DNA of 60,660 nucleotides. Origin: Alteromonas sp. ALT199 (GTDB lineage Bacteria > Pseudomonadota > Gammaproteobacteria > Enterobacterales > Alteromonadaceae). A program made the position numbers and the translations under genes. The stretch covers positions 1-60,660 of the forward strand of contig NZ_JAHHDX010000024.1 in assembly GCF_018619335.1 (NCBI RefSeq), given 5' to 3'. Within the stretch, counting starts at the first letter, position 1. Each line of letters starts with the position of its first letter. The notes below the pieces were generated by a model that was not told where the DNA came from, made no database searches, and saw nothing but the letters and a program-made list of their open reading frames with translations. Shown here piece after piece: positions 1 to 60,660 of this stretch.

Positions 1-124
1 ACGTACTCGTTTAAGATAATAGTTAATAAACCTTACTGTTAATCACGTGTCGTTATTATTAGCAGTAATTTACAGTGAGTTGATTATGCAAAGTACTACA
101 TTGAACAAACGTGAAACGAGCATC

Positions 125-676
125 ATGCAAATAACAAAAAGTATAAAAATAGTACTGCTTTTAATGGTAGGTGTGCTCTCTCTAGCAGCTTGCAGTAGTA
201 ATAAACCTCAGGTGAACATAGATAAAACTCAGAACTTTGCTGATCTTAAAACCTTTTATATTCAGCCACCGTTAAATCCAATAAATACAACATTAGCCAA
301 TCACTTGTCCTCATCAATTACCGAGAGGTTAATTGAGAAAGGCCTCACCCCGACTTCAGAACAAAGTGCCGACATCGCGGTGGGTTACTTACCTTCAACC
401 GCAACTAAAGAAGATGGCACAACCTTGAATTTAGGGCTTGGCACCGGTAGTTTCGGGCGCTCTGGTGGTATATCGCTGGGCAGTATCTTCAGCATTCCTG
501 TGGGCGAGCAAACTTCACTACATCAAGGGCTTCAAATTGATATGGTGAAAGACGGCACGTTTATATACAGCGCATCAGGAACGGTTGAATTAGAAGCAAA
601 GGATAGTATTAGTATTCAAAATAAACTCGATGAGCTTGTGATAAAGCTGCTTGCGCAGTTCCCACCTAATAAATAG
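125..676 (+). CDS. DUF4136-like outer-membrane lipoprotein
   Basis: Predicted 183-residue lipoprotein. An N-terminal hydrophobic stretch ends in the lipobox LSLAAC with Cys23 as the lipidated residue, so I chose the internal ATG that places a short basic n-region (MQITKSIK) before it rather than the earlier in-frame ATGs. The remainder looks like the DUF4136 family: an early FADLKTFYI segment, a middle stretch rich in glycine and serine (about residues 100-135), and a C-terminal helix ending LLAQFPP, which resembles the usual family ending. Its molecular role is unknown; members are periplasm-facing envelope lipoproteins. It appears to be a single-gene unit. Family assignment is by pattern, with moderate confidence. 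Confidence 0.7.
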   Translation: MQITKSIKIVLLLMVGVLSLAACSSNKPQVNIDKTQNFADLKTFYIQPPLNPINTTLANHLSSSITERLIEKGLTPTSEQSADIAVGYLPSTATKEDGTTLNLGLGTGSFGRSGGISLGSIFSIPVGEQTSLHQGLQIDMVKDGTFIYSASGTVELEAKDSISIQNKLDELVIKLLAQFPPNK

Positions 677-845
677 TGTTTTTATCCATTGGGAACAAAA
701 GAATATAGCATGGGGAATCCCACCCCCGGCAATACTCGAAAAATCTTCCACGATAAGAAACTTGGCGTTTAAATTGCGTATGAGGTGTATTAAAACAACA
801 CCTATCATGCGCATTTAACATGAATTCAGCTAAGTAGAGTCTAAA

Positions 846-1502
846 GTGGATACCACATACCGTTACTTGTCTTCGTCGCCTTCATTATTCAACTATTTAG
901 GCGACTCAAACAATGCCCAAAGCGGCCTTCAAGACGTTGTAGAAAAATCCAAACAAGCCCATGCCCTTAGCGATGCATTCGTTAGCTTCAAAAGCGAATT
1001 GCAGGGCAATCAAATTGACGCTTTCCTTGAAAAGGTGGAAAATGGCGACGCCACACTCAATAGCACTACACTAACAAACTACCTTGAATTTAATAGGCAA
1101 AGACTTGCCTCAGAACTAAACAATTTAGCGGCAAAATTTGGTGTTACGGATGATAAAAATTTCACGATTAACAAAGGCAAGTTGGTTGTTGAAACTGATG
1201 ACAATACGCTAGGACTAGACAGAGCTACATTACACCTTCAGCAGTATCTAGAAAAAGACGCTAACCTTACTTCACTTATTGAGCAGACATCTCGACTTTC
1301 ACAGTTTACTGAATGGAGTGAGGCCACCAACTTTGCGTCTACACTTAAAGATGAAGGTGTTGACGAACAGAGCATTCAGTCGTTTTTAAAAGATGCCCGC
1401 TCGTCCGTCAAATCTGATAATACATTGATATTTAATCAAAATGGCTTCGTTTTTTCTTCTGAAGGCCAAACTAAAACTCTTATAGAAGCGTTTCAGAAAT
1501 AA
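846..1502 (+). CDS. Conserved hypothetical protein, GTG start
   Basis: I do not recognise this 218-residue protein. It begins with GTG; no ATG lies near the start of the conserved-looking sequence, and the ribosome-binding site is poor. The sequence is soluble, acidic and rich in Asn, Ser and Leu, with no signal peptide, membrane segment or cysteine. Predicted helices are interrupted by a short strand-rich stretch (FTINKGKLVVETDD, about residues 100-113), and a second similar stretch (TLIFNQNGFVFSS) lies close to the C-terminus. A strong bidirectional hairpin follows and separates it from the opposing Spy/CpxP-like gene. Nothing in the neighbourhood indicates a function. Confidence 0.6.
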   Translation: MDTTYRYLSSSPSLFNYLGDSNNAQSGLQDVVEKSKQAHALSDAFVSFKSELQGNQIDAFLEKVENGDATLNSTTLTNYLEFNRQRLASELNNLAAKFGVTDDKNFTINKGKLVVETDDNTLGLDRATLHLQQYLEKDANLTSLIEQTSRLSQFTEWSEATNFASTLKDEGVDEQSIQSFLKDARSSVKSDNTLIFNQNGFVFSSEGQTKTLIEAFQK

Positions 1503-1621
1503 GAGTGGATATTGGTGCTAGTTCAGGGGAAAGATCACCTCATAACAGCGATATTGCCTGAATTAGTATAAATTAGTTATCGCTACCAGCTTCTTCTAAT
1601 ACTCGTATTGCGAAGCGCAAA

Positions 1622-1644
1622 AAAAGCGCCTTAAAGGCGCTTTT
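1622..1644. terminator. Bidirectional intrinsic terminator
   Basis: A perfect 9-bp stem (AAAAGCGCC / GGCGCTTTT) with a TTAAA loop lies between two convergent genes. The A run on one side and T run on the other give it U-tracts in both directions, so it probably terminates both the upstream hypothetical gene and the opposing chaperone gene. Confidence 0.85.
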
Positions 1645-1666
1645 CGTTTGTTAAGCATGGTCTAAA

Positions 1667-2116
1667 CTAGCTGTGATGACGCTGTTTTTTGCCACGCTTC
1701 TTTTTCATATTATCAAACTTTTCAAGCTGCTCATCGGTTAGAATATCCGCTACCTTCATGCGAATTTCGGCACGCTTAAGAAAATGTGCTTTTAGTTTTT
1801 CAGCCTTTTGCTCCGCAATCGCATTTACCTTTTCTTGATAGTCCGCGTCATCTGGGTTTAGGCCCGCCAGCGCATTCATTTTCCTGCGCTTACCTTCTTC
1901 ACCCATTTCGGCTCTTTTAGCCTGACGCTCAGCTTTAAGCTCCTCTTTCAATACTTGAAACTGCGTCATTTGCTCGTCGGTTAGGTCAAGTACTCTTTCC
2001 ATTTTATGCAAAGGAAAGAAATCTCCACCTCTGCGTTCATCTGAATTCTTACCACCTGCGTAAGCAGTGGTTGCGATACATGCACTTAATAAAACACCGG
2101 TAATTAATTTTTTCAT
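1667..2116 (-). CDS. Spy/CpxP-family periplasmic chaperone or stress sensor
   Basis: Periplasmic protein of 149 residues with a cleavable signal peptide (MKKLITGVLLSACIATTAYA) and two copies of the family signature LTDEQ at residues 45-49 and 126-130, separated by long charged helices. I chose the internal ATG because it is preceded by TAGGAAG at good spacing and places the signal peptide correctly. Spy and CpxP are all-helical cradles: Spy is an ATP-independent holdase and CpxP restrains the CpxA sensor. The C-terminal tail is very basic and ends in two histidines, which might bind metal (inference). It is divergent from a CpxR/CpxA-like pair, with a perfect CpxR box in the shared upstream region, so induction by envelope stress is likely. 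Confidence 0.87.
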   Translation of the reverse strand: MKKLITGVLLSACIATTAYAGGKNSDERRGGDFFPLHKMERVLDLTDEQMTQFQVLKEELKAERQAKRAEMGEEGKRRKMNALAGLNPDDADYQEKVNAIAEQKAEKLKAHFLKRAEIRMKVADILTDEQLEKFDNMKKKRGKKQRHHS

Positions 2117-2228
2117 CTTAATCTTCCTACTTGTTTTGCCATGTTTATGCATGACGTTTAAAAATAATGTTGTTTCATCGACGGAATTAAGTATGCGTGA
2201 ATCAATCGATAAGTAGGGTTAAGCTAGT

Positions 2229-2243
2229 GTAAAGTTCGGTAAA
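2229..2243. promoter_or_regulatory. CpxR-type operator (GTAAA-N5-GTAAA)
   Basis: Two GTAAA direct repeats separated by exactly five bases (GTTCG) match the established CpxR-binding consensus. The site lies in the divergent region between the Spy/CpxP-like gene and the response-regulator gene, 41 bases before the regulator's start codon, so it could control both transcription units, including autoregulation. Confidence 0.8.
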
Positions 2244-2283
2244 GTTAAAAAAATAGTGCGGTTATAAGGGTTAGTATTAGGTT

Positions 2284-2997
2284 ATGGAAAATGAAAAAAT
2301 AAATATTCTACTCGTTGATGACGACAAAGACCTGTGTGCCCTACTCCAAGAGTTTTTAGAAGGCGATGGCTTTAACGTAGATGCCATTCACAGTGGTGAT
2401 GAAGCGATAAAAACACTACTAAACACCGACAAGTATGACACTGTAGTGCTAGACATCATGATGCCCGGCATGTCGGGTCTTGATGTATTAAAATCGGTTA
2501 GAGCCGAAAAGCAAACCCCAATTCTAATGCTAACAGGTCGTGGCGATGACATAGACCGAATTGTAGGGCTCGAACTAGGCGCTGATGATTACCTTCCTAA
2601 GCCTTGTAACCCAAGAGAACTTGGAGCCCGTATTCGCGCTATAATTCGAAGAACGCAATACCTAAAGACAACACCAGCCACCTCGCAAAGTGAGCTGCAT
2701 GGTATTTACTTAGATTCAGGTGCACGTCAAGCAACGGTTAATGGTAAATCAATTGCACTAACAGGGGCAGAGTTCAACGCACTTAGCTACTTGATGGAGC
2801 GTGTAGGGCAAACCATTTCCAAGCAGGAGATAACGCAAGAAGTATTGAAACGTCCATTGGAAGCCTATGATAGAGCGATGGACGTTCACGTAAGTCGCAT
2901 TCGTCAAAAACTAGCGGCAGTCGGCGTCACTAACGTCATTCAGTCTGTCCGCGGTGTTGGCTATCAAATGCTCACCGTTCCGCAGCAATCCGAATAG
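2284..2997 (+). CDS. cpxR: CpxR-like response regulator, OmpR/PhoB type
   Basis: Response regulator of 237 residues. The receiver domain (about 6-120) shows the acidic pocket DDD at 12-14, the phosphoacceptor Asp57 in VLDIMMPG, Thr84 in MLTGRGDD and Lys106 in DYLPKP. A winged-helix DNA-binding domain follows (about 138-232), with the usual LTGAEFNAL and DVHVSRIRQKL segments and the final RGVGYQM hairpin. It is 12 bases from the downstream histidine kinase, so the two are co-transcribed. The divergent Spy/CpxP gene, the CpxR box upstream and the CpxA-like partner all support assignment to the envelope-stress Cpx system rather than a generic OmpR pair; exact orthology is inferred from context. 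Confidence 0.88.
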   Translation: MENEKINILLVDDDKDLCALLQEFLEGDGFNVDAIHSGDEAIKTLLNTDKYDTVVLDIMMPGMSGLDVLKSVRAEKQTPILMLTGRGDDIDRIVGLELGADDYLPKPCNPRELGARIRAIIRRTQYLKTTPATSQSELHGIYLDSGARQATVNGKSIALTGAEFNALSYLMERVGQTISKQEITQEVLKRPLEAYDRAMDVHVSRIRQKLAAVGVTNVIQSVRGVGYQMLTVPQQSE

Positions 2998-3009
2998 TAG
3001 GTAAGCAGC

Positions 3010-4377
3010 ATGGTTAGTAACGTTAAATGGGCAGACTTAAAGGAAAATTTAGGAGTTAAGCGCTTATTCTGGCGAATTTTTGTTAGTTTTTGGGTGGCGA
3101 GCTTAACGGTAATGACAGCTACTGGGTACGTTTTGGTAAACGAATATACCTCAAGTAACTATACCAAACGTTTTTTTGACGATGCGACCAATCAGGCAGA
3201 AAGAATTGTATGGCGATACGAGCATGAAACGTTTACAAAAGGCAGGGCTAGAAACGAGATTAAAGAGTGGATTAAACGACGAAATGGTCGAGAAAATCAG
3301 CTGATCCCCATGCTAATTTCTTCGGTAAATGGCGATGTAATTTATCACTACCGAATGAATAAGGTGCCTGAGGACCAACGGGTAACACGTGAAATCTATG
3401 GCCCTTCAAACACGCAATACATAGTTCAATTTAGACAACCGCAAACCCCGCGAATCTATAAGCAAGTACTCAATCGTTTTCAATCAGTACAGTTTGTATT
3501 CATATTTTTAGCCTCGGCACTTGTAAGCGCCTTACTTAGTTGGAGCATTGTCAAACCCATTAAGTATTTAGGCGCCTTTAGCCGAAAATACGCTAACGAA
3601 CAAATACCATCTCAGGTACCTACTCAGCTTCTCTCTCGTGGCGACGAATTTGGCGATTTAGCTGCTGACATCAACTTTATGGTTAGCAAAACCGCTGATG
3701 CAATAGATGCGCAGCAAAGGTTGTTGCATGACGTTTCTCATGAATTGCGTGCTCCACTTGCTCGACTGCAGGCGTCTGCAGCAATAATCGAACAGCATCA
3801 ACCAGAGAACAAACACGTACTGCAAATACACAGTGACTGCCATCGAATGGACCAACTCATTCAGCAAATTTTGAACTTTTCTTCGTTAGAAAAGACCCCG
3901 CAGAACGCAGAGCCTATTGATGTAATTGCTTTATGTGATCGTGTTTTAGACGATATGGCAATTAACTATCCAGGTATTCCTACTACGTTGACCTTAGATG
4001 ATGGGGCAAAAGTTGAGGCTATTATTAACGGCTTCCCCGAAGCTTTACATCAGGCGTTAGACAACATTGTTGGTAATGCATGTAAATACTCTAACAAGGG
4101 GCAGACTGTTTTCGTAAACGTGGCGGCCAGTGCAAACGATGTAGTCATTGTTGTTGAAGATAATGGCGTGGGCGTTGATAACGCTGAGATTGAAAAACTG
4201 ATGCAGCCTTTTTACCGAGCTGGGAATCGGATGCATACCGAAGGCTTTGGTTTAGGGTTAACGATAGCGCTAAAAGCAGTGAAAAAGCACGGCGGTACAC
4301 TTGTTATGCATAGCCCCAAAGAAGGTGGGCTTAAGGTCGAAATCACTTTACCCAAAAAGGTACCTACTAAAGCATAA
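3010..4377 (+). CDS. cpxA: CpxA-like sensor histidine kinase
   Basis: Membrane histidine kinase of 455 residues. It has a transmembrane helix at about 24-45, a periplasmic sensor of roughly 115 residues, a second helix at about 160-180, a HAMP linker and a HisKA domain in which HDVSHELRAPLARLQ carries the phosphorylated His244. The HATPase_c domain shows the N box (DNIVGNACKYS), the G1 box (VEDNGVGVD) and a glycine-rich GFGLGLTI lid. The H-box wording is typical of CpxA rather than EnvZ or PhoR. It should phosphorylate the regulator encoded just upstream. Its periplasmic domain is the expected contact surface for the Spy/CpxP-like protein encoded divergently. Confidence 0.87.
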   Translation: MVSNVKWADLKENLGVKRLFWRIFVSFWVASLTVMTATGYVLVNEYTSSNYTKRFFDDATNQAERIVWRYEHETFTKGRARNEIKEWIKRRNGRENQLIPMLISSVNGDVIYHYRMNKVPEDQRVTREIYGPSNTQYIVQFRQPQTPRIYKQVLNRFQSVQFVFIFLASALVSALLSWSIVKPIKYLGAFSRKYANEQIPSQVPTQLLSRGDEFGDLAADINFMVSKTADAIDAQQRLLHDVSHELRAPLARLQASAAIIEQHQPENKHVLQIHSDCHRMDQLIQQILNFSSLEKTPQNAEPIDVIALCDRVLDDMAINYPGIPTTLTLDDGAKVEAIINGFPEALHQALDNIVGNACKYSNKGQTVFVNVAASANDVVIVVEDNGVGVDNAEIEKLMQPFYRAGNRMHTEGFGLGLTIALKAVKKHGGTLVMHSPKEGGLKVEITLPKKVPTKA

Positions 4378-4539
4378 AACATTTTGAAAAAACGCCCTTT
4401 ACTGCCACAAGATTAGCCACATGTTTTCGTTTTGCAAAAAATTACTGACACTGTGGAGGTTGTGTAGTTGCCGAAAATAGAGGAAGTTGATGATAAATAG
4501 CGTTATGCTTGGCTGCATGAAGAAGTACAGATTAACATA

Positions 4540-6525
4540 ATGGCCGCGCAACAGCCGCTTTCCGTAAAAAAAAACCTAACCATTAGGTTATTGCGAGTAT
4601 TAAGGTACAACAAAGCCCGAATTGAGCGCGCGCTTTCCCTCATGCCTGAAAAACACAGGCCACTTTTTCATGTGCTACCCTTTCTTGTACATGTTAATCA
4701 CGAAGCCCTTCCGGGTTATATTGCACCACTGTCGTCAGGCGAAACCGTCCCTTTTGGCATCAATAACTATTCATTTAGATCTGATATAGAAAAAGCGCTA
4801 TTACGATGTTTTCCTTCTGACAGCCATCTTTTCTCTGATATTAAACAGATTTGGCCCAGGCAACGGGCTGTAGAATCGCTTGTCCTCATGGGCAGCGTGG
4901 GCACTATTGCGCAAACTGATGACTCAGATTTTGATTTTTGGGTGTGCATCGACGGCAATCAGTTTTCAGATGAAGAACTTTCCTTGCTTCAACAAAAGCT
5001 TACCGCTATTGAGAAATGGGCTGATAAAACCTTTGGAATTGAAGTACATTTCTTTTTATCTGAAATAGATAAAGTAAAACAAAACGACTTCGGTATTGCT
5101 GAGGGGGAAAGTGCGGGCTCAGCACAAGCGTTGTTTTTAAAAGCCGAGTTTTACAGCACTAATATTGTAGTTGCAGGCAAGGCTCCCTTTTGGTGGCTTA
5201 CCCCAGAAAAAACCAGCGAAAAGCAGTACCAAACCATCTACAACAGCCTTGAAAAGGGTGGCTCACCAGATTTGGACTGGTTTATGGACTTGGGACATCT
5301 TGAAAAGCTTGACGCAAGCGAACTGTTTGGCGCAGCCATTTGGCAATTGGGGAAAGCTATGGATTCCCCCTTTAAGTCAGTGTTAAAAATGGCAAAACTT
5401 GAAGTGTACTTAGCCAACATTTCTAATGGGCAGCCGCTGTGTAACTTACTAAAAAAACATGTTCACCGCGGCGCTGAAGCGCCGGGCCGTGTCGCAGACA
5501 TTGACCCTTACGCGCTAATGTTCGACGAACTTATCACTCACTACAAATCCAACGGCCAGCCCGAGGACATTGAAGTACTTCAACAATGCTTGTACTTAAA
5601 GTGCGCATGCTCGCTAAGCCAGCCCCTTTTCGAGGGAGAAAAGCCAAACTTTAAACGCAGGATATTAGCGTCTTATGCAAGGCAATGGGGCTGGAGCCGA
5701 AAGCATATCCATCATTTAGACAACCAACAAGATTGGACGTTTAGTGAGCGAGTACAGCTAAGCCGTCGGGTCCACAGTTTTCTCTTAAAGTGTTATAGAC
5801 GAATTTCTAAAGAACTTGGTCACCATCAGCAAGTAATGGATGAAAAAGACATGACGGTTCTTGGTAGGCGCTTGAGCACGTATTACGCAAAAAAAGAAAA
5901 TAAAATAGAATTTCTGCGGCGCGCTTTTGAGGAAAGCCTTTACTGTGAAAAAATCACTATCGCCATGCGCCAGCTTAAAAACGGTGATGAAGTTTGGTCT
6001 GCCTATGCTGGTGATTTGTTAAGTAAATCTGGCATTATTGATGAAGCACAGAAAATATCCCAAGCGCCCAGCGCTATTGCGCTAATGGTCTGGCTGGTAT
6101 CAAGTAAGATTATCGACACAGGTAGTAAAGTTTATCTAGACTACAACTATGGCGAAATAAGTGAGCTAGACCTTAACGACCTGCTTAAGCATTTATGCAA
6201 ACATTTTCCGCCGGTCAAAGTATCCACCCTCCCCCGTAACGACTTACTTGCACGGGAGCGTATAACCGCGTGTTTCGCTATTGTTAACTTCCCTACCTTA
6301 CGTCAGAAAGCGACGGTTGAAGATGTGGCCATTATCTATAAGACATCTTGGGGCGAAACGTTTTTGAAATTCGGCAATGATGTACTCGATACCCTATGGT
6401 ACGACCTTCAAGAAGTATCTCCTAAACCGCTATGTTATGTAATGGTACCGAGGGGAAATCAACAGTCCCGCATCTTAGGCGAATTTTTAGAGTCAAACGA
6501 TTTCAATTTTAATGTCCTCTATTGA
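4540..6525 (+). CDS. Short class I adenylate cyclase homologue (CyaA-like)
   Basis: This 661-residue protein aligns by eye with enterobacterial CyaA. The N-terminal part contains ERALSLMPE and LHVNH-like segments, then the nucleotidyltransferase-fold catalytic motif MGSVGTIAQTDDSDFDFWVC, with Gly118-Ser119 and the metal-binding Asp130 and Asp132. Further CyaA-like blocks follow (WLDLG-like DWFMDLGHL, ALWQLGK-like AIWQLGKAMDSPFKSVLK, LDPYxLMFDELI). E. coli CyaA is about 850 residues; here the C-terminal regulatory part that responds to the glucose phosphotransferase system is largely missing and the protein ends shortly after the IYKTSWGE segment. It probably makes cyclic AMP from ATP without that control. 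It may be a second cyclase beside a full-length one elsewhere. No strong ribosome-binding site is visible. Confidence 0.8.
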   Translation: MAAQQPLSVKKNLTIRLLRVLRYNKARIERALSLMPEKHRPLFHVLPFLVHVNHEALPGYIAPLSSGETVPFGINNYSFRSDIEKALLRCFPSDSHLFSDIKQIWPRQRAVESLVLMGSVGTIAQTDDSDFDFWVCIDGNQFSDEELSLLQQKLTAIEKWADKTFGIEVHFFLSEIDKVKQNDFGIAEGESAGSAQALFLKAEFYSTNIVVAGKAPFWWLTPEKTSEKQYQTIYNSLEKGGSPDLDWFMDLGHLEKLDASELFGAAIWQLGKAMDSPFKSVLKMAKLEVYLANISNGQPLCNLLKKHVHRGAEAPGRVADIDPYALMFDELITHYKSNGQPEDIEVLQQCLYLKCACSLSQPLFEGEKPNFKRRILASYARQWGWSRKHIHHLDNQQDWTFSERVQLSRRVHSFLLKCYRRISKELGHHQQVMDEKDMTVLGRRLSTYYAKKENKIEFLRRAFEESLYCEKITIAMRQLKNGDEVWSAYAGDLLSKSGIIDEAQKISQAPSAIALMVWLVSSKIIDTGSKVYLDYNYGEISELDLNDLLKHLCKHFPPVKVSTLPRNDLLARERITACFAIVNFPTLRQKATVEDVAIIYKTSWGETFLKFGNDVLDTLWYDLQEVSPKPLCYVMVPRGNQQSRILGEFLESNDFNFNVLY

Positions 6526-6705
6526 AAATAATTTGCACCATCTTTTTACACGCAGCGTAACTCAGGAACTAAAAGCTAGGGCCAACTACTTCACCTTTCT
6601 TTAGGCGCTTTTATACCTAATTAGTAACTAAGTACTTAGCTTACACCCTACTTACTACTCACCATAATTGATTTAAAAACACACAAAAATCACTTGCACT
6701 TTAGA

Positions 6706-6719
6706 ATTACAGGTGTAAT
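6706..6719. promoter_or_regulatory. BlaI/MecI-type operator 1
   Basis: The perfect dyad ATTACA-GG-TGTAAT lies upstream of the repressor gene. TACA/TGTA half-sites are the established recognition core of BlaI/MecI repressors. Its centre is 26 bp from that of a second, nearly identical dyad, placing the two on similar faces of the DNA. Confidence 0.7.
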
Positions 6720-6730
6720 CTAAATACATC

Positions 6731-6746
6731 GACTACAACTGTAATC
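6731..6746. promoter_or_regulatory. BlaI/MecI-type operator 2
   Basis: A second dyad, GACTACA-AC-TGTAATC, has one mismatch between its 7-bp arms and the same TACA/TGTA core as the first. It ends 21 bases before the repressor's start codon, where bound repressor would block transcription of its own operon. Confidence 0.7.
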
Positions 6747-6767
6747 AATAAAGTAGATCTCGTCACT

Positions 6768-7160
6768 ATGAGCCAAAAGTCAGACAAACCCGATATTTCT
6801 AACGCCGAATTTGAAGTATTAGACGTACTGTGGGACGACCACCCTGCCACGTCCAATGAAGTTGTTGAACGGTTAAATTATAAAAAAGACTGGCACGACA
6901 AAACCGTAAAGACGCTGTTAGGGCGCTTGGTAAAAAAGGAAGTATTAGGCTTTGAAAAACAACAGCGACAGTACCTTTATTATCCGCTGATTGCTCGAGA
7001 AGACTATACAAAGAAAGAAACCACGAGTTTTGTAAGCCGACTATTTAAAGGAAAAATCGCGCCTATGGTCGCCGGGTTTGCAAATCAAAACTCACTGTCT
7101 AAGCAAGATGTGAACGAGCTGAAAGCGCTTATTAAAGAGTGGGAAGAAAACAATGATTGA
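6768..7160 (+). CDS. BlaI/MecI/CopY-family transcriptional repressor
   Basis: A 130-residue winged-helix repressor. The N-terminal domain has the family pattern ISNAEFEVLDVLWDD, then SNEVVERL and KTVKTLLGRLVKKEVL (recognition helix and wing), then YLYYPLI. A C-terminal dimerisation helix ends in ELKALIKEWEEN. BlaI-type repressors bind TACA/TGTA dyads as dimers and are inactivated when their partner M56 sensor is activated. Two such dyads lie immediately upstream, so autorepression is expected. The reading frame overlaps the next gene by 8 bases, which indicates translational coupling with the membrane sensor. Confidence 0.9.
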   Translation: MSQKSDKPDISNAEFEVLDVLWDDHPATSNEVVERLNYKKDWHDKTVKTLLGRLVKKEVLGFEKQQRQYLYYPLIAREDYTKKETTSFVSRLFKGKIAPMVAGFANQNSLSKQDVNELKALIKEWEENND

Positions 7161-8397
7161 TTGGATTATTGCCCAGCAAGGCATTTTGTCGCTCGCTCTC
7201 ATTTTACTCATTGTTTCGGAGCACTTTTTCACATCTAAATTAGGTGCCTCTTTAATGTATAGATTATGGGCGCTAATACCAGGTTGCCTGCTAGTTAATA
7301 ACCTTCCTCTGTCGATGGTTAGCATCCCATCAAATAGCTTTGCTCGCTACGTGGTCGGTGTTAAACCTGCAGTGAGCACTGTTGCGTTTGAAACCTGGTT
7401 TACTCTTTGGGCCATAGGCGCAAGCATTATTACTGCCTATGTTTTAGTGCATCATATTACAACATGGGCATCTGTAGGGAAGCGACGCGCTATCCACACT
7501 AATGCCTACTATTCTAGCAAAGCCGCCACTCCCATGCTGTTTGGATTTATCGCGCCCAAAGTGCTTATCCCCTTTTCGTTTAAAAGCACGTTTTCAAAGC
7601 AGCAACAGAAGCTGGTATTGGAACATGAAAATGTTCATCGCAAACATCGTGATCACCTGTGGAATACGCTAGCGCTAACTATTGCCATTCTATTTTGGTT
7701 TAACCCACTAGTTTGGCTTGCGCTTAAATCTTTCAGAATAAACCAAGAGCTGGCTTGTGATCATGCTGTACTAAAAAACAAGACAGAAAAGGAAAAACTC
7801 ACCTATGCAAAAGCACTTGTGCAGTGTGCCGAGCATTGTTCACGCACTATAAATTTGTACCCAACCTTTGGAGAAAAGACGACTATGATCAAACGTCTAA
7901 ATGCTATAAAACAACCTATGCGCAGCAGTAAAGTACTGGCAGCGAGCGTACTTTCTGTTGCCGCGCTACTTACTATTAATACCGCACTGGCTAATGTGCC
8001 TCCATCGCCACCAAAAGCTGAAGCCAACATGGATAAATTGAAAGTTAATGAAGCTTCGCCTATCAAACGCGTTCCACCTAGCTACCCAGTAAACGCAGCA
8101 AAAAATGATCTGGAAGGATTCGTTGTGCTTTCTTTCGATATTACTGAAACAGGCGCGACAGATAATGTAAAAGTGGTTAAATCTCAGCCGGCAGGCGTGT
8201 TTGATAAAAGTGCTAAAGTTGCGCTAAAACAGTGGGAATATAAACCGCGCATTCAGGGTGGCGAAGGCGTTAGGCAAACAGGACTCCTCGTTCAATTAGA
8301 CTACCAACTGAGCTCGCAACTCGATACAACAAGTGCAGAAAAGAACGCTTCTCCAGATGCAGAGCGCATAGTTATCCCTCCCAAACAAAGTAATTAA
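7153..8397 (+). CDS. M56 (BlaR1-type) membrane metallopeptidase with TonB-C domain
   Basis: A 414-residue sensor protease. Several N-terminal membrane helices lead into a cytoplasm-facing gluzincin domain with the zinc motif HENVH at 158-162 and the third-ligand helix NQELACDHAV. A further membrane helix (about 256-276) is followed by a periplasmic TonB C-terminal-like domain (about 293-385; IKRVPPSYP, GFVVLSFDITETG, LKQWEYKPR). In classic BlaR1 the outer domain is a penicillin-binding fold; here it is TonB-C instead, so beta-lactams need not be the ligand. It is expected to trigger inactivation of the repressor encoded just before it. The TonB-C domain is a common partner of M56 proteins in Proteobacteria, so the architecture is not unique, but its signal is unknown. 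Confidence 0.88.
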   Translation: MIDWIIAQQGILSLALILLIVSEHFFTSKLGASLMYRLWALIPGCLLVNNLPLSMVSIPSNSFARYVVGVKPAVSTVAFETWFTLWAIGASIITAYVLVHHITTWASVGKRRAIHTNAYYSSKAATPMLFGFIAPKVLIPFSFKSTFSKQQQKLVLEHENVHRKHRDHLWNTLALTIAILFWFNPLVWLALKSFRINQELACDHAVLKNKTEKEKLTYAKALVQCAEHCSRTINLYPTFGEKTTMIKRLNAIKQPMRSSKVLAASVLSVAALLTINTALANVPPSPPKAEANMDKLKVNEASPIKRVPPSYPVNAAKNDLEGFVVLSFDITETGATDNVKVVKSQPAGVFDKSAKVALKQWEYKPRIQGGEGVRQTGLLVQLDYQLSSQLDTTSAEKNASPDAERIVIPPKQSN

Positions 8398-8415
8398 GCA
8401 ACAAACGATCAGAAT

Positions 8416-8450
8416 ACTAAAAGGAGCGCATTGCTCCTTTTAGTGTTTTG
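8416..8450 (+). terminator. Intrinsic terminator of the blaI-M56 operon
   Basis: A perfect 12-bp stem (ACTAAAAGGAGC / GCTCCTTTTAGT) with a GCATT loop begins 18 bases after the M56 stop codon and is followed by GTTTTG. It is also symmetrical enough to stop transcription arriving from the other side. Confidence 0.85.
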
Positions 8451-8511
8451 TCTAATTGACTTAATTTTTCACTAATTCACACTTATCTAGTTCGCAATAC
8501 TTGCATGCTAC

Positions 8512-8532
8512 CTACTTGCTACTTGCTACTTG
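8512..8532. repeat. Three tandem 7-bp units (CTACTTG)
   Basis: The 356-base gap between the M56 gene and the DUF2780 gene holds the terminator at its left end, this short exact tandem repeat of CTACTTG (three copies) in the middle, and AT-rich sequence with a good AAGGAAATTT ribosome-binding site at its right end. Such a heptanucleotide run is a potential slippage site, but lies well upstream of the next start codon and no role is evident. Confidence 0.6.
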
Positions 8533-8753
8533 CAAAACAACTAGCAGCCTGCGGTGTAGTGAAACTGTAAAGCGCCTTTACATTTCACCTAAAGAAAATA
8601 CCGCTGCACTAAGGTAGAATATAAGTAATCACATACCTTAATACTTCTAATTTATGGAAGGTTTAGATAATCGATAGCTAATAACTACGATTGTTTGCAA
8701 TCGCTTCACGCCATGTAGCCTTTACTTTTTGGCGTACAACAAGGAAATTTACT

Positions 8754-9344
8754 ATGAACCGTTTCGCTTTAGCACCTGCAGTGCTTGCTCTTACAGTTTT
8801 TACAACGAACGCAAATGCCAATATAGACCAGCTTAAAGGCCTTTTAGGCGATAAAAAAGCTGACTCAACTGTCACTACTAGTAGCCTAACTGAAATGGCG
8901 ACAAGTGCAGCGTCTGGTATCGACTTATCCAGCTTAGTAGGTGCAGTGTCTGACAATCTCAATGTATCTGAAACGCAATCAGAAGGCGGCATTGCGTCTA
9001 TTATGAACTATGTTCAAGGTAATCTTTCTGGTGCCGACTACACACAGCTGGCAAACAGTATCCCCGGTATTGATAGCCTGCTTGAGAACGTGCCTTCACT
9101 TAGCACCGATACGGCAGCAAGTTCTAGCTCGTCACTATCAGGGTTGCTTAATAAAGCGTCTGAATATAGCTCTACACTTAAATCTGTAAATGATTTAAAG
9201 CAACAGTTTGAGGCGCTAGGCCTATCAACTGATATGATTGCCAGCTTTGCTACGCAAATCAGTTCTTATTTAAATGTAAATGCTGATGAAGAAACTCAGG
9301 CGTTGTTTAAATCTGGCCTAGATAATTTGCTTGCGGCTCTGTAA
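8754..9344 (+). CDS. Secreted DUF2780 (VcgC/VcgE-like) protein
   Basis: A 196-residue exported protein. I use the ATG preceded by AAGGAAATTTACT, which gives a clean signal peptide (MNRFALAPAVLALTVFTTNANA). The mature part is rich in Ser, Leu and Gly and consists of short helices, with a middle LSGADYTQLANSIPGIDSLL segment and a C-terminal LSTDMIASFATQISSYL segment that match the DUF2780 pattern. Function in the family is unknown. It has its own terminator, so it is probably monocistronic. Confidence 0.78.
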   Translation: MNRFALAPAVLALTVFTTNANANIDQLKGLLGDKKADSTVTTSSLTEMATSAASGIDLSSLVGAVSDNLNVSETQSEGGIASIMNYVQGNLSGADYTQLANSIPGIDSLLENVPSLSTDTAASSSSSLSGLLNKASEYSSTLKSVNDLKQQFEALGLSTDMIASFATQISSYLNVNADEETQALFKSGLDNLLAAL

Positions 9345-9353
9345 TCTATAAAA

Positions 9354-9398
9354 GCGTGTTGACGTTTGCAGTCTAGCAAAAATCAACACGCCTTTTTC
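9354..9398 (+). terminator. Intrinsic terminator after the DUF2780 gene
   Basis: Inverted arms GCGTGTTGA and TCAACACGC enclose about 20 bases and are followed by CTTTTTCTTTT, giving a typical U-tract. Confidence 0.8.
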
Positions 9399-9473
9399 TT
9401 TTGGACAGCGCTAAATATTTCTAATAGCGACCCTGTTCACCTATTCATATTCAATTACGCAGCCTAATCGCCT

Positions 9474-12400
9474 ATGCAAAATGCAATATCCTGGTTTTCA
9501 GCGAAGCCAACGTGGTTTCGAGTTTCTACCTACTTTGTCCTTTTCTATCTTACTTATGCCCTTCTTTTAGGTGTAGTGACCCCTGCGGTGCTAGAGGCAA
9601 AGTTACCTAACCTAGTAAAAGAAAATACAGGTCGAAATGCCACGGTAAAAGATATTGCAATAAACCCTTTTCTATTGAAGCTAGGCATTACTGATTTTGT
9701 CATCTATCCAGAATCTAAGCCATCAACCACCAGTGACAATGACGAGCTGAGTAACAATAGCAGTGAAAACAACACTACGAATAAAGCGTCAAACAATCGC
9801 TTTTTAAGTGTCGATAATTTTTCCTTAGACATCGGCTTCTGGCAATCGCTGTTTACTCTCACTCCTGCGATTGAGTCGTTAACTATCAATGCGCCATATG
9901 CAAAAGTGGCACGTTTAAATACCGATAACGACACACAAAAATTCAACTTTTCCGATATTCTTTCCCACATTGAGAAGCGTAGTACACAAAAGCAAAAAGA
10001 AGAGGAAGACGCAGCTGAAGGAGAAGTTCCTCGAGTAACACTAGGTCAATTTTCACTAAGCAACAGCCATATTGTTTTAGAAGACAAGGTTACCGATACC
10101 TTGCTTGATTACCCGGAATTGGAAGTTGCACTGCAAGACTTAGATACGCATGCCGTGATTAGTGTTCATGACAATAGCCAAGCAGCGTTTAATCAATATC
10201 AGTTCAACTTGCTTACCGCCGAAAAAGGTAAAATTAACATTAAAGGTGAATTTCAATTATCTCCGCTTAAAGTTACCACCGACATAGCTATAAGCGACGT
10301 TGCTTTGGCACCGCTTTGGTCGCTATCAAAAGATTTGATAGAAGCCAAACTAGTAGACGGCACGGTTAACTTAAGCCTTCAGGCAGAAGCCTTTGAAGGA
10401 GAAGATGCGTTTCAGTTCTTACTAAAACGCGGTGAATTTGCCGTCAATAACTTGGTATTTAATTCAGGCACATCATCAAGCGCGCAAGACAGCGCCAGCA
10501 TCTCGCAAGAGATTATAGCCATCCCTGCATTTGCCATTCACGACATCAACGTCAACGGCGCAAAGCGGCAGGTAAATATTGCTGAAGTTGCGCTAGACGA
10601 TGTCAGGGTGTCGGGCTTATTTGACGAGACTGGCCTCGATTTACAACGCCTATTTACACCTAAAGGCCTAACGTCTTCCAATGCCAAAAAGAGTACCAAC
10701 GCAAACACCGATTTGCCTTTTAAATCGAAAATGGAAGATAACAACGCTGATCAAGCAGGCTCCAAGGAAGTATCTGAAGCTAACAATGATGTTTATGCAG
10801 AAAGCGTTTCGCATGCCCCAACAAGCGAAGAAGCGCAAACAAAAGGACAAGCACAGGAATTAGCCCAAAAGACAACATGGAAGGTTGCGCTGCAGCAGTT
10901 TGTATTCAATAACGGAACTATTGATATGGAAGAGCGCAGCATAAGTAGCGGCACCTATTACAGAATCAGTAATTTTGATATTAAAAGCGGTGAGATCACC
11001 ACTGACTTCTCTAAACCCATTTCTTATACCACAAGCCTGCAATTTTCTGCTGACACTCAGGCTTTTAGCAATACGTCAAAAGGTATACTGACAAGTAGCG
11101 GAAGCCTAGTTATTGCGGAACAAACGGTAAAGGGCAAAGCAGCTATTGAGCAAATAGCACTTAATCAATTTCAGCAATATGTCTCACCCTACGCCAACGT
11201 CACCCTTGAAGAGGGTTTATTCAATCTAAATGTTGAATTTGACGCTGCAGTGGGTGATGAGGGAACTGAGACATTAAACGTTAAAGCGAGTACGAAGGTT
11301 ACTGATTTAAGTGTTCTGGATGATGCCAAAGAACCGCTGTTGCAATGGCAGTCATTAAATGTGGACGATATCAATTTTAACCGCGCCTCGAATCAGCTAA
11401 GCGTAGACAATATTCAGCTACAGTCGCCCTTCGCTCGACTTATTATTGACGAAGCTAAGCAAACTAATGTGAGCAAGCTAGTTGTTGCTTCAAAAGAAGA
11501 CAACAATGAAGAGCAGACCGCTAAGAATGATATCGCTGGCAAACCTGACAGCATGAACTCAACAAATTCGGCAGCATCTGCAAGTAGTGAAAAGGCTTCT
11601 TCAAACGCTGAAGAGCTTGCCATTGCCGTTAACGCCATTTCAATTGAAAACGGTAAAGCCTATTTTGCTGACCACTCATTAACACCAAAATTCGCATCGG
11701 CGATAGAAAGCCTAAACGGGAAAGTAACAGGCATCGACTCGCGTTCAGATACGCCAGCTAATGTGGATATCACTGGAAAAATAGATAACTACGCACCGGT
11801 AAAACTAGCGGGTACTATTCACCCGCTAAAAAATGATCTAGACCTAGATTTAAACTTCTCAGTAAAAGGTGCTGAACTTACTTCAGTTAACCCCTATTCT
11901 GGCACCTACATGGGCTATTACATTGACAAAGGCTTGTTGTCATTAGCTGTGCAATACAAACTTAACGGAAAAGCGCTGGACGGTAAGAATCATGTGGTTA
12001 TCGACCAGCTAACGTTAGGTAAAAAATCTAATTCTGACCAAGCACTAAGTTTGCCGCTTGGGCTAGCTATCGCGCTGCTAGAAGATAGTAACGGCGTTAT
12101 AGATTTAGGTTTAGATGTATCTGGAGACGTAGACAGCCCAGATTTCAGCTTTGGTTCCATAATCCTTAATGCTATTGGCAATATCATTACCAAGGCGGTG
12201 ACCGCGCCGTTTTCGTTGCTGGCAAACCTAGTTGGCAGTGATGACGAGCTCGACAGTGTTGCGTTTACGTTTGGAGAACACAAGCTAAATGCTGAAGCTA
12301 AGGAAAAGCTGAACACCCTAGCTGAGGCCTTAAAAAAACGCCCTGGGCTTAGAGTAAACATCGAAGGTACGGTTGATGCTGTATCAGATGCAAGTACGCT

Positions 12401-12977
12401 GGCTCAACGTCAGTTAAACACCACGCTTTTCGCAAAAAGTGGGCTTGTTGATCCCACTACTACCTCCGGCAATTCGAGTACAAACAAGGGTACTTCTGCC
12501 GGTAGTGAAGTTGAAAGTCTCAGCAACAATGGTAGCTCGCAAGATGAGCCATTAACGGGCAGCCGCATCCCATTGGAAGGTCCATTAGCCGACGCCCTTT
12601 TGTCACACTATGTAGAGATGTTTACGCCCGACCTTGATCAAGAATATAAGAACATGGTGGCACAGTTATACCCTGAGCTAGCAAGTGAAGGTCAAGTTCA
12701 AGACGAAGCTCAAACTAGTAGTGATGTCGTCAATAAAGTGATTAACGAAGAAGACGTGCATAGAGCGCTGACGATTGCTCGTTACAACAAGCTTCGCAAT
12801 AGTATAGACATTCCAGAAAGTGAATTAGTTGTGCTAGCTGATGCGCGCAGTAAAGCAGTAAAAAGTTATTTAGCCAATGAAGGGGAAATTGAAGCAAACC
12901 GTTTATTCTTGCTAAATACCCAGCACGACTTACACACTGAATTTAGCGGTATTGAGTTAACCTTGGAAGCGAACTAA
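9474..12977 (+). CDS. DUF748 (AsmA-like) giant envelope protein
   Basis: A 1167-residue protein anchored by one N-terminal transmembrane helix (about 17-37). The rest faces the periplasm and is built of repeated beta-strand units of the AsmA/DUF748 kind: NAPYAKVARL, SNSHIVLEDK, INIKGEFQLSPL, VDNIQLQSPFARLIID. Two low-complexity, Ser/Asn/Glu-rich linkers (about 400-465 and 660-715) separate the blocks. The C-terminal third carries GTYMGYYIDKGLLSL, LPLGLAIALLEDSNGVIDL and AFTFGEHKLNAEAKEKLNTL, which are diagnostic of DUF748. AsmA-like proteins are thought to bridge inner and outer membranes and carry lipid; for DUF748 this is analogy. It stands alone, with a hairpin after its stop codon. Confidence 0.85.
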   Translation: MQNAISWFSAKPTWFRVSTYFVLFYLTYALLLGVVTPAVLEAKLPNLVKENTGRNATVKDIAINPFLLKLGITDFVIYPESKPSTTSDNDELSNNSSENNTTNKASNNRFLSVDNFSLDIGFWQSLFTLTPAIESLTINAPYAKVARLNTDNDTQKFNFSDILSHIEKRSTQKQKEEEDAAEGEVPRVTLGQFSLSNSHIVLEDKVTDTLLDYPELEVALQDLDTHAVISVHDNSQAAFNQYQFNLLTAEKGKINIKGEFQLSPLKVTTDIAISDVALAPLWSLSKDLIEAKLVDGTVNLSLQAEAFEGEDAFQFLLKRGEFAVNNLVFNSGTSSSAQDSASISQEIIAIPAFAIHDINVNGAKRQVNIAEVALDDVRVSGLFDETGLDLQRLFTPKGLTSSNAKKSTNANTDLPFKSKMEDNNADQAGSKEVSEANNDVYAESVSHAPTSEEAQTKGQAQELAQKTTWKVALQQFVFNNGTIDMEERSISSGTYYRISNFDIKSGEITTDFSKPISYTTSLQFSADTQAFSNTSKGILTSSGSLVIAEQTVKGKAAIEQIALNQFQQYVSPYANVTLEEGLFNLNVEFDAAVGDEGTETLNVKASTKVTDLSVLDDAKEPLLQWQSLNVDDINFNRASNQLSVDNIQLQSPFARLIIDEAKQTNVSKLVVASKEDNNEEQTAKNDIAGKPDSMNSTNSAASASSEKASSNAEELAIAVNAISIENGKAYFADHSLTPKFASAIESLNGKVTGIDSRSDTPANVDITGKIDNYAPVKLAGTIHPLKNDLDLDLNFSVKGAELTSVNPYSGTYMGYYIDKGLLSLAVQYKLNGKALDGKNHVVIDQLTLGKKSNSDQALSLPLGLAIALLEDSNGVIDLGLDVSGDVDSPDFSFGSIILNAIGNIITKAVTAPFSLLANLVGSDDELDSVAFTFGEHKLNAEAKEKLNTLAEALKKRPGLRVNIEGTVDAVSDASTLAQRQLNTTLFAKSGLVDPTTTSGNSSTNKGTSAGSEVESLSNNGSSQDEPLTGSRIPLEGPLADALLSHYVEMFTPDLDQEYKNMVAQLYPELASEGQVQDEAQTSSDVVNKVINEEDVHRALTIARYNKLRNSIDIPESELVVLADARSKAVKSYLANEGEIEANRLFLLNTQHDLHTEFSGIELTLEAN

Positions 12978-12986
12978 AAAACAAAA

Positions 12987-13014
12987 AGGGTAGCCGATTT
13001 AGCTGGGCTACCCT
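12987..13014. terminator. Hairpin between convergent genes
   Basis: A 9-bp stem (AGGGTAGCC / GGCTACCCT) lies just past the DUF748 stop codon. The right flank is only partly T-rich while the left flank is A-rich, so it may serve the opposing glyoxalase gene as well. Confidence 0.65.
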
Positions 13015-13092
13015 CTTCTATTGACATATTTTTGAAATTTTCGGCTAGCTAAACGCTTCGAGCAACACGCAAGAGCCCTTAAGATCTTTCCG

Positions 13093-13641
13093 TTACTTTT
13101 TCAAGTGTGGCGCACATGTTTCAGCAACTTTTGATGCGTCAAAAATCTCAATCCAGTAGCCATCAGGATCTTTGATAAATGCAATGCCCTTCATAGAGCC
13201 ATCATTGAGGCCTTTTTGAAAAGGAACATTTAGGGATTCGAATCTGGCACAGGCTGCTTCAGCATCAGGTACATGAAAACCAATGTGACCAAATCCCTTA
13301 GGTTCGGTATTGCCGTTATGGTAGCTAACGGTTTCTGGCGTATCGCCCCAATTATGGGTTAATTCAAGCATTGCTGGGCGACCAAACGTCTGTTGGGTAC
13401 GCTTCTCAACATCGTTGGAAATTTCAGAAAAATCATCCCCGGCCGCCAAAAAGTACAGGCTAAATTCCATCTCTTCGAAGTCTAAACGCTTAATGAGCGT
13501 CATGCCCATTACTCGTGTGTAAAAATCTAATGAGCGCTTAGGGTCTGCAATACGTAGCATGGTTTGATTAAACACAAAACCTTTTGTCGCGTCATCTTTT
13601 TCTTCATAAAGGCCTTCGGCTTGTTCGAAGTGTCGGCTCAT
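13093..13641 (-). CDS. gloA: Lactoylglutathione lyase (glyoxalase I)
   Basis: A 182-residue glyoxalase I of the longer type. It converts the hemithioacetal of methylglyoxal and glutathione into S-lactoylglutathione in the cytoplasm. Both halves of the vicinal-oxygen-chelate fold are visible: the first contains [28 protein letters not shown] and EFSLYFLA; the second contains [11 protein letters not shown], then [17 protein letters not shown]. The segments [16 protein letters not shown] and WIEIFD carry the expected metal ligands (Glu and His). The length and the [16 protein letters not shown] segment distinguish it from the 135-residue E. coli form. It is a single gene facing the DUF748 gene. 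Confidence 0.92.
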
Positions 13642-13843
13642 AATAGTCGTCCTTAGCGTAATAGATTGTTAAAGGCAAAGTAGCATCACTTTGCCTAAAA
13701 AGAGTCATAGAATTGAGGGGTGTTTTCTTTTAAACAACCGCATTTGGTCTATTATCCTACGTGCTTTACCTCAGATGCGTTTTATACGTCTGCTATTTTT
13801 AGACATTGCTATTTTTTAAAAGTAGATATTTTTTAGAGAGCTT

Positions 13844-14506
13844 TTATTTTTTAGAGAGCTTTCCCCAAACAGAACCCGCATCATCCTTCTTCACCGGCGA
13901 CACTTTTGCACTGGTGCTTTTAGGTGTTGTTTTCAGCTTCGCTTCTTTCTGCCTGTTATCGCCCTTATTAAGTGAGCTTGGTTTAGTGTCAAAAGTACTT
14001 GCGCTTTTCGGTGCCTTGTCCGATGCTTTTCGCGTAGACTCAGGTCGATACTTTTTCACCATACCTTGCAACAAGTTACGAACCACTTGATCACCCGCTG
14101 GTTTGTAATTACGGTGGTCTGGCTTTCTAAACAATGCAGAAAGTTCACTTTTGCTAATTCTAAAGCCAGCCAGTTGAAGTACTTCAATCATATCTTCGTC
14201 TTTGTAGCTCATTGCTATACGAATTTTGCGAAGTACTTCGTTGTTACTTAATCGCTCTTTAGGCCCGAGATCTTGTGGCGCTTGTCCTTCTTGTCGACCT
14301 CGGTTTTTAATAATCAAACCATCCAAAAAAAGCGCAATGATCTTATCTCGACACGGCAAATACCCTACCTCTTCTTCCCGCTTCATTACCGCATGTAAGT
14401 AGTCTAATTCCATATCGTAATTAACTAACTTAAATATGCTGATAGTGGCGGTATCGTTAATAGCAAGTGCATAGCGTAGGCGACGTAGAACATCGTTATG
14501 AATCAT
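13844..14506 (-). CDS. DUF1456 (YehS-like) protein with basic tail
   Basis: A 220-residue protein. Residues 1-150 contain two copies of the DUF1456 unit: MIHNDVLRRLRYALAINDTA and LSNNEVLRKIRIAMSYKDED, each followed by a LELDYLHAVMKRE-like or ISKSELSALFRKPDH-like helix. E. coli YehS has about 156 residues, so the last 60-70 residues here are an extension. That tail is lysine- and serine-rich, has no predicted fold and ends in WGKLSKK, which suggests nucleic-acid contact (inference). The two units sit in opposite-facing helices of an apparently duplicated domain. Function is unknown. It is divergent from the molybdenum oxidoreductase operon. Confidence 0.82.
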   Translation of the reverse strand: MIHNDVLRRLRYALAINDTATISIFKLVNYDMELDYLHAVMKREEEVGYLPCRDKIIALFLDGLIIKNRGRQEGQAPQDLGPKERLSNNEVLRKIRIAMSYKDEDMIEVLQLAGFRISKSELSALFRKPDHRNYKPAGDQVVRNLLQGMVKKYRPESTRKASDKAPKSASTFDTKPSSLNKGDNRQKEAKLKTTPKSTSAKVSPVKKDDAGSVWGKLSKK

Positions 14507-14558
14507 GAAAATGGGCCTGAAAAGTGAAGTAGCTAATAAATGGTATAGATTAAAAGTA

Positions 14559-14580
14559 AAGAGCCAACCGCTCTTTTTTA
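14559..14580. promoter_or_regulatory. Terminator-like hairpin in a divergent promoter region
   Basis: AAAGAGC-CAACC-GCTCTTT followed by further T residues forms a 7-bp stem with a U-tract. No gene ends here in either direction, because the yehS-like and pao-like genes diverge from this region, so it is better explained as a leader attenuator or a decay element than as an end-of-gene terminator. Which transcript it belongs to cannot be told. Confidence 0.5.
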
Positions 14581-14608
14581 CATTTTACACCACTTAAGCA
14601 TTTGCATC

Positions 14609-14621
14609 TATCGCAGCGATA
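14609..14621. promoter_or_regulatory. Candidate operator upstream of the pao-type operon
   Basis: The perfect palindrome TATCGC-A-GCGATA lies 120 bases upstream of the iron-sulfur subunit gene. It resembles a dimeric regulator site, but no regulator gene is adjacent and the match to any known family is not specific. Confidence 0.35.
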
Positions 14622-14741
14622 AAGACAGAACCATCAATGAGTGGACCAAATCAACATTCCTCGCGTAACCACTTTACAGATCTCGCTACGCTCATTTCAT
14701 TGGAGTACCGAAATTGAGCTCATTGGTAAAAGGATACTTCC

Positions 14742-15257
14742 ATGGCAACGTTAAATCTCAATGGGAAAGACGTCAGTCTTCCTGATGATCCACGAACCAC
14801 ACTGTTAGATTTTCTTCATCAACATTTATCTCTTTTTGGTACAAAGAAAGGCTGCGACCACGGTCAGTGCGGTGCATGTACCGTCATTGCCGATGGCGAG
14901 CGCATAAACGCATGCTTGGTATTTGCTTTTCAATTAGAAGACGCTGAAGTCACAACCATTGAAGGTATAGGTAACGGTGCAGATGAGGCCCTTCATCCCT
15001 TGCAGCAAGCCTTTATCGAGCGTGACGCGTTTCAATGTGGCTACTGTACATCTGGTCAGATATGTTCAGGGATATCTTTACTTCGCGAGCTAAGTAATGA
15101 AGACCCTAGCGCTGTGACTTACAGCCGTTCACGTAATAGTACAGCATCTCTTAAAGAAGACATAAGCGAGCGCATGAGCGGTAATCTTTGTCGATGCGGC
15201 GCTTATCCGAATATTGTGGACGCAATCACAGATGTCATTGCTTTGGAGAAACAATAA
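14742..15257 (+). CDS. paoA: Aldehyde/xanthine oxidoreductase [2Fe-2S] subunit
   Basis: A 171-residue small subunit of a molybdenum hydroxylase. The plant-type [2Fe-2S] domain shows CDHGQCGAC plus a downstream Cys, and the second, helical [2Fe-2S] domain shows CGYCTSGQIC and CRCGAYP. It passes electrons from the molybdenum centre to the FAD subunit. E. coli PaoA (YagT) has a Tat signal that directs the complex to the periplasm. Here the protein starts directly at MATLNLNGKDVSL with an AAAGGAT ribosome-binding site, so the complex is probably cytoplasmic. The stop codon overlaps the next start (TAATG), showing tight coupling. A relatively long insertion (about residues 120-140) separates the last two cysteine motifs. 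Confidence 0.88.
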   Translation: MATLNLNGKDVSLPDDPRTTLLDFLHQHLSLFGTKKGCDHGQCGACTVIADGERINACLVFAFQLEDAEVTTIEGIGNGADEALHPLQQAFIERDAFQCGYCTSGQICSGISLLRELSNEDPSAVTYSRSRNSTASLKEDISERMSGNLCRCGAYPNIVDAITDVIALEKQ

Positions 15258-16282
15258 TGCAGCCATTTAATCTCCATCATTACAACGGCGACACTTCGTT
15301 AGATAATTTCCCCCTTAGCAATACATCACGTTTTTTGGCCGGCGGCACCAACCTTATTGATTTAATGAAACTGCAGGTAGAAACGCCTGAAACATTAGTG
15401 AGTCTAGCGAAATGGGAAAAAGCCAACGCTATAACCGAAGACGACAATCACTATTATATTGGCGCCATGGTGAGCAATTCTGACTTAGCTAAATTTGCTC
15501 ACACGCAGCCTGCCCTATCAATACTTGCACAAGCTTTATTAAGCGGAGCAACAGTTCAATTAAGAAACCGTGCGACGACGGCCGGCAACTTATTACAGCG
15601 TACCCGTTGTTATTACTTCTACGATACAACGAAAGCCTGCAATAAAAGAGAACCTGGTACAGGCTGCAGCGCAATTAACAGTATGAATAGAATTCACGCT
15701 ATTTTTGGCACCAGTGAACATTGTATTGCCACCCATCCTTCCGACATGGCGGTGGCCATGATGGCCCTAAACGCACAAGTGCATACCCAACAACCTAATG
15801 GCAACACTCGTCAAATTGCGCTAAGGGATTTTTACCGTGAGCCTGGCGACACACCACACATAGAAAATCATTTAGAAGATGATGAACTTATCACCCATAT
15901 CAGCATAGAGAAGAAAGCTAATGGCACGCAGTACTACCACAAAGTACGCGACCGTTCCTCGTATGCATTCGCCCTTGTTTCCGTTGCTGCTGGTTTAAAA
16001 ATTGATGACGGACGTGTTAAAGACCTTACACTCGCCTTTGGTGGTGTAGGCACTAAGCCTTGGTACCCGCAAAAGGCTATTCGTGTTCTTGAAGGCGCTG
16101 AGATAACACCTGAAGTTATATCGCAAGCGGCTGAAGCTGAATTATCCAGTGCAAAAACCTACGGCAGTAACGATTTCAAGCCAGAACTATTGCGCAGGAC
16201 GTTAGAAAAAGTGCTTTTAGAGATAGCAGAACATCAGGAAAAGCACCCCGAGCATGAAGGAGCTTTATATGACAACGCATAA
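15257..16282 (+). CDS. paoB: Aldehyde/xanthine oxidoreductase FAD subunit
   Basis: A 341-residue medium subunit. I start at the ATG that overlaps the previous stop codon, because an upstream in-frame start would lie inside the preceding gene. The FAD-binding motif RFLAGGTNLIDLMK is near residues 25-38, followed by GATVQLRNRATTAGNLLQRTRC. The segment RCYYFYDTTKACNKREPG, with later GCSA and HCIATHPSDMAVAM, is the extra cysteine insertion that holds a [4Fe-4S] cluster in PaoB-type subunits; this distinguishes it from ordinary xanthine dehydrogenase. The C-terminal CO-dehydrogenase flavoprotein domain (GGVGTKPW) is complete. It accepts electrons from the [2Fe-2S] subunit. Confidence 0.88.
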   Translation: MQPFNLHHYNGDTSLDNFPLSNTSRFLAGGTNLIDLMKLQVETPETLVSLAKWEKANAITEDDNHYYIGAMVSNSDLAKFAHTQPALSILAQALLSGATVQLRNRATTAGNLLQRTRCYYFYDTTKACNKREPGTGCSAINSMNRIHAIFGTSEHCIATHPSDMAVAMMALNAQVHTQQPNGNTRQIALRDFYREPGDTPHIENHLEDDELITHISIEKKANGTQYYHKVRDRSSYAFALVSVAAGLKIDDGRVKDLTLAFGGVGTKPWYPQKAIRVLEGAEITPEVISQAAEAELSSAKTYGSNDFKPELLRRTLEKVLLEIAEHQEKHPEHEGALYDNA

Positions 16283-18482
16283 CGCTAAAACGGTAGGAAC
16301 CTCAGTTAGCCGGGTTGATGGCGCTGCAAAAGTGACAGGGCAAGCAAGGTATGCTGCAGAGCATATGAGCGAACGCGCTCCTTTAATAGGCTGGGTTGTA
16401 TCAAGTGACACTGCCGTAGGTGAAATCACATCCCTTAATACAGAGCAAGCAGAACAGGCCGATGGCGTACACGCGGTGATCACACATATTAATGCGGGGC
16501 CTCTTAAGCCATTTAGCAAGCCTGCGGATGAAAGTAGGTTTACCCAAAGTCGCGCCGTACTTAACGAGCCTCACATTCGTCATTTTGGTGCGCCCGTGGC
16601 ATTAGTTATTGCTGACACTTTGGAGCAAGCACGCTATGCTGCAAGTCTAGTTAGCTATACCATAAATGGTAAAACACCAGACTTACTCACAGAGTTTGAT
16701 GATGCTACGCAAAAGCCAGAGTCGCTAGATGGTGGGTTTGAAGCAGATGCATCTAGCGGAAACAAACCACAGCAGCGCGATATTCGCGCAAGCATCCACA
16801 CAACCTATACCACGCCAAGCCAAATCTCGGCCGCTATGGAGCCCCACGCCACGGTTGCCGACTTTAAAGATGGAAAGCTTGAGGTCTATTGTAGTGTGCA
16901 AATTATTGCAACGGCTGTAGAAGCGCTCGCTATTACTCTTGAAATGGATGTAGAAGACATTGTAGTGAAAAGCCCCTTTGTAGGTGGTGGCTTTGGCTCT
17001 AAGCTAGGTCTTCATTTCGATGCAACGCTCGCTTGTATTGGTGCTAGGCATTTGGAACGTGCGGTCAAAGTTGTATTAAGTAGACGCCAGGTTTTTTATA
17101 ACACCCCTCACCGAGGTCACAGTACACAACAGATAAACCTTGCCTGTGGTGATGATCATGCCCTGCTGAGCGTACAGCACAAAAGCGCTATGCCAAAGGC
17201 TAAAGGCTATGAATTTGCCGAAGCAACGGGGGCTGGCGCACGGGTTACCTATAAATCACAGTTTATTGAAAGTACGCATAGAGTCAAAGACGTTGACCTG
17301 CCGCTTATCGACTCTACCCGCTCTCCCGGCGACGCCATTGGTTCGTTGGCTTTTGAGTCGGCTATTGATGAACTTGCGCATGAAGCAGGTATCGACCCGC
17401 TGACGTTTCGCATAAAAAACCTGCCTGTCGTACACCCTATGAAAGGCACGCGGTTTACTACTCACAACTTAGGTGAGTGCCTTCGCCAAGGTGCGCAGAA
17501 CTTCAAATGGCAACATAAAGCACAGCCCACACCAGGGAAAAAAATTGGTCATGGGGTAGCCAGCGCTATGCGTATGAATGTGCTTGTTGAAAGCTCAGCG
17601 GAAGTGGAATTAAGTGCAAACGGTGAGGTAACGGTTCGTACTGATATGACAGATATTGGGACAGGAACCTACACCATTCTTACCCAAATTGCCGCAGACA
17701 CCTTAAATACGTCGGTAGACAATGTCACGGTAAAACTTGGTGATAGCCGCTACCCCGCCTCATGCGGTTCAGGCGGCTCATTTGGCGCAGCTAGCTCTGG
17801 CTCGGCGGTTAAAAAGGCGTGTGAAGCTCTTATTGCGAATATTAAAAGCTCACTTCCCCCTACCCTTAGCCAAGCGGAAGTGCACATTTCAGGTGGGCAA
17901 ATAAAGTTGGTGCCTAGCGCAAAAGGTGACATTAATGGTACGACTGACGTGCACTCGCTTGACGACTTTATGTCTCACAGCGACTTCCCATTATCAGCAA
18001 GCGGCAAAGTATCCGCAGACGACACCAGTGACGATGAGCAGTACTCCTGTGGCGCGCATTTTGCGGAAGTTGAGGTAGATGAATACACAGGTGAAGTTAG
18101 GCTACTTCGCCAGTATGGATTGTTTAGCGCGGGTCAAATCTTGAATATAAAAACCGCGGCATCTCAGATAAAAGGAGGGATGGTATGGGGCGCAGGCTAT
18201 GCGCTTACCGAAGGAATCCACCATCACACAGATACGGCAAGCTTCGTAAACCCAGACTTCGGTGAATATCATGTTGCTGTAAATAGAGATATTAGCGAGG
18301 TAAGTTTAGATTTTTTACAAGAGCCAGATTATGCTGCATCACCCGTTGGTGCGAAAGGTATCGGTGAGCTAGGCATTACAGGTGCTGGCGCCGCCATCGC
18401 TAACGCAATTTTTGACGCGTGCAAGGTGCGGGTGCGAGATTTCCCCATCACTATGGATAAAATAATCGCCGGCTATAACTAA
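16269..18482 (+). CDS. paoC: Aldehyde/xanthine oxidoreductase molybdenum-binding subunit
   Basis: A 737-residue large subunit that carries the molybdenum-cytosine dinucleotide cofactor and the active site. I prefer the ATG preceded by GAAGGAGCTTTAT over an in-frame upstream one; it overlaps the FAD subunit by 14 bases. Visible landmarks are VDGAAKVTGQARYAAEHM, SAAMEPHATVADF, the cofactor loops VKSPFVGGGFGSKLG and GSGGSFGAASSGSAVKKA, and the catalytic glutamate Glu700 in KGIGELGITGAGAAIANAI. Substrates are probably aldehydes, oxidised to acids. No PaoD/XdhC-type cofactor-insertion chaperone follows; the operon ends at a hairpin, so maturation must rely on a protein encoded elsewhere. Confidence 0.88.
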   Translation: MTTHNAKTVGTSVSRVDGAAKVTGQARYAAEHMSERAPLIGWVVSSDTAVGEITSLNTEQAEQADGVHAVITHINAGPLKPFSKPADESRFTQSRAVLNEPHIRHFGAPVALVIADTLEQARYAASLVSYTINGKTPDLLTEFDDATQKPESLDGGFEADASSGNKPQQRDIRASIHTTYTTPSQISAAMEPHATVADFKDGKLEVYCSVQIIATAVEALAITLEMDVEDIVVKSPFVGGGFGSKLGLHFDATLACIGARHLERAVKVVLSRRQVFYNTPHRGHSTQQINLACGDDHALLSVQHKSAMPKAKGYEFAEATGAGARVTYKSQFIESTHRVKDVDLPLIDSTRSPGDAIGSLAFESAIDELAHEAGIDPLTFRIKNLPVVHPMKGTRFTTHNLGECLRQGAQNFKWQHKAQPTPGKKIGHGVASAMRMNVLVESSAEVELSANGEVTVRTDMTDIGTGTYTILTQIAADTLNTSVDNVTVKLGDSRYPASCGSGGSFGAASSGSAVKKACEALIANIKSSLPPTLSQAEVHISGGQIKLVPSAKGDINGTTDVHSLDDFMSHSDFPLSASGKVSADDTSDDEQYSCGAHFAEVEVDEYTGEVRLLRQYGLFSAGQILNIKTAASQIKGGMVWGAGYALTEGIHHHTDTASFVNPDFGEYHVAVNRDISEVSLDFLQEPDYAASPVGAKGIGELGITGAGAAIANAIFDACKVRVRDFPITMDKIIAGYN

Positions 18483-18493
18483 ACGAAAAAGAG

Positions 18494-18513
18494 GCGGCCT
18501 AATAAGGCCGCTT
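18494..18513. terminator. Bidirectional terminator between convergent genes
   Basis: GCGGCCT-AATA-AGGCCGC forms a GC-rich stem. Reading leftward it is followed by CTCTTTTTCG and so terminates the dienelactone hydrolase gene; reading rightward it follows the pao-type operon with a weaker T-tract. Confidence 0.85.
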
Positions 18514-18522
18514 CAATAGTCA

Positions 18523-19476
18523 CTACTTTAAATGTCTATCAAAAAAGTCTATCGTTCGGCGCCACGCTAATTCAGCGTCTTTAGGGCTGTAACGACTTGT
18601 CGAATCGTTGTGAAAGCCATGCTGTGCTTTGGCATAAGTAAAGGCCTCATACTCAGCGTCGTTTGCCTCTAATACGGCTTTATAGCTTTCCCATGTTGCA
18701 TTCACCCGCTTATCGTTTTCAGCAAAGTTAATTAACAAAGGGCCTTTTACTTGGCCTACTAACGGCTGCTTTGCTGGTGTCCCATAGAAAGGGACGGCAG
18801 CATTCAATTTGTCGGGTATACTGGCCGCTAGAAAATTAGCAATATACCCACCAAAGCAAAAACCTACCACGCCAAGCTTACCTGTTGTCTTTTCATGATC
18901 TTTCAACCACAGCGCTGCCGCTACCATATCTTGCTCTATTTTGTCCTTATCAAGGCTCTTTTGCATAGCACGGCCATCGTCATCGTTTCCCGGATAACCA
19001 CCTAGCGGAAACAGCGCATCTGGAGCAAAAGCCACATAACCTTGCATAGCAAGTCTTCTAGCTACATCTTTTATATAAGGGTTTAACCCGCGATTTTCGT
19101 GCACCACTAATACGCATGGCGCCACGCCAGATTCAGGTAAGCTCGTGGGCTGCACTAAATAACCGCCGCCTTCCCCATGTCCTTTGGGCGATGAAAAGAC
19201 TTCGTAGGTAGCTTTAATAGCTGGGTCGTTAAACGACACTTGCTCTGCTTTGGCATAATCAGGAATAAGTGCGCCACCAATAGCGCTCACGGTTAGTCCC
19301 GCTACTGAAAGGGAAGCAAGGCGAGTCAAAAACGTTCGACGGTCTATATCACCGTGGGCGTATTCATCGTACCAATCGAACGCCTCTTGAGGGATGTTAG
19401 GTTCTTTTTGTTGCGATAGTTCTTGCGATACCTTTTGCAATATTTTTTGCGGTTTTGGGGTGTCATTTTGCTTCAT
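18523..19476 (-). CDS. Exported dienelactone hydrolase-family protein
   Basis: A 317-residue alpha/beta hydrolase. A 45-residue cytoplasmic-type leader precedes a twin-arginine-like export signal (DRRTFLTRLASLSVAGL), suggesting Tat export of a folded enzyme. The hydrolase domain (about 85-317) has the oxyanion segment VVHENRGLNPYI, the nucleophile Cys207 in VGFCFGGY, an Asp in AENDKRVNATW and a His in AQHGFHND, which together form the Cys-Asp-His triad of dienelactone hydrolases. The family opens lactone or ester substrates; the true substrate here is unknown. E. coli YghX-like proteins show the same layout of a Tat-like leader before this domain. The gene faces the pao-type operon. Confidence 0.88.
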   Translation of the reverse strand: MKQNDTPKPQKILQKVSQELSQQKEPNIPQEAFDWYDEYAHGDIDRRTFLTRLASLSVAGLTVSAIGGALIPDYAKAEQVSFNDPAIKATYEVFSSPKGHGEGGGYLVQPTSLPESGVAPCVLVVHENRGLNPYIKDVARRLAMQGYVAFAPDALFPLGGYPGNDDDGRAMQKSLDKDKIEQDMVAAALWLKDHEKTTGKLGVVGFCFGGYIANFLAASIPDKLNAAVPFYGTPAKQPLVGQVKGPLLINFAENDKRVNATWESYKAVLEANDAEYEAFTYAKAQHGFHNDSTSRYSPKDAELAWRRTIDFFDRHLK

Positions 19477-19681
19477 CTTTTGAAACCTTTGTTTTCACCT
19501 GTCGGCATAGATACTTACCTACTGTGTGGGCAATTATCTATGCTGATTGGTATTAAGTGGTAGCACAAACACCGTGCCCCGAAAAATGCCGATAATATCT
19601 ACTTTACGTGGGATAGCCGAAGACGCAAGGTGCAATTCACTTTTTAGGCGATAACCCTTTACGTCATATAAACTTAGCAAC

Positions 19682-21454
19682 TTATTGCCACCAAGACGCG
19701 GCGACTTGAATTGGAGAAGGGTCGTTAACATAGGATACCCACATAACCAGGGCGCGTTTTGTGGTTTCTACATGCGTATTGCTAGGCAAAAGTAAGCTTG
19801 TCTCATATTGAAATGCGCGAGTATTGTCAGTTTCTCTACTTAACACCGCTTTTTTATAATCTAACACTACAAAATCATGAACGAGTTTCCGTCCTGCGTT
19901 TTCACCTCGCTTTACCGATGTTTCTATGCCAAAACCAAGTAGTGCCGCGTGAACCGTTAACAAAGAACTCCCCTTGCTGGCGTTTATTTTATTGAACGTC
20001 ACGTTTATGTTGTCGTTTTCTACCGAAGCATGAAGTACGCCAGACAAAGGGGCGGTTTTGTTCGGTAACGGCTGCCCGCGAAACCAACCGTTCCAAGCAC
20101 GGCCATTTAGGGCAAAACCGGGCGTGGCGATAGTGTTGGCTTTACCTACACGCTTGTAGTCTCGTTGCCTTTTACTAAAAGCACTGTCAGCGAAGGGATC
20201 TTTCCAACCCAAATAATCCCAATAGTCCACATGAAAGTTAATGGGAACTAACTCAGTCCACAACTTCTCGCTATCTACAAAGCCTGAAATCCATTTTTCA
20301 GCCGGTGGGCAGCTGCTGCAACCTTGGGATGTATAAAGTTCCAAGACGGTTGTTTGATTAGGCGTGCTGGTAAGTATGAAAGGCGCGCCTGCTGATTCAT
20401 TGGATAATGAGTTTGTCGTTAGCAACGGTGCTAATTCAGACGCTGGAACATGCGCTAAACCTGCGGTTTTACTCTCATTAGAGTGCAGAGTAAGGGCAGC
20501 TTTAACTATGGGGTTCTTTGCAGCTTGGCTCGAAGCATTATCTACGTCTCTATTTATAGATGTTGAAACCATCGATTGTTCCGGCTGTGCATTAATACGC
20601 CAGTCGTAATCAATAAAGCGAAGCTTGTAGTTCGAAGGTATAGGTTGCTCAATATATTTATTGATATATTGGGGTAAGTCTCGAGCTTTGCCCGACGCAA
20701 CAAAGTCTTCTGTATAGAAATCTAATATTTCTGACACATACGCTCGCTTGCGTTTACCATCTAAATAGAAGTGCTTTTTCTTGCTGAAAAATTCATAGGT
20801 AAGCTGTTCTAGCATTTCATTTAATTGCTCTGGGTAAAATGGCGTTTTAGGTAGTCGTGGACAATCTTTCACCATACAGTTAAGCGCGAAGTGTGCCCTT
20901 GGTTCGTTTAACGGCCTTATCACGTCATTTTCATAGTCGTATAAATTAGTGACTTTCCCGCCAATCACCACATCTCGAAACTTAAAAAAAGCGGCGCGAG
21001 AGAAAAAGCTTGTAAAGCCATCTGGAATACCTTTTTCAACCACGCCATACATTGCCAATGCGTTGTAGCTATTGATGTGATAGCTCATTACTTCTTCTGG
21101 CGAAGTGAATAATTCAGGTGTTGCTGTTGGACTAGCAAAGCCAATAAAAGATACGACATTTTCAAGCGGCGCAATATCCTCAGACAAGGCCTTGAAATTA
21201 GTTCGCCCTTCTTCATCAACATAATTTGCTAATACGTATTCCCAGTCTTGGGTAGCTTGCTTATAAGCTTGCTTCAGCGTAACAAGCGCTTGGTTTTCAG
21301 CGTTAGCACTCATTGAATTTACTTCATTTGGCTGTTCGCTAGCACTGGCACTTTGTACAAAAAGTAATAAGGAAAACCCCAAAACCCATGAGGCAAACAT
21401 CCACAATGCTTCACCGAAAGCGCGGTTCAAATTAGGCGAATTAGAATACTGCAT
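19682..21454 (-). CDS. DUF547-DUF1223 fusion protein, secreted
   Basis: A 590-residue protein with an N-terminal signal peptide or anchor (about residues 18-39) and two domains. Residues about 70-255 match DUF547 (WEYVLANYVDEEGRTNF, SYHINSYNALAMYGVVEKG, EPRAHFALNCMVKDCPRL, VSEILDFYTEDF). Residues about 365-590 match DUF1223, a thioredoxin-fold family, with TVLELYTSQGCSSCPPAEKW (Cys379 and Cys382), FHVDYWDYLGWKDPF and TPGFALNGR. A serine- and asparagine-rich linker joins them. The ribosome-binding site AAGGAAG lies in the 10-base gap after the radical SAM gene, so the two are co-transcribed. The thioredoxin-like CxxC suggests redox work in the periplasm. DUF547 is of unknown activity. A fusion of the two families is unusual in my experience. 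Confidence 0.83.
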   Translation of the reverse strand: MQYSNSPNLNRAFGEALWMFASWVLGFSLLLFVQSASASEQPNEVNSMSANAENQALVTLKQAYKQATQDWEYVLANYVDEEGRTNFKALSEDIAPLENVVSFIGFASPTATPELFTSPEEVMSYHINSYNALAMYGVVEKGIPDGFTSFFSRAAFFKFRDVVIGGKVTNLYDYENDVIRPLNEPRAHFALNCMVKDCPRLPKTPFYPEQLNEMLEQLTYEFFSKKKHFYLDGKRKRAYVSEILDFYTEDFVASGKARDLPQYINKYIEQPIPSNYKLRFIDYDWRINAQPEQSMVSTSINRDVDNASSQAAKNPIVKAALTLHSNESKTAGLAHVPASELAPLLTTNSLSNESAGAPFILTSTPNQTTVLELYTSQGCSSCPPAEKWISGFVDSEKLWTELVPINFHVDYWDYLGWKDPFADSAFSKRQRDYKRVGKANTIATPGFALNGRAWNGWFRGQPLPNKTAPLSGVLHASVENDNINVTFNKINASKGSSLLTVHAALLGFGIETSVKRGENAGRKLVHDFVVLDYKKAVLSRETDNTRAFQYETSLLLPSNTHVETTKRALVMWVSYVNDPSPIQVAASWWQ

Positions 21455-21464
21455 GGCTTCTTCC

Positions 21465-22940
21465 TTATCCTATTTCTGAAGTTTGTTTATTTGGGGGAAC
21501 GCTACTTGATCTAGCGCCAAGATCGTTGTTTACCCCGTGAACTGACTCATGACTTAGCTCTTGGCTTAACTCTTGACTTGGCCCTTGATTTAACACCTTA
21601 GGTGACTCACTGATTGATTCGTTTGAGGCCCCAATGATGGGTTCGTGAACAGGCTCATCATTGGTAAGCAGTCGAATAGGGATCACGTTATCTTCTTGAT
21701 AGCGCTTGCCTAAAGGTTGGTATTGTTTAACCTGCCCCCGATGATTGGTGTAAGAGAGGGGCTTTAATATGTGCTCGTCGCGCTCTGCGTTGTGTTTACA
21801 CATTGATACAGGGCCGTCAGCTGTCATTACCATGAACGAGCAGGCATCTATTCTGTCTTGCTGAAGCTCGTTGGCATCCATAAAATTTTGAACGAAAAAT
21901 GACAGTTTGTGCACACGCCCGCGACTTTTAATTAAACTGGCGCGCATTTCTAACAACTTTGCCGACGTTGCTTTTACTAGCCTCCAAATCCAGTAAGGGC
22001 GTATAACTAAGGCCTTGATGTAATCTCTTAGTATGTTTGCTTTACCGTGCTGACGGGTAGTTTGAATATGCTTAAAATCTTCAATGAACTTGGCGAATAG
22101 CTCGCTATCGTCAACTACCGAATAGACTTGGTTATCGGCAACTAAAGTGGGCATGTAGCTGTGGCAATCGCTATGGCCGATACGTACCTTTTCCCACGAC
22201 AAAGCTTTAGATATCGTTTTTTCAATGGCCGCTTTTACAGTAAGCGGGTCGACCACATCAGTTCGTGCCCCCCACTCGCCTCGACCGGTTTCAGCCTGAA
22301 GCTGAAACGAAGCAAAACTAACTGCACCTGCGTGTTGTACAAAAAAGTCCACCAGCATGGGCAGTTCTTTGAAGTTGTCGGTGTGCACTGTGGTGTTAAA
22401 AATAACCATAAGGCCCAGACCTTTGGCCCGCGCTATGTAATCTTCACGAATAGCATTTAACGACTGCTCATCATCATAACCTTTGCGCTCTTGTGTGGTG
22501 TCTACGTGGAATGCAACGTCGTTAAGCCCAGCTTCGGCTAACTCAGTGAGCAGGTCTCTTGTGGCAGCAATACCATTTGTAAAAAGCGCCGTATGTAAGC
22601 CAAGTTGATTTGCATAAGCAACAATATCGATAAGCTCGCTGCGTTTTCTTAACGTGGGGTCGCCCCCAGTAATTTGCACGCTGGTTCCAGGCCCGTAGTG
22701 TTTAAGCACGTTGTCTAAACGCTTAAATACTTCTTGAATGGGAATATCACGAACTGCTTGCGAATGCTCTGACAAATAGCATAAGGTGCAATCAAGATTA
22801 CATTTTTGCGTGATTTCAACAGCAACACAGCCAATGGTGTGCGTTCGCCCCAAAAGTTGATTGGGAGTAAAATGTTCACCCATTCGCTTTCGTGTAGAAG
22901 CAAGTTGTTGATTTCTTGTAGTACCAGGGGAGCACGCCAT
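21465..22940 (-). CDS. Radical SAM enzyme with Ser/Glu-rich tail
   Basis: A 491-residue radical S-adenosylmethionine protein. The cluster motif CNLDCTLC uses Cys47, Cys51 and Cys54, and the GGDPTLR segment (VQITGGDPTLRKRSEL) is the usual S-adenosylmethionine contact. The half-barrel continues through HTALFTNGI, DVAFHVDTT and VIFNTTVHTDN. A C-terminal segment DACSFMVMTADGPVSMCKHN has two further cysteines and recalls the auxiliary region of MJ0619/Tes-like radical SAM proteins; this likeness is weak. The last 60 residues are low complexity with near-repeats of QELS. The start given is only 4 bases from the divergent start, so ATG at 22883 (MGEHFTPN) may be the real one. Downstream is the DUF547-DUF1223 gene. 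Confidence 0.83.
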   Translation of the reverse strand: MACSPGTTRNQQLASTRKRMGEHFTPNQLLGRTHTIGCVAVEITQKCNLDCTLCYLSEHSQAVRDIPIQEVFKRLDNVLKHYGPGTSVQITGGDPTLRKRSELIDIVAYANQLGLHTALFTNGIAATRDLLTELAEAGLNDVAFHVDTTQERKGYDDEQSLNAIREDYIARAKGLGLMVIFNTTVHTDNFKELPMLVDFFVQHAGAVSFASFQLQAETGRGEWGARTDVVDPLTVKAAIEKTISKALSWEKVRIGHSDCHSYMPTLVADNQVYSVVDDSELFAKFIEDFKHIQTTRQHGKANILRDYIKALVIRPYWIWRLVKATSAKLLEMRASLIKSRGRVHKLSFFVQNFMDANELQQDRIDACSFMVMTADGPVSMCKHNAERDEHILKPLSYTNHRGQVKQYQPLGKRYQEDNVIPIRLLTNDEPVHEPIIGASNESISESPKVLNQGPSQELSQELSHESVHGVNNDLGARSSSVPPNKQTSEIG

Positions 22941-22944
22941 TTTA

Positions 22945-24093
22945 ATGTGCCTTTTTCAAACTACTGAGTATCAACAAAGACCTTTTACATTTGAAAATAC
23001 TTTCAAGGCATGCCGTTTTTTTGCACTAACCACTTTGTTTTATTGTGTAACAAGTCATGCAGAAACTAGTGAAGCACAGTTAGAAGTAGCTACACAATTG
23101 AGTGCGTTCGAGGAAGTGAAAAGCCTTGTTTTTTCTGACCCTTACTCCAGCCTTCCGCAATATGAGGTATCGCGTAAACACTTTGACGTTAGCGGCGAAA
23201 ACATACTGCTAAAACACGCTCAAAGAACCCTTTCATCAAATGCAAATTTTATCGAATTAGGTACCAAACATAAGCTACTTCAAGCCAACGGAATATGCTT
23301 TTCCGGTACTTGGAAGATAAATCAAAACAGTCCTTACACTGGGCTTTTTCAAGCGGGTACGGAGATACCTATTATCGTTAGAGCATCCGTCAGCTTAAGC
23401 GAAACAAAGCAGCAGGATAAGCGAGCATTTGGGATAGCGATTAAGCTTTTTCCTTATGCCCATAGTGCACTTACTGAGAACATATTTCTTATGCACTCCC
23501 TTGGCGGTACAAAAACAAAGTATGTGGCAAACCTGCCTATGACTAACGAACCAGCGCTTGGTGAGCTGCCTCCCTTTAGCCAATTGCTTACCGCCTATCG
23601 ATTGGAAAGCGATTTGGAGGAAGCCGATAAAGCGTTTAGCGGCAAAAAAGCTAATGCGCGGTTTAGACCAGTATCTCATCTGGCAGCAGTAAAGGTCGGT
23701 GATGCAAGCTCAAGAGTGGCGGAGCATACAGAAGAAAGTACGTTAGAACTGAGCATTTCAGCGCCAACAACTTCGAAAGAAATAGAGATAGAGCGCGAAT
23801 TTGAAACAAAAAGCGAAGCTGAAATAAAAACCGAAAAACAAGGCCCCCACTGGCTAAGAGCAGCATTAAGCTCAGATACACCGCTGGTAAATAAAGATGA
23901 TTTTCGCGATGAGTTATCATTACAACATTACCCTAATCAGACGCTGTCTTGGGTTTTATATACTGCCAATTTTAACGATGCAGGAATAGATGAAGCGCAA
24001 TGGCAAGAAGTTGGCGAAATTATATTAACCAAGTCGGTTGTTTCACTTACCTGCGATACTAAGCTTCACTTTAACCATCCTGCCATTAAATGA
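22945..24093 (+). CDS. Secreted protein with catalase-like segment
   Basis: A 382-residue exported protein with a signal peptide-like stretch (FKACRFFALTTLFYCVTSHA) after a short leader; the real start may be the given ATG or lie a little further in. I do not know its function. Residues about 95-205 resemble the core of catalase-fold proteins: LLQANGICFSGTWKI, SPYTGLFQAGTEIPIIVRASVSLSET, RAFGIAIKLFP and a later FLMHSLGGTKTKYV. No heme-ligand tyrosine motif (RxxxY near the end) is evident, so catalase activity is doubtful. A highly charged insertion (about 260-295, EIEREFETKSEAEI-like) splits the protein before the last SWVLYTANFNDAG segment. It starts only 4 bases from the divergent radical SAM gene. 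Confidence 0.6.
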   Translation: MCLFQTTEYQQRPFTFENTFKACRFFALTTLFYCVTSHAETSEAQLEVATQLSAFEEVKSLVFSDPYSSLPQYEVSRKHFDVSGENILLKHAQRTLSSNANFIELGTKHKLLQANGICFSGTWKINQNSPYTGLFQAGTEIPIIVRASVSLSETKQQDKRAFGIAIKLFPYAHSALTENIFLMHSLGGTKTKYVANLPMTNEPALGELPPFSQLLTAYRLESDLEEADKAFSGKKANARFRPVSHLAAVKVGDASSRVAEHTEESTLELSISAPTTSKEIEIEREFETKSEAEIKTEKQGPHWLRAALSSDTPLVNKDDFRDELSLQHYPNQTLSWVLYTANFNDAGIDEAQWQEVGEIILTKSVVSLTCDTKLHFNHPAIK

Positions 24094-24206
24094 CGCTAAG
24101 TATTTCCGTTTAAACGGGTAAACCCCGCGCTAGACGGTTTTTACTGCCTATCGAGATTACCGTATAGTATGCGATGTATTCATCGTTTTTTTTTAAGTGT
24201 TGTTCC

Positions 24207-24743
24207 ATGCCCGCTTCTTTTCGCAAAAACAGTCGCAGTATTCACTTGTGGCTATCGCTAGTTATCTTTATTCCTGTGGTCATTGTTATCGCTAGCGGCT
24301 TGTTATTGCAGGTCAAAAAAGAATTCGACTGGATCCAGCCGCCTACGCAAAAAGGCCAAAACGGCGCGCCAACGCTTTCCTTTGAGGAAGTGCTTGATGC
24401 AGTAAAACAGATACGCCAAGCTAACTTAAACGATTGGGACGATATCGACCGTTTAGATGTTCGCCCCGGAAAAGGTATCATAAAGGTGCGTGGCAAGAAC
24501 CACTGGGAAGTGCAGCTCAATGCACAAACCGGCGATGTGCTTCAGGTAGCCTATCGGCGCACAGACACTATTGAAGCCATTCACGACGGCAGCTGGTTTT
24601 TTGAAGGCGCCAAGCTTTGGCTGTTTTTACCGGCTGCCCTGTTACTCTTTATACTGTGGATAACGGGTTTGGTTATGCTGTACACCACCCTAAAAAGCAA
24701 ATATCGAAAAAAGAAATACCGTAAACCGATTAATATTTCATAG
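24207..24743 (+). CDS. PepSY-domain membrane protein
   Basis: A 178-residue inner-membrane protein. The start chosen (MPASFRKNSRSIHLW) gives the usual basic leader before transmembrane helix 1 (LVIFIPVVIVIASGLLL). A periplasmic PepSY unit of about 85 residues follows (FEEVLDAVKQIR, DRLDVRPGKGIIKVRG, WEVQLNAQTGDVLQV), then YRRTDTIEAIHDGS and helix 2 (LPAALLLFILWITGLVML), ending in a very basic tail. Short PepSY proteins of this layout usually accompany siderophore or heme receptors. The next gene, convergent and overlapping by 6 bases at the 3' end, is a TonB-dependent receptor, which supports a link to metal uptake although the two cannot share a transcript. Confidence 0.83.
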   Translation: MPASFRKNSRSIHLWLSLVIFIPVVIVIASGLLLQVKKEFDWIQPPTQKGQNGAPTLSFEEVLDAVKQIRQANLNDWDDIDRLDVRPGKGIIKVRGKNHWEVQLNAQTGDVLQVAYRRTDTIEAIHDGSWFFEGAKLWLFLPAALLLFILWITGLVMLYTTLKSKYRKKKYRKPINIS

Positions 24744-26897
24744 TTGGTAAGTGACTGCCAGCTGTACACTTTCTCCTTGAGCAAACGCGGCTTTGTCATC
24801 GGCGCTGGTATAATAGTGTTGGTTAGTGAGGTTACTCCAGCTTACCTGAAGTTGCATATCCTCTCCTAACTGCCAGTTTGCGCCAATATCTAGAGTAAAA
24901 ACATCGCTAAGGGCTTGCTCTCCGTCTGCAACGTCGGTCTTACTGGCGCGATAGCTTAGTACCGTGAAAAATCGCGTGTCTTGCCAATTAACACCTACAT
25001 CTAGGCGCTGATTGTTTGCCGGTATATCTGCAATGGTCTTGCCGAAGTTGTCTTTGCTATTGTCTTTACCCTGAATCCACATGCCGCTAAGTCGAGCATC
25101 TACGATGCTGTCTTGCAATTGCCAGCTAATCTGATAGCTGACGCCTTCAATGGTTGCTCTATCTAAATTAGCATATTGAAGTACATCTTCAGCAACTGTA
25201 ATGCGTTCAATATAGTTATCAATTTGCTGATGAAAGACTTCAATCGAGCCCTGAATGTGTTTTGCGCTATAGGCCACGGTTAGCTGTTTATTAAGGGCCT
25301 GTTCGGTTTCAAGCTGTATACTTCCCAGCACGGTACCTCGAGGAGTTTCCCCAGCAAAGAAACGCTCAGTTAACGATGGGTTTCGAAATGCACTAGAAAC
25401 ATACACGCTAGCCGCCCAATGTGATGAAAGCTGATAATTTGCGCCCAGATAGCCACTAAAATTCGTGGTTGATTGCGACCTTCTAGGCTGGGCGTTGTTA
25501 GGCTGGGCATCATTAGACTGGGTTGGGCTGGCACTTGAATCATCAGACTGTCGCTGCCAATCAACCCTTGTACCGATGGCAAGTGAAAAGCTTTGCCACT
25601 GACGTGAAGCATCCACAACGGCTGCGGTATTTACTTCACTGGCATCAAGCGTACGCACTTCATACGCTAGGTCAGATTTAAATGAGCCTAGTGAAAAGTC
25701 TGACGGCGCAGTATCGGGCAATACGATTTCTGATGGCGTTAACGTAAATTCCCTTTCATCAGCCACCACGCCTTCACGGCCCGATACCTGAAGCTGCCAG
25801 TTTAAATCCCAGTCTTCTAACTGCGTATGCGTATTCATATTGAAGCCATAATCAAATGCCTTGTTTTCGCTGTCATTTGTACGACTTCCTGGTCGCAAGA
25901 CCGAGGCATCTAAGGTTGATTTATGCCACCAGATATTCCCAGCAAATAAATTATCTTCAAACGTTATTTTGCCAAGCCAATGGGTATTATCTGGGTAGAT
26001 TGTTCTTCTGCTTGCAGGGTAGTCACTGCTGGATTTACCAATATCGTTGTTATTTGAATATAGTGTCCAGGCTTCTTTTATAATGCTATTTTCAGGTCTG
26101 TGCCTGAGAAACACCCCTGTTTGTTCAAATTGATCAAACAGTGTATTTCCGTTCGCATCCTCACCGTTATTCGCGCTTCTATATGAGATATTCCAATCTG
26201 TAACCCCCGACTTTTCTTTGCCATTTGCGCCATTTTTGCTGCCATCGGCAGCACTGGTACCGGCATAGCTCACGGCTTTCATCTGCTGATTACTGCTGTA
26301 GCCTACTTTTAAATAGGGCTCTTGGAGTGATTCTAGGTAAAGATTCACCGCGCCGCCAATAGCGCCCGAGCCTAGATAAGTGGAAGCGGCGCCTGGTAAT
26401 ACTGTGGCTGACGAAATAAAATCAGGCGGAATAAAGCCTACACTTGAGCCTGCGCGCCTATCGCTGACAATAGGTACACCATCCAGCAAGGTTTGAATTC
26501 GCCACCGCGAATACCCTCGTACACTAATACTTTGTATCTGCCCGCCCTGCCCATTTAACGATACTGACGGCGATTGAAGTAGCACATCATTAGCGTGCAA
26601 AGGCGAAACCAGGCTACTTTTATCAAACGCATATTGAGGGAATATGCGTGACAGCGCTTCATCATAATAGGGACGCGTAGCTGTTACCGTATAGCGTTCA
26701 ACGCTTTCAAATGGTTCGCTTCGAGCAAAGCTCGCTGTCGATAAAAGTGATAACAAAAAGGCTGCAAAAAGCCGCGACGAACATATAGATGGCGAAGATG
26801 TAAAAGGCGAAATAATAGATGCAGGTAAACCTGATGAAATTTTAACAAACATTGAAGAACGTTGAGCTGACAGAAAAGAAAACAATAAAGGTCTCAC
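24738..26897 (-). CDS. TonB-dependent outer-membrane receptor
   Basis: A 719-residue receptor. A long leader ends in a signal peptide-like stretch (LFAAFLLSLLSTASFA); the ATG 15 codons in (MFVKISSG) is an alternative start. Then comes the TonB-box-like VERYTVTATRPYY, the plug domain (LLQSPSVSLNGQGGQIQSI, VRGYSRWRIQTLLDGVPI, ATVLPGAASTYLGSGAIGGAVNL) and a beta-barrel ending in the outer-membrane C-terminal pattern GESVQLAVTYQL with aromatic and leucine residues at the end. It imports a TonB-dependent substrate, perhaps an iron chelate given the adjoining PepSY gene; the ligand cannot be read from sequence. No clear Fur box was found in front of it. Confidence 0.88.
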   Translation of the reverse strand: MRPLLFSFLSAQRSSMFVKISSGLPASIISPFTSSPSICSSRLFAAFLLSLLSTASFARSEPFESVERYTVTATRPYYDEALSRIFPQYAFDKSSLVSPLHANDVLLQSPSVSLNGQGGQIQSISVRGYSRWRIQTLLDGVPIVSDRRAGSSVGFIPPDFISSATVLPGAASTYLGSGAIGGAVNLYLESLQEPYLKVGYSSNQQMKAVSYAGTSAADGSKNGANGKEKSGVTDWNISYRSANNGEDANGNTLFDQFEQTGVFLRHRPENSIIKEAWTLYSNNNDIGKSSSDYPASRRTIYPDNTHWLGKITFEDNLFAGNIWWHKSTLDASVLRPGSRTNDSENKAFDYGFNMNTHTQLEDWDLNWQLQVSGREGVVADEREFTLTPSEIVLPDTAPSDFSLGSFKSDLAYEVRTLDASEVNTAAVVDASRQWQSFSLAIGTRVDWQRQSDDSSASPTQSNDAQPNNAQPRRSQSTTNFSGYLGANYQLSSHWAASVYVSSAFRNPSLTERFFAGETPRGTVLGSIQLETEQALNKQLTVAYSAKHIQGSIEVFHQQIDNYIERITVAEDVLQYANLDRATIEGVSYQISWQLQDSIVDARLSGMWIQGKDNSKDNFGKTIADIPANNQRLDVGVNWQDTRFFTVLSYRASKTDVADGEQALSDVFTLDIGANWQLGEDMQLQVSWSNLTNQHYYTSADDKAAFAQGESVQLAVTYQL

Positions 26898-26960
26898 TAA
26901 CCGATACGTAAGAACGATGAAAGTACGTACCGAAAAATCTGGTTAAAAATGAAATGAAAA

Positions 26961-26986
26961 ACGCGGCAGTAATGCTACTGCCGCGT
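26961..26986 (-). terminator. Terminator of the beta-propeller gene
   Basis: A perfect 11-bp GC-rich stem (ACGCGGCAGTA / TACTGCCGCGT) with an ATGC loop. Reading leftward it is followed by TTTTTCATTTC, so it ends the transcript of the large gene to its right. Confidence 0.87.
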
Positions 26987-26997
26987 GCTAAGCCCAA

Positions 26998-27034
26998 CTA
27001 GACTAAAAATCAGACTAAAAACTAGACTAAAAAT
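26998..27034. repeat. Short AT-rich tandem repeat
   Basis: Three imperfect 11-13 bp units (CTAGACTAAAAAT, CAGACTAAAAA, CTAGACTAAAAAT) lie between the beta-propeller stop codon and its terminator, within the 3' untranslated region. No function is apparent. Confidence 0.6.
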
Positions 27035-27049
27035 TAGGCTAGTCAGCCG

Positions 27050-30000
27050 CTATTTAGCGATTACAGGAAGGCCAGCAGTCCACGGTCCACCAGCATCAAC
27101 CACAGCTTGTTGCAGCTTAGGTACCGCAGTATTTTGCAGAGTACTGATGCGCGTTATCACGCTATCTAGGCTGTCTTGAGCATAACCAAGCTGACTTTTG
27201 TGCTGCTGTGTAGGCCCATAAGATGAACCTAACGCAGAACGTGCATAGCGCAAACGGCTCATGATATTTGCAGGCTTAATGCCCATTCTATCGCGAGATT
27301 TAAGACCGTAAAACGCTCTATTCACTTCATTTATCTCATCTTGAATCGCAGCAAATTGGGCTTCAAGTTTAGCCACATCATTTGGCGTGCGGTCGATAGC
27401 TGTGCGCAACAGAGCCATTGTATCTTTAAGCTGCGTCAGCACTGTTGTTGAAGAAAGTGCACGTTTTTGCGCCCCGCTTACCTTGTCTGAATAGGCAGCT
27501 ATTTCTTCATAAGTAGCACCTTCAAGCGCACCTTGAACAATAGGCTTAAGTTCAAACGAAACAGGTTCAGAAAGTGGTGTTACCTTAGCATCGACGCGCT
27601 TGAACAAGGTAGCAGTATAGGTGCCGGGCAACGCCATAAGACCTCTGTCTTTGCTTTCTTTACCAGTAAGCGGGCTCGTCGATGTATGCTTCATATCCCA
27701 GGTAATGCGATGTAAGCCTTTTTTCGCTTTACCCTCAACGCGCTTAATAACGTCTCCGTCGCTGTCGCGTACCTCAACATAGACTGCAGGCGCCGCTTCT
27801 TGGTTTTCTGCTTCCACGACTTCCCAGCTTGGGTATTTAGGGTACTTCTTATCTTCTATTAACTTCTTCTCTGCTTCTTGGCGCTTTTCTTTTGCCGTAA
27901 GCAAACTGTCTTTAAGGTAATAGGTGAAGGTTGCACCGTGCTCAGGGTTCTCAGCAACAAAGCGGTCGTCGCCGTCAGAGTCAGTGTGATTGTCATCTAG
28001 CTGGAACCATTTAACTGGGCGGCTTGGCCCAAACAAAATGGCATCTTGCTGCATAGACTTCTTCGTTAACGTACGCAGCGGCGCGTAGTCATCAAGAATA
28101 TAAATACCTCGACCAAAGGTACCTGCCACTAAGTCATTCTCTCGGCGCTGTATTTTAACATCGCGAGTTGAAATGGTCGGCATACCACCGTCTAACTCAA
28201 CCCAATCTTTGCCGCCATCTACCGAGAAAAATACACCAAACTCTGTACCGATAAAGAGCAAGTCTTTGTTAACATGGTCTTGCACAATACGCCAAACTAG
28301 GTGCTTCTCAGGCAGGTCTTCAGCCAATGAAGTCCAGCTTTTACCTAAGTTAGTCGATTTAATAAGATAGGGTTTATAGTCGCCATATTTGTGGTTATCC
28401 AGCGCGACATATACGGTATTTGGGTCGAATAAGTCAGCGCGAATATCATTCACATACGAATTAGCAGGAATGCCTCTAATGTCGTCTAACTCAATTTTTT
28501 TCCACGACTTGCCGCCGTTGGTGGTGACTTGGATTATCCCGTCGTCAGTGCCTGCCCACAAAATGTTTTCATCCACTGGGCTTTCAGCAAAATTAGCAAT
28601 GGTATGGAATTCGGTCATGGCATATAAATCCCAACCGGCTTCTACCGACCATGTACGCCCCATCAATGGCGAGTGCATACGATTACCGTTTTTCGTTAAA
28701 TCGCCTGATACTGGCGTCCAGCTATCACCGCGATCATCGCTTCGCCACACCCGCTGCGAAGCAAAGTAAATACGCGCTGGGTCGTGAGCTGAAACATTAA
28801 TAGGGGCATCCCAGTTATATCGCTCCGCTGGGTCGCCTGGCAGCGGCTGTGGCTTAATGTATACCCCTTCACGAGTTTTCATATCCACGCGGGTTAAGTT
28901 GCCCTGCTGCCATTGAGAATACATGATGTCTGGGTTGCCCGGCTCTGTCGCCGGACCGTGACCATCACCACCTAACGTTAAGAACCAGTCTTTGTTCTTT
29001 ATTCCCTCTTCTCGCTTAGTGCGCGAAGGGCCGCCTTGTGTAGAGTTATCCTGTGCGCCAGCGTAAATCTTATAAAACGGCTTAGAGTCGTCTGGCGCTA
29101 CTTTATAGAACTGGGTTAGTGGAAGGTTCGCCATAAAGCGCCAGTTGGCCATTCTGTCGTGAGACATGTAAATACCACCATCAGACCCCATTAACACAAA
29201 GTCTGGGTCTGTAGGATGGAATGCCATAGCGTGATCGTCTACGTGCTTGCGCTTAGTATTAATAGGCGTCCATGTTTTACCGCCATCGTCTGATACTTTA
29301 CTGTAGTTGCTGGCGATATAAACGCGGTCAAACTGATGCTGATCTGCAAAAATTTCTTGATAATAGTGAGGGCCGGTTCCGCCGCCCACTTCATCTGACA
29401 TCTTACTCCAGCTCGCGCCTTGGTCGGCTGAGCGATAAAAACCACCACCGCGATTATCGGTTTCAATAGTGGCATAGATCACATCTGGGTTAATAGGCGA
29501 TATAGCCATGCCTATTTTACCCATATTCCCTTGCGGCAAGCCGGTTTTAAGCTCGGTCCAGGTTTCGCCACCATCGTTTGAGGTATGAATACCTGCACCT
29601 TCGTTTGTACCTACATAGGCGCCAATTGAGCGTTGACGAGCCCACGTAGCCGCATAAAGTTTATCTGGGTTGCGCGGGTCGATAAGTAAGGATGTTACGC
29701 CCGTCCATTTGTCAGTGGGCTTGAGCACTTGCTTCCAAGTTTCCCCACCATCGGTAGTTTTATACAAGCCGCGCTCGCCGCCGCCACTCCAAAGTGGCCC
29801 TTGAGCTGAAACCCACACGATATCTGGGTTGGTAGGATGGATAATAATGTCTGAAACGTGCTCTGACTTTTTCAGCCCCATGTTTTTCCAGGTCTGTCCG
29901 CCATCTAACGACTTGTAAACACCGTCGCCGAAGCTGATGTGACGACCACCGTTATTTTCGCCCGTTCCAACCCAAATGATATTTGAGTTGCTTGGTGCAA

Positions 30001-30304
30001 TAGTCACATCACCAATAGAATAAACAGGTTGATCGTCGAAGATGGGCTCCCACGTTGTGCCCGCGTTGGTGGTTTTCCAGACGCCGCCAGAACCAACCGC
30101 GGTGTACCAAGTAGAGGGATCGTTCTGGTCAATTGCAATATCGGCTATTCGGCCCGACATGTAGGCAGGCCCGATGTTTCTAAGCTCCATGGCTTTAAAC
30201 GTTGAGCTACTGAAAATACCGTCTTTATCATCTTTGTCTGCGTAGGTGGGTGAGCATGAAAGTGCAATTGATACCGCAACTGCCGCTTTTAGAAGCTTTC
30301 TCAT
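27050..30304 (-). CDS. Large secreted sortilin/BNR-like beta-propeller protein
   Basis: A 1084-residue exported protein with signal peptide MRKLLKAAVAVSIALSCSPTYA. From about residue 35 to 740 it repeats Asp-box units (for example SLDGGQTWKNMG, TTDGGETWKQV, SNDGGETWTEL, SADQGASWSKM, SDDGGKTWTPI, TNGGKSWKKI, SVDGGKDWVEL), indicating a VPS10/sortilin- or BNR-type propeller. A C-terminal part of about 340 residues contains a beta-sandwich-like region (VYVEVRDSDGDVIKRV, GTYTATLFKRV) and a long helical end. Proteins with this architecture are often named glycosyl hydrolases, but no catalytic residues can be assigned here and none should be assumed. It is monocistronic, with its own terminator. Confidence 0.83.
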   Translation of the reverse strand: MRKLLKAAVAVSIALSCSPTYADKDDKDGIFSSSTFKAMELRNIGPAYMSGRIADIAIDQNDPSTWYTAVGSGGVWKTTNAGTTWEPIFDDQPVYSIGDVTIAPSNSNIIWVGTGENNGGRHISFGDGVYKSLDGGQTWKNMGLKKSEHVSDIIIHPTNPDIVWVSAQGPLWSGGGERGLYKTTDGGETWKQVLKPTDKWTGVTSLLIDPRNPDKLYAATWARQRSIGAYVGTNEGAGIHTSNDGGETWTELKTGLPQGNMGKIGMAISPINPDVIYATIETDNRGGGFYRSADQGASWSKMSDEVGGGTGPHYYQEIFADQHQFDRVYIASNYSKVSDDGGKTWTPINTKRKHVDDHAMAFHPTDPDFVLMGSDGGIYMSHDRMANWRFMANLPLTQFYKVAPDDSKPFYKIYAGAQDNSTQGGPSRTKREEGIKNKDWFLTLGGDGHGPATEPGNPDIMYSQWQQGNLTRVDMKTREGVYIKPQPLPGDPAERYNWDAPINVSAHDPARIYFASQRVWRSDDRGDSWTPVSGDLTKNGNRMHSPLMGRTWSVEAGWDLYAMTEFHTIANFAESPVDENILWAGTDDGIIQVTTNGGKSWKKIELDDIRGIPANSYVNDIRADLFDPNTVYVALDNHKYGDYKPYLIKSTNLGKSWTSLAEDLPEKHLVWRIVQDHVNKDLLFIGTEFGVFFSVDGGKDWVELDGGMPTISTRDVKIQRRENDLVAGTFGRGIYILDDYAPLRTLTKKSMQQDAILFGPSRPVKWFQLDDNHTDSDGDDRFVAENPEHGATFTYYLKDSLLTAKEKRQEAEKKLIEDKKYPKYPSWEVVEAENQEAAPAVYVEVRDSDGDVIKRVEGKAKKGLHRITWDMKHTSTSPLTGKESKDRGLMALPGTYTATLFKRVDAKVTPLSEPVSFELKPIVQGALEGATYEEIAAYSDKVSGAQKRALSSTTVLTQLKDTMALLRTAIDRTPNDVAKLEAQFAAIQDEINEVNRAFYGLKSRDRMGIKPANIMSRLRYARSALGSSYGPTQQHKSQLGYAQDSLDSVITRISTLQNTAVPKLQQAVVDAGGPWTAGLPVIAK

Positions 30305-30500
30305 TATTATTATCCAATGTGTGTTGGTAGAGCATTATGCTCTGTTTGAATTGTAGTATTACCAGCTATAGCATTACTATTAATACTCAAAGTTACAATG
30401 TAACACACGACCAACAGCACAATACTAGAGTTAAATACATTGAGCGCCCGCCACACTTTATTTAACATCACCCACCAATAAATAACGATAACAAGATGAT

Positions 30501-32060
30501 ATGCAGATTCAGCTTATAACAATGTTAGCACTGGTAACCTGCCTTATGCTTAGTGCCTGCACGCCCCCACAGCCTGCAAATAAAATAACCATAAGTGGGC
30601 CTTTTGAACCCGTTAATAATGACCCCGCCAGCACGGGCTATATGTTTACAAGAATGCAAGTTTTAGAAACCTTAGTTGAAGTAAACAACCTGGGGCAACT
30701 AGTGCCGGGATTAGCGAGTTCGTGGAAAAGCAATAGTGATTTTACTCAATGGGAATTTACACTTCGCGCTGATGTTCACTTTCATGACGGAGCATTAATG
30801 ACAGCAAACGCTGTCTACAAAAGTCTCGCGGTTGCATTTGGTAAGCCCACACCATTTCCCAAAAACATAATCTCTGATATGGAAGTGACGTCAGACAACA
30901 CTATTGCTTTCACATTGAATCAAAGTTACCGCCCATTTCCTTCATTACTAAGTAACTACACCACGGCTGTTGTTGCCCCTTCTTCATTTGGAAAATTCAA
31001 CAGAATAAAAACACTTGCTGGCACGGGCCCTTATAAAATCTCCCACTTCGAGCCCCCCCACAATATTTCTACCACACGATTTGACAATTATTGGGGCGAG
31101 CCCGCCCATATTGAAAACGTAGAATATATAACAGGGCACCGCTCTGAAACGCGCGCCCTGATGGTTAGAACAGGTCAGGCAGATATCGTTTATAACCTAG
31201 ACCCTGCTTCAGTAACCATGCTTCGAAGCAATAACAACGTTAACGTGTTTAGCGATAGAATTCCCCGCACAACGCTAATTAAACTTAACAGTGGTCACCC
31301 CTTTCTTACAGACGTAAAAGTTAGGCAAGCACTTAGTCTAGCGCTCGATAGAGAGAGCATAGCGCGTGGTGTGATGCGCACTCCCAACATCGCCGCAGAC
31401 CAATTATTTGGCCCTAATATTCGCCAGTGGCACGTTCAATTAACACCTGATGAAACGCTAAAGAAAATTTCTGCGGCACAAGCAAAGCAACAAGCTAGCG
31501 ACCTACTTTCAGATGCCGGTTGGGCGCTTGCTGATGATGGGTATCGCTATAAAGACGGCGCTAGATTAGCGCTTAATATGATTACCTATGCTAACCGTCC
31601 AGAACTCATTACTATAGCCACAGCAATACAAGACCAGTGGGCACAAATTGGCGTAGCGCTTTCGGTCCATATGGAGAATGTTAGCGCTATCCCCTCGGGT
31701 CATGCAGACGGTACATTGGAAACAGCCCTCATGGCGCGAAACTTCGCCAATATCCCTGACCCTTTGGGGATAATGCTTGCCGATTTCTCAACAATAAAAG
31801 GTGGCGACTGGGGGCCAATGAATTGGCGCAACGACACCGTATTTAGCAACCTGAATCTGTTAAGCCGCACGACAAACGATGAGACCTACAACCGCCTTAT
31901 TGAGTCTGTCATGAGTGAAATCCGTAGAGATGTACCGCTTATACCTGTTATGTATTATGTTCAGCAAACTGCAACGTCGAATAGGTTAAGAAACTTCAGC
32001 TTCGACCCCTATGAACGCTCTTTTCGTGTTTCACAAATGACTATAGCGCCTAATCAATGA
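30501..32060 (+). CDS. Peptide-type ABC transporter substrate-binding lipoprotein
   Basis: A 519-residue family 5 solute-binding protein. The lipobox LMLSAC gives Cys20 as the lipidated residue. The family signature VEVNNLGQLVPGLASSWKSNSDFTQWEFTLRADVHFHDG-like region (residues about 55-95) is present, followed by GTGPYKISHFE, VRQALSLALDRESIA and a C-terminal EIRRDVPLIPVMYY. Such proteins bind peptides, nickel or opines in the periplasm and deliver them to the permease pair. Four genes follow in close order with 4-base overlaps. The first permease is frameshifted, so uptake through this complex may be lost unless the break is a sequence error. Confidence 0.87.
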   Translation: MQIQLITMLALVTCLMLSACTPPQPANKITISGPFEPVNNDPASTGYMFTRMQVLETLVEVNNLGQLVPGLASSWKSNSDFTQWEFTLRADVHFHDGALMTANAVYKSLAVAFGKPTPFPKNIISDMEVTSDNTIAFTLNQSYRPFPSLLSNYTTAVVAPSSFGKFNRIKTLAGTGPYKISHFEPPHNISTTRFDNYWGEPAHIENVEYITGHRSETRALMVRTGQADIVYNLDPASVTMLRSNNNVNVFSDRIPRTTLIKLNSGHPFLTDVKVRQALSLALDRESIARGVMRTPNIAADQLFGPNIRQWHVQLTPDETLKKISAAQAKQQASDLLSDAGWALADDGYRYKDGARLALNMITYANRPELITIATAIQDQWAQIGVALSVHMENVSAIPSGHADGTLETALMARNFANIPDPLGIMLADFSTIKGGDWGPMNWRNDTVFSNLNLLSRTTNDETYNRLIESVMSEIRRDVPLIPVMYYVQQTATSNRLRNFSFDPYERSFRVSQMTIAPNQ

Positions 32061-33018
32061 AAAAGATCCTCTATCAGCGTCTGCTTCAAGCGCTTCTAAT
32101 GGCTTGGAGCGTAGGTACACTTACCTTTGTATTAACTCGGTCACTGCCTGGCGATATGGCATATAAAATTGCAGCGGGTCGATACGGCGATGATGCAGTA
32201 TCAAGCAGTGCGGCAAAAGCCGTAGCCGAAGAGCTTGGGCTGCATAAAAGTGGACTTGAACAGTACCTTTCATGGATGGCAGATTTAGCAACGCTAGATT
32301 TAGGAACAAGTTTAGTGACTGGCGCTCCTATTATTTACGAGCTTCAAAACCAACTTTCATATACGCTTGTACTCGCTGGTCTCGCGATTATAGTATCTGC
32401 ACTTATTGCGTTTCCTTTGGGCATTTATAGCGGAATAAAAAGCGCTAATAATCCGCATTCTACGTTTGACCATTCAGTACTGGCATTTTCTACGTTTCTT
32501 AGGTCCCAACCCGTATTTTGCCTAGGTTTAATACTCATATTTATTTTCGCATTAGAACTGAATTGGTTGCCTGTGGCAGGTTCCTCTGGGTTTGTTTACA
32601 CCATATTACCTGTTATCACGCTTGGGTTATCTCTTGCCGCTATTTCAAACCGTGTTATTCGCAATAGCACTGTTAGTGCACTTCACTCTGGTTACTTTCA
32701 TTTTGCAAAAATTAAAGGGCTTAGCCCTTTTCACGCATTCAGACGTCACGCGCTACCCACATCGTCGTGCCGGCATTAGCGTTTATGGGGGTTCAACTTA
32801 TTGGCTTGATTGAAGGCGTGATTATGATTGAAAGTCTTTTTGCCTGGCCGGGAATTGGTCATGGTTTATCTCACGCGGTATTTGCACGTGATGTACCTAT
32901 GCTACAGGGCACTGCCCTGCTAATGGGCTTTTTGTTTGTATCAGTTAATACGCTTGTCGATTTAAGCCAGTACGCCTTAGACCCAAGAGTAAGAGACAAT
33001 ACAGGTAAACACCCATGA
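32057..33018 (+). pseudogene. ABC permease 1 (DppB-like), frameshifted
   Basis: The first reading frame begins at the ATG overlapping the binding-protein stop codon and runs 240 codons through the expected membrane helices and RNSTVSALHSGYFHFAKIKGLSP, ending with PTSSCRH and a premature stop at 32777-32779. The conserved remainder (VPALAFMGVQLIGLIEGVIMIESLFAWPGIG, through YALDPRV) continues in the next frame to 33018. Losing one base near 32759-32761 explains the switch: restoring an A gives PTIVVPALAFMG, an uninterrupted DppB-type junction (the loop between the last helices). The rest of the operon is intact, so this could be a recent mutation or a base-calling error. If real it would disable the importer. 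Confidence 0.8.
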
Positions 33019-33926
33019 AAAGCTTTTCAGTCACTAAGATAATTGGCATTTCACTATTGGGCTTGCTTGTGCTGATTTCACTAGGTGAACCTATATTATT
33101 GGGGCAAGACGGCAACAAACAAAACCTAAACGCTATACTACAGCCTCCTAATGCACAGCATTTTTTGGGCACCGACCATTATGGCAGGGACATGTTGGCT
33201 AGGGTTTCAGAAGGACTTCGTATATCGTTGTCACTTGCTGCGCTTTGCGTGTTTAGCTCATCAATAATGGGGGTAGCAGCAGGCGTGATCGCCGCTTGGC
33301 GTAAAGGTTGGGTCGATACACTTCTTAACTTTACTGCTAACACACTTTTAGCGCTGCCAGGGTTGGTACTTGTTTTACTTTTCGCAGCGATAGTGCCTGG
33401 CTCTTTTATCATGCTTTATATGTCCATCTCTATCGTCTTGGCTGTTGAATATTTTCGTTTAGTACGCGCCAGCACGTTAACGATAATAGATAGCCCAGCC
33501 CTTGAGTGCGATATGCTCATGGGCTTCGGCAAGGGTTATTTATTTAAAACACATATTTGGCCTGCCATAAAAAAAGACGTGCTTTCTCTTGCAGCGTTTG
33601 GTGCATCGACTTCTATCATCGCCATGGCGTCGGTAGGCTTTGTGTATGTAGGGCTAAAGCCCCCTAGCCCGGAACTTGGTTTAATGATTGTTGAACTTTT
33701 CCCTTATTATCACGAGACTCCTTGGCTGCTTGCTCAACCAATCGCAACGTTATTTACCTTGGTATTAGGCTTTCAATTACTTATAAATGATGAAGATAGC
33801 AGCCGAAATCCGTTACATAGTTATTGGCGGTCTGCTCCCGCACTTGCCAACACACCTGCGCATACAGGCGCTGAATCTCCCATAAATAAATCGCCTACCA
33901 GCAAAACGCCGGAGCACAACGCGTGA
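33015..33926 (+). CDS. ABC transporter permease 2 (DppC-like)
   Basis: A 303-residue inner-membrane permease. Its start overlaps the stop of the permease 1 remnant (ATGA). Typical DppC features are the early NAQHFLGTDHYGRDMLAR segment and the cytoplasmic coupling loop DSPALECDMLMGFGKGYLFKTHIWPAIKK, where EAA-type residues contact the ATPase. Six membrane helices are predicted. The C-terminal tail (about 40 residues, NTPAHTGAESPINKSPT-like) is hydrophilic and low complexity, beyond the usual length. It overlaps the ATPase gene by 4 bases (GTGA). It should pair with permease 1 to form the channel. Confidence 0.85.
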   Translation: MKSFSVTKIIGISLLGLLVLISLGEPILLGQDGNKQNLNAILQPPNAQHFLGTDHYGRDMLARVSEGLRISLSLAALCVFSSSIMGVAAGVIAAWRKGWVDTLLNFTANTLLALPGLVLVLLFAAIVPGSFIMLYMSISIVLAVEYFRLVRASTLTIIDSPALECDMLMGFGKGYLFKTHIWPAIKKDVLSLAAFGASTSIIAMASVGFVYVGLKPPSPELGLMIVELFPYYHETPWLLAQPIATLFTLVLGFQLLINDEDSSRNPLHSYWRSAPALANTPAHTGAESPINKSPTSKTPEHNA

Positions 33927-35329
33927 GTCAACTTATAGCTATTAAAGACTTAAGCATTTACGCGGGCAATACAGCGATAATTGAAAATCTATCACTGATC
34001 CTATCTCAAGGTGAAACGCTCACAGTATTGGGTGAAACTGGGGCGGGAAAAAGTCTTTTGGCACAAGCTATCATGGGGGACTTACCTTCTTCGTTAGAAG
34101 CGAGGGGAACTGTTTCCGTCAACGGTATAGATATGCTTAGTGATAACCTCCCTGCTATCAATAAAAAGTTGCAGCGCGAAAGAATGTGGGGCACAAGCAT
34201 GGTTATGCTTCCTCAAGAGCCATGGCGTTCGCTAAGCCCAATGATGCAGGTCTGCCATCAGCTTGCCGAAGTGTTTCAATTCAACCAGAAACAAGATAAA
34301 CACGCCGCGAGCCGCCGTGCGAAACAAGAGCTCGAACAATGGTCACTTGGCAAACATTGGCAAAAAGTGCCCTCACAACTCTCCGGAGGAATGGCGCAGC
34401 GTGTAGCGTTTGCATGCGCTTCAGCCACACAAGCTCCATTATTTATTGCCGATGAGCCGACCAAAGGGCTTGATGCTAGCAGAAAAATCGACATCATTGC
34501 TCAGCTAAAGCGAAAGGCTAACGAAGGAACGCTTTTAACTATCACTCATGATATTGCAGTTGCAAAAGCATTGGGCGGTAGATGTATAGTGCTTAAAAAT
34601 GGAAAGCTTATTGAAGAAAACGATACGCACCGACTTATTTCTCAACCAAAGACCAGTTATTCAAAATTATTGGTATCTTCATCACCTGAACACTGGCCAA
34701 GTAAAAGCCCAGCGTCTAGCCGCTTTAAGCCTTTTTTAACAGTAGAGAATCTAAGCATACAGAGAGGCGCTGAAGAAATTTTCTCAAACGTTAATTTTAC
34801 CTTAGGGAAAGGCGAAATCGTTGGATTAAGTGGCGAAAGTGGTAGTGGTAAAACGTCTCTAGGCGATGCCTTGCTAGGTCTTCTTCCTTACAAAGGTGAA
34901 ATTCGTTTCCACTATCCGTTACCTCGCCACCAAAAACTGAAACTATACCAAGACCCGCCCAGCGCGTTTGCAGAACACGTAACCTTACAGCGTTTAATTG
35001 ATGATTTATTGAAGCTACATAAAATACCTGAGCATGACGCAGTTGAGTTGGCATCAAGTATTGGTTTAGATTCAACGATCTTTGGGCGCACAGCATTAGA
35101 CGTCAGCGGCGGTGAACTTCAACGAGTGGCACTTTTACGAGCATTGATGCTAAAACCCAAGCTGCTAATTGCAGACGAACCCACGTCAAGGCTAGACCCT
35201 ATCACTAGTAAAAAAATTACGCTGCTACTTGTCGACAAATGTAGGGAATTTAACTGCAGCTTGCTCCTAATAAGTCATGATAGAGGCCAGTTGGAAAAAG
35301 CGTGCGACCGCGTTGTTTCCCTTAGGTAA
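33923..35329 (+). CDS. Fused tandem ABC ATPase (DppD-DppF-like)
   Basis: A 468-residue protein holding two complete ATP-binding domains, starting at GTG overlapped with the permease stop. Domain 1 has Walker A GETGAGKS, signature LSGGMAQR and Walker B LFIADEPTKGLDAS. Domain 2 has Walker A GESGSGKT, a Q-loop in KLYQDPPSAF, signature VSGGELQR and Walker B LLIADEPTSRLDP. Most Dpp/Opp importers use two separate ATPases of about 320 residues each. Here they are fused and each is trimmed to about 235 residues, losing the usual C-terminal oligopeptide extension. It powers the importer formed by the neighbouring genes. Confidence 0.87.
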   Translation: MSQLIAIKDLSIYAGNTAIIENLSLILSQGETLTVLGETGAGKSLLAQAIMGDLPSSLEARGTVSVNGIDMLSDNLPAINKKLQRERMWGTSMVMLPQEPWRSLSPMMQVCHQLAEVFQFNQKQDKHAASRRAKQELEQWSLGKHWQKVPSQLSGGMAQRVAFACASATQAPLFIADEPTKGLDASRKIDIIAQLKRKANEGTLLTITHDIAVAKALGGRCIVLKNGKLIEENDTHRLISQPKTSYSKLLVSSSPEHWPSKSPASSRFKPFLTVENLSIQRGAEEIFSNVNFTLGKGEIVGLSGESGSGKTSLGDALLGLLPYKGEIRFHYPLPRHQKLKLYQDPPSAFAEHVTLQRLIDDLLKLHKIPEHDAVELASSIGLDSTIFGRTALDVSGGELQRVALLRALMLKPKLLIADEPTSRLDPITSKKITLLLVDKCREFNCSLLLISHDRGQLEKACDRVVSLR

Positions 35330-35488
35330 GACTTCTAATTTACCCCTCAGCACAGAAAGCATAGGTAATACTTTGTATCAGTAACCTTACAAAAAACGCA
35401 CAAGAGGGGCAGTGTTGATAACCTTTTGCTGATACACTGTACAGATTAAGTACATTGTTTTGTATTTAGTGCTCGTTGTATTTAGTTA

Positions 35489-37495
35489 GTGTTTGGAAAT
35501 GGCATAGTTTTCGTGAAATTGGTTTCAAGCAGCTTTTGTTTCTTTATTTTGATGCTATCACTTGGTGTACCGGTGGAGGTGCACGCGTCCTTATCTGCAA
35601 CAGAAAAACAGAACAGTTCAGTTCAAACTAACTCTGCCAGCATTGAAGATCTGAAAGAGCATGCATTGACTCTCTATAAGAAAGGTGACTACGAACTAGC
35701 CATTTCGACCTTTCTTACGATTTCTAAAAGATTAGAAGAACAAACAAGCGAAGACGTTTTATCTGTGCTTGGTCGAACCTACACCTATATTGCTCAATCA
35801 TATAAAAGGCTTAAACAGCGAGAGGCAACAGCGGCTTTCTACAGAAAAGCGTTAGCCACTTACAAACGCATTGATAGTAAACGCAATATCGCACGCACTT
35901 TAAATACCTTGGCGGAAGCAGAACGCTACCTTAATAATTTAGATACTGCGCTGAACCTGGTCATGGAAAGCTTGCGTATACACGGGACTATTGACGATGA
36001 AGAAGGCAAGGCCAAAGCGCACATGGGCGCGGCGATTATTTTACGTTACATAGAAAATTACGAACTATCTCTTGAGCATCTGAAGCTAGCTTACGCCTAC
36101 TTCAAACGTGAAAAAAATGCGGTAGGGACAGCAAAAACCGCGAACGAAATTGCCCATCTGTATGTGCGCTTGGCTTCTTTTGAGGAAGCCAAGTCGTTTT
36201 ATGAAGTCGCCCTAAAGTACCCTACTGACCTACTTCCCCCCGCTACCATCGCTACCGCTTTGCGAGAGCTGGCGCAAATCGAAGTGATAGCAGAAAACTA
36301 CCAAAAGGCACGTGACTACGCTAACCGTGCTATGGCTATTTACGATACTCAAAACGCACCTGAGAAAAAAACCGCTGTATTTAGGATCATCGGTGACGCT
36401 TATAAAGGTGAAGGTAACCTCAAACAGGCAGTTCACAATTATCAAACGAGCTTAAATATTGCTAATCAGCTTGATAATGACTTATTTAAAGTAAAAGCAC
36501 TTCTGCCATTAAGTGACGCTTACTTGCAACAAGACTTAGCCGAAAGTGAACGCACTTTTAAAAAAGCGCTTACGTATTCTGAAGGCTTACAAAATAAAAC
36601 CTATCGCTTAGCTGCATTGAAAGGGTTGCGAGAGCTCTACTCTGCTACTGGCCAGTTCCAAGCCGCCCTCGCCTTCGCAGAAAAAGAGCTAACGCTAAGT
36701 GAGCAAATACAGTCTGAAAATAGCGAAAAGCTTCTTGAAAAAGCAAAAGCTAAATTACTGTCGTTCAAATTGGAAAATGAAGTAGAAGCGTTAAAAGAAC
36801 AGACTCGTTTAGACGAGTTAGAAATAACCAGAAAAAACAACGAAATTGAACTATCGCGAAAAGAGCAACAAATAGCCAACCTTCAGCTATCAAAAGAGCG
36901 ATACGCAAAAATTATGTTGTCGCTAATTATCATTGTTTTAGTGACCGTCGCTTTAGCTTTATATCGAAGTTACATTGTATCGCGGCGCAAAAATGAAGAG
37001 CTTCACTATCTAGCCACTCATGACTCGCTAACCGAATGCTATAATAGGCGTTACCTGTTTGACGCGTTGAAAAACCTATTTTCTCAATTACCTTCTTCAA
37101 AGGCGACGTGTCTTGTGATGATAGACATTGATCACTTTAAGAAAATAAATGATGACTTTGGTCATAATAGGGGAGATGACGCACTTAGGAGCGTAGCGCA
37201 CGTATTGCGCAAAAACATTTCAGACGACGACGTGTTAGCTCGATTCGGCGGCGAAGAGTTCTGTATGGTGTTACGCAACACTTCATTAGCCAATGCGTTA
37301 AGTTTAAGTGAAAGAGTACGAACACAAATGGAAAGTCATACCTTTGGGGAAATAAAGTTGACTTGCAGTATTGGTGTTACCTCTCTCACACTTGGCGCTT
37401 CATCGCCCACAGAACTTATCGAGCAGGCTGATAAAGCGCTATTCTTTTCAAAAGCTAACGGTCGCAATCAGGTTAACGCTTACACTTCAAGTTAA
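35489..37495 (+). CDS. TPR-sensor diguanylate cyclase
   Basis: A 668-residue membrane protein. The given GTG start is used, but a GTG at 35513 (KLVSSSFCFF) gives the better signal peptide ending near VEVHA. The periplasmic part (about 50-400) is made of TPR units (for example YTYIAQSYKRLKQREATAAFYRKAL, TLAEAERYLNNLDTAL, AHMGAAIILRYIENYELSLE). A coiled coil of about 70 residues leads to one transmembrane helix (IMLSLIIIVLVTVALAL) and a GGDEF domain with active-site GGEEF at 587-591. It should make cyclic di-GMP in the cytoplasm in response to a periplasmic cue. The RxxD inhibitory site expected just before the active site is absent, so product inhibition may be weak. The neighbours do not suggest its signal. 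Confidence 0.87.
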   Translation: MFGNGIVFVKLVSSSFCFFILMLSLGVPVEVHASLSATEKQNSSVQTNSASIEDLKEHALTLYKKGDYELAISTFLTISKRLEEQTSEDVLSVLGRTYTYIAQSYKRLKQREATAAFYRKALATYKRIDSKRNIARTLNTLAEAERYLNNLDTALNLVMESLRIHGTIDDEEGKAKAHMGAAIILRYIENYELSLEHLKLAYAYFKREKNAVGTAKTANEIAHLYVRLASFEEAKSFYEVALKYPTDLLPPATIATALRELAQIEVIAENYQKARDYANRAMAIYDTQNAPEKKTAVFRIIGDAYKGEGNLKQAVHNYQTSLNIANQLDNDLFKVKALLPLSDAYLQQDLAESERTFKKALTYSEGLQNKTYRLAALKGLRELYSATGQFQAALAFAEKELTLSEQIQSENSEKLLEKAKAKLLSFKLENEVEALKEQTRLDELEITRKNNEIELSRKEQQIANLQLSKERYAKIMLSLIIIVLVTVALALYRSYIVSRRKNEELHYLATHDSLTECYNRRYLFDALKNLFSQLPSSKATCLVMIDIDHFKKINDDFGHNRGDDALRSVAHVLRKNISDDDVLARFGGEEFCMVLRNTSLANALSLSERVRTQMESHTFGEIKLTCSIGVTSLTLGASSPTELIEQADKALFFSKANGRNQVNAYTSS

Positions 37496-37527
37496 GGCAA
37501 GTACTTACGTCAAATAGTGAGTTTGCT

Positions 37528-38415
37528 TTAAAAGGTAATAATTTCATCGTCTTTCAAATGACCCACAACTGGGCTTGCCTCTGCATCTTCAAATGCACCA
37601 TCAATTGCTTTAAATCTAGCCGTAGTAACTTTGCGATAGTTAGGATGGGTATAGATATAAGTTTGCTCTGATTGTAGGGCTTCTATCACACGCTCAGCTA
37701 ATACAGAGGCAGCGATACCCGACTCAACCGCTTTGGTAGCCGCTTGGGCGCCGGCTTTAAGCTTCTCTTTATCAATGCGTTTTTCAGCCGCCACAGCGTA
37801 CTTCTGCTGTCTGTTTCTATACGACTCATGAATGCGGGTTTTCACAAACGCAGGGCATAATACCGAGGTATGAATACCAAAAGGCTTGAGTTCTGGCACC
37901 CAACTCTCTGTCATAGATACAACTGCCGCTTTTGAAGCGCAATAAGCACCTGCATACGGCATTCCCATCATTCCCGCCATGGACGCTACGTTTAATACCC
38001 AGCCGCCTTCGCCGTGTTCTTTGATGGCTGGTACACATGCTTGTGCGCCGTAAAGTACGCCCATTACGTTAACATCCATAACCCAGCGCCACGTTTCATG
38101 CTCTGAATCTTCTACTTTACCCGGCGTACCACCTACCCCCGCGTTGTTGACCACCATGTGAACCTTGCCAAATTTTTCTTTAGCATTAGCAACTATATCT
38201 TCCCACTGAGAAAAGTCGGTAACATCTAAGGCGCAAGTCAGTACATCAAAACCTTGTTCGCGCAAGGCTTTACTCGACGCTGTTAGAGCCACGTTATCAA
38301 TATCGCCCATAACGATATTCATACCTTGCTTCGCAAACGCTTCTGCCAAGGCTAGCCCTATGCCACCAGCGGCACCAGAAATTATGGCGGTTTTACCCGC
38401 AAATTCATTAGACAT
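37528..38415 (-). CDS. Short-chain dehydrogenase/reductase
   Basis: A 295-residue classical SDR oxidoreductase. The dinucleotide-binding motif is SGAAGGIG at residues 13-20, an acidic residue follows (MGDID, about 37-40) which suggests NAD(H), NNAG is at 90-93, and the catalytic Ser-Tyr-Lys triad includes Ser145 region, Tyr158 and Lys162 (AYCASK). Residues 176-295 form a longer C-terminal tail than usual. The substrate cannot be inferred. It faces the TPR-GGDEF gene, with only 32 bases between them. Confidence 0.87.
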   Translation of the reverse strand: MSNEFAGKTAIISGAAGGIGLALAEAFAKQGMNIVMGDIDNVALTASSKALREQGFDVLTCALDVTDFSQWEDIVANAKEKFGKVHMVVNNAGVGGTPGKVEDSEHETWRWVMDVNVMGVLYGAQACVPAIKEHGEGGWVLNVASMAGMMGMPYAGAYCASKAAVVSMTESWVPELKPFGIHTSVLCPAFVKTRIHESYRNRQQKYAVAAEKRIDKEKLKAGAQAATKAVESGIAASVLAERVIEALQSEQTYIYTHPNYRKVTTARFKAIDGAFEDAEASPVVGHLKDDEIITF

Positions 38416-38736
38416 TCTTTTTTCCTATCATTGTTGTTGCGCGGCGGGCCTTTTGGTAAAGCCTTTTCGAAAAGTCACAGAAATACACGATAAAATTAGT
38501 TATCGCCTATCTGTCTCAATTCGCGCTTATCGTCATATATAGATTAGGGGTAACAAGAAGGGGAAAATACTTTATTTGACTAATTTGGTTAGCTTCATGA
38601 AATTAATAAGGCAAGTTGCGTAGGAATGGAAATAGATAAAAAGAAAATGTCGCAATTCATGAAGTAAGACTCGCACAAAGAAGGGGCAGTTAACCCCTTT
38701 TCTTTGGCGAAAGTAATCTAAATTCACTATGCACTG
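38416..38736. other. 321-base intergenic region between two SDR genes
   Basis: No coding potential is seen. The left end should hold the promoter of the first SDR gene, which reads leftward from 38415. Near the right end, AAGGGG and CCCCTT arms at 38681-38699 form a short stem; reading leftward it would stop the transcript of the second SDR gene, with only a weak T-tract. Confidence 0.5.
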
Positions 38737-39429
38737 TTATTTCGCAGGCATTACGTAAACCTCTCGAACACATGCCGACTCATCTGCGCTTAATGCGAAC
38801 AATACCGACTTCGCAATATCTGCGGGCTGAAGTTTGTCTTCCTTAGGCTCGTCAAAAAATGGCGTATTTACCATACCAGGGCAGATAGTTGTGCACCGAC
38901 CGCCCCATTCACGCATTTCTTCAGCAAGGTTTTGACCGAAACCATAGGCAAACCACTTACTTGCGCCATAAACAGAGCCTTTAAGCGCAACCCGTCCAGC
39001 TACAGAACTTGTGATAATAAAGTGCCCCTTCGTTTTTTGAAGATAAGGTAAGCTTGCTTTAGCGGTATAAAGCAAACCGTGAACGTTAGCGCCTAACATT
39101 CCATCCCAGTCTTCTACATCGCCTTTTTCAATACCGGCAGCTTTGGCACCGCGTCCAGCGTTAGCGAAGACGCCATCTATACGTCCAAAATGTCCATTTA
39201 CTTGTTCAAATGCGCTGTTTACTTCATCAAAGTTACTTACATCAGCTTTGATAGCGCGAGCATTCTCTTCGCCTAATTCATCAACAAGTTCAGTTAACTT
39301 ATCTTCACTTCGCGCGATAAGCGCAACTTTGTAACCTTTATCAACCAGCTGCTTTGCCGTTTCTTTTCCAATACCGCTAGAAGCACCGGTAATTGCAATA
39401 ACCTTGTCATGTGGTTTAGTGTCTGTCAT
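38737..39429 (-). CDS. Short-chain dehydrogenase/reductase
   Basis: A 230-residue SDR. I chose the internal ATG (MTDTKPHDKVIAITG), which has AAAGGGG upstream and starts 12 residues before the nucleotide-binding fold, over an in-frame ATG further out. The motif TGASSGIG (14-21) is followed by a basic residue in IARSEDK (about 38-44), which favours NADP(H). The NAG motif is at 90-92 and the catalytic Tyr154 and Lys158 are in YGASK. The substrate is unknown. A DJ-1/PfpI gene is upstream in the same direction with 94 bases between, so they may be co-transcribed. Confidence 0.87.
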   Translation of the reverse strand: MTDTKPHDKVIAITGASSGIGKETAKQLVDKGYKVALIARSEDKLTELVDELGEENARAIKADVSNFDEVNSAFEQVNGHFGRIDGVFANAGRGAKAAGIEKGDVEDWDGMLGANVHGLLYTAKASLPYLQKTKGHFIITSSVAGRVALKGSVYGASKWFAYGFGQNLAEEMREWGGRCTTICPGMVNTPFFDEPKEDKLQPADIAKSVLFALSADESACVREVYVMPAK

Positions 39430-39523
39430 ATCAATCCCCTTTTTAAAGTAGCAACGATGCATTTAAGCCTGCTTCTTTTCACAACTTAGCTACTGTAAAG
39501 AGAAGCAAGCACTTCGCTGTAAA

Positions 39524-40075
39524 TTACGCGATCATCTTGCTAATTTGTTCAACAAAGGCTGGAATATCACTAGGGTTACGGCTTGTAACTAACTTGTCAT
39601 CAGTCACCACTTCTTTATCTACCCAATTTGCGCCCGCGTTTTTCAAATCCGTCTGAATGCTGGGAAATGATGTAAGGGTTGCACCTTTCGCTAAACCCGA
39701 CTCCACTAATAACCAAGGTCCATGACAAATTGCACCTACTGCCTTAATGCTTTCGGTGCTGTTTGCTTCTGCAATAAAATTGACCGCATCTTGGTTAGTG
39801 CGAAGTACGTCTGGGTTTATTTGACCGCCAGGAAGTACAAGGGCATCGTAATCAGCAAGGTTTGCCGACGTAACCTGTAAATCAACGTCTACGTCTTTGC
39901 CCCAGTTGTCTTCGTCCCACGCTTTGATAGACGTTTGATCTTCGATAGATAAAATTTCAACCTGTGCGCCGCGTTCGGTGAACATCTCTTTAGGCTGAAC
40001 TAACTCACTTTGCTCGAAACCGTTAGTTGCTAAAATGGCAATTTTCTTACCCTGAAGATTTTGCGTGTTGCTCAT
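39524..40075 (-). CDS. DJ-1/PfpI-family protein (type 1 glutamine amidotransferase-like)
   Basis: A 183-residue member of the DJ-1/PfpI superfamily, near the length of E. coli YhbO. The nucleophile elbow AICHGPW contains Cys117 followed by His118, the usual nucleophile pair, and PGG near 82-84 (LVLPGGQINPDV) provides the oxyanion loop. Family members have been described as proteases, stress chaperones and glyoxalase or deglycase enzymes acting on methylglyoxal damage. The glyoxalase I gene in this window lies far away, so no operon link exists. It probably acts in the cytoplasm under oxidative or carbonyl stress (inference from family). Confidence 0.87.
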   Translation of the reverse strand: MSNTQNLQGKKIAILATNGFEQSELVQPKEMFTERGAQVEILSIEDQTSIKAWDEDNWGKDVDVDLQVTSANLADYDALVLPGGQINPDVLRTNQDAVNFIAEANSTESIKAVGAICHGPWLLVESGLAKGATLTSFPSIQTDLKNAGANWVDKEVVTDDKLVTSRNPSDIPAFVEQISKMIA

Positions 40076-40384
40076 AGGTGTTACTCCTTTACTAAATATT
40101 TAACGAATATCTAAAGCCCTACTTTTTCCGGAACGGCTAAGCGGCACTTATCAATTCAATGTAGTAAAAAACAAGCTGCAAATTGCAAACCACCACCACA
40201 AAAAACCTATAACCCTATGTTTTAATGTAACTTACATAAAAATACCAAGGCTAAAGCCTTTCAAAACATCCAACAACTATTTGCACGCCATATGAACGAT
40301 TTACAGAGAGGATTAAGCCGTCTTCACTATTTTCATGTATGAAAATACACAACCGCGTACTTATTTAGAAAGATTCGAGGAACT
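40076..40384. other. 309-base divergent intergenic region with a palindrome
   Basis: Contains no gene. It must hold promoters for the leftward DJ-1/PfpI gene and the rightward BrkB-like gene. A perfect dyad TTTTCAT-GT-ATGAAAA at 40330-40345 lies about 40 bases before the BrkB-like start and is the only candidate operator. Binding by a regulator is not supported by anything else here. Confidence 0.4.
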
Positions 40385-41338
40385 ATGAGCAAGGGACGAT
40401 TTAGCCACGCAAGATCTGCATTCGAGCTTTCACTGAGAAGTTGGTGGAGCATAATAAAACGTATATTCACTAGTCTTCAAAAAGACAATATTCCCCTTAT
40501 TGCCGCGGGTGTTGCCTTCTACTGTTTACTGGCGATATTTCCATTACTCGGTGCAACAATCGCCCTTTATGGGCTTATGGTTTCACCCCAAGAATTACAA
40601 AATCATATGTCATTGCTTGTAAACGTAGTACCAGCCGATAGCCGGTATATTATTGAAGAACAGCTTACCAATTTAACCGAAAAATCCAGCACGGCCCTAG
40701 GCTGGGGCTTTCTATTTACTCTTTTGCTCTCACTTTGGAGCAGCAGCAAAGGCGCTAATGCACTTATAAAAGCGTGTAATATTACTTACAGTGAATCGGA
40801 GGGACGGAGCTTTTTAAAAGGTATTTTTGCTAGGGTTACCTGTACAATATTTATGATTCTAACCGTCATTGTCGCCCTAGCCTGCATTACCATTTTGCCA
40901 CAAGCTATTGTTTGGTTAACGGCAAAGGCTATTAGCGCTGAACAAGCCACATGGATAACTTGGCCTATCATGCTCGGCTTGTTTAATTTAGCCTTATCAG
41001 CGTTGTACCGCTATGCTCCACATCGACGTGAAGCTCAATGGCGTTGGGTGACACCGGGTTCACTGTTTGCCACCATATTGTGGCTAATTGCATCCTATGG
41101 TTTTTCTTTCTACCTGAGTGAATTTGCAAGCTATAACAAAACCTATGGTTCGGTGGGCGGTATTATCATTTTACTAATGTGGTTATACATTAGCGCCTAT
41201 ATCATTCTTATTGGTGCCGAGGTGAATTCGGCAATAGAGCTTCAGACAACAGCAGACAGTACCAAAGGCGAAGACAAGCCCATGGGCGAGCGAAATGCTT
41301 TTGTTGCTGACCATACACCAGATGACCTAAAGCGTTAG
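40385..41338 (+). CDS. YihY/BrkB-family inner-membrane protein
   Basis: A 317-residue polytopic membrane protein of the YihY/virulence factor BrkB family. The N-terminal signature NIPLIAAGVAFYCLLAIFPLL, the middle SSSKGANALIKACNITY segment and the later YRYAPHRREAQWRWVTPGSLFATILW and YNKTYGSVGGIIILLMWLYIS segments are all visible. About six membrane helices are predicted. The C-terminal 30-40 residues are hydrophilic and probably cytoplasmic. Members have been proposed as transporters or envelope proteins, but no biochemical activity is established. The gene stands apart from its neighbours. Confidence 0.87.
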   Translation: MSKGRFSHARSAFELSLRSWWSIIKRIFTSLQKDNIPLIAAGVAFYCLLAIFPLLGATIALYGLMVSPQELQNHMSLLVNVVPADSRYIIEEQLTNLTEKSSTALGWGFLFTLLLSLWSSSKGANALIKACNITYSESEGRSFLKGIFARVTCTIFMILTVIVALACITILPQAIVWLTAKAISAEQATWITWPIMLGLFNLALSALYRYAPHRREAQWRWVTPGSLFATILWLIASYGFSFYLSEFASYNKTYGSVGGIIILLMWLYISAYIILIGAEVNSAIELQTTADSTKGEDKPMGERNAFVADHTPDDLKR

Positions 41339-41499
41339 CGATTTTGAACTTAGCATTAGCCCGTAATATAGAAAGTTGATTGCAACGGTAAATAAATGGT
41401 ACGCGTGGCAAGTTAGACGTGTCTCGCAAAATAAATAAATGTTGCAAAACTATACTTCTATTCAGTTATATATATTCAGAGTTTTGTGTAACTTTTCCC

Positions 41500-41517
41500 T
41501 TACCCAATATTGGGTAA
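41500..41517. promoter_or_regulatory. Perfect 18-bp palindrome, candidate operator
   Basis: TTACCCAATATTGGGTAA is a perfect palindrome ending 21 bases before the start codon of the bacteriocin-like peptide gene. It is where a repressor would block transcription, or where the mRNA leader could form a 9-bp hairpin without a U-tract. I favour an operator. Confidence 0.55.
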
Positions 41518-41538
41518 ACTCATAAAAGGAATTATACA

Positions 41539-41772
41539 ATGCAAGAATTAAGTTTTACTGAAATAGAGAACGTTTCCGGCGGCTGTGAAGAGCACTGTTG
41601 GGGCGATTTTAGTTTTGCAGGCTTTATGGCCTCAGTAGGCGCAGGCGCTTTAGGTGGTATGGCTGCAGGCTGGGGCGGCGCTGCCTTAGGCGGTTTATCT
41701 GGTGGCTTAGGTTACGCAGGTGGCAAAATTGGCGACAAAATGTCAGAACGCACGACCGAGTCTGACGAATAA
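41539..41772 (+). CDS. Double-glycine-leader bacteriocin-like peptide
   Basis: A 77-residue precursor. Residues 1-15 (MQELSFTEIENVSGG) fit the double-glycine leader of class II bacteriocins and microcins: a Glu-Leu-Ser/Thr opening, a helical middle and cleavage after Gly-Gly by a C39-type peptidase. The predicted mature peptide has 62 residues, begins CEEHC with two cysteines that could form a disulfide, and contains a glycine-rich hydrophobic middle with several GxxxG patterns (GALGGMAAGWGGAALGGLSGG) before a charged end (KIGDKMSERTTESDE). The start has an AAAGGAATT ribosome-binding site. No C39 transporter is in the window, so export would need a system encoded elsewhere. An antimicrobial role is inferred from leader and composition only. 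Confidence 0.72.
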   Translation: MQELSFTEIENVSGGCEEHCWGDFSFAGFMASVGAGALGGMAAGWGGAALGGLSGGLGYAGGKIGDKMSERTTESDE

Positions 41773-41779
41773 AGATCTT

Positions 41780-41802
41780 GGGGGCTTCAAGCCTCCGCTT
41801 TT
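41780..41802 (+). terminator. Hairpin between peptide and membrane-protein genes
   Basis: GGGGGC-TTCAA-GCCTCC (one G-U pair) followed by GCTTTT lies just after the peptide gene. It ends a few bases before the TAGGAG ribosome-binding site of the next gene. It probably lets most transcripts stop after the peptide gene while some read through to the membrane-protein gene. Confidence 0.65.
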
Positions 41803-41814
41803 AGGAGCTATTTT

Positions 41815-42033
41815 ATGAATATCTCGATAATACAAATACTCAAGTATGTTACTTACATGCTTTCTATCATTGTAATAAGCGTGTTTATGCTTAAAACCGT
41901 CTCATATTATTTCAGCTTTGATGGGTATGCTGAATTGCTATCAACATCAACGGTTATTTTTCTCACTACGCTGTTTTGCACCCTTGGCGCTAAAAAGCTT
42001 CACGTCTTCCCTAGGCGGAATATAGAAATTTAG
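41815..42033 (+). CDS. Small two-helix membrane protein, candidate immunity protein
   Basis: A 72-residue protein with two predicted transmembrane helices (VTYMLSIIVISVFMLKTVSYY and LLSTSTVIFLTTLFCTLGAK) and a basic C-terminal tail (HVFPRRNIEI). I recognise no family. It follows the double-glycine peptide gene by 42 bases in the same direction, behind a TAGGAG ribosome-binding site and a weak terminator. This order and size match many bacteriocin-immunity pairs, where small membrane proteins protect the producer. The role is an inference from position and topology. Confidence 0.55.
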   Translation: MNISIIQILKYVTYMLSIIVISVFMLKTVSYYFSFDGYAELLSTSTVIFLTTLFCTLGAKKLHVFPRRNIEI

Positions 42034-42055
42034 CCGCATCTGCCAAATTGCGGCT
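42032..42055 (+). terminator. Hairpin after the small membrane protein gene
   Basis: AGCCGCA and TGCGGCT arms start at the stop codon and enclose 10 bases. The following T-tract is weak. It likely marks the end of the peptide/membrane-protein transcript and separates it from the sortase target. Confidence 0.55.
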
Positions 42056-42292
42056 CATTCTGAACGCGCTTTTTAGACTAGCGCTTTTAAAACCCTCTAA
42101 TTTTTGAACGCTGTTATCGTTTGCATTGCCGATTAGTTCATTTACGTGTCGTACTTTTCGAAAACACCGACGTAGGTGATAAAAACACTCTTTCGCCATT
42201 TTTCTTCACCAACTCGCCACAATCACTGTTCATAATTCGCCCTATTCTGAGCGTTTAATAATAAGCATCGCCTCCCCAAACGAGCTAGTACC

Positions 42293-44746
42293 ATGCTATT
42301 TTTAAAAACACCCAAGCGCGACTACTTCAACCCTACTAATACGCATAAACCCTTATTTCGAGAGCGACAACATTCGCCTAAATCTCGCCACCATTTATTG
42401 CTCATTCTTATATCATTTTTATGTTTTTTACTGGGTGTAGCGGTAAGCCCTGCAAGTCGTGCAGCGTCTGGAGAGCTAATGATGCAAAGCCAGGATAAAG
42501 CATCTACACCAGCCCTTTTGCATTCAACCCACGTTGACCTGCAAGTAAACGGAATGATTGCACATGTCACCTACTCTCAAACGTTTACTAACAATAGTGA
42601 TGAATGGAAACATGCGCTCTATACCTTCCCTCTAAATGAAAATGCGGCGATAAATAGTATGGAAATGCTTATTGGCGATAGGATAATCCGTGGGCAAATA
42701 AAGCCGAAATCACAAGCTAAAGAAGCGTTTGAAGCAGCAAAAAAGGCAGGCAAAAAAGCAAGTTTAACGCAGCAACAGCGCCCTAACTTATTCACCCAGC
42801 ATCTAGCCAACATTGCTCCACGTGAACAGATCACGGTAACGATAAAGTACATACAGCAGGTTGCGTTTGATAATGGAGAATTTAGCTTTCACCTTCCTAC
42901 AACCCTTACTCCTCGTTATATCCCGGGCATTCCTACAAGAAATTTAAGCGATACCAATTTGATTGAACATGCTTACCCTCACGACGTTAGAGCAAACAAT
43001 CACGAAGAAGAAAATCTCAATGACGCGGATAGCGACGAAGCTAAAAGTAAAAGTGAACGAGCCTCGCAAAGCTTAAATCACAACGATAGCCGTGTAACTG
43101 GCAGTAACGCATTCATTTCCGGGTGGTCACTACCCACAAATGAAGTTAGTGACGCCGATAAAATAACACCATTTATGTTACCAACGTTGCCCGATAGCAA
43201 TACGAATCAGCTTTCTTTCAATGCAACTATAAATGCGGGGATGCCTCTTAATTCAATTTACAGCAAAGGCCATAAACTTAACTGGCATTCTATTGAAGAC
43301 ACTAAGCATCTATATCGCGTTCGGCTTGATGACAAACACGTCACCATGAATAAAGATGTGTGGTTGCACTGGCGCCCTCTGAAAAATGCTACCCCGCAGG
43401 CTGCCTATTTTTCTGAAAATATAGATTCAGACCACTACGCGCTAGTTATGTTAACACCGCCTCAAGTTATCCCTGACGATCTTCAAGACTTTCCACGTGA
43501 TGTTACCTTTATCATAGACACATCTGGGTCGATGGGAGGGCGACCAATTGAAGATGCCAAATCCGCTTTAAAGATGGCAATTAAAAAGCTAGACGCAAAA
43601 GACAGATTTAACATTGTGGCATTTAACTCTAGCTATACGAAACTGTTCAGCCAGCCCACTAATACTAAGCCGCATAATATAAATACCGCCTTATCTTTTA
43701 TATCCAGACTGAGCGCCAATGGAGGAACTGAAATGGCCGGCGCGCTGAGCGAGGCACTAACCGCACAACATAAAGAAAACTACATCAAGCAAATTATATT
43801 TATTACTGATGGCGCTGTTGGAAATGAAGCAGCCCTATACTCGCTGATTGAACAAGAGCTAGGAAGCGCAAAGCTTTTTACGGTGGGGATTGGAAGTGCA
43901 CCTAATAGCTATTTTATGACCCGCGCTGCACAATTTGGACGTGGTAGTTACGTTTTTATCGACAGCGCGAGTAACATACAAAAAGAAATGGAGCACTTGT
44001 TCAGCAAGCTTGAAAGCCCTGTTCTAAGCAACCTTTCGTTAACGCTGCCTAAAAGTATGCGGTTTAACAAGGGCGTTGAAGTTTACCCCAAACGCCTACC
44101 GGACTTGTACGCCGGCGAACCACTGCTAATAAATCTGAAAGCGGCTGATTTTGCAGATGTTGCTAACCACAAAAGTGATAAGGGTAAAAACAATATCTTA
44201 GACAATAGTGTAGTTCTCACTGGTAAACTGACCGACAAAAATGGAAATCTTCATAAATGGCAGCGCAGTATCCAGGCGCAATATTTAACATGTGACCACA
44301 GAAATGATGCATCGCAAGTTTCACCTGCACGCTTACCTCAACGCAACGGAATAGGCACTGCATGGGCACGCAAAAAAATTGCGGCGTTAATGGATGAAAA
44401 AGCCCTTGGCAGAGATGAACAAGACGTTAAAAGCGACATAATTGATGTAGCCATACCACACAAGCTCATTACTGCTTACACCAGCTTTGTTGCTATTGAA
44501 GAGGTGGTATCAAGACCTGAATCGGCTAACGTTCAATCGCAGAATATAAAAAACCTGATGCCGCAGGGTACACAAATGCGCGCCGTTAGCTACCCTCAAA
44601 CCTCTGCCGGGATTAATTTTCATCTCGCTATTGGTGCTCTTTCTCTAGTCTTACTGCTACTGCTTTACTCAGGTGAAACTCACCGCTTTCTTTTAAGGCA
44701 ATATCGTATTTTTAAAAAAGACGAAAGAGTAACGCATAATGGTTAA
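42293..44746 (+). CDS. VIT/vWA sortase-target protein (marine proteobacterial type)
   Basis: An 817-residue envelope protein. After a signal or anchor helix (about 34-52) comes a VIT domain (about 75-200; ALLHSTHVDLQVNGMIAHVTY, TFPLNENAAINSMEMLIG), then a long linker, and a von Willebrand factor A domain (about 400-580) with an intact MIDAS motif DTSGSM (Asp409, Ser411, Ser413) followed by TDG. Near the end is a sorting motif YPQTSAG at 767-773, a membrane helix (LAIGALSLVLLLLLY) and a basic tail (RFLLRQYRIFKKDERV), the classic sortase-substrate layout. The motif starts with Tyr and reads YPQTS rather than LPxTG. It overlaps the sortase gene by 8 bases. It is probably the sole substrate of that sortase. 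Confidence 0.88.
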   Translation: MLFLKTPKRDYFNPTNTHKPLFRERQHSPKSRHHLLLILISFLCFLLGVAVSPASRAASGELMMQSQDKASTPALLHSTHVDLQVNGMIAHVTYSQTFTNNSDEWKHALYTFPLNENAAINSMEMLIGDRIIRGQIKPKSQAKEAFEAAKKAGKKASLTQQQRPNLFTQHLANIAPREQITVTIKYIQQVAFDNGEFSFHLPTTLTPRYIPGIPTRNLSDTNLIEHAYPHDVRANNHEEENLNDADSDEAKSKSERASQSLNHNDSRVTGSNAFISGWSLPTNEVSDADKITPFMLPTLPDSNTNQLSFNATINAGMPLNSIYSKGHKLNWHSIEDTKHLYRVRLDDKHVTMNKDVWLHWRPLKNATPQAAYFSENIDSDHYALVMLTPPQVIPDDLQDFPRDVTFIIDTSGSMGGRPIEDAKSALKMAIKKLDAKDRFNIVAFNSSYTKLFSQPTNTKPHNINTALSFISRLSANGGTEMAGALSEALTAQHKENYIKQIIFITDGAVGNEAALYSLIEQELGSAKLFTVGIGSAPNSYFMTRAAQFGRGSYVFIDSASNIQKEMEHLFSKLESPVLSNLSLTLPKSMRFNKGVEVYPKRLPDLYAGEPLLINLKAADFADVANHKSDKGKNNILDNSVVLTGKLTDKNGNLHKWQRSIQAQYLTCDHRNDASQVSPARLPQRNGIGTAWARKKIAALMDEKALGRDEQDVKSDIIDVAIPHKLITAYTSFVAIEEVVSRPESANVQSQNIKNLMPQGTQMRAVSYPQTSAGINFHLAIGALSLVLLLLLYSGETHRFLLRQYRIFKKDERVTHNG

Positions 44747-45308
44747 GTTTAAAGTACTCATAAGTTTATTACTTATTGCGGCTGCGACTGTTGGGTTTAG
44801 TAATGCTGCGTGGATAACGCTAAAAGCAGAGTTAGCCCAGGTGTTAATCAAACAAGCGTGGACAGAAACCTTACAAACGGGGGTTCAAGTTAAACCTTGG
44901 CAGTGGGCAGACACTTGGCCTGTAGGACGAATAATACACCCTAACAGCAATACAGATTTGTTCATACTTGAAGGCGCCCAAGGAAATGCGTTGGCTTTTG
45001 GCCCAGGAAGACATATTAATGCAGGAGAGCTAGGTAGTGGAAGCAGCGTTATTGGGGGTCATAAAGACACGCATTTCGCCTTTCTTGAGAAAGTAAAAGT
45101 TGGCGATGCGCTACAGCTTCAAACGCCTGATGGAATATGGCACCCCTATCGAATCTCGTCTAAGCGTATTGCTGATATCAAAAACCAAACGCTGAATGTT
45201 CAGCTAAATCAAAAGAGGCTGTATTTAGTCACTTGCTACCCATTTCATACCATCGCCCAAGACAATCATTTACGGCTGGTGGTTGAACTAAAATTGGGGT
45301 CAGAGTAA
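44739..45308 (+). CDS. Class GN sortase
   Basis: A 189-residue sortase of the type restricted to Gram-negative bacteria. A membrane anchor near residues 5-27 is followed by the transpeptidase domain with His108 (IGGHKDTHF), Cys166 (LVTCYPF) and Arg179 (NHLRLVVE), giving the complete catalytic triad. It cleaves the C-terminal signal of a partner protein and joins it to an acceptor; the partner is the VIT/vWA protein encoded just upstream with an 8-base overlap. Its last three residues (Gly-Ser-Glu) and stop codon fall inside a GGGGTCAGAGTAA repeat end, so the native C-terminus may have been trimmed. Confidence 0.9.
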   Translation: MVKFKVLISLLLIAAATVGFSNAAWITLKAELAQVLIKQAWTETLQTGVQVKPWQWADTWPVGRIIHPNSNTDLFILEGAQGNALAFGPGRHINAGELGSGSSVIGGHKDTHFAFLEKVKVGDALQLQTPDGIWHPYRISSKRIADIKNQTLNVQLNQKRLYLVTCYPFHTIAQDNHLRLVVELKLGSE

Positions 45309-45457
45309 ACGCTCTGCATTTGTTAGTTATAGCTTGGTTAATTATGGCCTGGTTAATTATGTAATTTTTGTAGCTGCGTTTTTCAATTGACGCCGCACAT
45401 CGGTCTACAGTGCTCTCCACAAACCTAAGTGGGGTCAGTGTCGTTACTCTGACCCCA
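45295..45457. repeat. REP pair (REPIN-like) between sortase and adenosine deaminase
   Basis: The ends TGGGGTCAGAGTAA (45295-45308) and TTACTCTGACCCCA (45444-45457) are perfect 14-bp inverted copies, 163 bp apart outside to outside. A third, partial copy (GGGGTCAG, 45431-45438) faces the right-hand one; together AAGTGGGGTCAG and CTGACCCCACTT make a 12-bp hairpin at 45427-45460. The interior is non-coding, with a direct repeat of TGGTTAATTATG. The core equals the ends of the Y1 transposase element at 57 kb. The outer copies supply the final codons of both flanking genes. Confidence 0.85.
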
Positions 45458-46445
45458 CTTTCTTGATAAGCGCGGCTTTCTCGCTTTCGCTTAAAAACGC
45501 TATTGCTAAGGCGTTTTCCTGCGCTTGCTTAATATGAGAAGGAGTAAGGCCTGCTTGCTTGGCCGCTATATCAAACTCGTGATCTAGCTCTATACCTTGA
45601 ACGGCTGGATCGTCGGTATTGAGGCAGGCTAATATGCCGTGCTCTAAAAAGGTTTTTAACGGGTGTTCTTGTAATGAATTTACCGTATTCGTGAGTATGT
45701 TACTGGTTAAACAGCTTTCTATACCAATGCCCTTATCGCGCAAATAGTCCATTAGCTTAATATCATAAATGGCATTAACGCCGTGCCCTATTCGCGTAGC
45801 ACCTAAATCATCGATAGCTTGCCAAATACTCTGAGAGCCCACCGCCTCGCCCGCGTGCACAGTTATAGCTAACCCTTCTCGCTGCACCTGTTTAAAGTGC
45901 TCTACGAACAAGTTTCCAGGAAAGCCTTTTTCATCTCCCGCCAAGTCAATGGCAGTAATGTGCGTTTTGCACGCTAGTATTGCATCTAGTTCTTGCTGAC
46001 ATGCTTTTGCGCCATAGGAGCGAGACAAAATGCCAATCAGGTTAACTTTAACATCGTGCTCTTTCGTTGCACTTTTCACACCGTCTATGACAGCTTCAAC
46101 CACACCTTGTGTAGGTAGCCCGTGACTTTCAGCCATAAAGTAAGGGCTGAAGCGCAGCTCTGCGTAATCAATCCCTTGTCTTGCCGCATCCTCAACGTTT
46201 TCAATAGCCACCCTTCTACAAGCATCAAGATCGCCTAAAACCTTAACGCCCCACGTTAGCTTATTTAAAAACGAGACCAAATCCGGCGCGATTTTCATTA
46301 CTTGAACGTGCGGACGCAACCCCTCTATCGAGTTAGCGGGCAGATTAATATTAAACTGCTGCCCAAGCTCAAGAATAGTTTGCGGGCGCACATTACCATC
46401 TAGGTGGCGGTGTAAATCTAATAACGGAAGTGTGTTGTTTATCAT
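45444..46445 (-). CDS. add: Adenosine deaminase
   Basis: A 333-residue enzyme, the same length as E. coli Add. It deaminates adenosine and deoxyadenosine to inosine nucleosides in purine salvage. The zinc ligands and catalytic residues are all present: HRHLDG at 12-17, then TVHAGE with the catalytic His-Ala-Gly-Glu, RIGHG, the SNILTN region and NTDDP. The last codons read KKVGSE-stop and come from a REP end (GGGGTCAGAGTAA in reverse), so the enzyme's native C-terminus, likely similar in length, was replaced at its final three residues. Its active site is unaffected. Transcribed towards the sortase gene. Confidence 0.94.
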
Positions 46446-46735
46446 AGCAATACGATTTGGATGAGAGCGTTTCTAATTATAACACTTGCCTCATTAAACC
46501 TCGCTTTCTGCCAGAAAATAACTTTTTTTAAAGCGGGACAAAACTGTGCTTTTTTTGAAACGAAATTTGTTTTAAGTTTCACCCCTCGAGTCGACGCAAT
46601 GCTTGTTGATGCTTTGCGCAGTTTTTCAAAGCCAAATTCTCCCAATTTTTGATTGTGGGTTTTGTACAAAAGCTGTTTTCCACCTAAGACTATTCGGTCA
46701 TCTCCCCTTACAACGTAAATAGCAGGAGCACAGTT

Positions 46736-47632
46736 ATGTGCGGAAAGTGTATAGAAGGCTGCTATTTAGCAGGCTGGCGTAATGGTGCGTATTCATTCGA
46801 ACACATGCAAGAAGCCCCCGATTTTATGGGGCTAGATGTGATGGCCTCCCATGGCTTGGTGGAAGTAGTTTGTTCGCTAGGTACGTCAATTGAAGATATA
46901 AAAGCGCTCGGCCTAAATTCATCGCCTATGTTGGCGTGGGCAGGGTATGTTTATTCGACAAGTTCGCCCCACGCTTCTGTCGATTTGGACTGCTATGACT
47001 GTTACCTAGAAAGCCAAAAAGCGAAACGTTATTCAACAGACAGCGAATGGGTAGAGCTTAATGCTCGCTACCCAATAGTTGCGCTATTTTTGGATAACTT
47101 AACGTTGCAGTGCATCGGTAACCATTCGGACGCAGCTCTTCTAAATGAGATAGAATCGTTCCTGCTAGCCATTCATGGTAATGGCTATTACACCTTTAAA
47201 TTTGTGACGTCGATGTTTGCTGATGAAGATGTGTTCCCAACTGTTGAACTAAGTAAACACGCTAAGCCTTGTTTATTTGTTGAGCACGCACTTGAGATCT
47301 TTTTGCTTACCGAACACCTGTTGTACTACCGGCCTTTAAGTTGGCCGCTTCAAGTGGCACTCAGTGTTGATCTAACGTGCGATTTTGACAGCTACCACAT
47401 GTCATGGCGACGCTATACGGCAAATCGCGTTTTGCAAAATTTGAACATTGACGATTTGCAAACGTTGGGAGGTACATTAGCGCTCAATACTATTCACGCG
47501 GTGTGTCAGCGTAATATAGAGAATAAACCGCTGCTTAAAGCACTGTTGAAGGTAGTAAAAGACTGTAAGGGTGATACCCACATTGCACCTAAAAAACTAG
47601 CTTCGCAAATCGCTACTCTACTTGCCGTTTAA
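46736..47632 (+). CDS. Conserved hypothetical protein with Cys-rich start
   Basis: I do not recognise this 298-residue protein. It starts MCGKCIEGCYLAGW, so Cys2, Cys5 and Cys9 are close enough to bind a metal or cluster, and a further DCYDCYLES pair occurs near residue 85. No signal peptide is evident; the rest is a soluble mixed fold rich in Leu, Ala and aromatic residues (FFLLTEHLLYYRPLSW-like middle). A CAGGAGCACAGTT ribosome-binding site precedes the ATG. The 290 bases upstream hold no gene. It faces the peroxiredoxin-like gene, with an 11-bp inverted repeat between. No function is assigned. Confidence 0.65.
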   Translation: MCGKCIEGCYLAGWRNGAYSFEHMQEAPDFMGLDVMASHGLVEVVCSLGTSIEDIKALGLNSSPMLAWAGYVYSTSSPHASVDLDCYDCYLESQKAKRYSTDSEWVELNARYPIVALFLDNLTLQCIGNHSDAALLNEIESFLLAIHGNGYYTFKFVTSMFADEDVFPTVELSKHAKPCLFVEHALEIFLLTEHLLYYRPLSWPLQVALSVDLTCDFDSYHMSWRRYTANRVLQNLNIDDLQTLGGTLALNTIHAVCQRNIENKPLLKALLKVVKDCKGDTHIAPKKLASQIATLLAV

Positions 47633-47666
47633 GTGCTGACGGCTTTTTAAAGCGGTGGGGGCGATA

Positions 47667-47701
47667 CCTTATCAAGGGGCTGGGGCTATGCCTTGATAAG
47701 G
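47667..47701. terminator. Bidirectional hairpin between convergent genes
   Basis: CCTTATCAAGG and CCTTGATAAGG form a perfect 11-bp stem around a 13-base loop. Neither side has a strong T-tract, so it may act as a weak terminator or an mRNA-end stabiliser. Confidence 0.55.
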
Positions 47702-47714
47702 CTTGCTCGCCTCA

Positions 47715-48356
47715 TTACATTTCTTTTTTAAGGGTTTTCGCTACCGCTAATACCAGTTCTGCCGAAGGGCGAACTTTGTAATCTGGGTTCACATAACTAA
47801 ACAACACCTTCCCTTTTTTATCTAGCATAAAAATAGCAGGCGCTGGCAACACGCTTTTTCCGCGTTCATCTTTTGTTAAATTAATACCATAGGTTTTATA
47901 CTTTAAGTCAGTCATGGTATCCACGTAGAACCCCACGCCGAATTCGCGAATGGTGTCTAGTTTATCATCAGATAAAAGTGTAACTAAAAACTCAGTTTCA
48001 AGTTTCTGCTTTTGTAAACGCGCAGGTGAGTCAGGCGAAATTGCCAAAATCTGGTATCCCATGTCTATTAAGTCTTTTTCAATATCTTTTAGCTGTGCGA
48101 GCTGCTCGTTGCAGTATGGGCACCACCCGCCACGATAAAAAAGTACAATACTGGGCTTTTGCATAGTCAGCGCTTGTAAGCTTACTGGTGAGCCGTCAGC
48201 CATTTTAAGCGTTGTTTTAGGCGCAACCTGGCCATTAAGTAATGGCGTCACCGATTTTGCATCTTCAGCAATGGTTCCCCGCTCTAAACCGTGTACATTT
48301 GATGTACCTGCAATACAGGCGAACACCATAGCTGCCATAGCGACGAGTCTTTTCAT
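47715..48356 (-). CDS. Exported peroxiredoxin-like (AhpC/TSA) thioredoxin-fold protein
   Basis: A 213-residue exported protein. A signal peptide (MKRLVAMAAMVFACIAGTSNVHG) precedes an AhpC/TSA-type thioredoxin fold. The active site is YRGGWCPYCNEQ with Cys79 and Cys82, a CxxC rather than the single peroxidatic cysteine of typical peroxiredoxins, so it could reduce peroxides or act as a thiol reductant. The downstream LLSDDKLDTIREFGVGFYVDT and APAIFMLDKKGKVLFSYVNPDYKVRPS segments are standard for the peroxiredoxin-like group. Located in the periplasm or envelope. Oxidative stress protection is the likely role (family inference). Confidence 0.85.
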   Translation of the reverse strand: MKRLVAMAAMVFACIAGTSNVHGLERGTIAEDAKSVTPLLNGQVAPKTTLKMADGSPVSLQALTMQKPSIVLFYRGGWCPYCNEQLAQLKDIEKDLIDMGYQILAISPDSPARLQKQKLETEFLVTLLSDDKLDTIREFGVGFYVDTMTDLKYKTYGINLTKDERGKSVLPAPAIFMLDKKGKVLFSYVNPDYKVRPSAELVLAVAKTLKKEM

Positions 48357-48627
48357 TAATCCCTCTCCAAATTTATATTTTTATTGTGGCTTGTTTACCG
48401 TTTTAGTTATTCGCGCTTCGCGCGATGCCTAGGAACATGATCGAGAAGGATTGTTTAAAATTTCATTACGCATGAAAATAAACACGTACTTAGCTGGGTT
48501 ATAGGCCTCTTAGCTACAGCAGGCAGCACATTTTACTGGTAATATAGCGTCAAAATTTGCTATAGCGTTTGTTCGCATAGCACACAAGGTTTTTCGAAAG
48601 CCTTAATAAAAACAAAGCAGGAATACC

Positions 48628-49176
48628 ATGGCTCTTAAAGCGACCATTTTTAAAGCTGACATATCAATAACAGATATGGATCGTAACTACTACAACGATC
48701 ACAACCTTACCATTGCACGACACCCATCAGAAAATGACGAGCGCATGATGCTGCGAGTTATCGCCTTTATTGTTAATGCTCACGAACGTTTGGAGTTCAC
48801 CAAAGGGCTGTCTGACGACGAAGTGCCCGACTTGTGGCAGAAGAGCTTTAGCGATGAAATAGAATTGTGGATTGAGTTAGGTCAACCGTCAGAACAGCGC
48901 ATCAAAAAGGGCTGTAATCAAAGCCAACAGATGATGATTTATTCTTACGCTGACAATAGCTTTGATGCCTGGTGGAAGAAAGAGCAAAACAAGTTACAGA
49001 CAAGAAAAAACCTATCAGTGTTTACTTTGCCAGAGCCGCTAGCCGCTACGTTAGCTAATGCTGTCCATCGCTCTATGCAGATACAGGTTACCATTCAAGA
49101 TGGGCAAGTCTGGTTAACCATTGAAGGTGCCGATGTCACCGAAAGCGTTGAAGTATCTATCGAGAAACACCTGTAG
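48628..49176 (+). CDS. yaeQ: YaeQ-family protein
   Basis: A 182-residue cytoplasmic protein of the YaeQ family (PD-(D/E)XK-like fold). The start MALKATIFKADISITDMDRNYY, the NLTIARHPSENDERMMLRVIAFIVNA segment, the DEVPDLWQKSFSDEIELWIELGQPSEQRIKKGC region and YSYADNSFDAWWKKEQNKL all match the family closely. YaeQ was first noted as a suppressor of RfaH loss in E. coli; its true activity is uncertain. The acidic/basic residues of the nuclease-like site (Asp-Glu around 78-82 and Glu-Leu-Gly-Gln) are kept. It shares its stop codon with the start of the next gene (TAGTG), so both are translated together. Confidence 0.92.
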   Translation: MALKATIFKADISITDMDRNYYNDHNLTIARHPSENDERMMLRVIAFIVNAHERLEFTKGLSDDEVPDLWQKSFSDEIELWIELGQPSEQRIKKGCNQSQQMMIYSYADNSFDAWWKKEQNKLQTRKNLSVFTLPEPLAATLANAVHRSMQIQVTIQDGQVWLTIEGADVTESVEVSIEKHL

Positions 49177-49484
49177 TGAAAAAGCTCTCTGCCGTTCAGC
49201 TTAAACAACAAGCCCTGGTTTTCAGTATAGCCAATAGCTTGGAAGCACAAGGAATTGAAGAACTTGAAGGTATGCAGCAATGTTGGTTCGACGTTCAATA
49301 TCATCAATTTCCAGGCTCTTTACTGCTAAGATTTCAATTCGAGAACGAAGAGACGCTGTCACGGGCCGAGCCTGAACTAAAAAAATGGCAGCGACGATTA
49401 AGCGCAGCGCTACTTAAAAAAGGTGTAGTTTTGAAAGGCATGCGCCGACATCTTGTGTTCACCACCCAAGGTCCAGAAGACTAA
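49176..49484 (+). CDS. Small hypothetical protein coupled to yaeQ
   Basis: A 102-residue protein starting at GTG that overlaps the yaeQ stop codon by one base. It is hydrophilic and mainly helical, with a strand pair in the middle (CWFDVQYHQFPGSLLLRFQF) and a basic C-terminal stretch (MRRHLVFTTQGPED). Transcriptional and translational coupling to yaeQ suggests a shared process, possibly nucleic-acid related given the Arg/Lys-rich part (KKWQRRLSAALLKKG). I know no family for it. A fusion or complex with YaeQ is plausible but not shown. Confidence 0.6.
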   Translation: MKKLSAVQLKQQALVFSIANSLEAQGIEELEGMQQCWFDVQYHQFPGSLLLRFQFENEETLSRAEPELKKWQRRLSAALLKKGVVLKGMRRHLVFTTQGPED

Positions 49485-49748
49485 CCCGCGTAGTGCATCA
49501 CAAAACTTCATCTTACGACGCATATATTTTCTATAGATCGCATAAATTTTGTTATAAACCTTTCATTTTTCCACATAAAGTCTACTTACACTTTACTCGT
49601 TAAGTAAGCTAGACTGGGTTGGTTGAATATTCAGCTTGCCAAACATTAATATTAAATGGCTAGTAACCCTTAGCCTTATGCTGCATGTTCGAACACCATG
49701 TTGACCGGTTATAAAAATAGCCACTATCCCAGTAAAAGGAGCTTCATA

Positions 49749-50159
49749 ATGAAAACTAAAGCAATGGCGTTAGCACTACTACTGTCTTTAATGGGCTGTA
49801 CAGAGTCTAGCGAAGAAACTAAAAGCGAAGTAAGCAAAGAGATGGAAAAAGCAGGCGAAACTACTTCTGAAGCCTATGAAGAGGCTAAAGAAGGCGCTGC
49901 AGATTCTTGGGATGAAACCAAAGATGCAACATCTGATGCCTACGAAGATGGTAAGAAAATGGCTTCTGATGCTTATGAAGATGGCAAAGAGATGGCTTCA
50001 GACGCATATGAAGACGGCAAAGATATGGCCTCTGACGCGTATGACGCAACTGCAGAAAAAGCAGGTGAATTTAAAGATGCAGCAGCGAAGAAAGCACATG
50101 AAGCTTGCGTGAAAATGAAAGAGCAAATGGGCGGCGACGTTAGCGAGTGCGACGATTAA
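49749..50159 (+). CDS. Lipoprotein built from 11-residue repeats
   Basis: A 136-residue lipoprotein. The start chosen (MKTKAMALALLLSLMGC) gives a lipobox with Cys17 and has AAAGGAGC upstream. Residues about 40-127 are eight 11-residue units, the middle ones nearly identical: SDAYEDGKKMA, SDAYEDGKEMA, SDAYEDGKDMA, SDAYDATAEKA, with degenerate copies on both sides (SEAYEEAKEGA, ADSWDETKDAT, GEFKDAAAKKA, HEACVKMKEQM). Hendecad repeats of this kind form amphipathic or gently coiled helices, as in LEA or apolipoprotein-like proteins. The DNA repeats every 33 bases, so copy number may vary. Two cysteines (120 and 133) lie near the end. The envelope location is predicted; no function is known. Confidence 0.78.
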   Translation: MKTKAMALALLLSLMGCTESSEETKSEVSKEMEKAGETTSEAYEEAKEGAADSWDETKDATSDAYEDGKKMASDAYEDGKEMASDAYEDGKDMASDAYDATAEKAGEFKDAAAKKAHEACVKMKEQMGGDVSECDD

Positions 50160-50184
50160 TTTAATCGCGCAATAAAGATAGAGA

Positions 50185-50208
50185 GCGAGCCTTCGGGTTC
50201 GCTTTTTT
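50185..50208 (+). terminator. Terminator after the repeat lipoprotein
   Basis: GCGAGCC-TTCG-GGTTCGC (one G-U pair, stable UUCG tetraloop) followed by TTTTTT is a textbook intrinsic terminator. Confidence 0.92.
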
Positions 50209-50256
50209 GTTGGCGTTTAATTTAGCGTTTAATAAAGCTGGCGTTTGTAACTAAGG

Positions 50257-50775
50257 CTAATTGCACCCCGCTAATATCACAGAATCAGACGTTATTGTTA
50301 AGGGGGCAACCCTTAATAACGTGTTAATACCTAAAATGTTATTTCCTTTCGGAAGCACAGCGACCTCCACCGGCCCGACTTCACACGTGTTACCAATCCG
50401 AACAGAGTTTAATTGATACTGAGATATCTTGACGATCTTTCCGTTCGCCATTCTTGCGGCCGAAGTTCGGGTGGCAAGCAACTTTTGGTTACGTGTTAAA
50501 GCATCGAAGGTAGCTTGATTTAGGGTCAGCAGACTTGAGCCCGTATCCAATAAAAATGAGGCATTCACATTCGATTCCAAGGTTGCCTCTAAATAAAGCG
50601 TGCCGCCTTTACTTTGTGAAAGTGGAATACTTTGTTCTATCGCCGACACTGTTGATGTAAAAGCGAACAATAAAGTTGATAGCGCCAGTGACGGCACCTT
50701 GAATTTTAACTTCACCGCAAGTGTACCTTGTGCCGGTTCTAAATAGGTATTAGGTGACAGCAAGATAAAGACCAA
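50257..50775 (-). CDS. Retropepsin-like aspartic protease, secreted or anchored
   Basis: A 172-residue protein (or 152 residues if it begins at the GTG at 50715, which has AAGG upstream and leaves a clean signal-like helix VKLKFKVPSLALSTLLFAFTS). The active-site triad DTGSS (Asp77 in the long form) is preceded by the usual hydrophobic strand (VNASFLLDTGSSLLTLN), and a second motif LGINTLLRV lies near the C-terminus, matching single-domain retropepsin-like proteases found in bacteria (clan AA, TIGR02281-type). It would work as a dimer in the periplasm. Two cysteines (in NTCEVG and at the very end, AGCN) could form a disulfide. No partner gene is adjacent. Confidence 0.75.
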   Translation of the reverse strand: MVFILLSPNTYLEPAQGTLAVKLKFKVPSLALSTLLFAFTSTVSAIEQSIPLSQSKGGTLYLEATLESNVNASFLLDTGSSLLTLNQATFDALTRNQKLLATRTSAARMANGKIVKISQYQLNSVRIGNTCEVGPVEVAVLPKGNNILGINTLLRVAPLTITSDSVILAGCN

Positions 50776-51045
50776 AGGCTAAGTGATTGATTTAGCCAGC
50801 AGTCTTTAAAACCACGCAGTGCCATAGCACCAAAACGGTGCGCCCTCCCATTTTTCCTGCACTATGATTTATCATCTAATTTCTATCGTTGGCCGTTATC
50901 ACTAGACTCACTCGCAGTTTCGTTGATTGTTAAAAATTCCTATAAGCGACCGGGTGATAGCAAATAACTATCACCAATCGCCATTGTTTAGAACTTTTTT
51001 GGTCATACAATAGACTAAAGTAGCAATTCAATAAGAGGACACAAC

Positions 51046-51414
51046 ATGAAATTACGCTATGTATTGGGTTCATTAATTACCGCGGTTTTACTTGGCGTTT
51101 CTGCAAATGCAGCACAGGCAATGTCTGCATCGAATGATGAAACTGTCGATGTACAAGTTGTTGATTTTTCAGGTAAGCCGCCGTTTAAACGCAAAATCGT
51201 AAGCTTGTCGGTCAACGATGTCGCACAACTAGAATCGGTAGGACAAGACGCTATTGAGTATTTAGAAGTGAAAGACGTCATTATGCGCGGCAAGCCCCCA
51301 TATCGCAGAGTGACGAAAATGATGCCCGTCTACGACGTAGCTCAACTTGAAGTACTCGAAGAGCAAGCTGACACACAGAAACGAGGTAAACGCCCGCCGT
51401 TTAAGCGTCACTAA
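51046..51414 (+). CDS. Small secreted protein with GKPP motif repeats
   Basis: A 122-residue exported protein, with signal peptide MKLRYVLGSLITAVLLGVSANAAQA. The mature chain holds two similar units of about 45 residues: each has GKPPFKRKI or GKPPYRRVT, then VNDVAQLE or VYDVAQLE, and the end adds GKRPPFKRH. So the module G-K-P-P-(F/Y)-(K/R)-R followed by D-V-A-Q-L-E occurs twice plus one half unit. The first half-units are acidic and the motifs are basic. I know no family with this signature. An AAGAGGACACAAC ribosome-binding site precedes it, and a terminator follows. Confidence 0.7.
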   Translation: MKLRYVLGSLITAVLLGVSANAAQAMSASNDETVDVQVVDFSGKPPFKRKIVSLSVNDVAQLESVGQDAIEYLEVKDVIMRGKPPYRRVTKMMPVYDVAQLEVLEEQADTQKRGKRPPFKRH

Positions 51415-51446
51415 TCGTTGCTTGCAAGCGCTAACCGGTTGCACCA

Positions 51447-51482
51447 AAGCGATTCACTTTTGCCTGAGTGAATCGCTTTTTT
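51447..51482 (+). terminator. Terminator after the GKPP protein gene
   Basis: A 12-bp perfect stem (AAGCGATTCACT / AGTGAATCGCTT) with an 8-base loop, followed by a run of Ts. Confidence 0.9.
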
Positions 51483-51604
51483 ATTGTGCATGCGTGTTCA
51501 CGTGATTTTATTTTTGCTCTGAACTATACCGTTTGTTTTACCCTTTTGTTTTTAAAAATGTGCCAGAAGCGATAAAGTAATAAAAAACAAAAAAGAGATA
51601 ATAA

Positions 51605-52279
51605 ATGCAGCCTCACGACCATTCACCACTCAATGATTTTATTGAATACCCTAAAGAAGAAATGCTTACTCGGAGCGAAGAATTCTTGAAAACCATGCAG
51701 CGTCGCCACAGTATTCGTCACTTTAGCGACCGCCCCGTTGAAAAGGCAATCATAGAAAATTGTATTTTGACTGCTGGTACTGCGCCTAGCGGTGCGAATC
51801 ATCAGCCTTGGCATTTTGCCGCAATACAGTCGCCCGAAGTAAAACAACAAATACGCGAACAGGCTGAAGCGCATGAACAAGGCTTTTATAACGGCCGAGC
51901 TGGGCAACAATGGCTGGATGACCTCAAGCCTTTAGGTACCGATGCAAGTAAACCTTATCTAGAAACAGCACCCTGGCTGATTGCGGTGTTCAGTCAGAAG
52001 TTTGGTGAAACGGAAGCTGGAGAAAAAAGCCAAAACTATTATGTACATGAGTCTGTTGGTATTGCTGTGGGTATGCTTATTACCTCACTTCACAACGCGG
52101 GTTTAGCAACCTTGACCCATACGCCAAAACCTATGAACTTTTTAACCGATGTTTGTCAGCGACCAGACAACGAGCGCGCTTACATGCTCATTATTGCAGG
52201 CTACCCAGCAGATAATGCCACCATTCCTGCTCACGCCAAAAATAAGAAATCGCTTAGCGAGATTGCAAGTTTTCTATAG
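51605..52279 (+). CDS. Nitroreductase-family flavoprotein
   Basis: A 224-residue FMN-dependent oxidoreductase of the nitroreductase family. FMN-binding residues are in QRRHSIRHFSDRPV (about 30-43) and TAGTAPSGANHQPWHFAAI (about 57-75), and the C-terminal half shows VGIAVGMLITSLHNAGLATLTHTP and the NERAYMLIIAGYPAD segment. It is closer to the BluB/iodotyrosine-deiodinase-like subgroup than to NfsB, judged by the PSGANHQPW motif. It reduces a nitro, quinone or related substrate using a nicotinamide cofactor; the substrate is unknown. It is monocistronic. Confidence 0.87.
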   Translation: MQPHDHSPLNDFIEYPKEEMLTRSEEFLKTMQRRHSIRHFSDRPVEKAIIENCILTAGTAPSGANHQPWHFAAIQSPEVKQQIREQAEAHEQGFYNGRAGQQWLDDLKPLGTDASKPYLETAPWLIAVFSQKFGETEAGEKSQNYYVHESVGIAVGMLITSLHNAGLATLTHTPKPMNFLTDVCQRPDNERAYMLIIAGYPADNATIPAHAKNKKSLSEIASFL

Positions 52280-52335
52280 AACAAGCGCACACATTTGGCT
52301 TCTGCGCACTCTTCACCAATAACAGCGTTTAAGAA

Positions 52336-52392
52336 GCACAGCTTTAGCGAACAATAGATTTGTAAAGCTTTGCTGTGCCGTTCCCCCTTTTT
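52336..52392 (+). terminator. Probable terminator after the nitroreductase gene
   Basis: GCACAGC and GCTGTGC arms enclose about 29 bases with some internal pairing (TTTA / TAAA), followed by CCCCCTTTTT. Confidence 0.6.
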
Positions 52393-52565
52393 CATCTTAT
52401 CCATTAGAAAGCAGGTGATAACAAGCCATCTGGGCCGAATACTATTAACGACATAGACATGAGAAATTCAGCACTTATAATGCGCCCTCGTTATTAAGGG
52501 TTGCGACCTTTTCACTGCGAATATTGGTCAACCACGTTTAACAGCCCCTTGGAGCTCGTATCCTC

Positions 52566-53735
52566 ATGTCATCGCGTCACGCATTTTCACCGCAGCTTCC
52601 CTTTCTGCTGTTAAGTCTATTAACTGGGTTAACTTCGTCATTTGTTACGCCACTTATGAGCTACTTTCTTATTGACGAGATAAACGTTGAGCCCATTTAC
52701 ATCAGCATTTATATGGTTTCCGTAACGTTATCAGGCTTGGCGATTAGCCAATACTTAGGTCACTTAGCTGACAAAGGTTTTAACGCTAATCGTCTTTACG
52801 GGTTAACCATGGTTTGTGTAGGCATTGCCATGGTCGCGTTTATCTTCAGCGAACAATTTTGGCACGTGTTTCTAGCAGGCGTTCTGTTTATGTCGGTAGG
52901 TGCCGGGGCTGTATCTCAGATGTTAACTGTTTCGGGGCTATGGGCAAAAAACCAAGACCTCGATTTAGCCGCATTTAACTCAAAAGTGCGTGCTGCGATA
53001 TCTCTTGCTTGGGTGGTAGGCCCGCCACTGGCATTTACCTTGGTTGCCAACTTTGGTTTCGCCGCATCTTTTTCAGTGGCTATCGTTTGCGTAATTGTTG
53101 CCACGCTATTTGTTGTTAACGTAGTACCGCCCCAAAAAGCCAATCAACAGTCACTTAACACAAGCCTTAAAGGCTCACTGTCGCTGCCTTTTTGGCTGGT
53201 TGGTTTGGCCATACTTGCCGGAATGGCAGGTAACGTTATGTACTTATCTTCTATGCCTTTGTACGTTATGAATGAGCTAGGCTTAGCGGAAAATTTACCT
53301 GGCCTGATGATGGGCGTGGTAGCCGCGCTTGAAATACCTACTATGCTGCTAGCGGCAAAGTTAGCGCGACGCTTTCCCCCTGCTGGCATTATGGCGGTAG
53401 CATTTATTTTTGGCTGTTGCTTTTACGTTGGCGTGTATTTCTCTCAATCAAGTTGGGAGCTCTTAACACTTCAAATATTAAATGCCCTATTTTACGGATT
53501 ATATGCTGGTATTGGATTGACCTTGCTGCAACAACAAGCGCCCGACTTAACCGGGTTTACATCAGCGTTTTATTCAAATGCTACCCGCGTGGGCATGATG
53601 TTAGGTACTATCGGTGCGGGTACAGTGGCCCAATTTTTTAGCTTCAGAGATGCCACTATCGGGTCGTTATGTATTGCTATATTTGGCTTAAGCGTGATGC
53701 TGGTATTCATGTTTGTAAAGCGAGAAACACGCTAA
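52566..53735 (+). CDS. SetA-like sugar efflux MFS transporter
   Basis: A 389-residue major-facilitator protein with twelve predicted helices. The sequence resembles the Set sugar efflux family: FVTPLMSYFLIDEINVEPIYIS in the first loop region, SKVRAAISLAWVVGPPLAFTL around helix 5, and FYGLYAGIGLTLLQQ in the C-terminal half match E. coli SetA/SetB positions. SetA exports glucose analogues and related sugars and relieves sugar-phosphate stress. No regulator or small RNA of the SgrRST kind is adjacent. It has a terminator of its own. Confidence 0.85.
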   Translation: MSSRHAFSPQLPFLLLSLLTGLTSSFVTPLMSYFLIDEINVEPIYISIYMVSVTLSGLAISQYLGHLADKGFNANRLYGLTMVCVGIAMVAFIFSEQFWHVFLAGVLFMSVGAGAVSQMLTVSGLWAKNQDLDLAAFNSKVRAAISLAWVVGPPLAFTLVANFGFAASFSVAIVCVIVATLFVVNVVPPQKANQQSLNTSLKGSLSLPFWLVGLAILAGMAGNVMYLSSMPLYVMNELGLAENLPGLMMGVVAALEIPTMLLAAKLARRFPPAGIMAVAFIFGCCFYVGVYFSQSSWELLTLQILNALFYGLYAGIGLTLLQQQAPDLTGFTSAFYSNATRVGMMLGTIGAGTVAQFFSFRDATIGSLCIAIFGLSVMLVFMFVKRETR

Positions 53736-53783
53736 CCTTTACTTGAATAAGGCTAATTGTTCGCGCTACGTCAGGCTTATCCC

Positions 53784-53810
53784 AGCGACGCTCTTCGTCG
53801 CTTTTTTTTT
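53784..53810 (+). terminator. Terminator after the Set-like transporter gene
   Basis: AGCGACG-CTCTT-CGTCGCT followed by eight Ts is a strong intrinsic terminator between convergent genes. Confidence 0.92.
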
Positions 53811-53945
53811 GAAATTCTTCCCGCTTCCACACAATTGACAATTGTTACAATTAAGCTGACCTTTGTTATAACGAAGTTGAGCTTCGAGTTAAACCAAAAC
53901 AGCGAAAATTGTGTGGCTTTGCTTATTCATGCCTTTAATCAATCA

Positions 53946-54767
53946 CTATTTAGTCTGACATTGACCACACAAATAGAGGCGTCGCCCGTTATACGCCTGT
54001 CGCTTTATTGGCGTGGCGCAGACTCTACAAGGTTGCTCTTCCCTGTCGAAAACCATAAACCGCGTGCCTTCAAAGTTAATGCCTTTTGCTTCGAGCACTT
54101 CGCGCAGTTCTGTGTACACGGTATAACCACCAGTTTCATAGCTGCGTTTGCATATGGCTAAGGTGTGATGTGATAAGCTGCGCAACTGCTCATCATCTAA
54201 CTGAGAAGGTTTGAGTGAAGGATGAACACCTGCTGCAAATAGTATTTCGCTGCGAAGGTAATTCCCTAACCCTGCCATGAAGCGCTGATCTAAATATAAG
54301 CCACTGAGTGCTCGATTATAGAACGCTTTTGAACGTAGTCGTTCTAACACCAATTCTTCTGTTACCGAATGGTTGAGTACATCAGGCCCCACACGCTGCA
54401 AAAAAGGGTGCTCGTGAATGGTTTGTTTTGGCCAAATACTAATGTCGGACGCACTGTACAAAATAGCACTATGTGTTTCAGTATGAAGCCCTACTCTTAA
54501 CTGACGTTTAGTGTCAGACATTTTATTGCGTTTGCAGGTATGCCACACACCATAAAGCTGATTGTGTGAATACATAGAAAGCCCATTGCTAAAATGGGTG
54601 ATTAACGCCTTGCCACGGGTTTCCATACGCAAGACTTTTTCGCTTTCCAGCTGCTTAGCATAGGGTTTAAGCTGCGCTAACCCAAACTCTACTTTTTCTA
54701 AATGAGCATCTTTTATTACCGCTTCGACTTTGTCCGCAGCGCGACGAATTTCAGGACCTTCAGGCAT
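53946..54767 (-). CDS. nei: Endonuclease VIII
   Basis: A 273-residue DNA glycosylase/AP lyase that removes oxidised pyrimidines in base-excision repair. It matches E. coli Nei closely from the start: MPEGPEIRRAADKVEA (the catalytic Pro1 after methionine loss, Glu2), LKPYAKQLES, VETRGKAL-like METRGKALITHFSNGLSMYSHNQLYGVW, LYSASDI and HPFLQRVGPDVL. A QRFMAGLGNYLRSEIL helix and a C-terminal zinc finger (CRVCATPI ... CGQCQ) complete the fold. Length is 10 residues over E. coli's 263, mostly in the linker region. No neighbour is functionally linked. Confidence 0.94.
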   Translation of the reverse strand: MPEGPEIRRAADKVEAVIKDAHLEKVEFGLAQLKPYAKQLESEKVLRMETRGKALITHFSNGLSMYSHNQLYGVWHTCKRNKMSDTKRQLRVGLHTETHSAILYSASDISIWPKQTIHEHPFLQRVGPDVLNHSVTEELVLERLRSKAFYNRALSGLYLDQRFMAGLGNYLRSEILFAAGVHPSLKPSQLDDEQLRSLSHHTLAICKRSYETGGYTVYTELREVLEAKGINFEGTRFMVFDREEQPCRVCATPIKRQAYNGRRLYLCGQCQTK

Positions 54768-54859
54768 GTTGTCTCAAATACCTTTTATCTGGGTTACTTT
54801 TAGCTCATATCACCTTAAGCGTATTTCCCGCTTACTGTTGGCTGAATGATAATGAATAC

Positions 54860-54930
54860 AAAAAGGGTCTGTTGTTCTTTAATGTACTTTAAACCTTAGT
54901 TTGTACATCGAAGATCAACAGACCCTTTTT
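54860..54930. repeat. 71-bp REPIN-like inverted repeat
   Basis: Outer arms AAAAAGGGTCTGTTG and CAACAGACCCTTTTT are perfect over 15 bp. Pairing continues inward as TTCTTTAATGTAC with GTACATCGAAGAT, with three mismatches, to give about 28 bp per arm. It lies between the start of the nei gene and the end of the oxidoreductase gene, so it can also serve as that gene's terminator. It is not related to the GGGGTCAGAGTA family and lacks an associated transposase. Confidence 0.75.
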
Positions 54931-54976
54931 CTGATTTAACTAAAACTCAGATTGCCTTATTCGAACATTCTGCTGA

Positions 54977-56098
54977 TTAGTCCTTGCTTGGCACGATCAG
55001 ATACTTAGTGCCTGTCTTTTTCGCATTGTACAAAGCCACATTCTCTGGCTGTAGTGCTTCTTCCAGGCTTAATTCTTTGCTGTACGATGAAGCAAAGGTA
55101 GTGTTAATCTCCGTAGCTACTTTTTGATATAGCTCGCCCACGCGTTTCTTATCAAGCTTGCCTAAGAAGCGCATTAATAACCAGCCTCCAATACTCCAGG
55201 TCATACCGTAAGCGCGATTTAGAATGGTCGGCGAGAAATCTAAGCCGCCGTAAATATACACTTGTTTATTGCTATCAGAGCCATAGGTGTTGAAGCCTTT
55301 TGCATCTTTACTGCCCGACGCTTCCATCATAGTAAGGATATCGCTAACTAGCTCACCGCCGCCAATGGCGTCGAACGCAAGCGTGGCGCCAGTGCTGTCG
55401 ATGGCTTTGTAAAGTTCAGCTTTAAAATTCTCGCTGCTGGAATCAAGCACAATTTTCGCGCCAATACCTTTAAGTAGGTCTACCTGCTCTTGGCTACGAA
55501 CAATATTCACGAGCTCTACGCCTTGCTCTAAACAAATTTTGTTTAGCATTTGCCCAAGATTAGACGCCGCGGCGGTGTGAACTAGGGCTTTGTGCCCCTC
55601 CATACGCATGGTTTCAACCATACCAAGTGCAGTAAGCGGGTTAACAAATGAAGACGCTGCTTGTTGCGGCGTAGTGCTATCCATATGAGGTAAACATGCC
55701 TGCATAGGTACACACGCATATTCGGTGTACGCTGCGCCGGTAAGAATAGATACGGTTTTACCCATCAAAGCCTGCGCTTCAGGGCTGTCGCCTGCCGCAA
55801 CTACAGTACCTGCGCCTTCATTCCCTATAGGTAAAGTTTGGTCAAGACGAGACTTAATACGGCTTAGCAAAGGCTTGTGTACCGGTGCAACCAATGCATT
55901 TTTATCCGCATCGAAGGTCGCTTTATCAAGACTTGCGGGGCCAAACATAGGCCACATATCTGAAGGATTTATCGGAGAGGCTTCCATGCGCACAATCACT
56001 TCATGTGCCTTCGGCTCTGGAACATCAACTTCTTTTAGCGATACCTGAAGCTCACCTTCTGACGTAATTAGCGTAAATAGTTGTTTAGATTTATTCAT
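54977..56098 (-). CDS. Zinc-type alcohol dehydrogenase/quinone oxidoreductase-like (MDR) protein
   Basis: A 373-residue medium-chain dehydrogenase. An N-terminal GroES-like domain has VPEPKAHEVIVRMEASPINPSDMWPMFG and GNEGAGTVVAAG; the coenzyme domain shows HTAAASNLGQMLNKICLEQG in place of the common GxGxxG motif, then VRSQEQVDLLKGIGAKIVLDSS and FDAIGGGEL. The catalytic zinc ligands of true alcohol dehydrogenases (Cys-His-Glu) are not evident, so it is closer to quinone oxidoreductase-like or enoyl reductase-type members, probably NADPH-dependent. It is a lone gene, followed by the REPIN-like repeat. Confidence 0.82.
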   Translation of the reverse strand: MNKSKQLFTLITSEGELQVSLKEVDVPEPKAHEVIVRMEASPINPSDMWPMFGPASLDKATFDADKNALVAPVHKPLLSRIKSRLDQTLPIGNEGAGTVVAAGDSPEAQALMGKTVSILTGAAYTEYACVPMQACLPHMDSTTPQQAASSFVNPLTALGMVETMRMEGHKALVHTAAASNLGQMLNKICLEQGVELVNIVRSQEQVDLLKGIGAKIVLDSSSENFKAELYKAIDSTGATLAFDAIGGGELVSDILTMMEASGSKDAKGFNTYGSDSNKQVYIYGGLDFSPTILNRAYGMTWSIGGWLLMRFLGKLDKKRVGELYQKVATEINTTFASSYSKELSLEEALQPENVALYNAKKTGTKYLIVPSKD

Positions 56099-56218
56099 AT
56101 TGACTCTTGTGCCCTAAAAATTAAACGCTGTATGTGCTGCTACGCTAACACGCCACCACTATCAGCAATATTTATATTTCTAATAGATATGCGTTTCGAC
56201 CACTTATACAGCAAAAAA

Positions 56219-56345
56219 ATGGGGTCAGAGTACTTTTTTTGCGAAAACTTCCGCGTGCCACCCCGTCATCTGCATCAAGTAATACTGCTACTTTCCCATC
56301 ACACAGTGCGACATGGCATTAACCGATAAAGTACTCTGACCCCAT
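56219..56345. repeat. REPIN of the GGGGTCAGAGTAC family
   Basis: ATGGGGTCAGAGTAC (56219-56233) and GTACTCTGACCCCAT (56331-56345) are perfect 15-bp inverted copies enclosing 97 bp of non-coding sequence. It lies in the divergent region between the MDR gene and the next hypothetical gene, and thus in or near their promoters. The ends match those of the Y1 transposase element 700 bp away, which can likely mobilise it in trans. Confidence 0.88.
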
Positions 56346-56397
56346 TACTTGGGTTACACTGTTATGCCTCTATCAACTTGCTATGATGAATTGAGAA

Positions 56398-56991
56398 ATG
56401 AAGAAGTTTTGTGCATACCTATTACTTGGGCTTACTGGAATAAGCAATGTGGCGTTTGGTAAAGCTGCACCTTTGGTCTCAATTCCTACCCACGACGCGT
56501 TTTTTAATTCAATAAAAGCGCACTGCGGAAAAGCGTTTCAAGGGAAAGTGAGTAAGGATAATGTTGGTAATACCTTCGGTGATGCAGAACTTGTTATGCA
56601 AGTACGAAAGTGCACAGACTCAGAAATTCAAATTCCTTTTCACGTGGGTGACGACGCGTCCCGCACCTGGATATTAACAAAGACTGGCGCTGGCCTTATG
56701 TTAAAACACGACCACAGAAATAAAGACGGCAGTTTCCACTCTTCAACCATGTACGGCGGGCACACTGTAGATGAAGGATACGCCCAAGTTCAGTCATTCC
56801 TCGCAGACGCCTATTCAAAAGCATTATTTATAGAATCTGGGATAGCAGCATCCACTGATAACGTGTGGCAAATGATGATTTACCCTAACCGCTTTAGCTA
56901 TCGACTAATTCGCCCTGCCCGCGAAGTACAGGTAGATTTTGATCTCGAAAATCCCATAGCAACGCCAAGCGCCCCTTGGGGATATGAATAA
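56398..56991 (+). CDS. Conserved secreted hypothetical protein
   Basis: A 197-residue exported protein; signal peptide MKKFCAYLLLGLTGISNVAFG. The mature part contains SIKAHCGKAFQGKVSKDN, VMQVRKC, IPFHVGDDASRTWILTKTG, LKHDHRNKDGS, STMYGGHTVDEG and a C-terminal REVQVDFDL segment, a set of motifs I recall from a conserved family of small secreted bacterial proteins with no known function. The His and Asp residues in LKHDHR and TMYGGHT could bind a metal. Its TAA stop codon shares its last base with the left end of the transposase element, so that element inserted at, or created, this boundary. Confidence 0.75.
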   Translation: MKKFCAYLLLGLTGISNVAFGKAAPLVSIPTHDAFFNSIKAHCGKAFQGKVSKDNVGNTFGDAELVMQVRKCTDSEIQIPFHVGDDASRTWILTKTGAGLMLKHDHRNKDGSFHSSTMYGGHTVDEGYAQVQSFLADAYSKALFIESGIAASTDNVWQMMIYPNRFSYRLIRPAREVQVDFDLENPIATPSAPWGYE

Positions 56992-57894
56992 TGGGGTCAG
57001 AGTACATTTTCTAGTTTGGGAGAGTTAACTAAGCCATTTATTTCAACCTTCCTGCTTGCCCGTTAGACCAGTTTTGGTAGGTACAGGGTTGTAGCCTTTA
57101 CTCAATTCACTCATTTTAGTAGAGAGAATATAGAAAGGGGTTTGGTGAAAATATGGCAAGGAAACCTCGTTTGGCTCCCGCAGGCTATCCTCAACACGTC
57201 ATCCAAAGAGGTAACAATCGCTCAATATGCTTTAAGTGTGAAAACGACTACATCGCTTATATAAACTGGCTTAAAAAGTTCTCTACAAAATTTGATGTAA
57301 GCATACATGCTTGGGTATTGATGTCCAATCATGTTCATTTACTTTGCACACCCAAACTTGATAACCTTGGTGTAAGCAAGATGATGCAAGCGCTTGGTCG
57401 CATGTATGTGAGGTACTTTAACCACAAGTATGAGCGCTCTGGAACATTGTGGGAAGGTAGGTTTCATTCCAGCCTGGTCTCTAACGACGAATATCTTCTC
57501 ACAGTTTACAGATATATCGAGCTGAACCCTGTAAGAGCAAACATGGTCGAAAAACCGGTTGAATATAAATGGTCTAGCTACAGAATAAATGCGTTAGGCA
57601 CATTTTCATCACTGCACAGTCCTCATCCTGTATACCTAAATTTAGGAGCTTCAGAACACCAGCGTCTTGTGGCTTACCGAGCTCGGTTCGATGATGAACT
57701 GCCTCAAACTGTCATTGATAAAATTCAAAATGGTACTCGAAGAGGACTAGTGCTGGGAAGCGATACATTTAAACAGCAAATTGAAAGCCTAACTGGGCAC
57801 CGCTTAAAGTACGAAGCTTTAGGTAGACCACCGCATACCAGTCAGCAGCTGACTGCTGAGCACTCGGAAATAACTTAATGTACTCTGATCCCAT
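56991..57894 (+). mobile_element. REP-associated Y1 transposase element with intact ends
   Basis: The left end ATGGGGTCAGAGTACATT and right end AATGTACTCTGATCCCAT (57877-57894) are 18-bp inverted copies with one mismatch, and enclose a complete RAYT gene. The same core occurs in REP pairs at 45.3 kb and 56.2 kb and as a single copy in front of the RecQ-like gene. RAYTs are single-copy domesticated relatives of IS200/IS605 transposases that spread REP sequences. No target duplication is visible, which is expected for Y1 elements. Confidence 0.87.
57153..57878 (+). CDS. REP-associated tyrosine transposase (RAYT, Y1/HUH type)
   Basis: A 241-residue Y1 transposase. The N-terminal MARKPRLAPAGYPQHVIQRGNNR is the characteristic RAYT opening, the HUH metal site is His60-Val-His62 in MSNHVHLL, and the catalytic tyrosine is in the helix VYRYIELNPVRANMV (about 118-132). 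SSYRINALG and the C-terminal basic tail follow. It cuts single-stranded DNA at REP hairpins. The start is preceded by AAAGGGG. The stop codon overlaps the right REP end. The reading frame is intact, and ends matching it occur in several places in this window, so it may still be active. Confidence 0.92.
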   Translation: MARKPRLAPAGYPQHVIQRGNNRSICFKCENDYIAYINWLKKFSTKFDVSIHAWVLMSNHVHLLCTPKLDNLGVSKMMQALGRMYVRYFNHKYERSGTLWEGRFHSSLVSNDEYLLTVYRYIELNPVRANMVEKPVEYKWSSYRINALGTFSSLHSPHPVYLNLGASEHQRLVAYRARFDDELPQTVIDKIQNGTRRGLVLGSDTFKQQIESLTGHRLKYEALGRPPHTSQQLTAEHSEIT

Positions 57895-57922
57895 TTTTTA
57901 TATCGTAACTTGGAAGCTTATT

Positions 57923-57939
57923 AATGTACTCTGACCCCA
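57923..57939. repeat. Single REP end overlapping the recQ-like start
   Basis: AATGTACTCTGACCCCA is a third right-type end, in the same orientation as the element's right end, 29 bases away. The RecQ-like start codon (57924-57926) and codons 2-6 lie inside it. Confidence 0.85.
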
Positions 57940-59963
57940 ATATTTTACAGCAGCTTTTTGGTTTTTCAGCGTTTCGCGAGGGGCAAAAAGAGGCGGTGGA
58001 CTCTCTACTTAGTGGGCATTCAACGTTGGCTATTTTTCCGACTGGTTCGGGTAAATCACTATGTTACCAGTACGTAGCTACGCAATTGCCACATTTAACT
58101 CTGGTTGTATCTCCGCTATTAGCGCTGATGAAAGATCAACTAGAGTTTTTACATAGCAAAGGCATTGCGGCGGCAAGTATTGACTCCACGTTAACTCTTG
58201 AACAAAACAAGCAAGTGATGAACGATGTGCGTTCAGGGCAATGTAAAGTATTGATGGTATCGGTGGAGCGATTTAAGAACGAGCGCTTTAGGCAGTTCAT
58301 TGAGTCTGTTCGAGTAAGTATGCTAGTGATTGATGAAGCGCACTGTATTTCTGAATGGGGCCATAACTTTCGCCCTGATTACCTAAAACTTCCAGCCTAC
58401 CAAAAAGAGTTAAATATCCCACTGGTATTGCTACTTACTGCAACGGCCACTAAGAAAGTAAAGGAAGATATGTCGGCGCGATTTGATATTGCGCCTAATA
58501 ATATTATTCAAACAGGGTTTTATCGACCTAACTTAAATTTATATGTTCGTCCTGTGCTCGAGCCAAACAAAAACCGAGCTTTAATTGAAGAAATTCAAAA
58601 GCAACAAGGTGCAGGGATTGTTTACGTCACATTGCAAAATAGTGCAGAGGAGGTTGCCCTTTTCTTACAGCAGCAAGGTTTTGCAGCTAAAGCCTACCAT
58701 GCTGGCCTCGACAATGAAGTAAGGCAAAATATCCAGCAAGCTTTCATGAGCAATAAACTTCAAGTTGTTGTGGCTACCATTGCCTTTGGCATGGGCATAG
58801 ATAAGTCGGATATACGCTTTGTTATTCATTACGACCTGCCGAAATCTATTGAAAATTACAGCCAAGAAATTGGCAGAGGCGGACGGGATGGCGAAGCAGC
58901 AAACTGTACCGTACTCGCGAACCTCGACGGATTAGTAACGATAGAAAACTTTGTGTATGGCGACACACCGGATAAAAGCGCTATAGAACGCGTAATTGAC
59001 GACATTAAGTCGCAATCCCCTGCAATGGAAAAAAGAGTAACGCGAGATGGAGCGAAACAAGATAAAGCCAAACAATATGCAGCTAACCAAACTAACTCAT
59101 CAGTTAGTATTGATAATAATGTTTACCAATGGGAAACACAGATAAATAATTTGTCGAGTGCGAGTAATATTCGTCAGCTTCCGCTTAAAACTCTGTTAGT
59201 ACAGCTTGAACTGGCTAACGTTATTCGTCCTTTGTATGCCTATTTTGCAGAATACAAATTCCGCTTTATTTCAGATAAAGCCACTATATTAAACTTGTTT
59301 TCAGAAGAGCGAGCGCGTTTTCTAGATGCTGTATTTACGCATTCAAACATGAAAAAAGTATGGGGCGTTGTCGATTTTGAAAGTATTTATCAGCACTACG
59401 GCGCTGAACGTTCAAGAGTGGTTACTGCGTTAGAGTATTTACACGAACACAACTATATAGAGCTCGCATCGCGTTTAATCACAGACGTATACCGGGTTAA
59501 TAATGGATTGCTGCAAGATGGCGATTTGGTCAATAAACTAGCAAACTACTTCGCAGAAAACGAGCAAAAAGAAGTCGAACGCATCGCCGCGCTAGTAAGC
59601 TTTTTCGAACAAAACACCTGTTTGAGTCATAACTTATCAGCGTATTTTGATGATACTCAAGCACCAAAGGCGTGTGGACATTGCAGTGTATGCAAAGGCG
59701 ATGTGGCAAAGCTTAGCTATTCATCACCAATATCAACACCAGATAATCAGCAAGTATCAGAAGCTATGACAGCGCTAAAAGCGCATTTAAATGGTAAGTT
59801 TGAAGGCCCAATTACACCTTCCATTTTTTGCAGGTTCCTAACCGGCATGACCATGCCTTTGTTTAGTCGCTTGAAAATAAGACAAGTTAAAGGGTTCGGC
59901 AGCTTTGAACACTGCCGATATGCAGACGTTTTAAAAGAAGTGAACGCTGTCTTGTGCCGATGA
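57924..59963 (+). CDS. RecQ-family ATP-dependent DNA helicase (no HRDC)
   Basis: A 679-residue RecQ-like helicase. Walker A PTGSGKS at 39-45, the DEAH box at 137-140 (LVIDEAHCISEWGHNFRPDY), the motif IV region YVTLQNSAEEVA, and GRGGRDGE (motif VI) give a complete helicase core. A RecQ-Ct zinc-binding part has the cysteine pair pattern CLSHNL ... CGHCSVC. No HRDC domain is seen; the C-terminal third is unlike E. coli RecQ and contains a winged-helix-like stretch. It unwinds DNA during repair. The protein begins MYSDPN, encoded entirely by a REP end. No upstream in-frame start exists before a stop codon, and the ribosome-binding site GGAAG lies outside the REP, so the REP base ATG is the start. 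Confidence 0.9.
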   Translation: MYSDPNILQQLFGFSAFREGQKEAVDSLLSGHSTLAIFPTGSGKSLCYQYVATQLPHLTLVVSPLLALMKDQLEFLHSKGIAAASIDSTLTLEQNKQVMNDVRSGQCKVLMVSVERFKNERFRQFIESVRVSMLVIDEAHCISEWGHNFRPDYLKLPAYQKELNIPLVLLLTATATKKVKEDMSARFDIAPNNIIQTGFYRPNLNLYVRPVLEPNKNRALIEEIQKQQGAGIVYVTLQNSAEEVALFLQQQGFAAKAYHAGLDNEVRQNIQQAFMSNKLQVVVATIAFGMGIDKSDIRFVIHYDLPKSIENYSQEIGRGGRDGEAANCTVLANLDGLVTIENFVYGDTPDKSAIERVIDDIKSQSPAMEKRVTRDGAKQDKAKQYAANQTNSSVSIDNNVYQWETQINNLSSASNIRQLPLKTLLVQLELANVIRPLYAYFAEYKFRFISDKATILNLFSEERARFLDAVFTHSNMKKVWGVVDFESIYQHYGAERSRVVTALEYLHEHNYIELASRLITDVYRVNNGLLQDGDLVNKLANYFAENEQKEVERIAALVSFFEQNTCLSHNLSAYFDDTQAPKACGHCSVCKGDVAKLSYSSPISTPDNQQVSEAMTALKAHLNGKFEGPITPSIFCRFLTGMTMPLFSRLKIRQVKGFGSFEHCRYADVLKEVNAVLCR

Positions 59964-60019
59964 CAGGCTTTTTCTGGCGATTGACTGGCTGACGACGAGC
60001 CAATGCTAAATTGGTGCCG

Positions 60020-60041
60020 TGCCCTTTTACTAAAAAGGGCA
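60020..60041. terminator. Hairpin between convergent genes
   Basis: TGCCCTTTT-ACTA-AAAAGGGCA forms a perfect 9-bp stem. Both sides lack a long T-tract, but the arms themselves are T- and A-rich. Likely terminator for the RecQ-like and START-like genes. Confidence 0.6.
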
Positions 60042-60121
60042 GTTCCTTCTAACTATCTGGTGCTTGAATGTGCGCTACTTGTCGCAGATTTAACCCGTTA
60101 TTTTATAAAGCAAACGCCTCA

Positions 60122-60562
60122 TTACGCCATATTATCAATCTGCTTTAAAATACTGCCGAAAGCACGGCTTCCAACATTTTGTATCTGTTTGTCGAAGTAA
60201 AGGCTTCCTAAGAGGAAAATGGTAATGTGCCCTTTCGAGCGCCAGGTAACATGCGTTTTTCCATTTTCATCTTTAAGCGTTATTTCACCTAACTGGTGGT
60301 CGTATGGCAAGGGCTTAGACTTTACCACTTTATAGCCCAGTTTATACGGCGGGTCGTAGGCCACTATCTCTTCGTGCAGATTCGAGCCCCCAGAAATTAT
60401 CTCGCGAACAGCCCCTAGCCCATTTGTTTCATGCTTACCTTTAACCAACAAATTAGACTGCTCGATAGCTTTGAACTGCGCGTAGTTAGCATGGTCACTT
60501 AATATGGAAAAAACCTCATCGATAGGTTTATTTATGGTTCGCGCTACATGAATTGAAAACAC
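60122..60562 (-). CDS. SRPBCC/START-like (polyketide cyclase-type) protein
   Basis: A 146-residue single-domain protein of the SRPBCC superfamily (Bet v 1/START/polyketide cyclase fold). The family pattern starts MFSIHVARTINKPIDEVFSILSDHANYAQF, continues with GLGAVREIISGGSNLHEEIVAYDPPYKLGYKVVKS and THVTWRSKGHI, and ends in a long helix (NVGSRAFGSILKQIDNMA) expected to close the hydrophobic pocket. It should bind a small hydrophobic ligand; neither ligand nor partner is known. The gene is isolated at the right-hand end of the window. Confidence 0.82.
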   Translation of the reverse strand: MFSIHVARTINKPIDEVFSILSDHANYAQFKAIEQSNLLVKGKHETNGLGAVREIISGGSNLHEEIVAYDPPYKLGYKVVKSKPLPYDHQLGEITLKDENGKTHVTWRSKGHITIFLLGSLYFDKQIQNVGSRAFGSILKQIDNMA

Positions 60563-60660
60563 GCTTTATTCCTTTTTTGTACATTTTTATTAGCGATATT
60601 TTTCGATAATAGTCTAAACACAATCAAACGTTTACTTAATATAACTTATTGTTAGTGGGC

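What the first reader, a model, noticed from the sequence alone, without database searches (positions are those of the whole stretch)
41500..42055. Candidate bacteriocin operon with palindromic operator and small membrane protein
A 77-residue peptide with a clear double-glycine leader, a CEEHC N-terminus and a glycine-rich core is preceded by an 18-bp perfect palindrome and followed by a hairpin and a two-helix, 72-residue membrane protein. The order peptide, partial terminator, small membrane protein is what a bacteriocin-immunity unit should look like. I recognise neither protein from known families. No C39 peptidase/exporter is nearby, so secretion must depend on a transporter encoded elsewhere.
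Basis: partly seen in the sequence, partly recalled or inferred. Interest (0 to 1): 0.75.

Follow-up and report, generated by a model that had tools for sequence, protein, structure and literature searches.

The report
Marine microcin and its immunity gene
This Alteromonas-type genome carries a two-gene unit that likely makes a small secreted peptide for inhibiting rival bacteria, next to a predicted membrane protein that would shield the producer, and beside the same neighbouring gene related genomes hold both genes, only the presumed shield, or neither.

Summary
In detail: a 77-residue double-glycine-leader peptide, an 18-bp palindrome, a 72-residue two-helix membrane protein. Bacteriocin plus immunity is supported; "operator" is not. 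The peptide belongs to an Alteromonadaceae family of class II microcin-like peptides with a near-invariant mature start, C-x-E-[HY]-C-W-G-D; two relatives pass Pfam's class II bacteriocin cut-off, this peptide does not. No exporter is adjacent, but the genome encodes a CvaAB-like pair with an intact C39 triad. Of 59 genus genomes, 10 have this C-terminal type, each followed by the membrane protein; 6 more have only the membrane protein, none only the peptide. Beside the YihY gene the unit is complete in three genomes, absent in others (G022, G034), and in G024 reduced to the membrane protein under the retained promoter region. Two further genomes (G047, G069) keep an open membrane-protein frame beside a truncated or decayed peptide: the pattern expected of toxin and immunity. 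The palindrome is one version of a hairpin kept in place, not in sequence, before the start codon, so more likely a 5'-UTR RNA hairpin. A conserved box about 90 bp upstream of the start codon is the better control-site candidate. Killing and protection are untested.

The parts
41448..41469 (+). conserved dyad box AACTATACTTCTATTCAGTTAT (consensus AACTRTnC-N6-TCAGTT), 91 bp upstream of the start codon; presumed regulator or promoter site
   Evidence: found in 15 of 17 CxE[HY]CWGD-type genus loci at -85 to -94 (9 of 11 clades), each scored with a matrix that left out its own clade; only exact match to the pattern in the genome; best score in the window, but it was in the training set there
41500..41517 (+). 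palindrome TTACCCAATATTGGGTAA, read here as a 5'-UTR stem-loop
   Evidence: position kept, sequence not:
41524..41531 (+). ribosome-binding site AAAAGGAA
   Evidence: sequence shows directly
41539..41772 (+). class II microcin-like precursor peptide, 77 aa
41539..41583 (+). double-glycine leader MQELSFTEIENVSGG
41584..41610 (+). start of the mature peptide, CEEHCWGDF: near-invariant family motif C-x-E-[HY]-C-W-G-D
41780..41796 (+). stem-loop between the two genes (6 bp stem)
   Evidence: sequence; not a recognised terminator
41815..42033 (+). two-helix membrane protein, 72 aa, presumed immunity protein
42032..42055 (+). stem-loop after the presumed immunity gene (7 bp stem, no T-run)
   Evidence: sequence

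Best explanation
The locus is most likely a stand-alone toxin/immunity unit: the 77-residue precursor is predicted to be cut after its double glycine and exported by the CvaAB-like C39 exporter encoded elsewhere in the genome, the freed 62-residue glycine-zipper peptide would then insert into and permeabilise the inner membrane of close relatives, and the 72-residue membrane protein would protect the producer. Shown: the leader, the conserved core, the exporter with the catalytic triad spacing of CvaB, the pairing of this C-terminal type with this membrane-protein family, and genomes that kept the membrane protein without the peptide. Inferred: cleavage, export, uptake route, membrane target, killing and protection. 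The transcript is inferred to begin near the palindrome, which would then fold as a 5' hairpin (stabiliser or start-site spacer) and not act as a repressor operator; the box at 41448-41469 is the candidate control site, regulator unknown.
For: Family: 20 of 59 genus genomes match profile A1 at E<=0.001: 10 with the window's KIGDKMSERTT-type C-terminus (L004-L013), 7 with the same CxE[HY]CWGD start but another C-terminus (L014-L020), 3 with unrelated cores (L021-L023). All 20 have a small hydrophobic ORF just downstream. 12 of 21 members of A2 match Bacteriocin_IIc and 15 of 21 MccV at E<=0.1; P0012 (32.8 bits) and P0015 (28.2) pass the 27.1 cut-off. Exporter: C110 carries HlyD/CvaA-like and C39-ABC genes; best solved relatives are bacteriocin transporters (4ry2, E 4.6e-85), and the alignment places Cys29/His102/Asp118 at the spacing of CvaB Cys32/His105/Asp121. 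Pairing: this immunity family directly follows 10 of 10 SERTT-type peptides and 0 of 7 others with the same start; the two immunity sets do not align as profiles (probability 0.7%). One-sided presence: both 10, immunity only 6, peptide only 0, neither 43, of 59 genomes. In place: G024 keeps box, hairpin, RBS and start codon but reads straight into an intact immunity frame; in G022 and G034 the YihY and VIT/VWA matches lie 52 and 143 bp apart with no unit between. G047 keeps promoter and leader, has lost the core, immunity frame open; G069 lacks the leader, has a stop before the core remnant, immunity frame open. Hairpin: 7 of 13 lineages at p<=0.05, against 0, 0, 2, 1, 0 of 13 in five control windows.
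Against: No activity data. The peptide itself misses the MccV cut-off (15.5 against 27 bits, E 0.026), is not reported for Bacteriocin_IIc and reaches no NCBIfam cut-off. G042, a single-contig genome with a WTD-type peptide, has no C39 ABC exporter, only a 350-aa C39-like frame. Exporter presence does not discriminate: 57 of 59 genomes have a relative. The pairing count is partly circular: 9 of the 10 SERTT-type immunity proteins were rows of the search profile A3; the 6 orphans were not. The presumed immunity proteins differ far more than the toxins (54-57% against 89-97% identity between G000, G038, G029), odd for a tight lock and key. The peptide model is poor (pLDDT 60). Orphans G010, G033, G054 are one related set; dN/dS there is 0.29-0.45 and not significant for the pair tested (Fisher p 0.10). 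G024 shares only the left neighbour of the window's site. The hairpin window and the boxes were chosen after looking at the loci.
Confidence: 0.74

Rival explanations
1. The peptide is an exported signal or biofilm peptide (like the double-glycine small secreted proteins of Synechococcus), and the membrane protein is its receptor or accessory.
For: The same leader type serves non-toxic peptides (start of the abstract of PMC4997328 in the search listing); the membrane protein diverges faster than the peptide.
Against: Relatives' glycine-zipper cores match bacteriocin families; a receptor kept without its signal in 6 genomes, but never the signal without the receptor, fits immunity better; patchy presence, 20 of 59 genomes.
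Confidence: 0.13
2. The palindrome is a DNA operator bound by a dedicated repressor.
For: Perfect 18-bp palindrome in the window; near copy TTACCCAATGTTGGGTAA in G038.
Against: Other lineages have unrelated stems at the same place (TACCAG-ATA-CTGGTA, TTCCCC-GCTGT-GGGGAA, GCACTG-AATATC-CAGTGC, AGGCAATCAA-GGG-TTGATTGCCT); the centre is not palindromic in G038, G029 and G024; no regulator gene adjacent; no further copy in the genome above the control count.
Confidence: 0.15
3. The two ORFs are the two peptides of a two-peptide (class IIb) bacteriocin.
For: Weak match to the class IIb lactobin/cerein model in 3 of 21 members.
Against: The second ORF has no double-glycine leader and two long hydrophobic helices, and its relatives stand without the peptide in six genomes.
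Confidence: 0.03
4. The unit is controlled by LexA (SOS), like many colicins (recalled), through the box at 41448.
For: The box lies on the LexA frame: the only other hits of its pattern with one mismatch are at dinB and recA, and L007 has a full CTGT-N8-ACAG.
Against: The window has CTAT-N8-TCAG, missing one base of each half; of 14 boxes, 8 have A at that left position and 9 have T at that right one, which points to another protein or a weak variant.
Confidence: 0.25

Closest known systems
Class IIa microcins (MccV/colicin V type)
   Same: short double-glycine leader, glycine-rich hydrophobic core, small membrane immunity protein, C39 ABC exporter plus HlyD-type fusion protein
   Different: below the MccV Pfam cut-off; exporter unlinked; two cysteines at the start of the mature peptide; no plasmid match, on single-contig 4-5 Mb genomes in G007, G025, G038 and G048; confined to Alteromonadaceae in our searches
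Bacteriocin_IIc (PF10439), 'Blp family class II bacteriocin'
   Same: leader and glycine-zipper core; P0012 and P0015 pass the cut-off; NCBI uses this name for P0012 and P0029
   Different: the window's peptide itself is not reported; no peptide-pheromone system beside it (Blp cluster make-up is recalled)
Class IIb siderophore microcins (MccH47, MccM, E492)
   Same: PDB profile search touches microcin E492 weakly (E 1.6)
   Different: no modification genes beside it and no serine-rich C-terminus; tail is KIGDKMSERTTESDE
Orphan immunity genes of E. coli bacteriocins (PMC12546727, passages read)
   Same: immunity kept without toxin
   Different: that paper's plasmid clusters favour gain of immunity; G024, G047 and G069 here show remnants of the lost toxin gene's promoter, leader or core beside the kept gene

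Membership tests
class II microcin | precursor with double-glycine leader and small core | tested here: met
class II microcin | small membrane immunity protein beside it (51-216 aa in verified cases, PMC9746304 passages) | tested here: met
   72 aa, two helices, 42 nt downstream; that it protects is inferred
class II microcin | C39 peptidase ABC exporter with Cys/His/Asp triad in the genome | tested here: met
   unlinked
class II microcin | membrane fusion protein | tested here: met
   HlyD_3 55.6 bits, adjacent to the exporter
class II microcin | TolC outer-membrane partner | tested here: inconclusive
   an OEP-family protein exists in the RTX-type secretion locus; a TolC was not searched for in the genome
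class II microcin | antibacterial activity | not testable with these tools
   none
MccV (PF17508) | score over curated cut-off | tested here: not met
   15.5 against 27 bits
Bacteriocin_IIc (PF10439) | score over curated cut-off | tested here: not met
   window peptide not reported; relatives P0012 and P0015 met it
class IIb siderophore microcin | modification genes nearby and serine-rich C-terminus | tested here: not met
   neighbouring ORFs and the tail sequence
SOS (LexA) regulon | CTGT-N8-ACAG box | tested here: not met
   window has CTAT-N8-TCAG

The most novel reading that the evidence does not exclude
Alteromonas runs a dispersed microcin regulon. Solitary toxin/immunity cassettes, each with the same promoter box and a 5' hairpin, share one exporter in trans. 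The constant C-x-E-[HY]-C-W-G-D head is a common docking or entry module. The C-terminal half is exchanged together with an unrelated immunity protein. Producers are converted in place into immune non-producers by deletion of the toxin alone.
Probability: 0.35. Interest if true: 0.68.

Novelty: new variant of a known kind. Interest (0 to 1): 0.5.

Why it matters
Verified class II microcins numbered 10 by 2022-2024, most from E. coli (abstract starts of PMC9746304 and PMC11494933); newer Serratia work and a Moraxella bacteriocin appear in the same listing (PMC13101503, PMC2761928). The main texts of PMC9746304 and PMC11494933 do not contain the word Alteromonas. A defined marine family with producer, immune non-producer and empty states beside one gene gives a clean natural system for bacteriocin competition. 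It also bears on a question left open in PMC12546727 (passages), whether orphan immunity genes arise by losing the toxin or gaining the immunity: G024, G047 and G069 look like toxin loss.

Tried and rejected
Operator: rejected as first choice, since the stem sequence is not conserved. Lux-type control by the GerE protein beside the exporter: no box-like match upstream of the exporter or of its neighbouring double-glycine peptide, so left open. Rfam: one sub-threshold match overlapping the palindrome (RF03084, 20.1 against 41.2 bits, E 0.53), taken as chance. Sigma-70 promoter scan: no + strand hit. Plasmid and viral searches: no relative. Class-wide search: 2 of 369 genomes, the window's own and G633, whose match lies in an 844-residue frame and is taken as chance, not read. 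L095 (Victivallales) sits inside a long frame that looks to me like a pyruvate-formate-lyase relative: chance. Six weak immunity matches (E 0.0016-0.0079, in G001, G021, G026, G029, G057) were dropped as chance; I read only L133 and L134, which lie in a ClpX-like frame. The first orientation of the genus loci was wrong for 11 of 20 loci and was redone. Family-level loci L074 (G155) and L078 (G347) were not readable by my script. Fold search of the models was not run: the peptide model is too poor and two-helix hairpins match anything. PHROGs: only weak matches. Limits: the box matrix used boxes picked by eye and mononucleotide shuffles; the box pattern search gave 3 hits against 4 for its control; the hairpin window was chosen after seeing the loci.

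Full report
What is there. The window (G000:C57, 4.63 Mb genome in 178 contigs) carries at 41539-41772 a 77-residue precursor, MQELSFTEIENVSGG + CEEHCWGDF..., and at 41815-42033 a 72-residue membrane protein, 42 nt apart, between a BrkB/YihY-family gene and a VIT/VWA gene. The 18-bp palindrome at 41500-41517 ends 21 nt before the start codon and is unique in the window; elsewhere in the genome only three matches with 3 mismatches exist, not above the control. G+C content does not stand out. The genus is Alteromonas by inference: the unit of same-genus genome G029 (L006) reads the same as that of Alteromonas portus (L085).

Family. The one-sequence search gave 16 proteins at E<=1, best 3.4e-36; the profile search gave 33 at E<=0.01. 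Source names, where shown, are Alteromonas, Glaciecola/Alteromonadaceae and Thalassotalea. Of 395 genomes drawn from the family 24 match at E<=0.001, 8 of them weakly (E>1e-6) and, where read, with other cores. Of 369 drawn from the class only G000 and one apparent chance match. Within the genus 20 of 59 match. Read in the right orientation they form three groups: 10 with the window's KIGDKMSERTT-type tail, 7 with the same mature start but other tails (mostly ending WTD), 3 with unrelated cores. In the 22-row alignment A5, G14 G15 C16 C20 W21 G22 are invariant and E18 and D23 nearly so. G048, not in A5, has tyrosine in place of the first cysteine (L012). The window's own peptide is under the MccV cut-off and not reported for Bacteriocin_IIc, but two relatives pass the latter. 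I therefore say it works like a class II microcin and is kin to Bacteriocin_IIc members, and do not file it under either Pfam family.

Exporter. The C39 search of the genome gives three places, none on the window's contig. C110 has a CvaA/HlyD-like gene, a 755-aa C39-ABC gene, a 103-aa GerE regulator, another double-glycine peptide and an ATP-grasp gene. The 755-aa protein aligns to solved bacteriocin transporters, with Cys29, His102 and Asp118 at the spacing given for CvaB in PMC9746304. The second place is an RTX-type secretion locus whose C39 match starts at profile position 16, which I take to be past the catalytic cysteine; the third is a lipoprotein-like 313-aa frame. Relatives of the exporter occur in 57 of 59 genus genomes, so their presence is no test. 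G042, peptide-positive, lacks one: a real counter-case for that WTD-type locus.

Membrane protein as immunity. All 20 genus loci have a short hydrophobic ORF directly after the peptide; 19 show two hydrophobic segments by my cut-off and L014 one (the ORF of L016 was read from its twin locus L089). The SERTT-type peptides use one immunity family (10 of 10; 9 of these proteins were rows of the profile); the other seven cores do not (0 of 7), and the two sets do not align as profiles. The genus search with that profile gives 20 genomes at E<=0.01, of which 16 are at E<=1e-10: the 10 peptide carriers plus G003, G010, G024, G033, G047 and G054, which lack a SERTT peptide. G010, G033 and G054 share one locus type, so these six are about four events. 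No genus genome has the SERTT peptide without it. G033 carries a WTD-type peptide as well as the orphan SERTT-type immunity gene.

States beside the YihY gene. G000, G038 and G029 have the full unit between YihY and VIT/VWA. In G022 the matches to the two neighbours lie 52 bp apart and in G034 143 bp apart, against 842 bp in the window, with no unit between. G024 (one contig) has, after YihY, box, hairpin and ribosome-binding site followed directly by an intact immunity frame; its right-hand neighbours differ from the window's. In the other loci printed near this gene (13 of the 20 fetched loci were printed) other genes, among them a transporter-like one, follow YihY. Around another site, shared by G058, G025, G018 and G048, G047 keeps box and leader, has lost the core, and keeps an immunity frame 74-78% identical to theirs. 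G069, outside the genus, lacks the leader, has a stop before the core remnant, and keeps an open immunity frame. These fit loss of the toxin with the neighbour kept. Whether the orphans are under selection is suggestive only: dN/dS 0.29-0.45 within the related trio, 0.23-0.30 for G047 against carriers, Fisher p 0.10 for the one pair tested.

A result that does not fit simply. Between G000, G038 and G029 the immunity proteins are 54-57% identical while the peptides are 89-97% and YihY 95-97%. Immunity dN is 0.27-0.30 against 0.02-0.07 for the peptide; immunity dS is also higher (1.1-1.7, near saturation), so older divergence or exchange of the immunity gene is possible.

Palindrome and box. In 13 lineages (one locus each) I looked for the best simple stem between -55 and -15. 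Seven reach p<=0.05 against dinucleotide shuffles (mean z -2.27); five upstream control windows gave 0, 0, 2, 1 and 0 (mean z -0.23 to 0.20). L016 and L065 have none; L007, L008, L017 and L018 are not significant. A first test on 17 loci, some related, with whole-window folding gave mean z -1.28. Stems differ in sequence, so structure is the kept feature, which points to RNA. The window's stem has no T-run after it, so it is no terminator; L019's has one and L020's four Ts. The box AACTRTnC-N6-TCAGTT lies at -85 to -94 in 15 of 17 CxE[HY]CWGD loci (9 of 11 clades, several loci being near copies); L018 has its best match elsewhere and L020 none, and of the three other-core loci only L023 has one, at -98. 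It resembles the LexA frame (dinB and recA boxes are the other near hits) but the window's copy departs from it in both halves.

Literature. Searches for Alteromonas with bacteriocin and double-glycine (0 papers), with microcin (17) and with bacteriocin and immunity protein (5) were read as listings; passages of PMC8749424 (a reference-list mention only), PMC11494933, PMC9746304 and PMC12546727 were read. None of what I saw describes this family. Only open-licence papers are held. NCBI's names already call two relatives bacteriocins.

Verdict. A likely class II microcin with its immunity gene, new as a family and in its arrangement, not a new kind of system. Confidence 0.74 for toxin/immunity; the RNA-hairpin reading of the palindrome about 0.65; the regulator is unknown.

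Noticed in passing
L024:10186-11863 (G000:C110): Beside the exporter: a 103-aa GerE-type regulator, a second double-glycine peptide (68 aa, ...LAEAQLFEVSGG + cysteine-free core) and a RimK-like ATP-grasp protein; looks like a modified-peptide cluster sharing the exporter.
   Followed up: partly
L024:11955-12800: DUF4258 protein followed by an HTH_3 protein with a weak MqsA match: a possible toxin-antitoxin pair next to the exporter cluster.
   Followed up: no
L012 (G048): Otherwise intact peptide with the first cysteine of the mature part replaced by tyrosine; bears on whether a Cys1-Cys5 disulfide is needed.
   Followed up: no
L128, L129, L130 (G033, G054, G010): A box-like sequence about 200 bp upstream of the orphan immunity frame, with no readable peptide between in the one locus translated (L128): possible promoter remnant.
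   Followed up: partly
window 42293-45308: VIT/VWA protein followed by a sortase: a sortase/VIT pair in a Gram-negative genome, downstream neighbour of the unit.
   Followed up: no
L076 and L084 (G114): Two further double-glycine, glycine-rich peptides with small membrane ORFs, about 5.5 kb apart on one contig, without the CxEHCW motif: other bacteriocin-like families in the same bacterial family.
   Followed up: no
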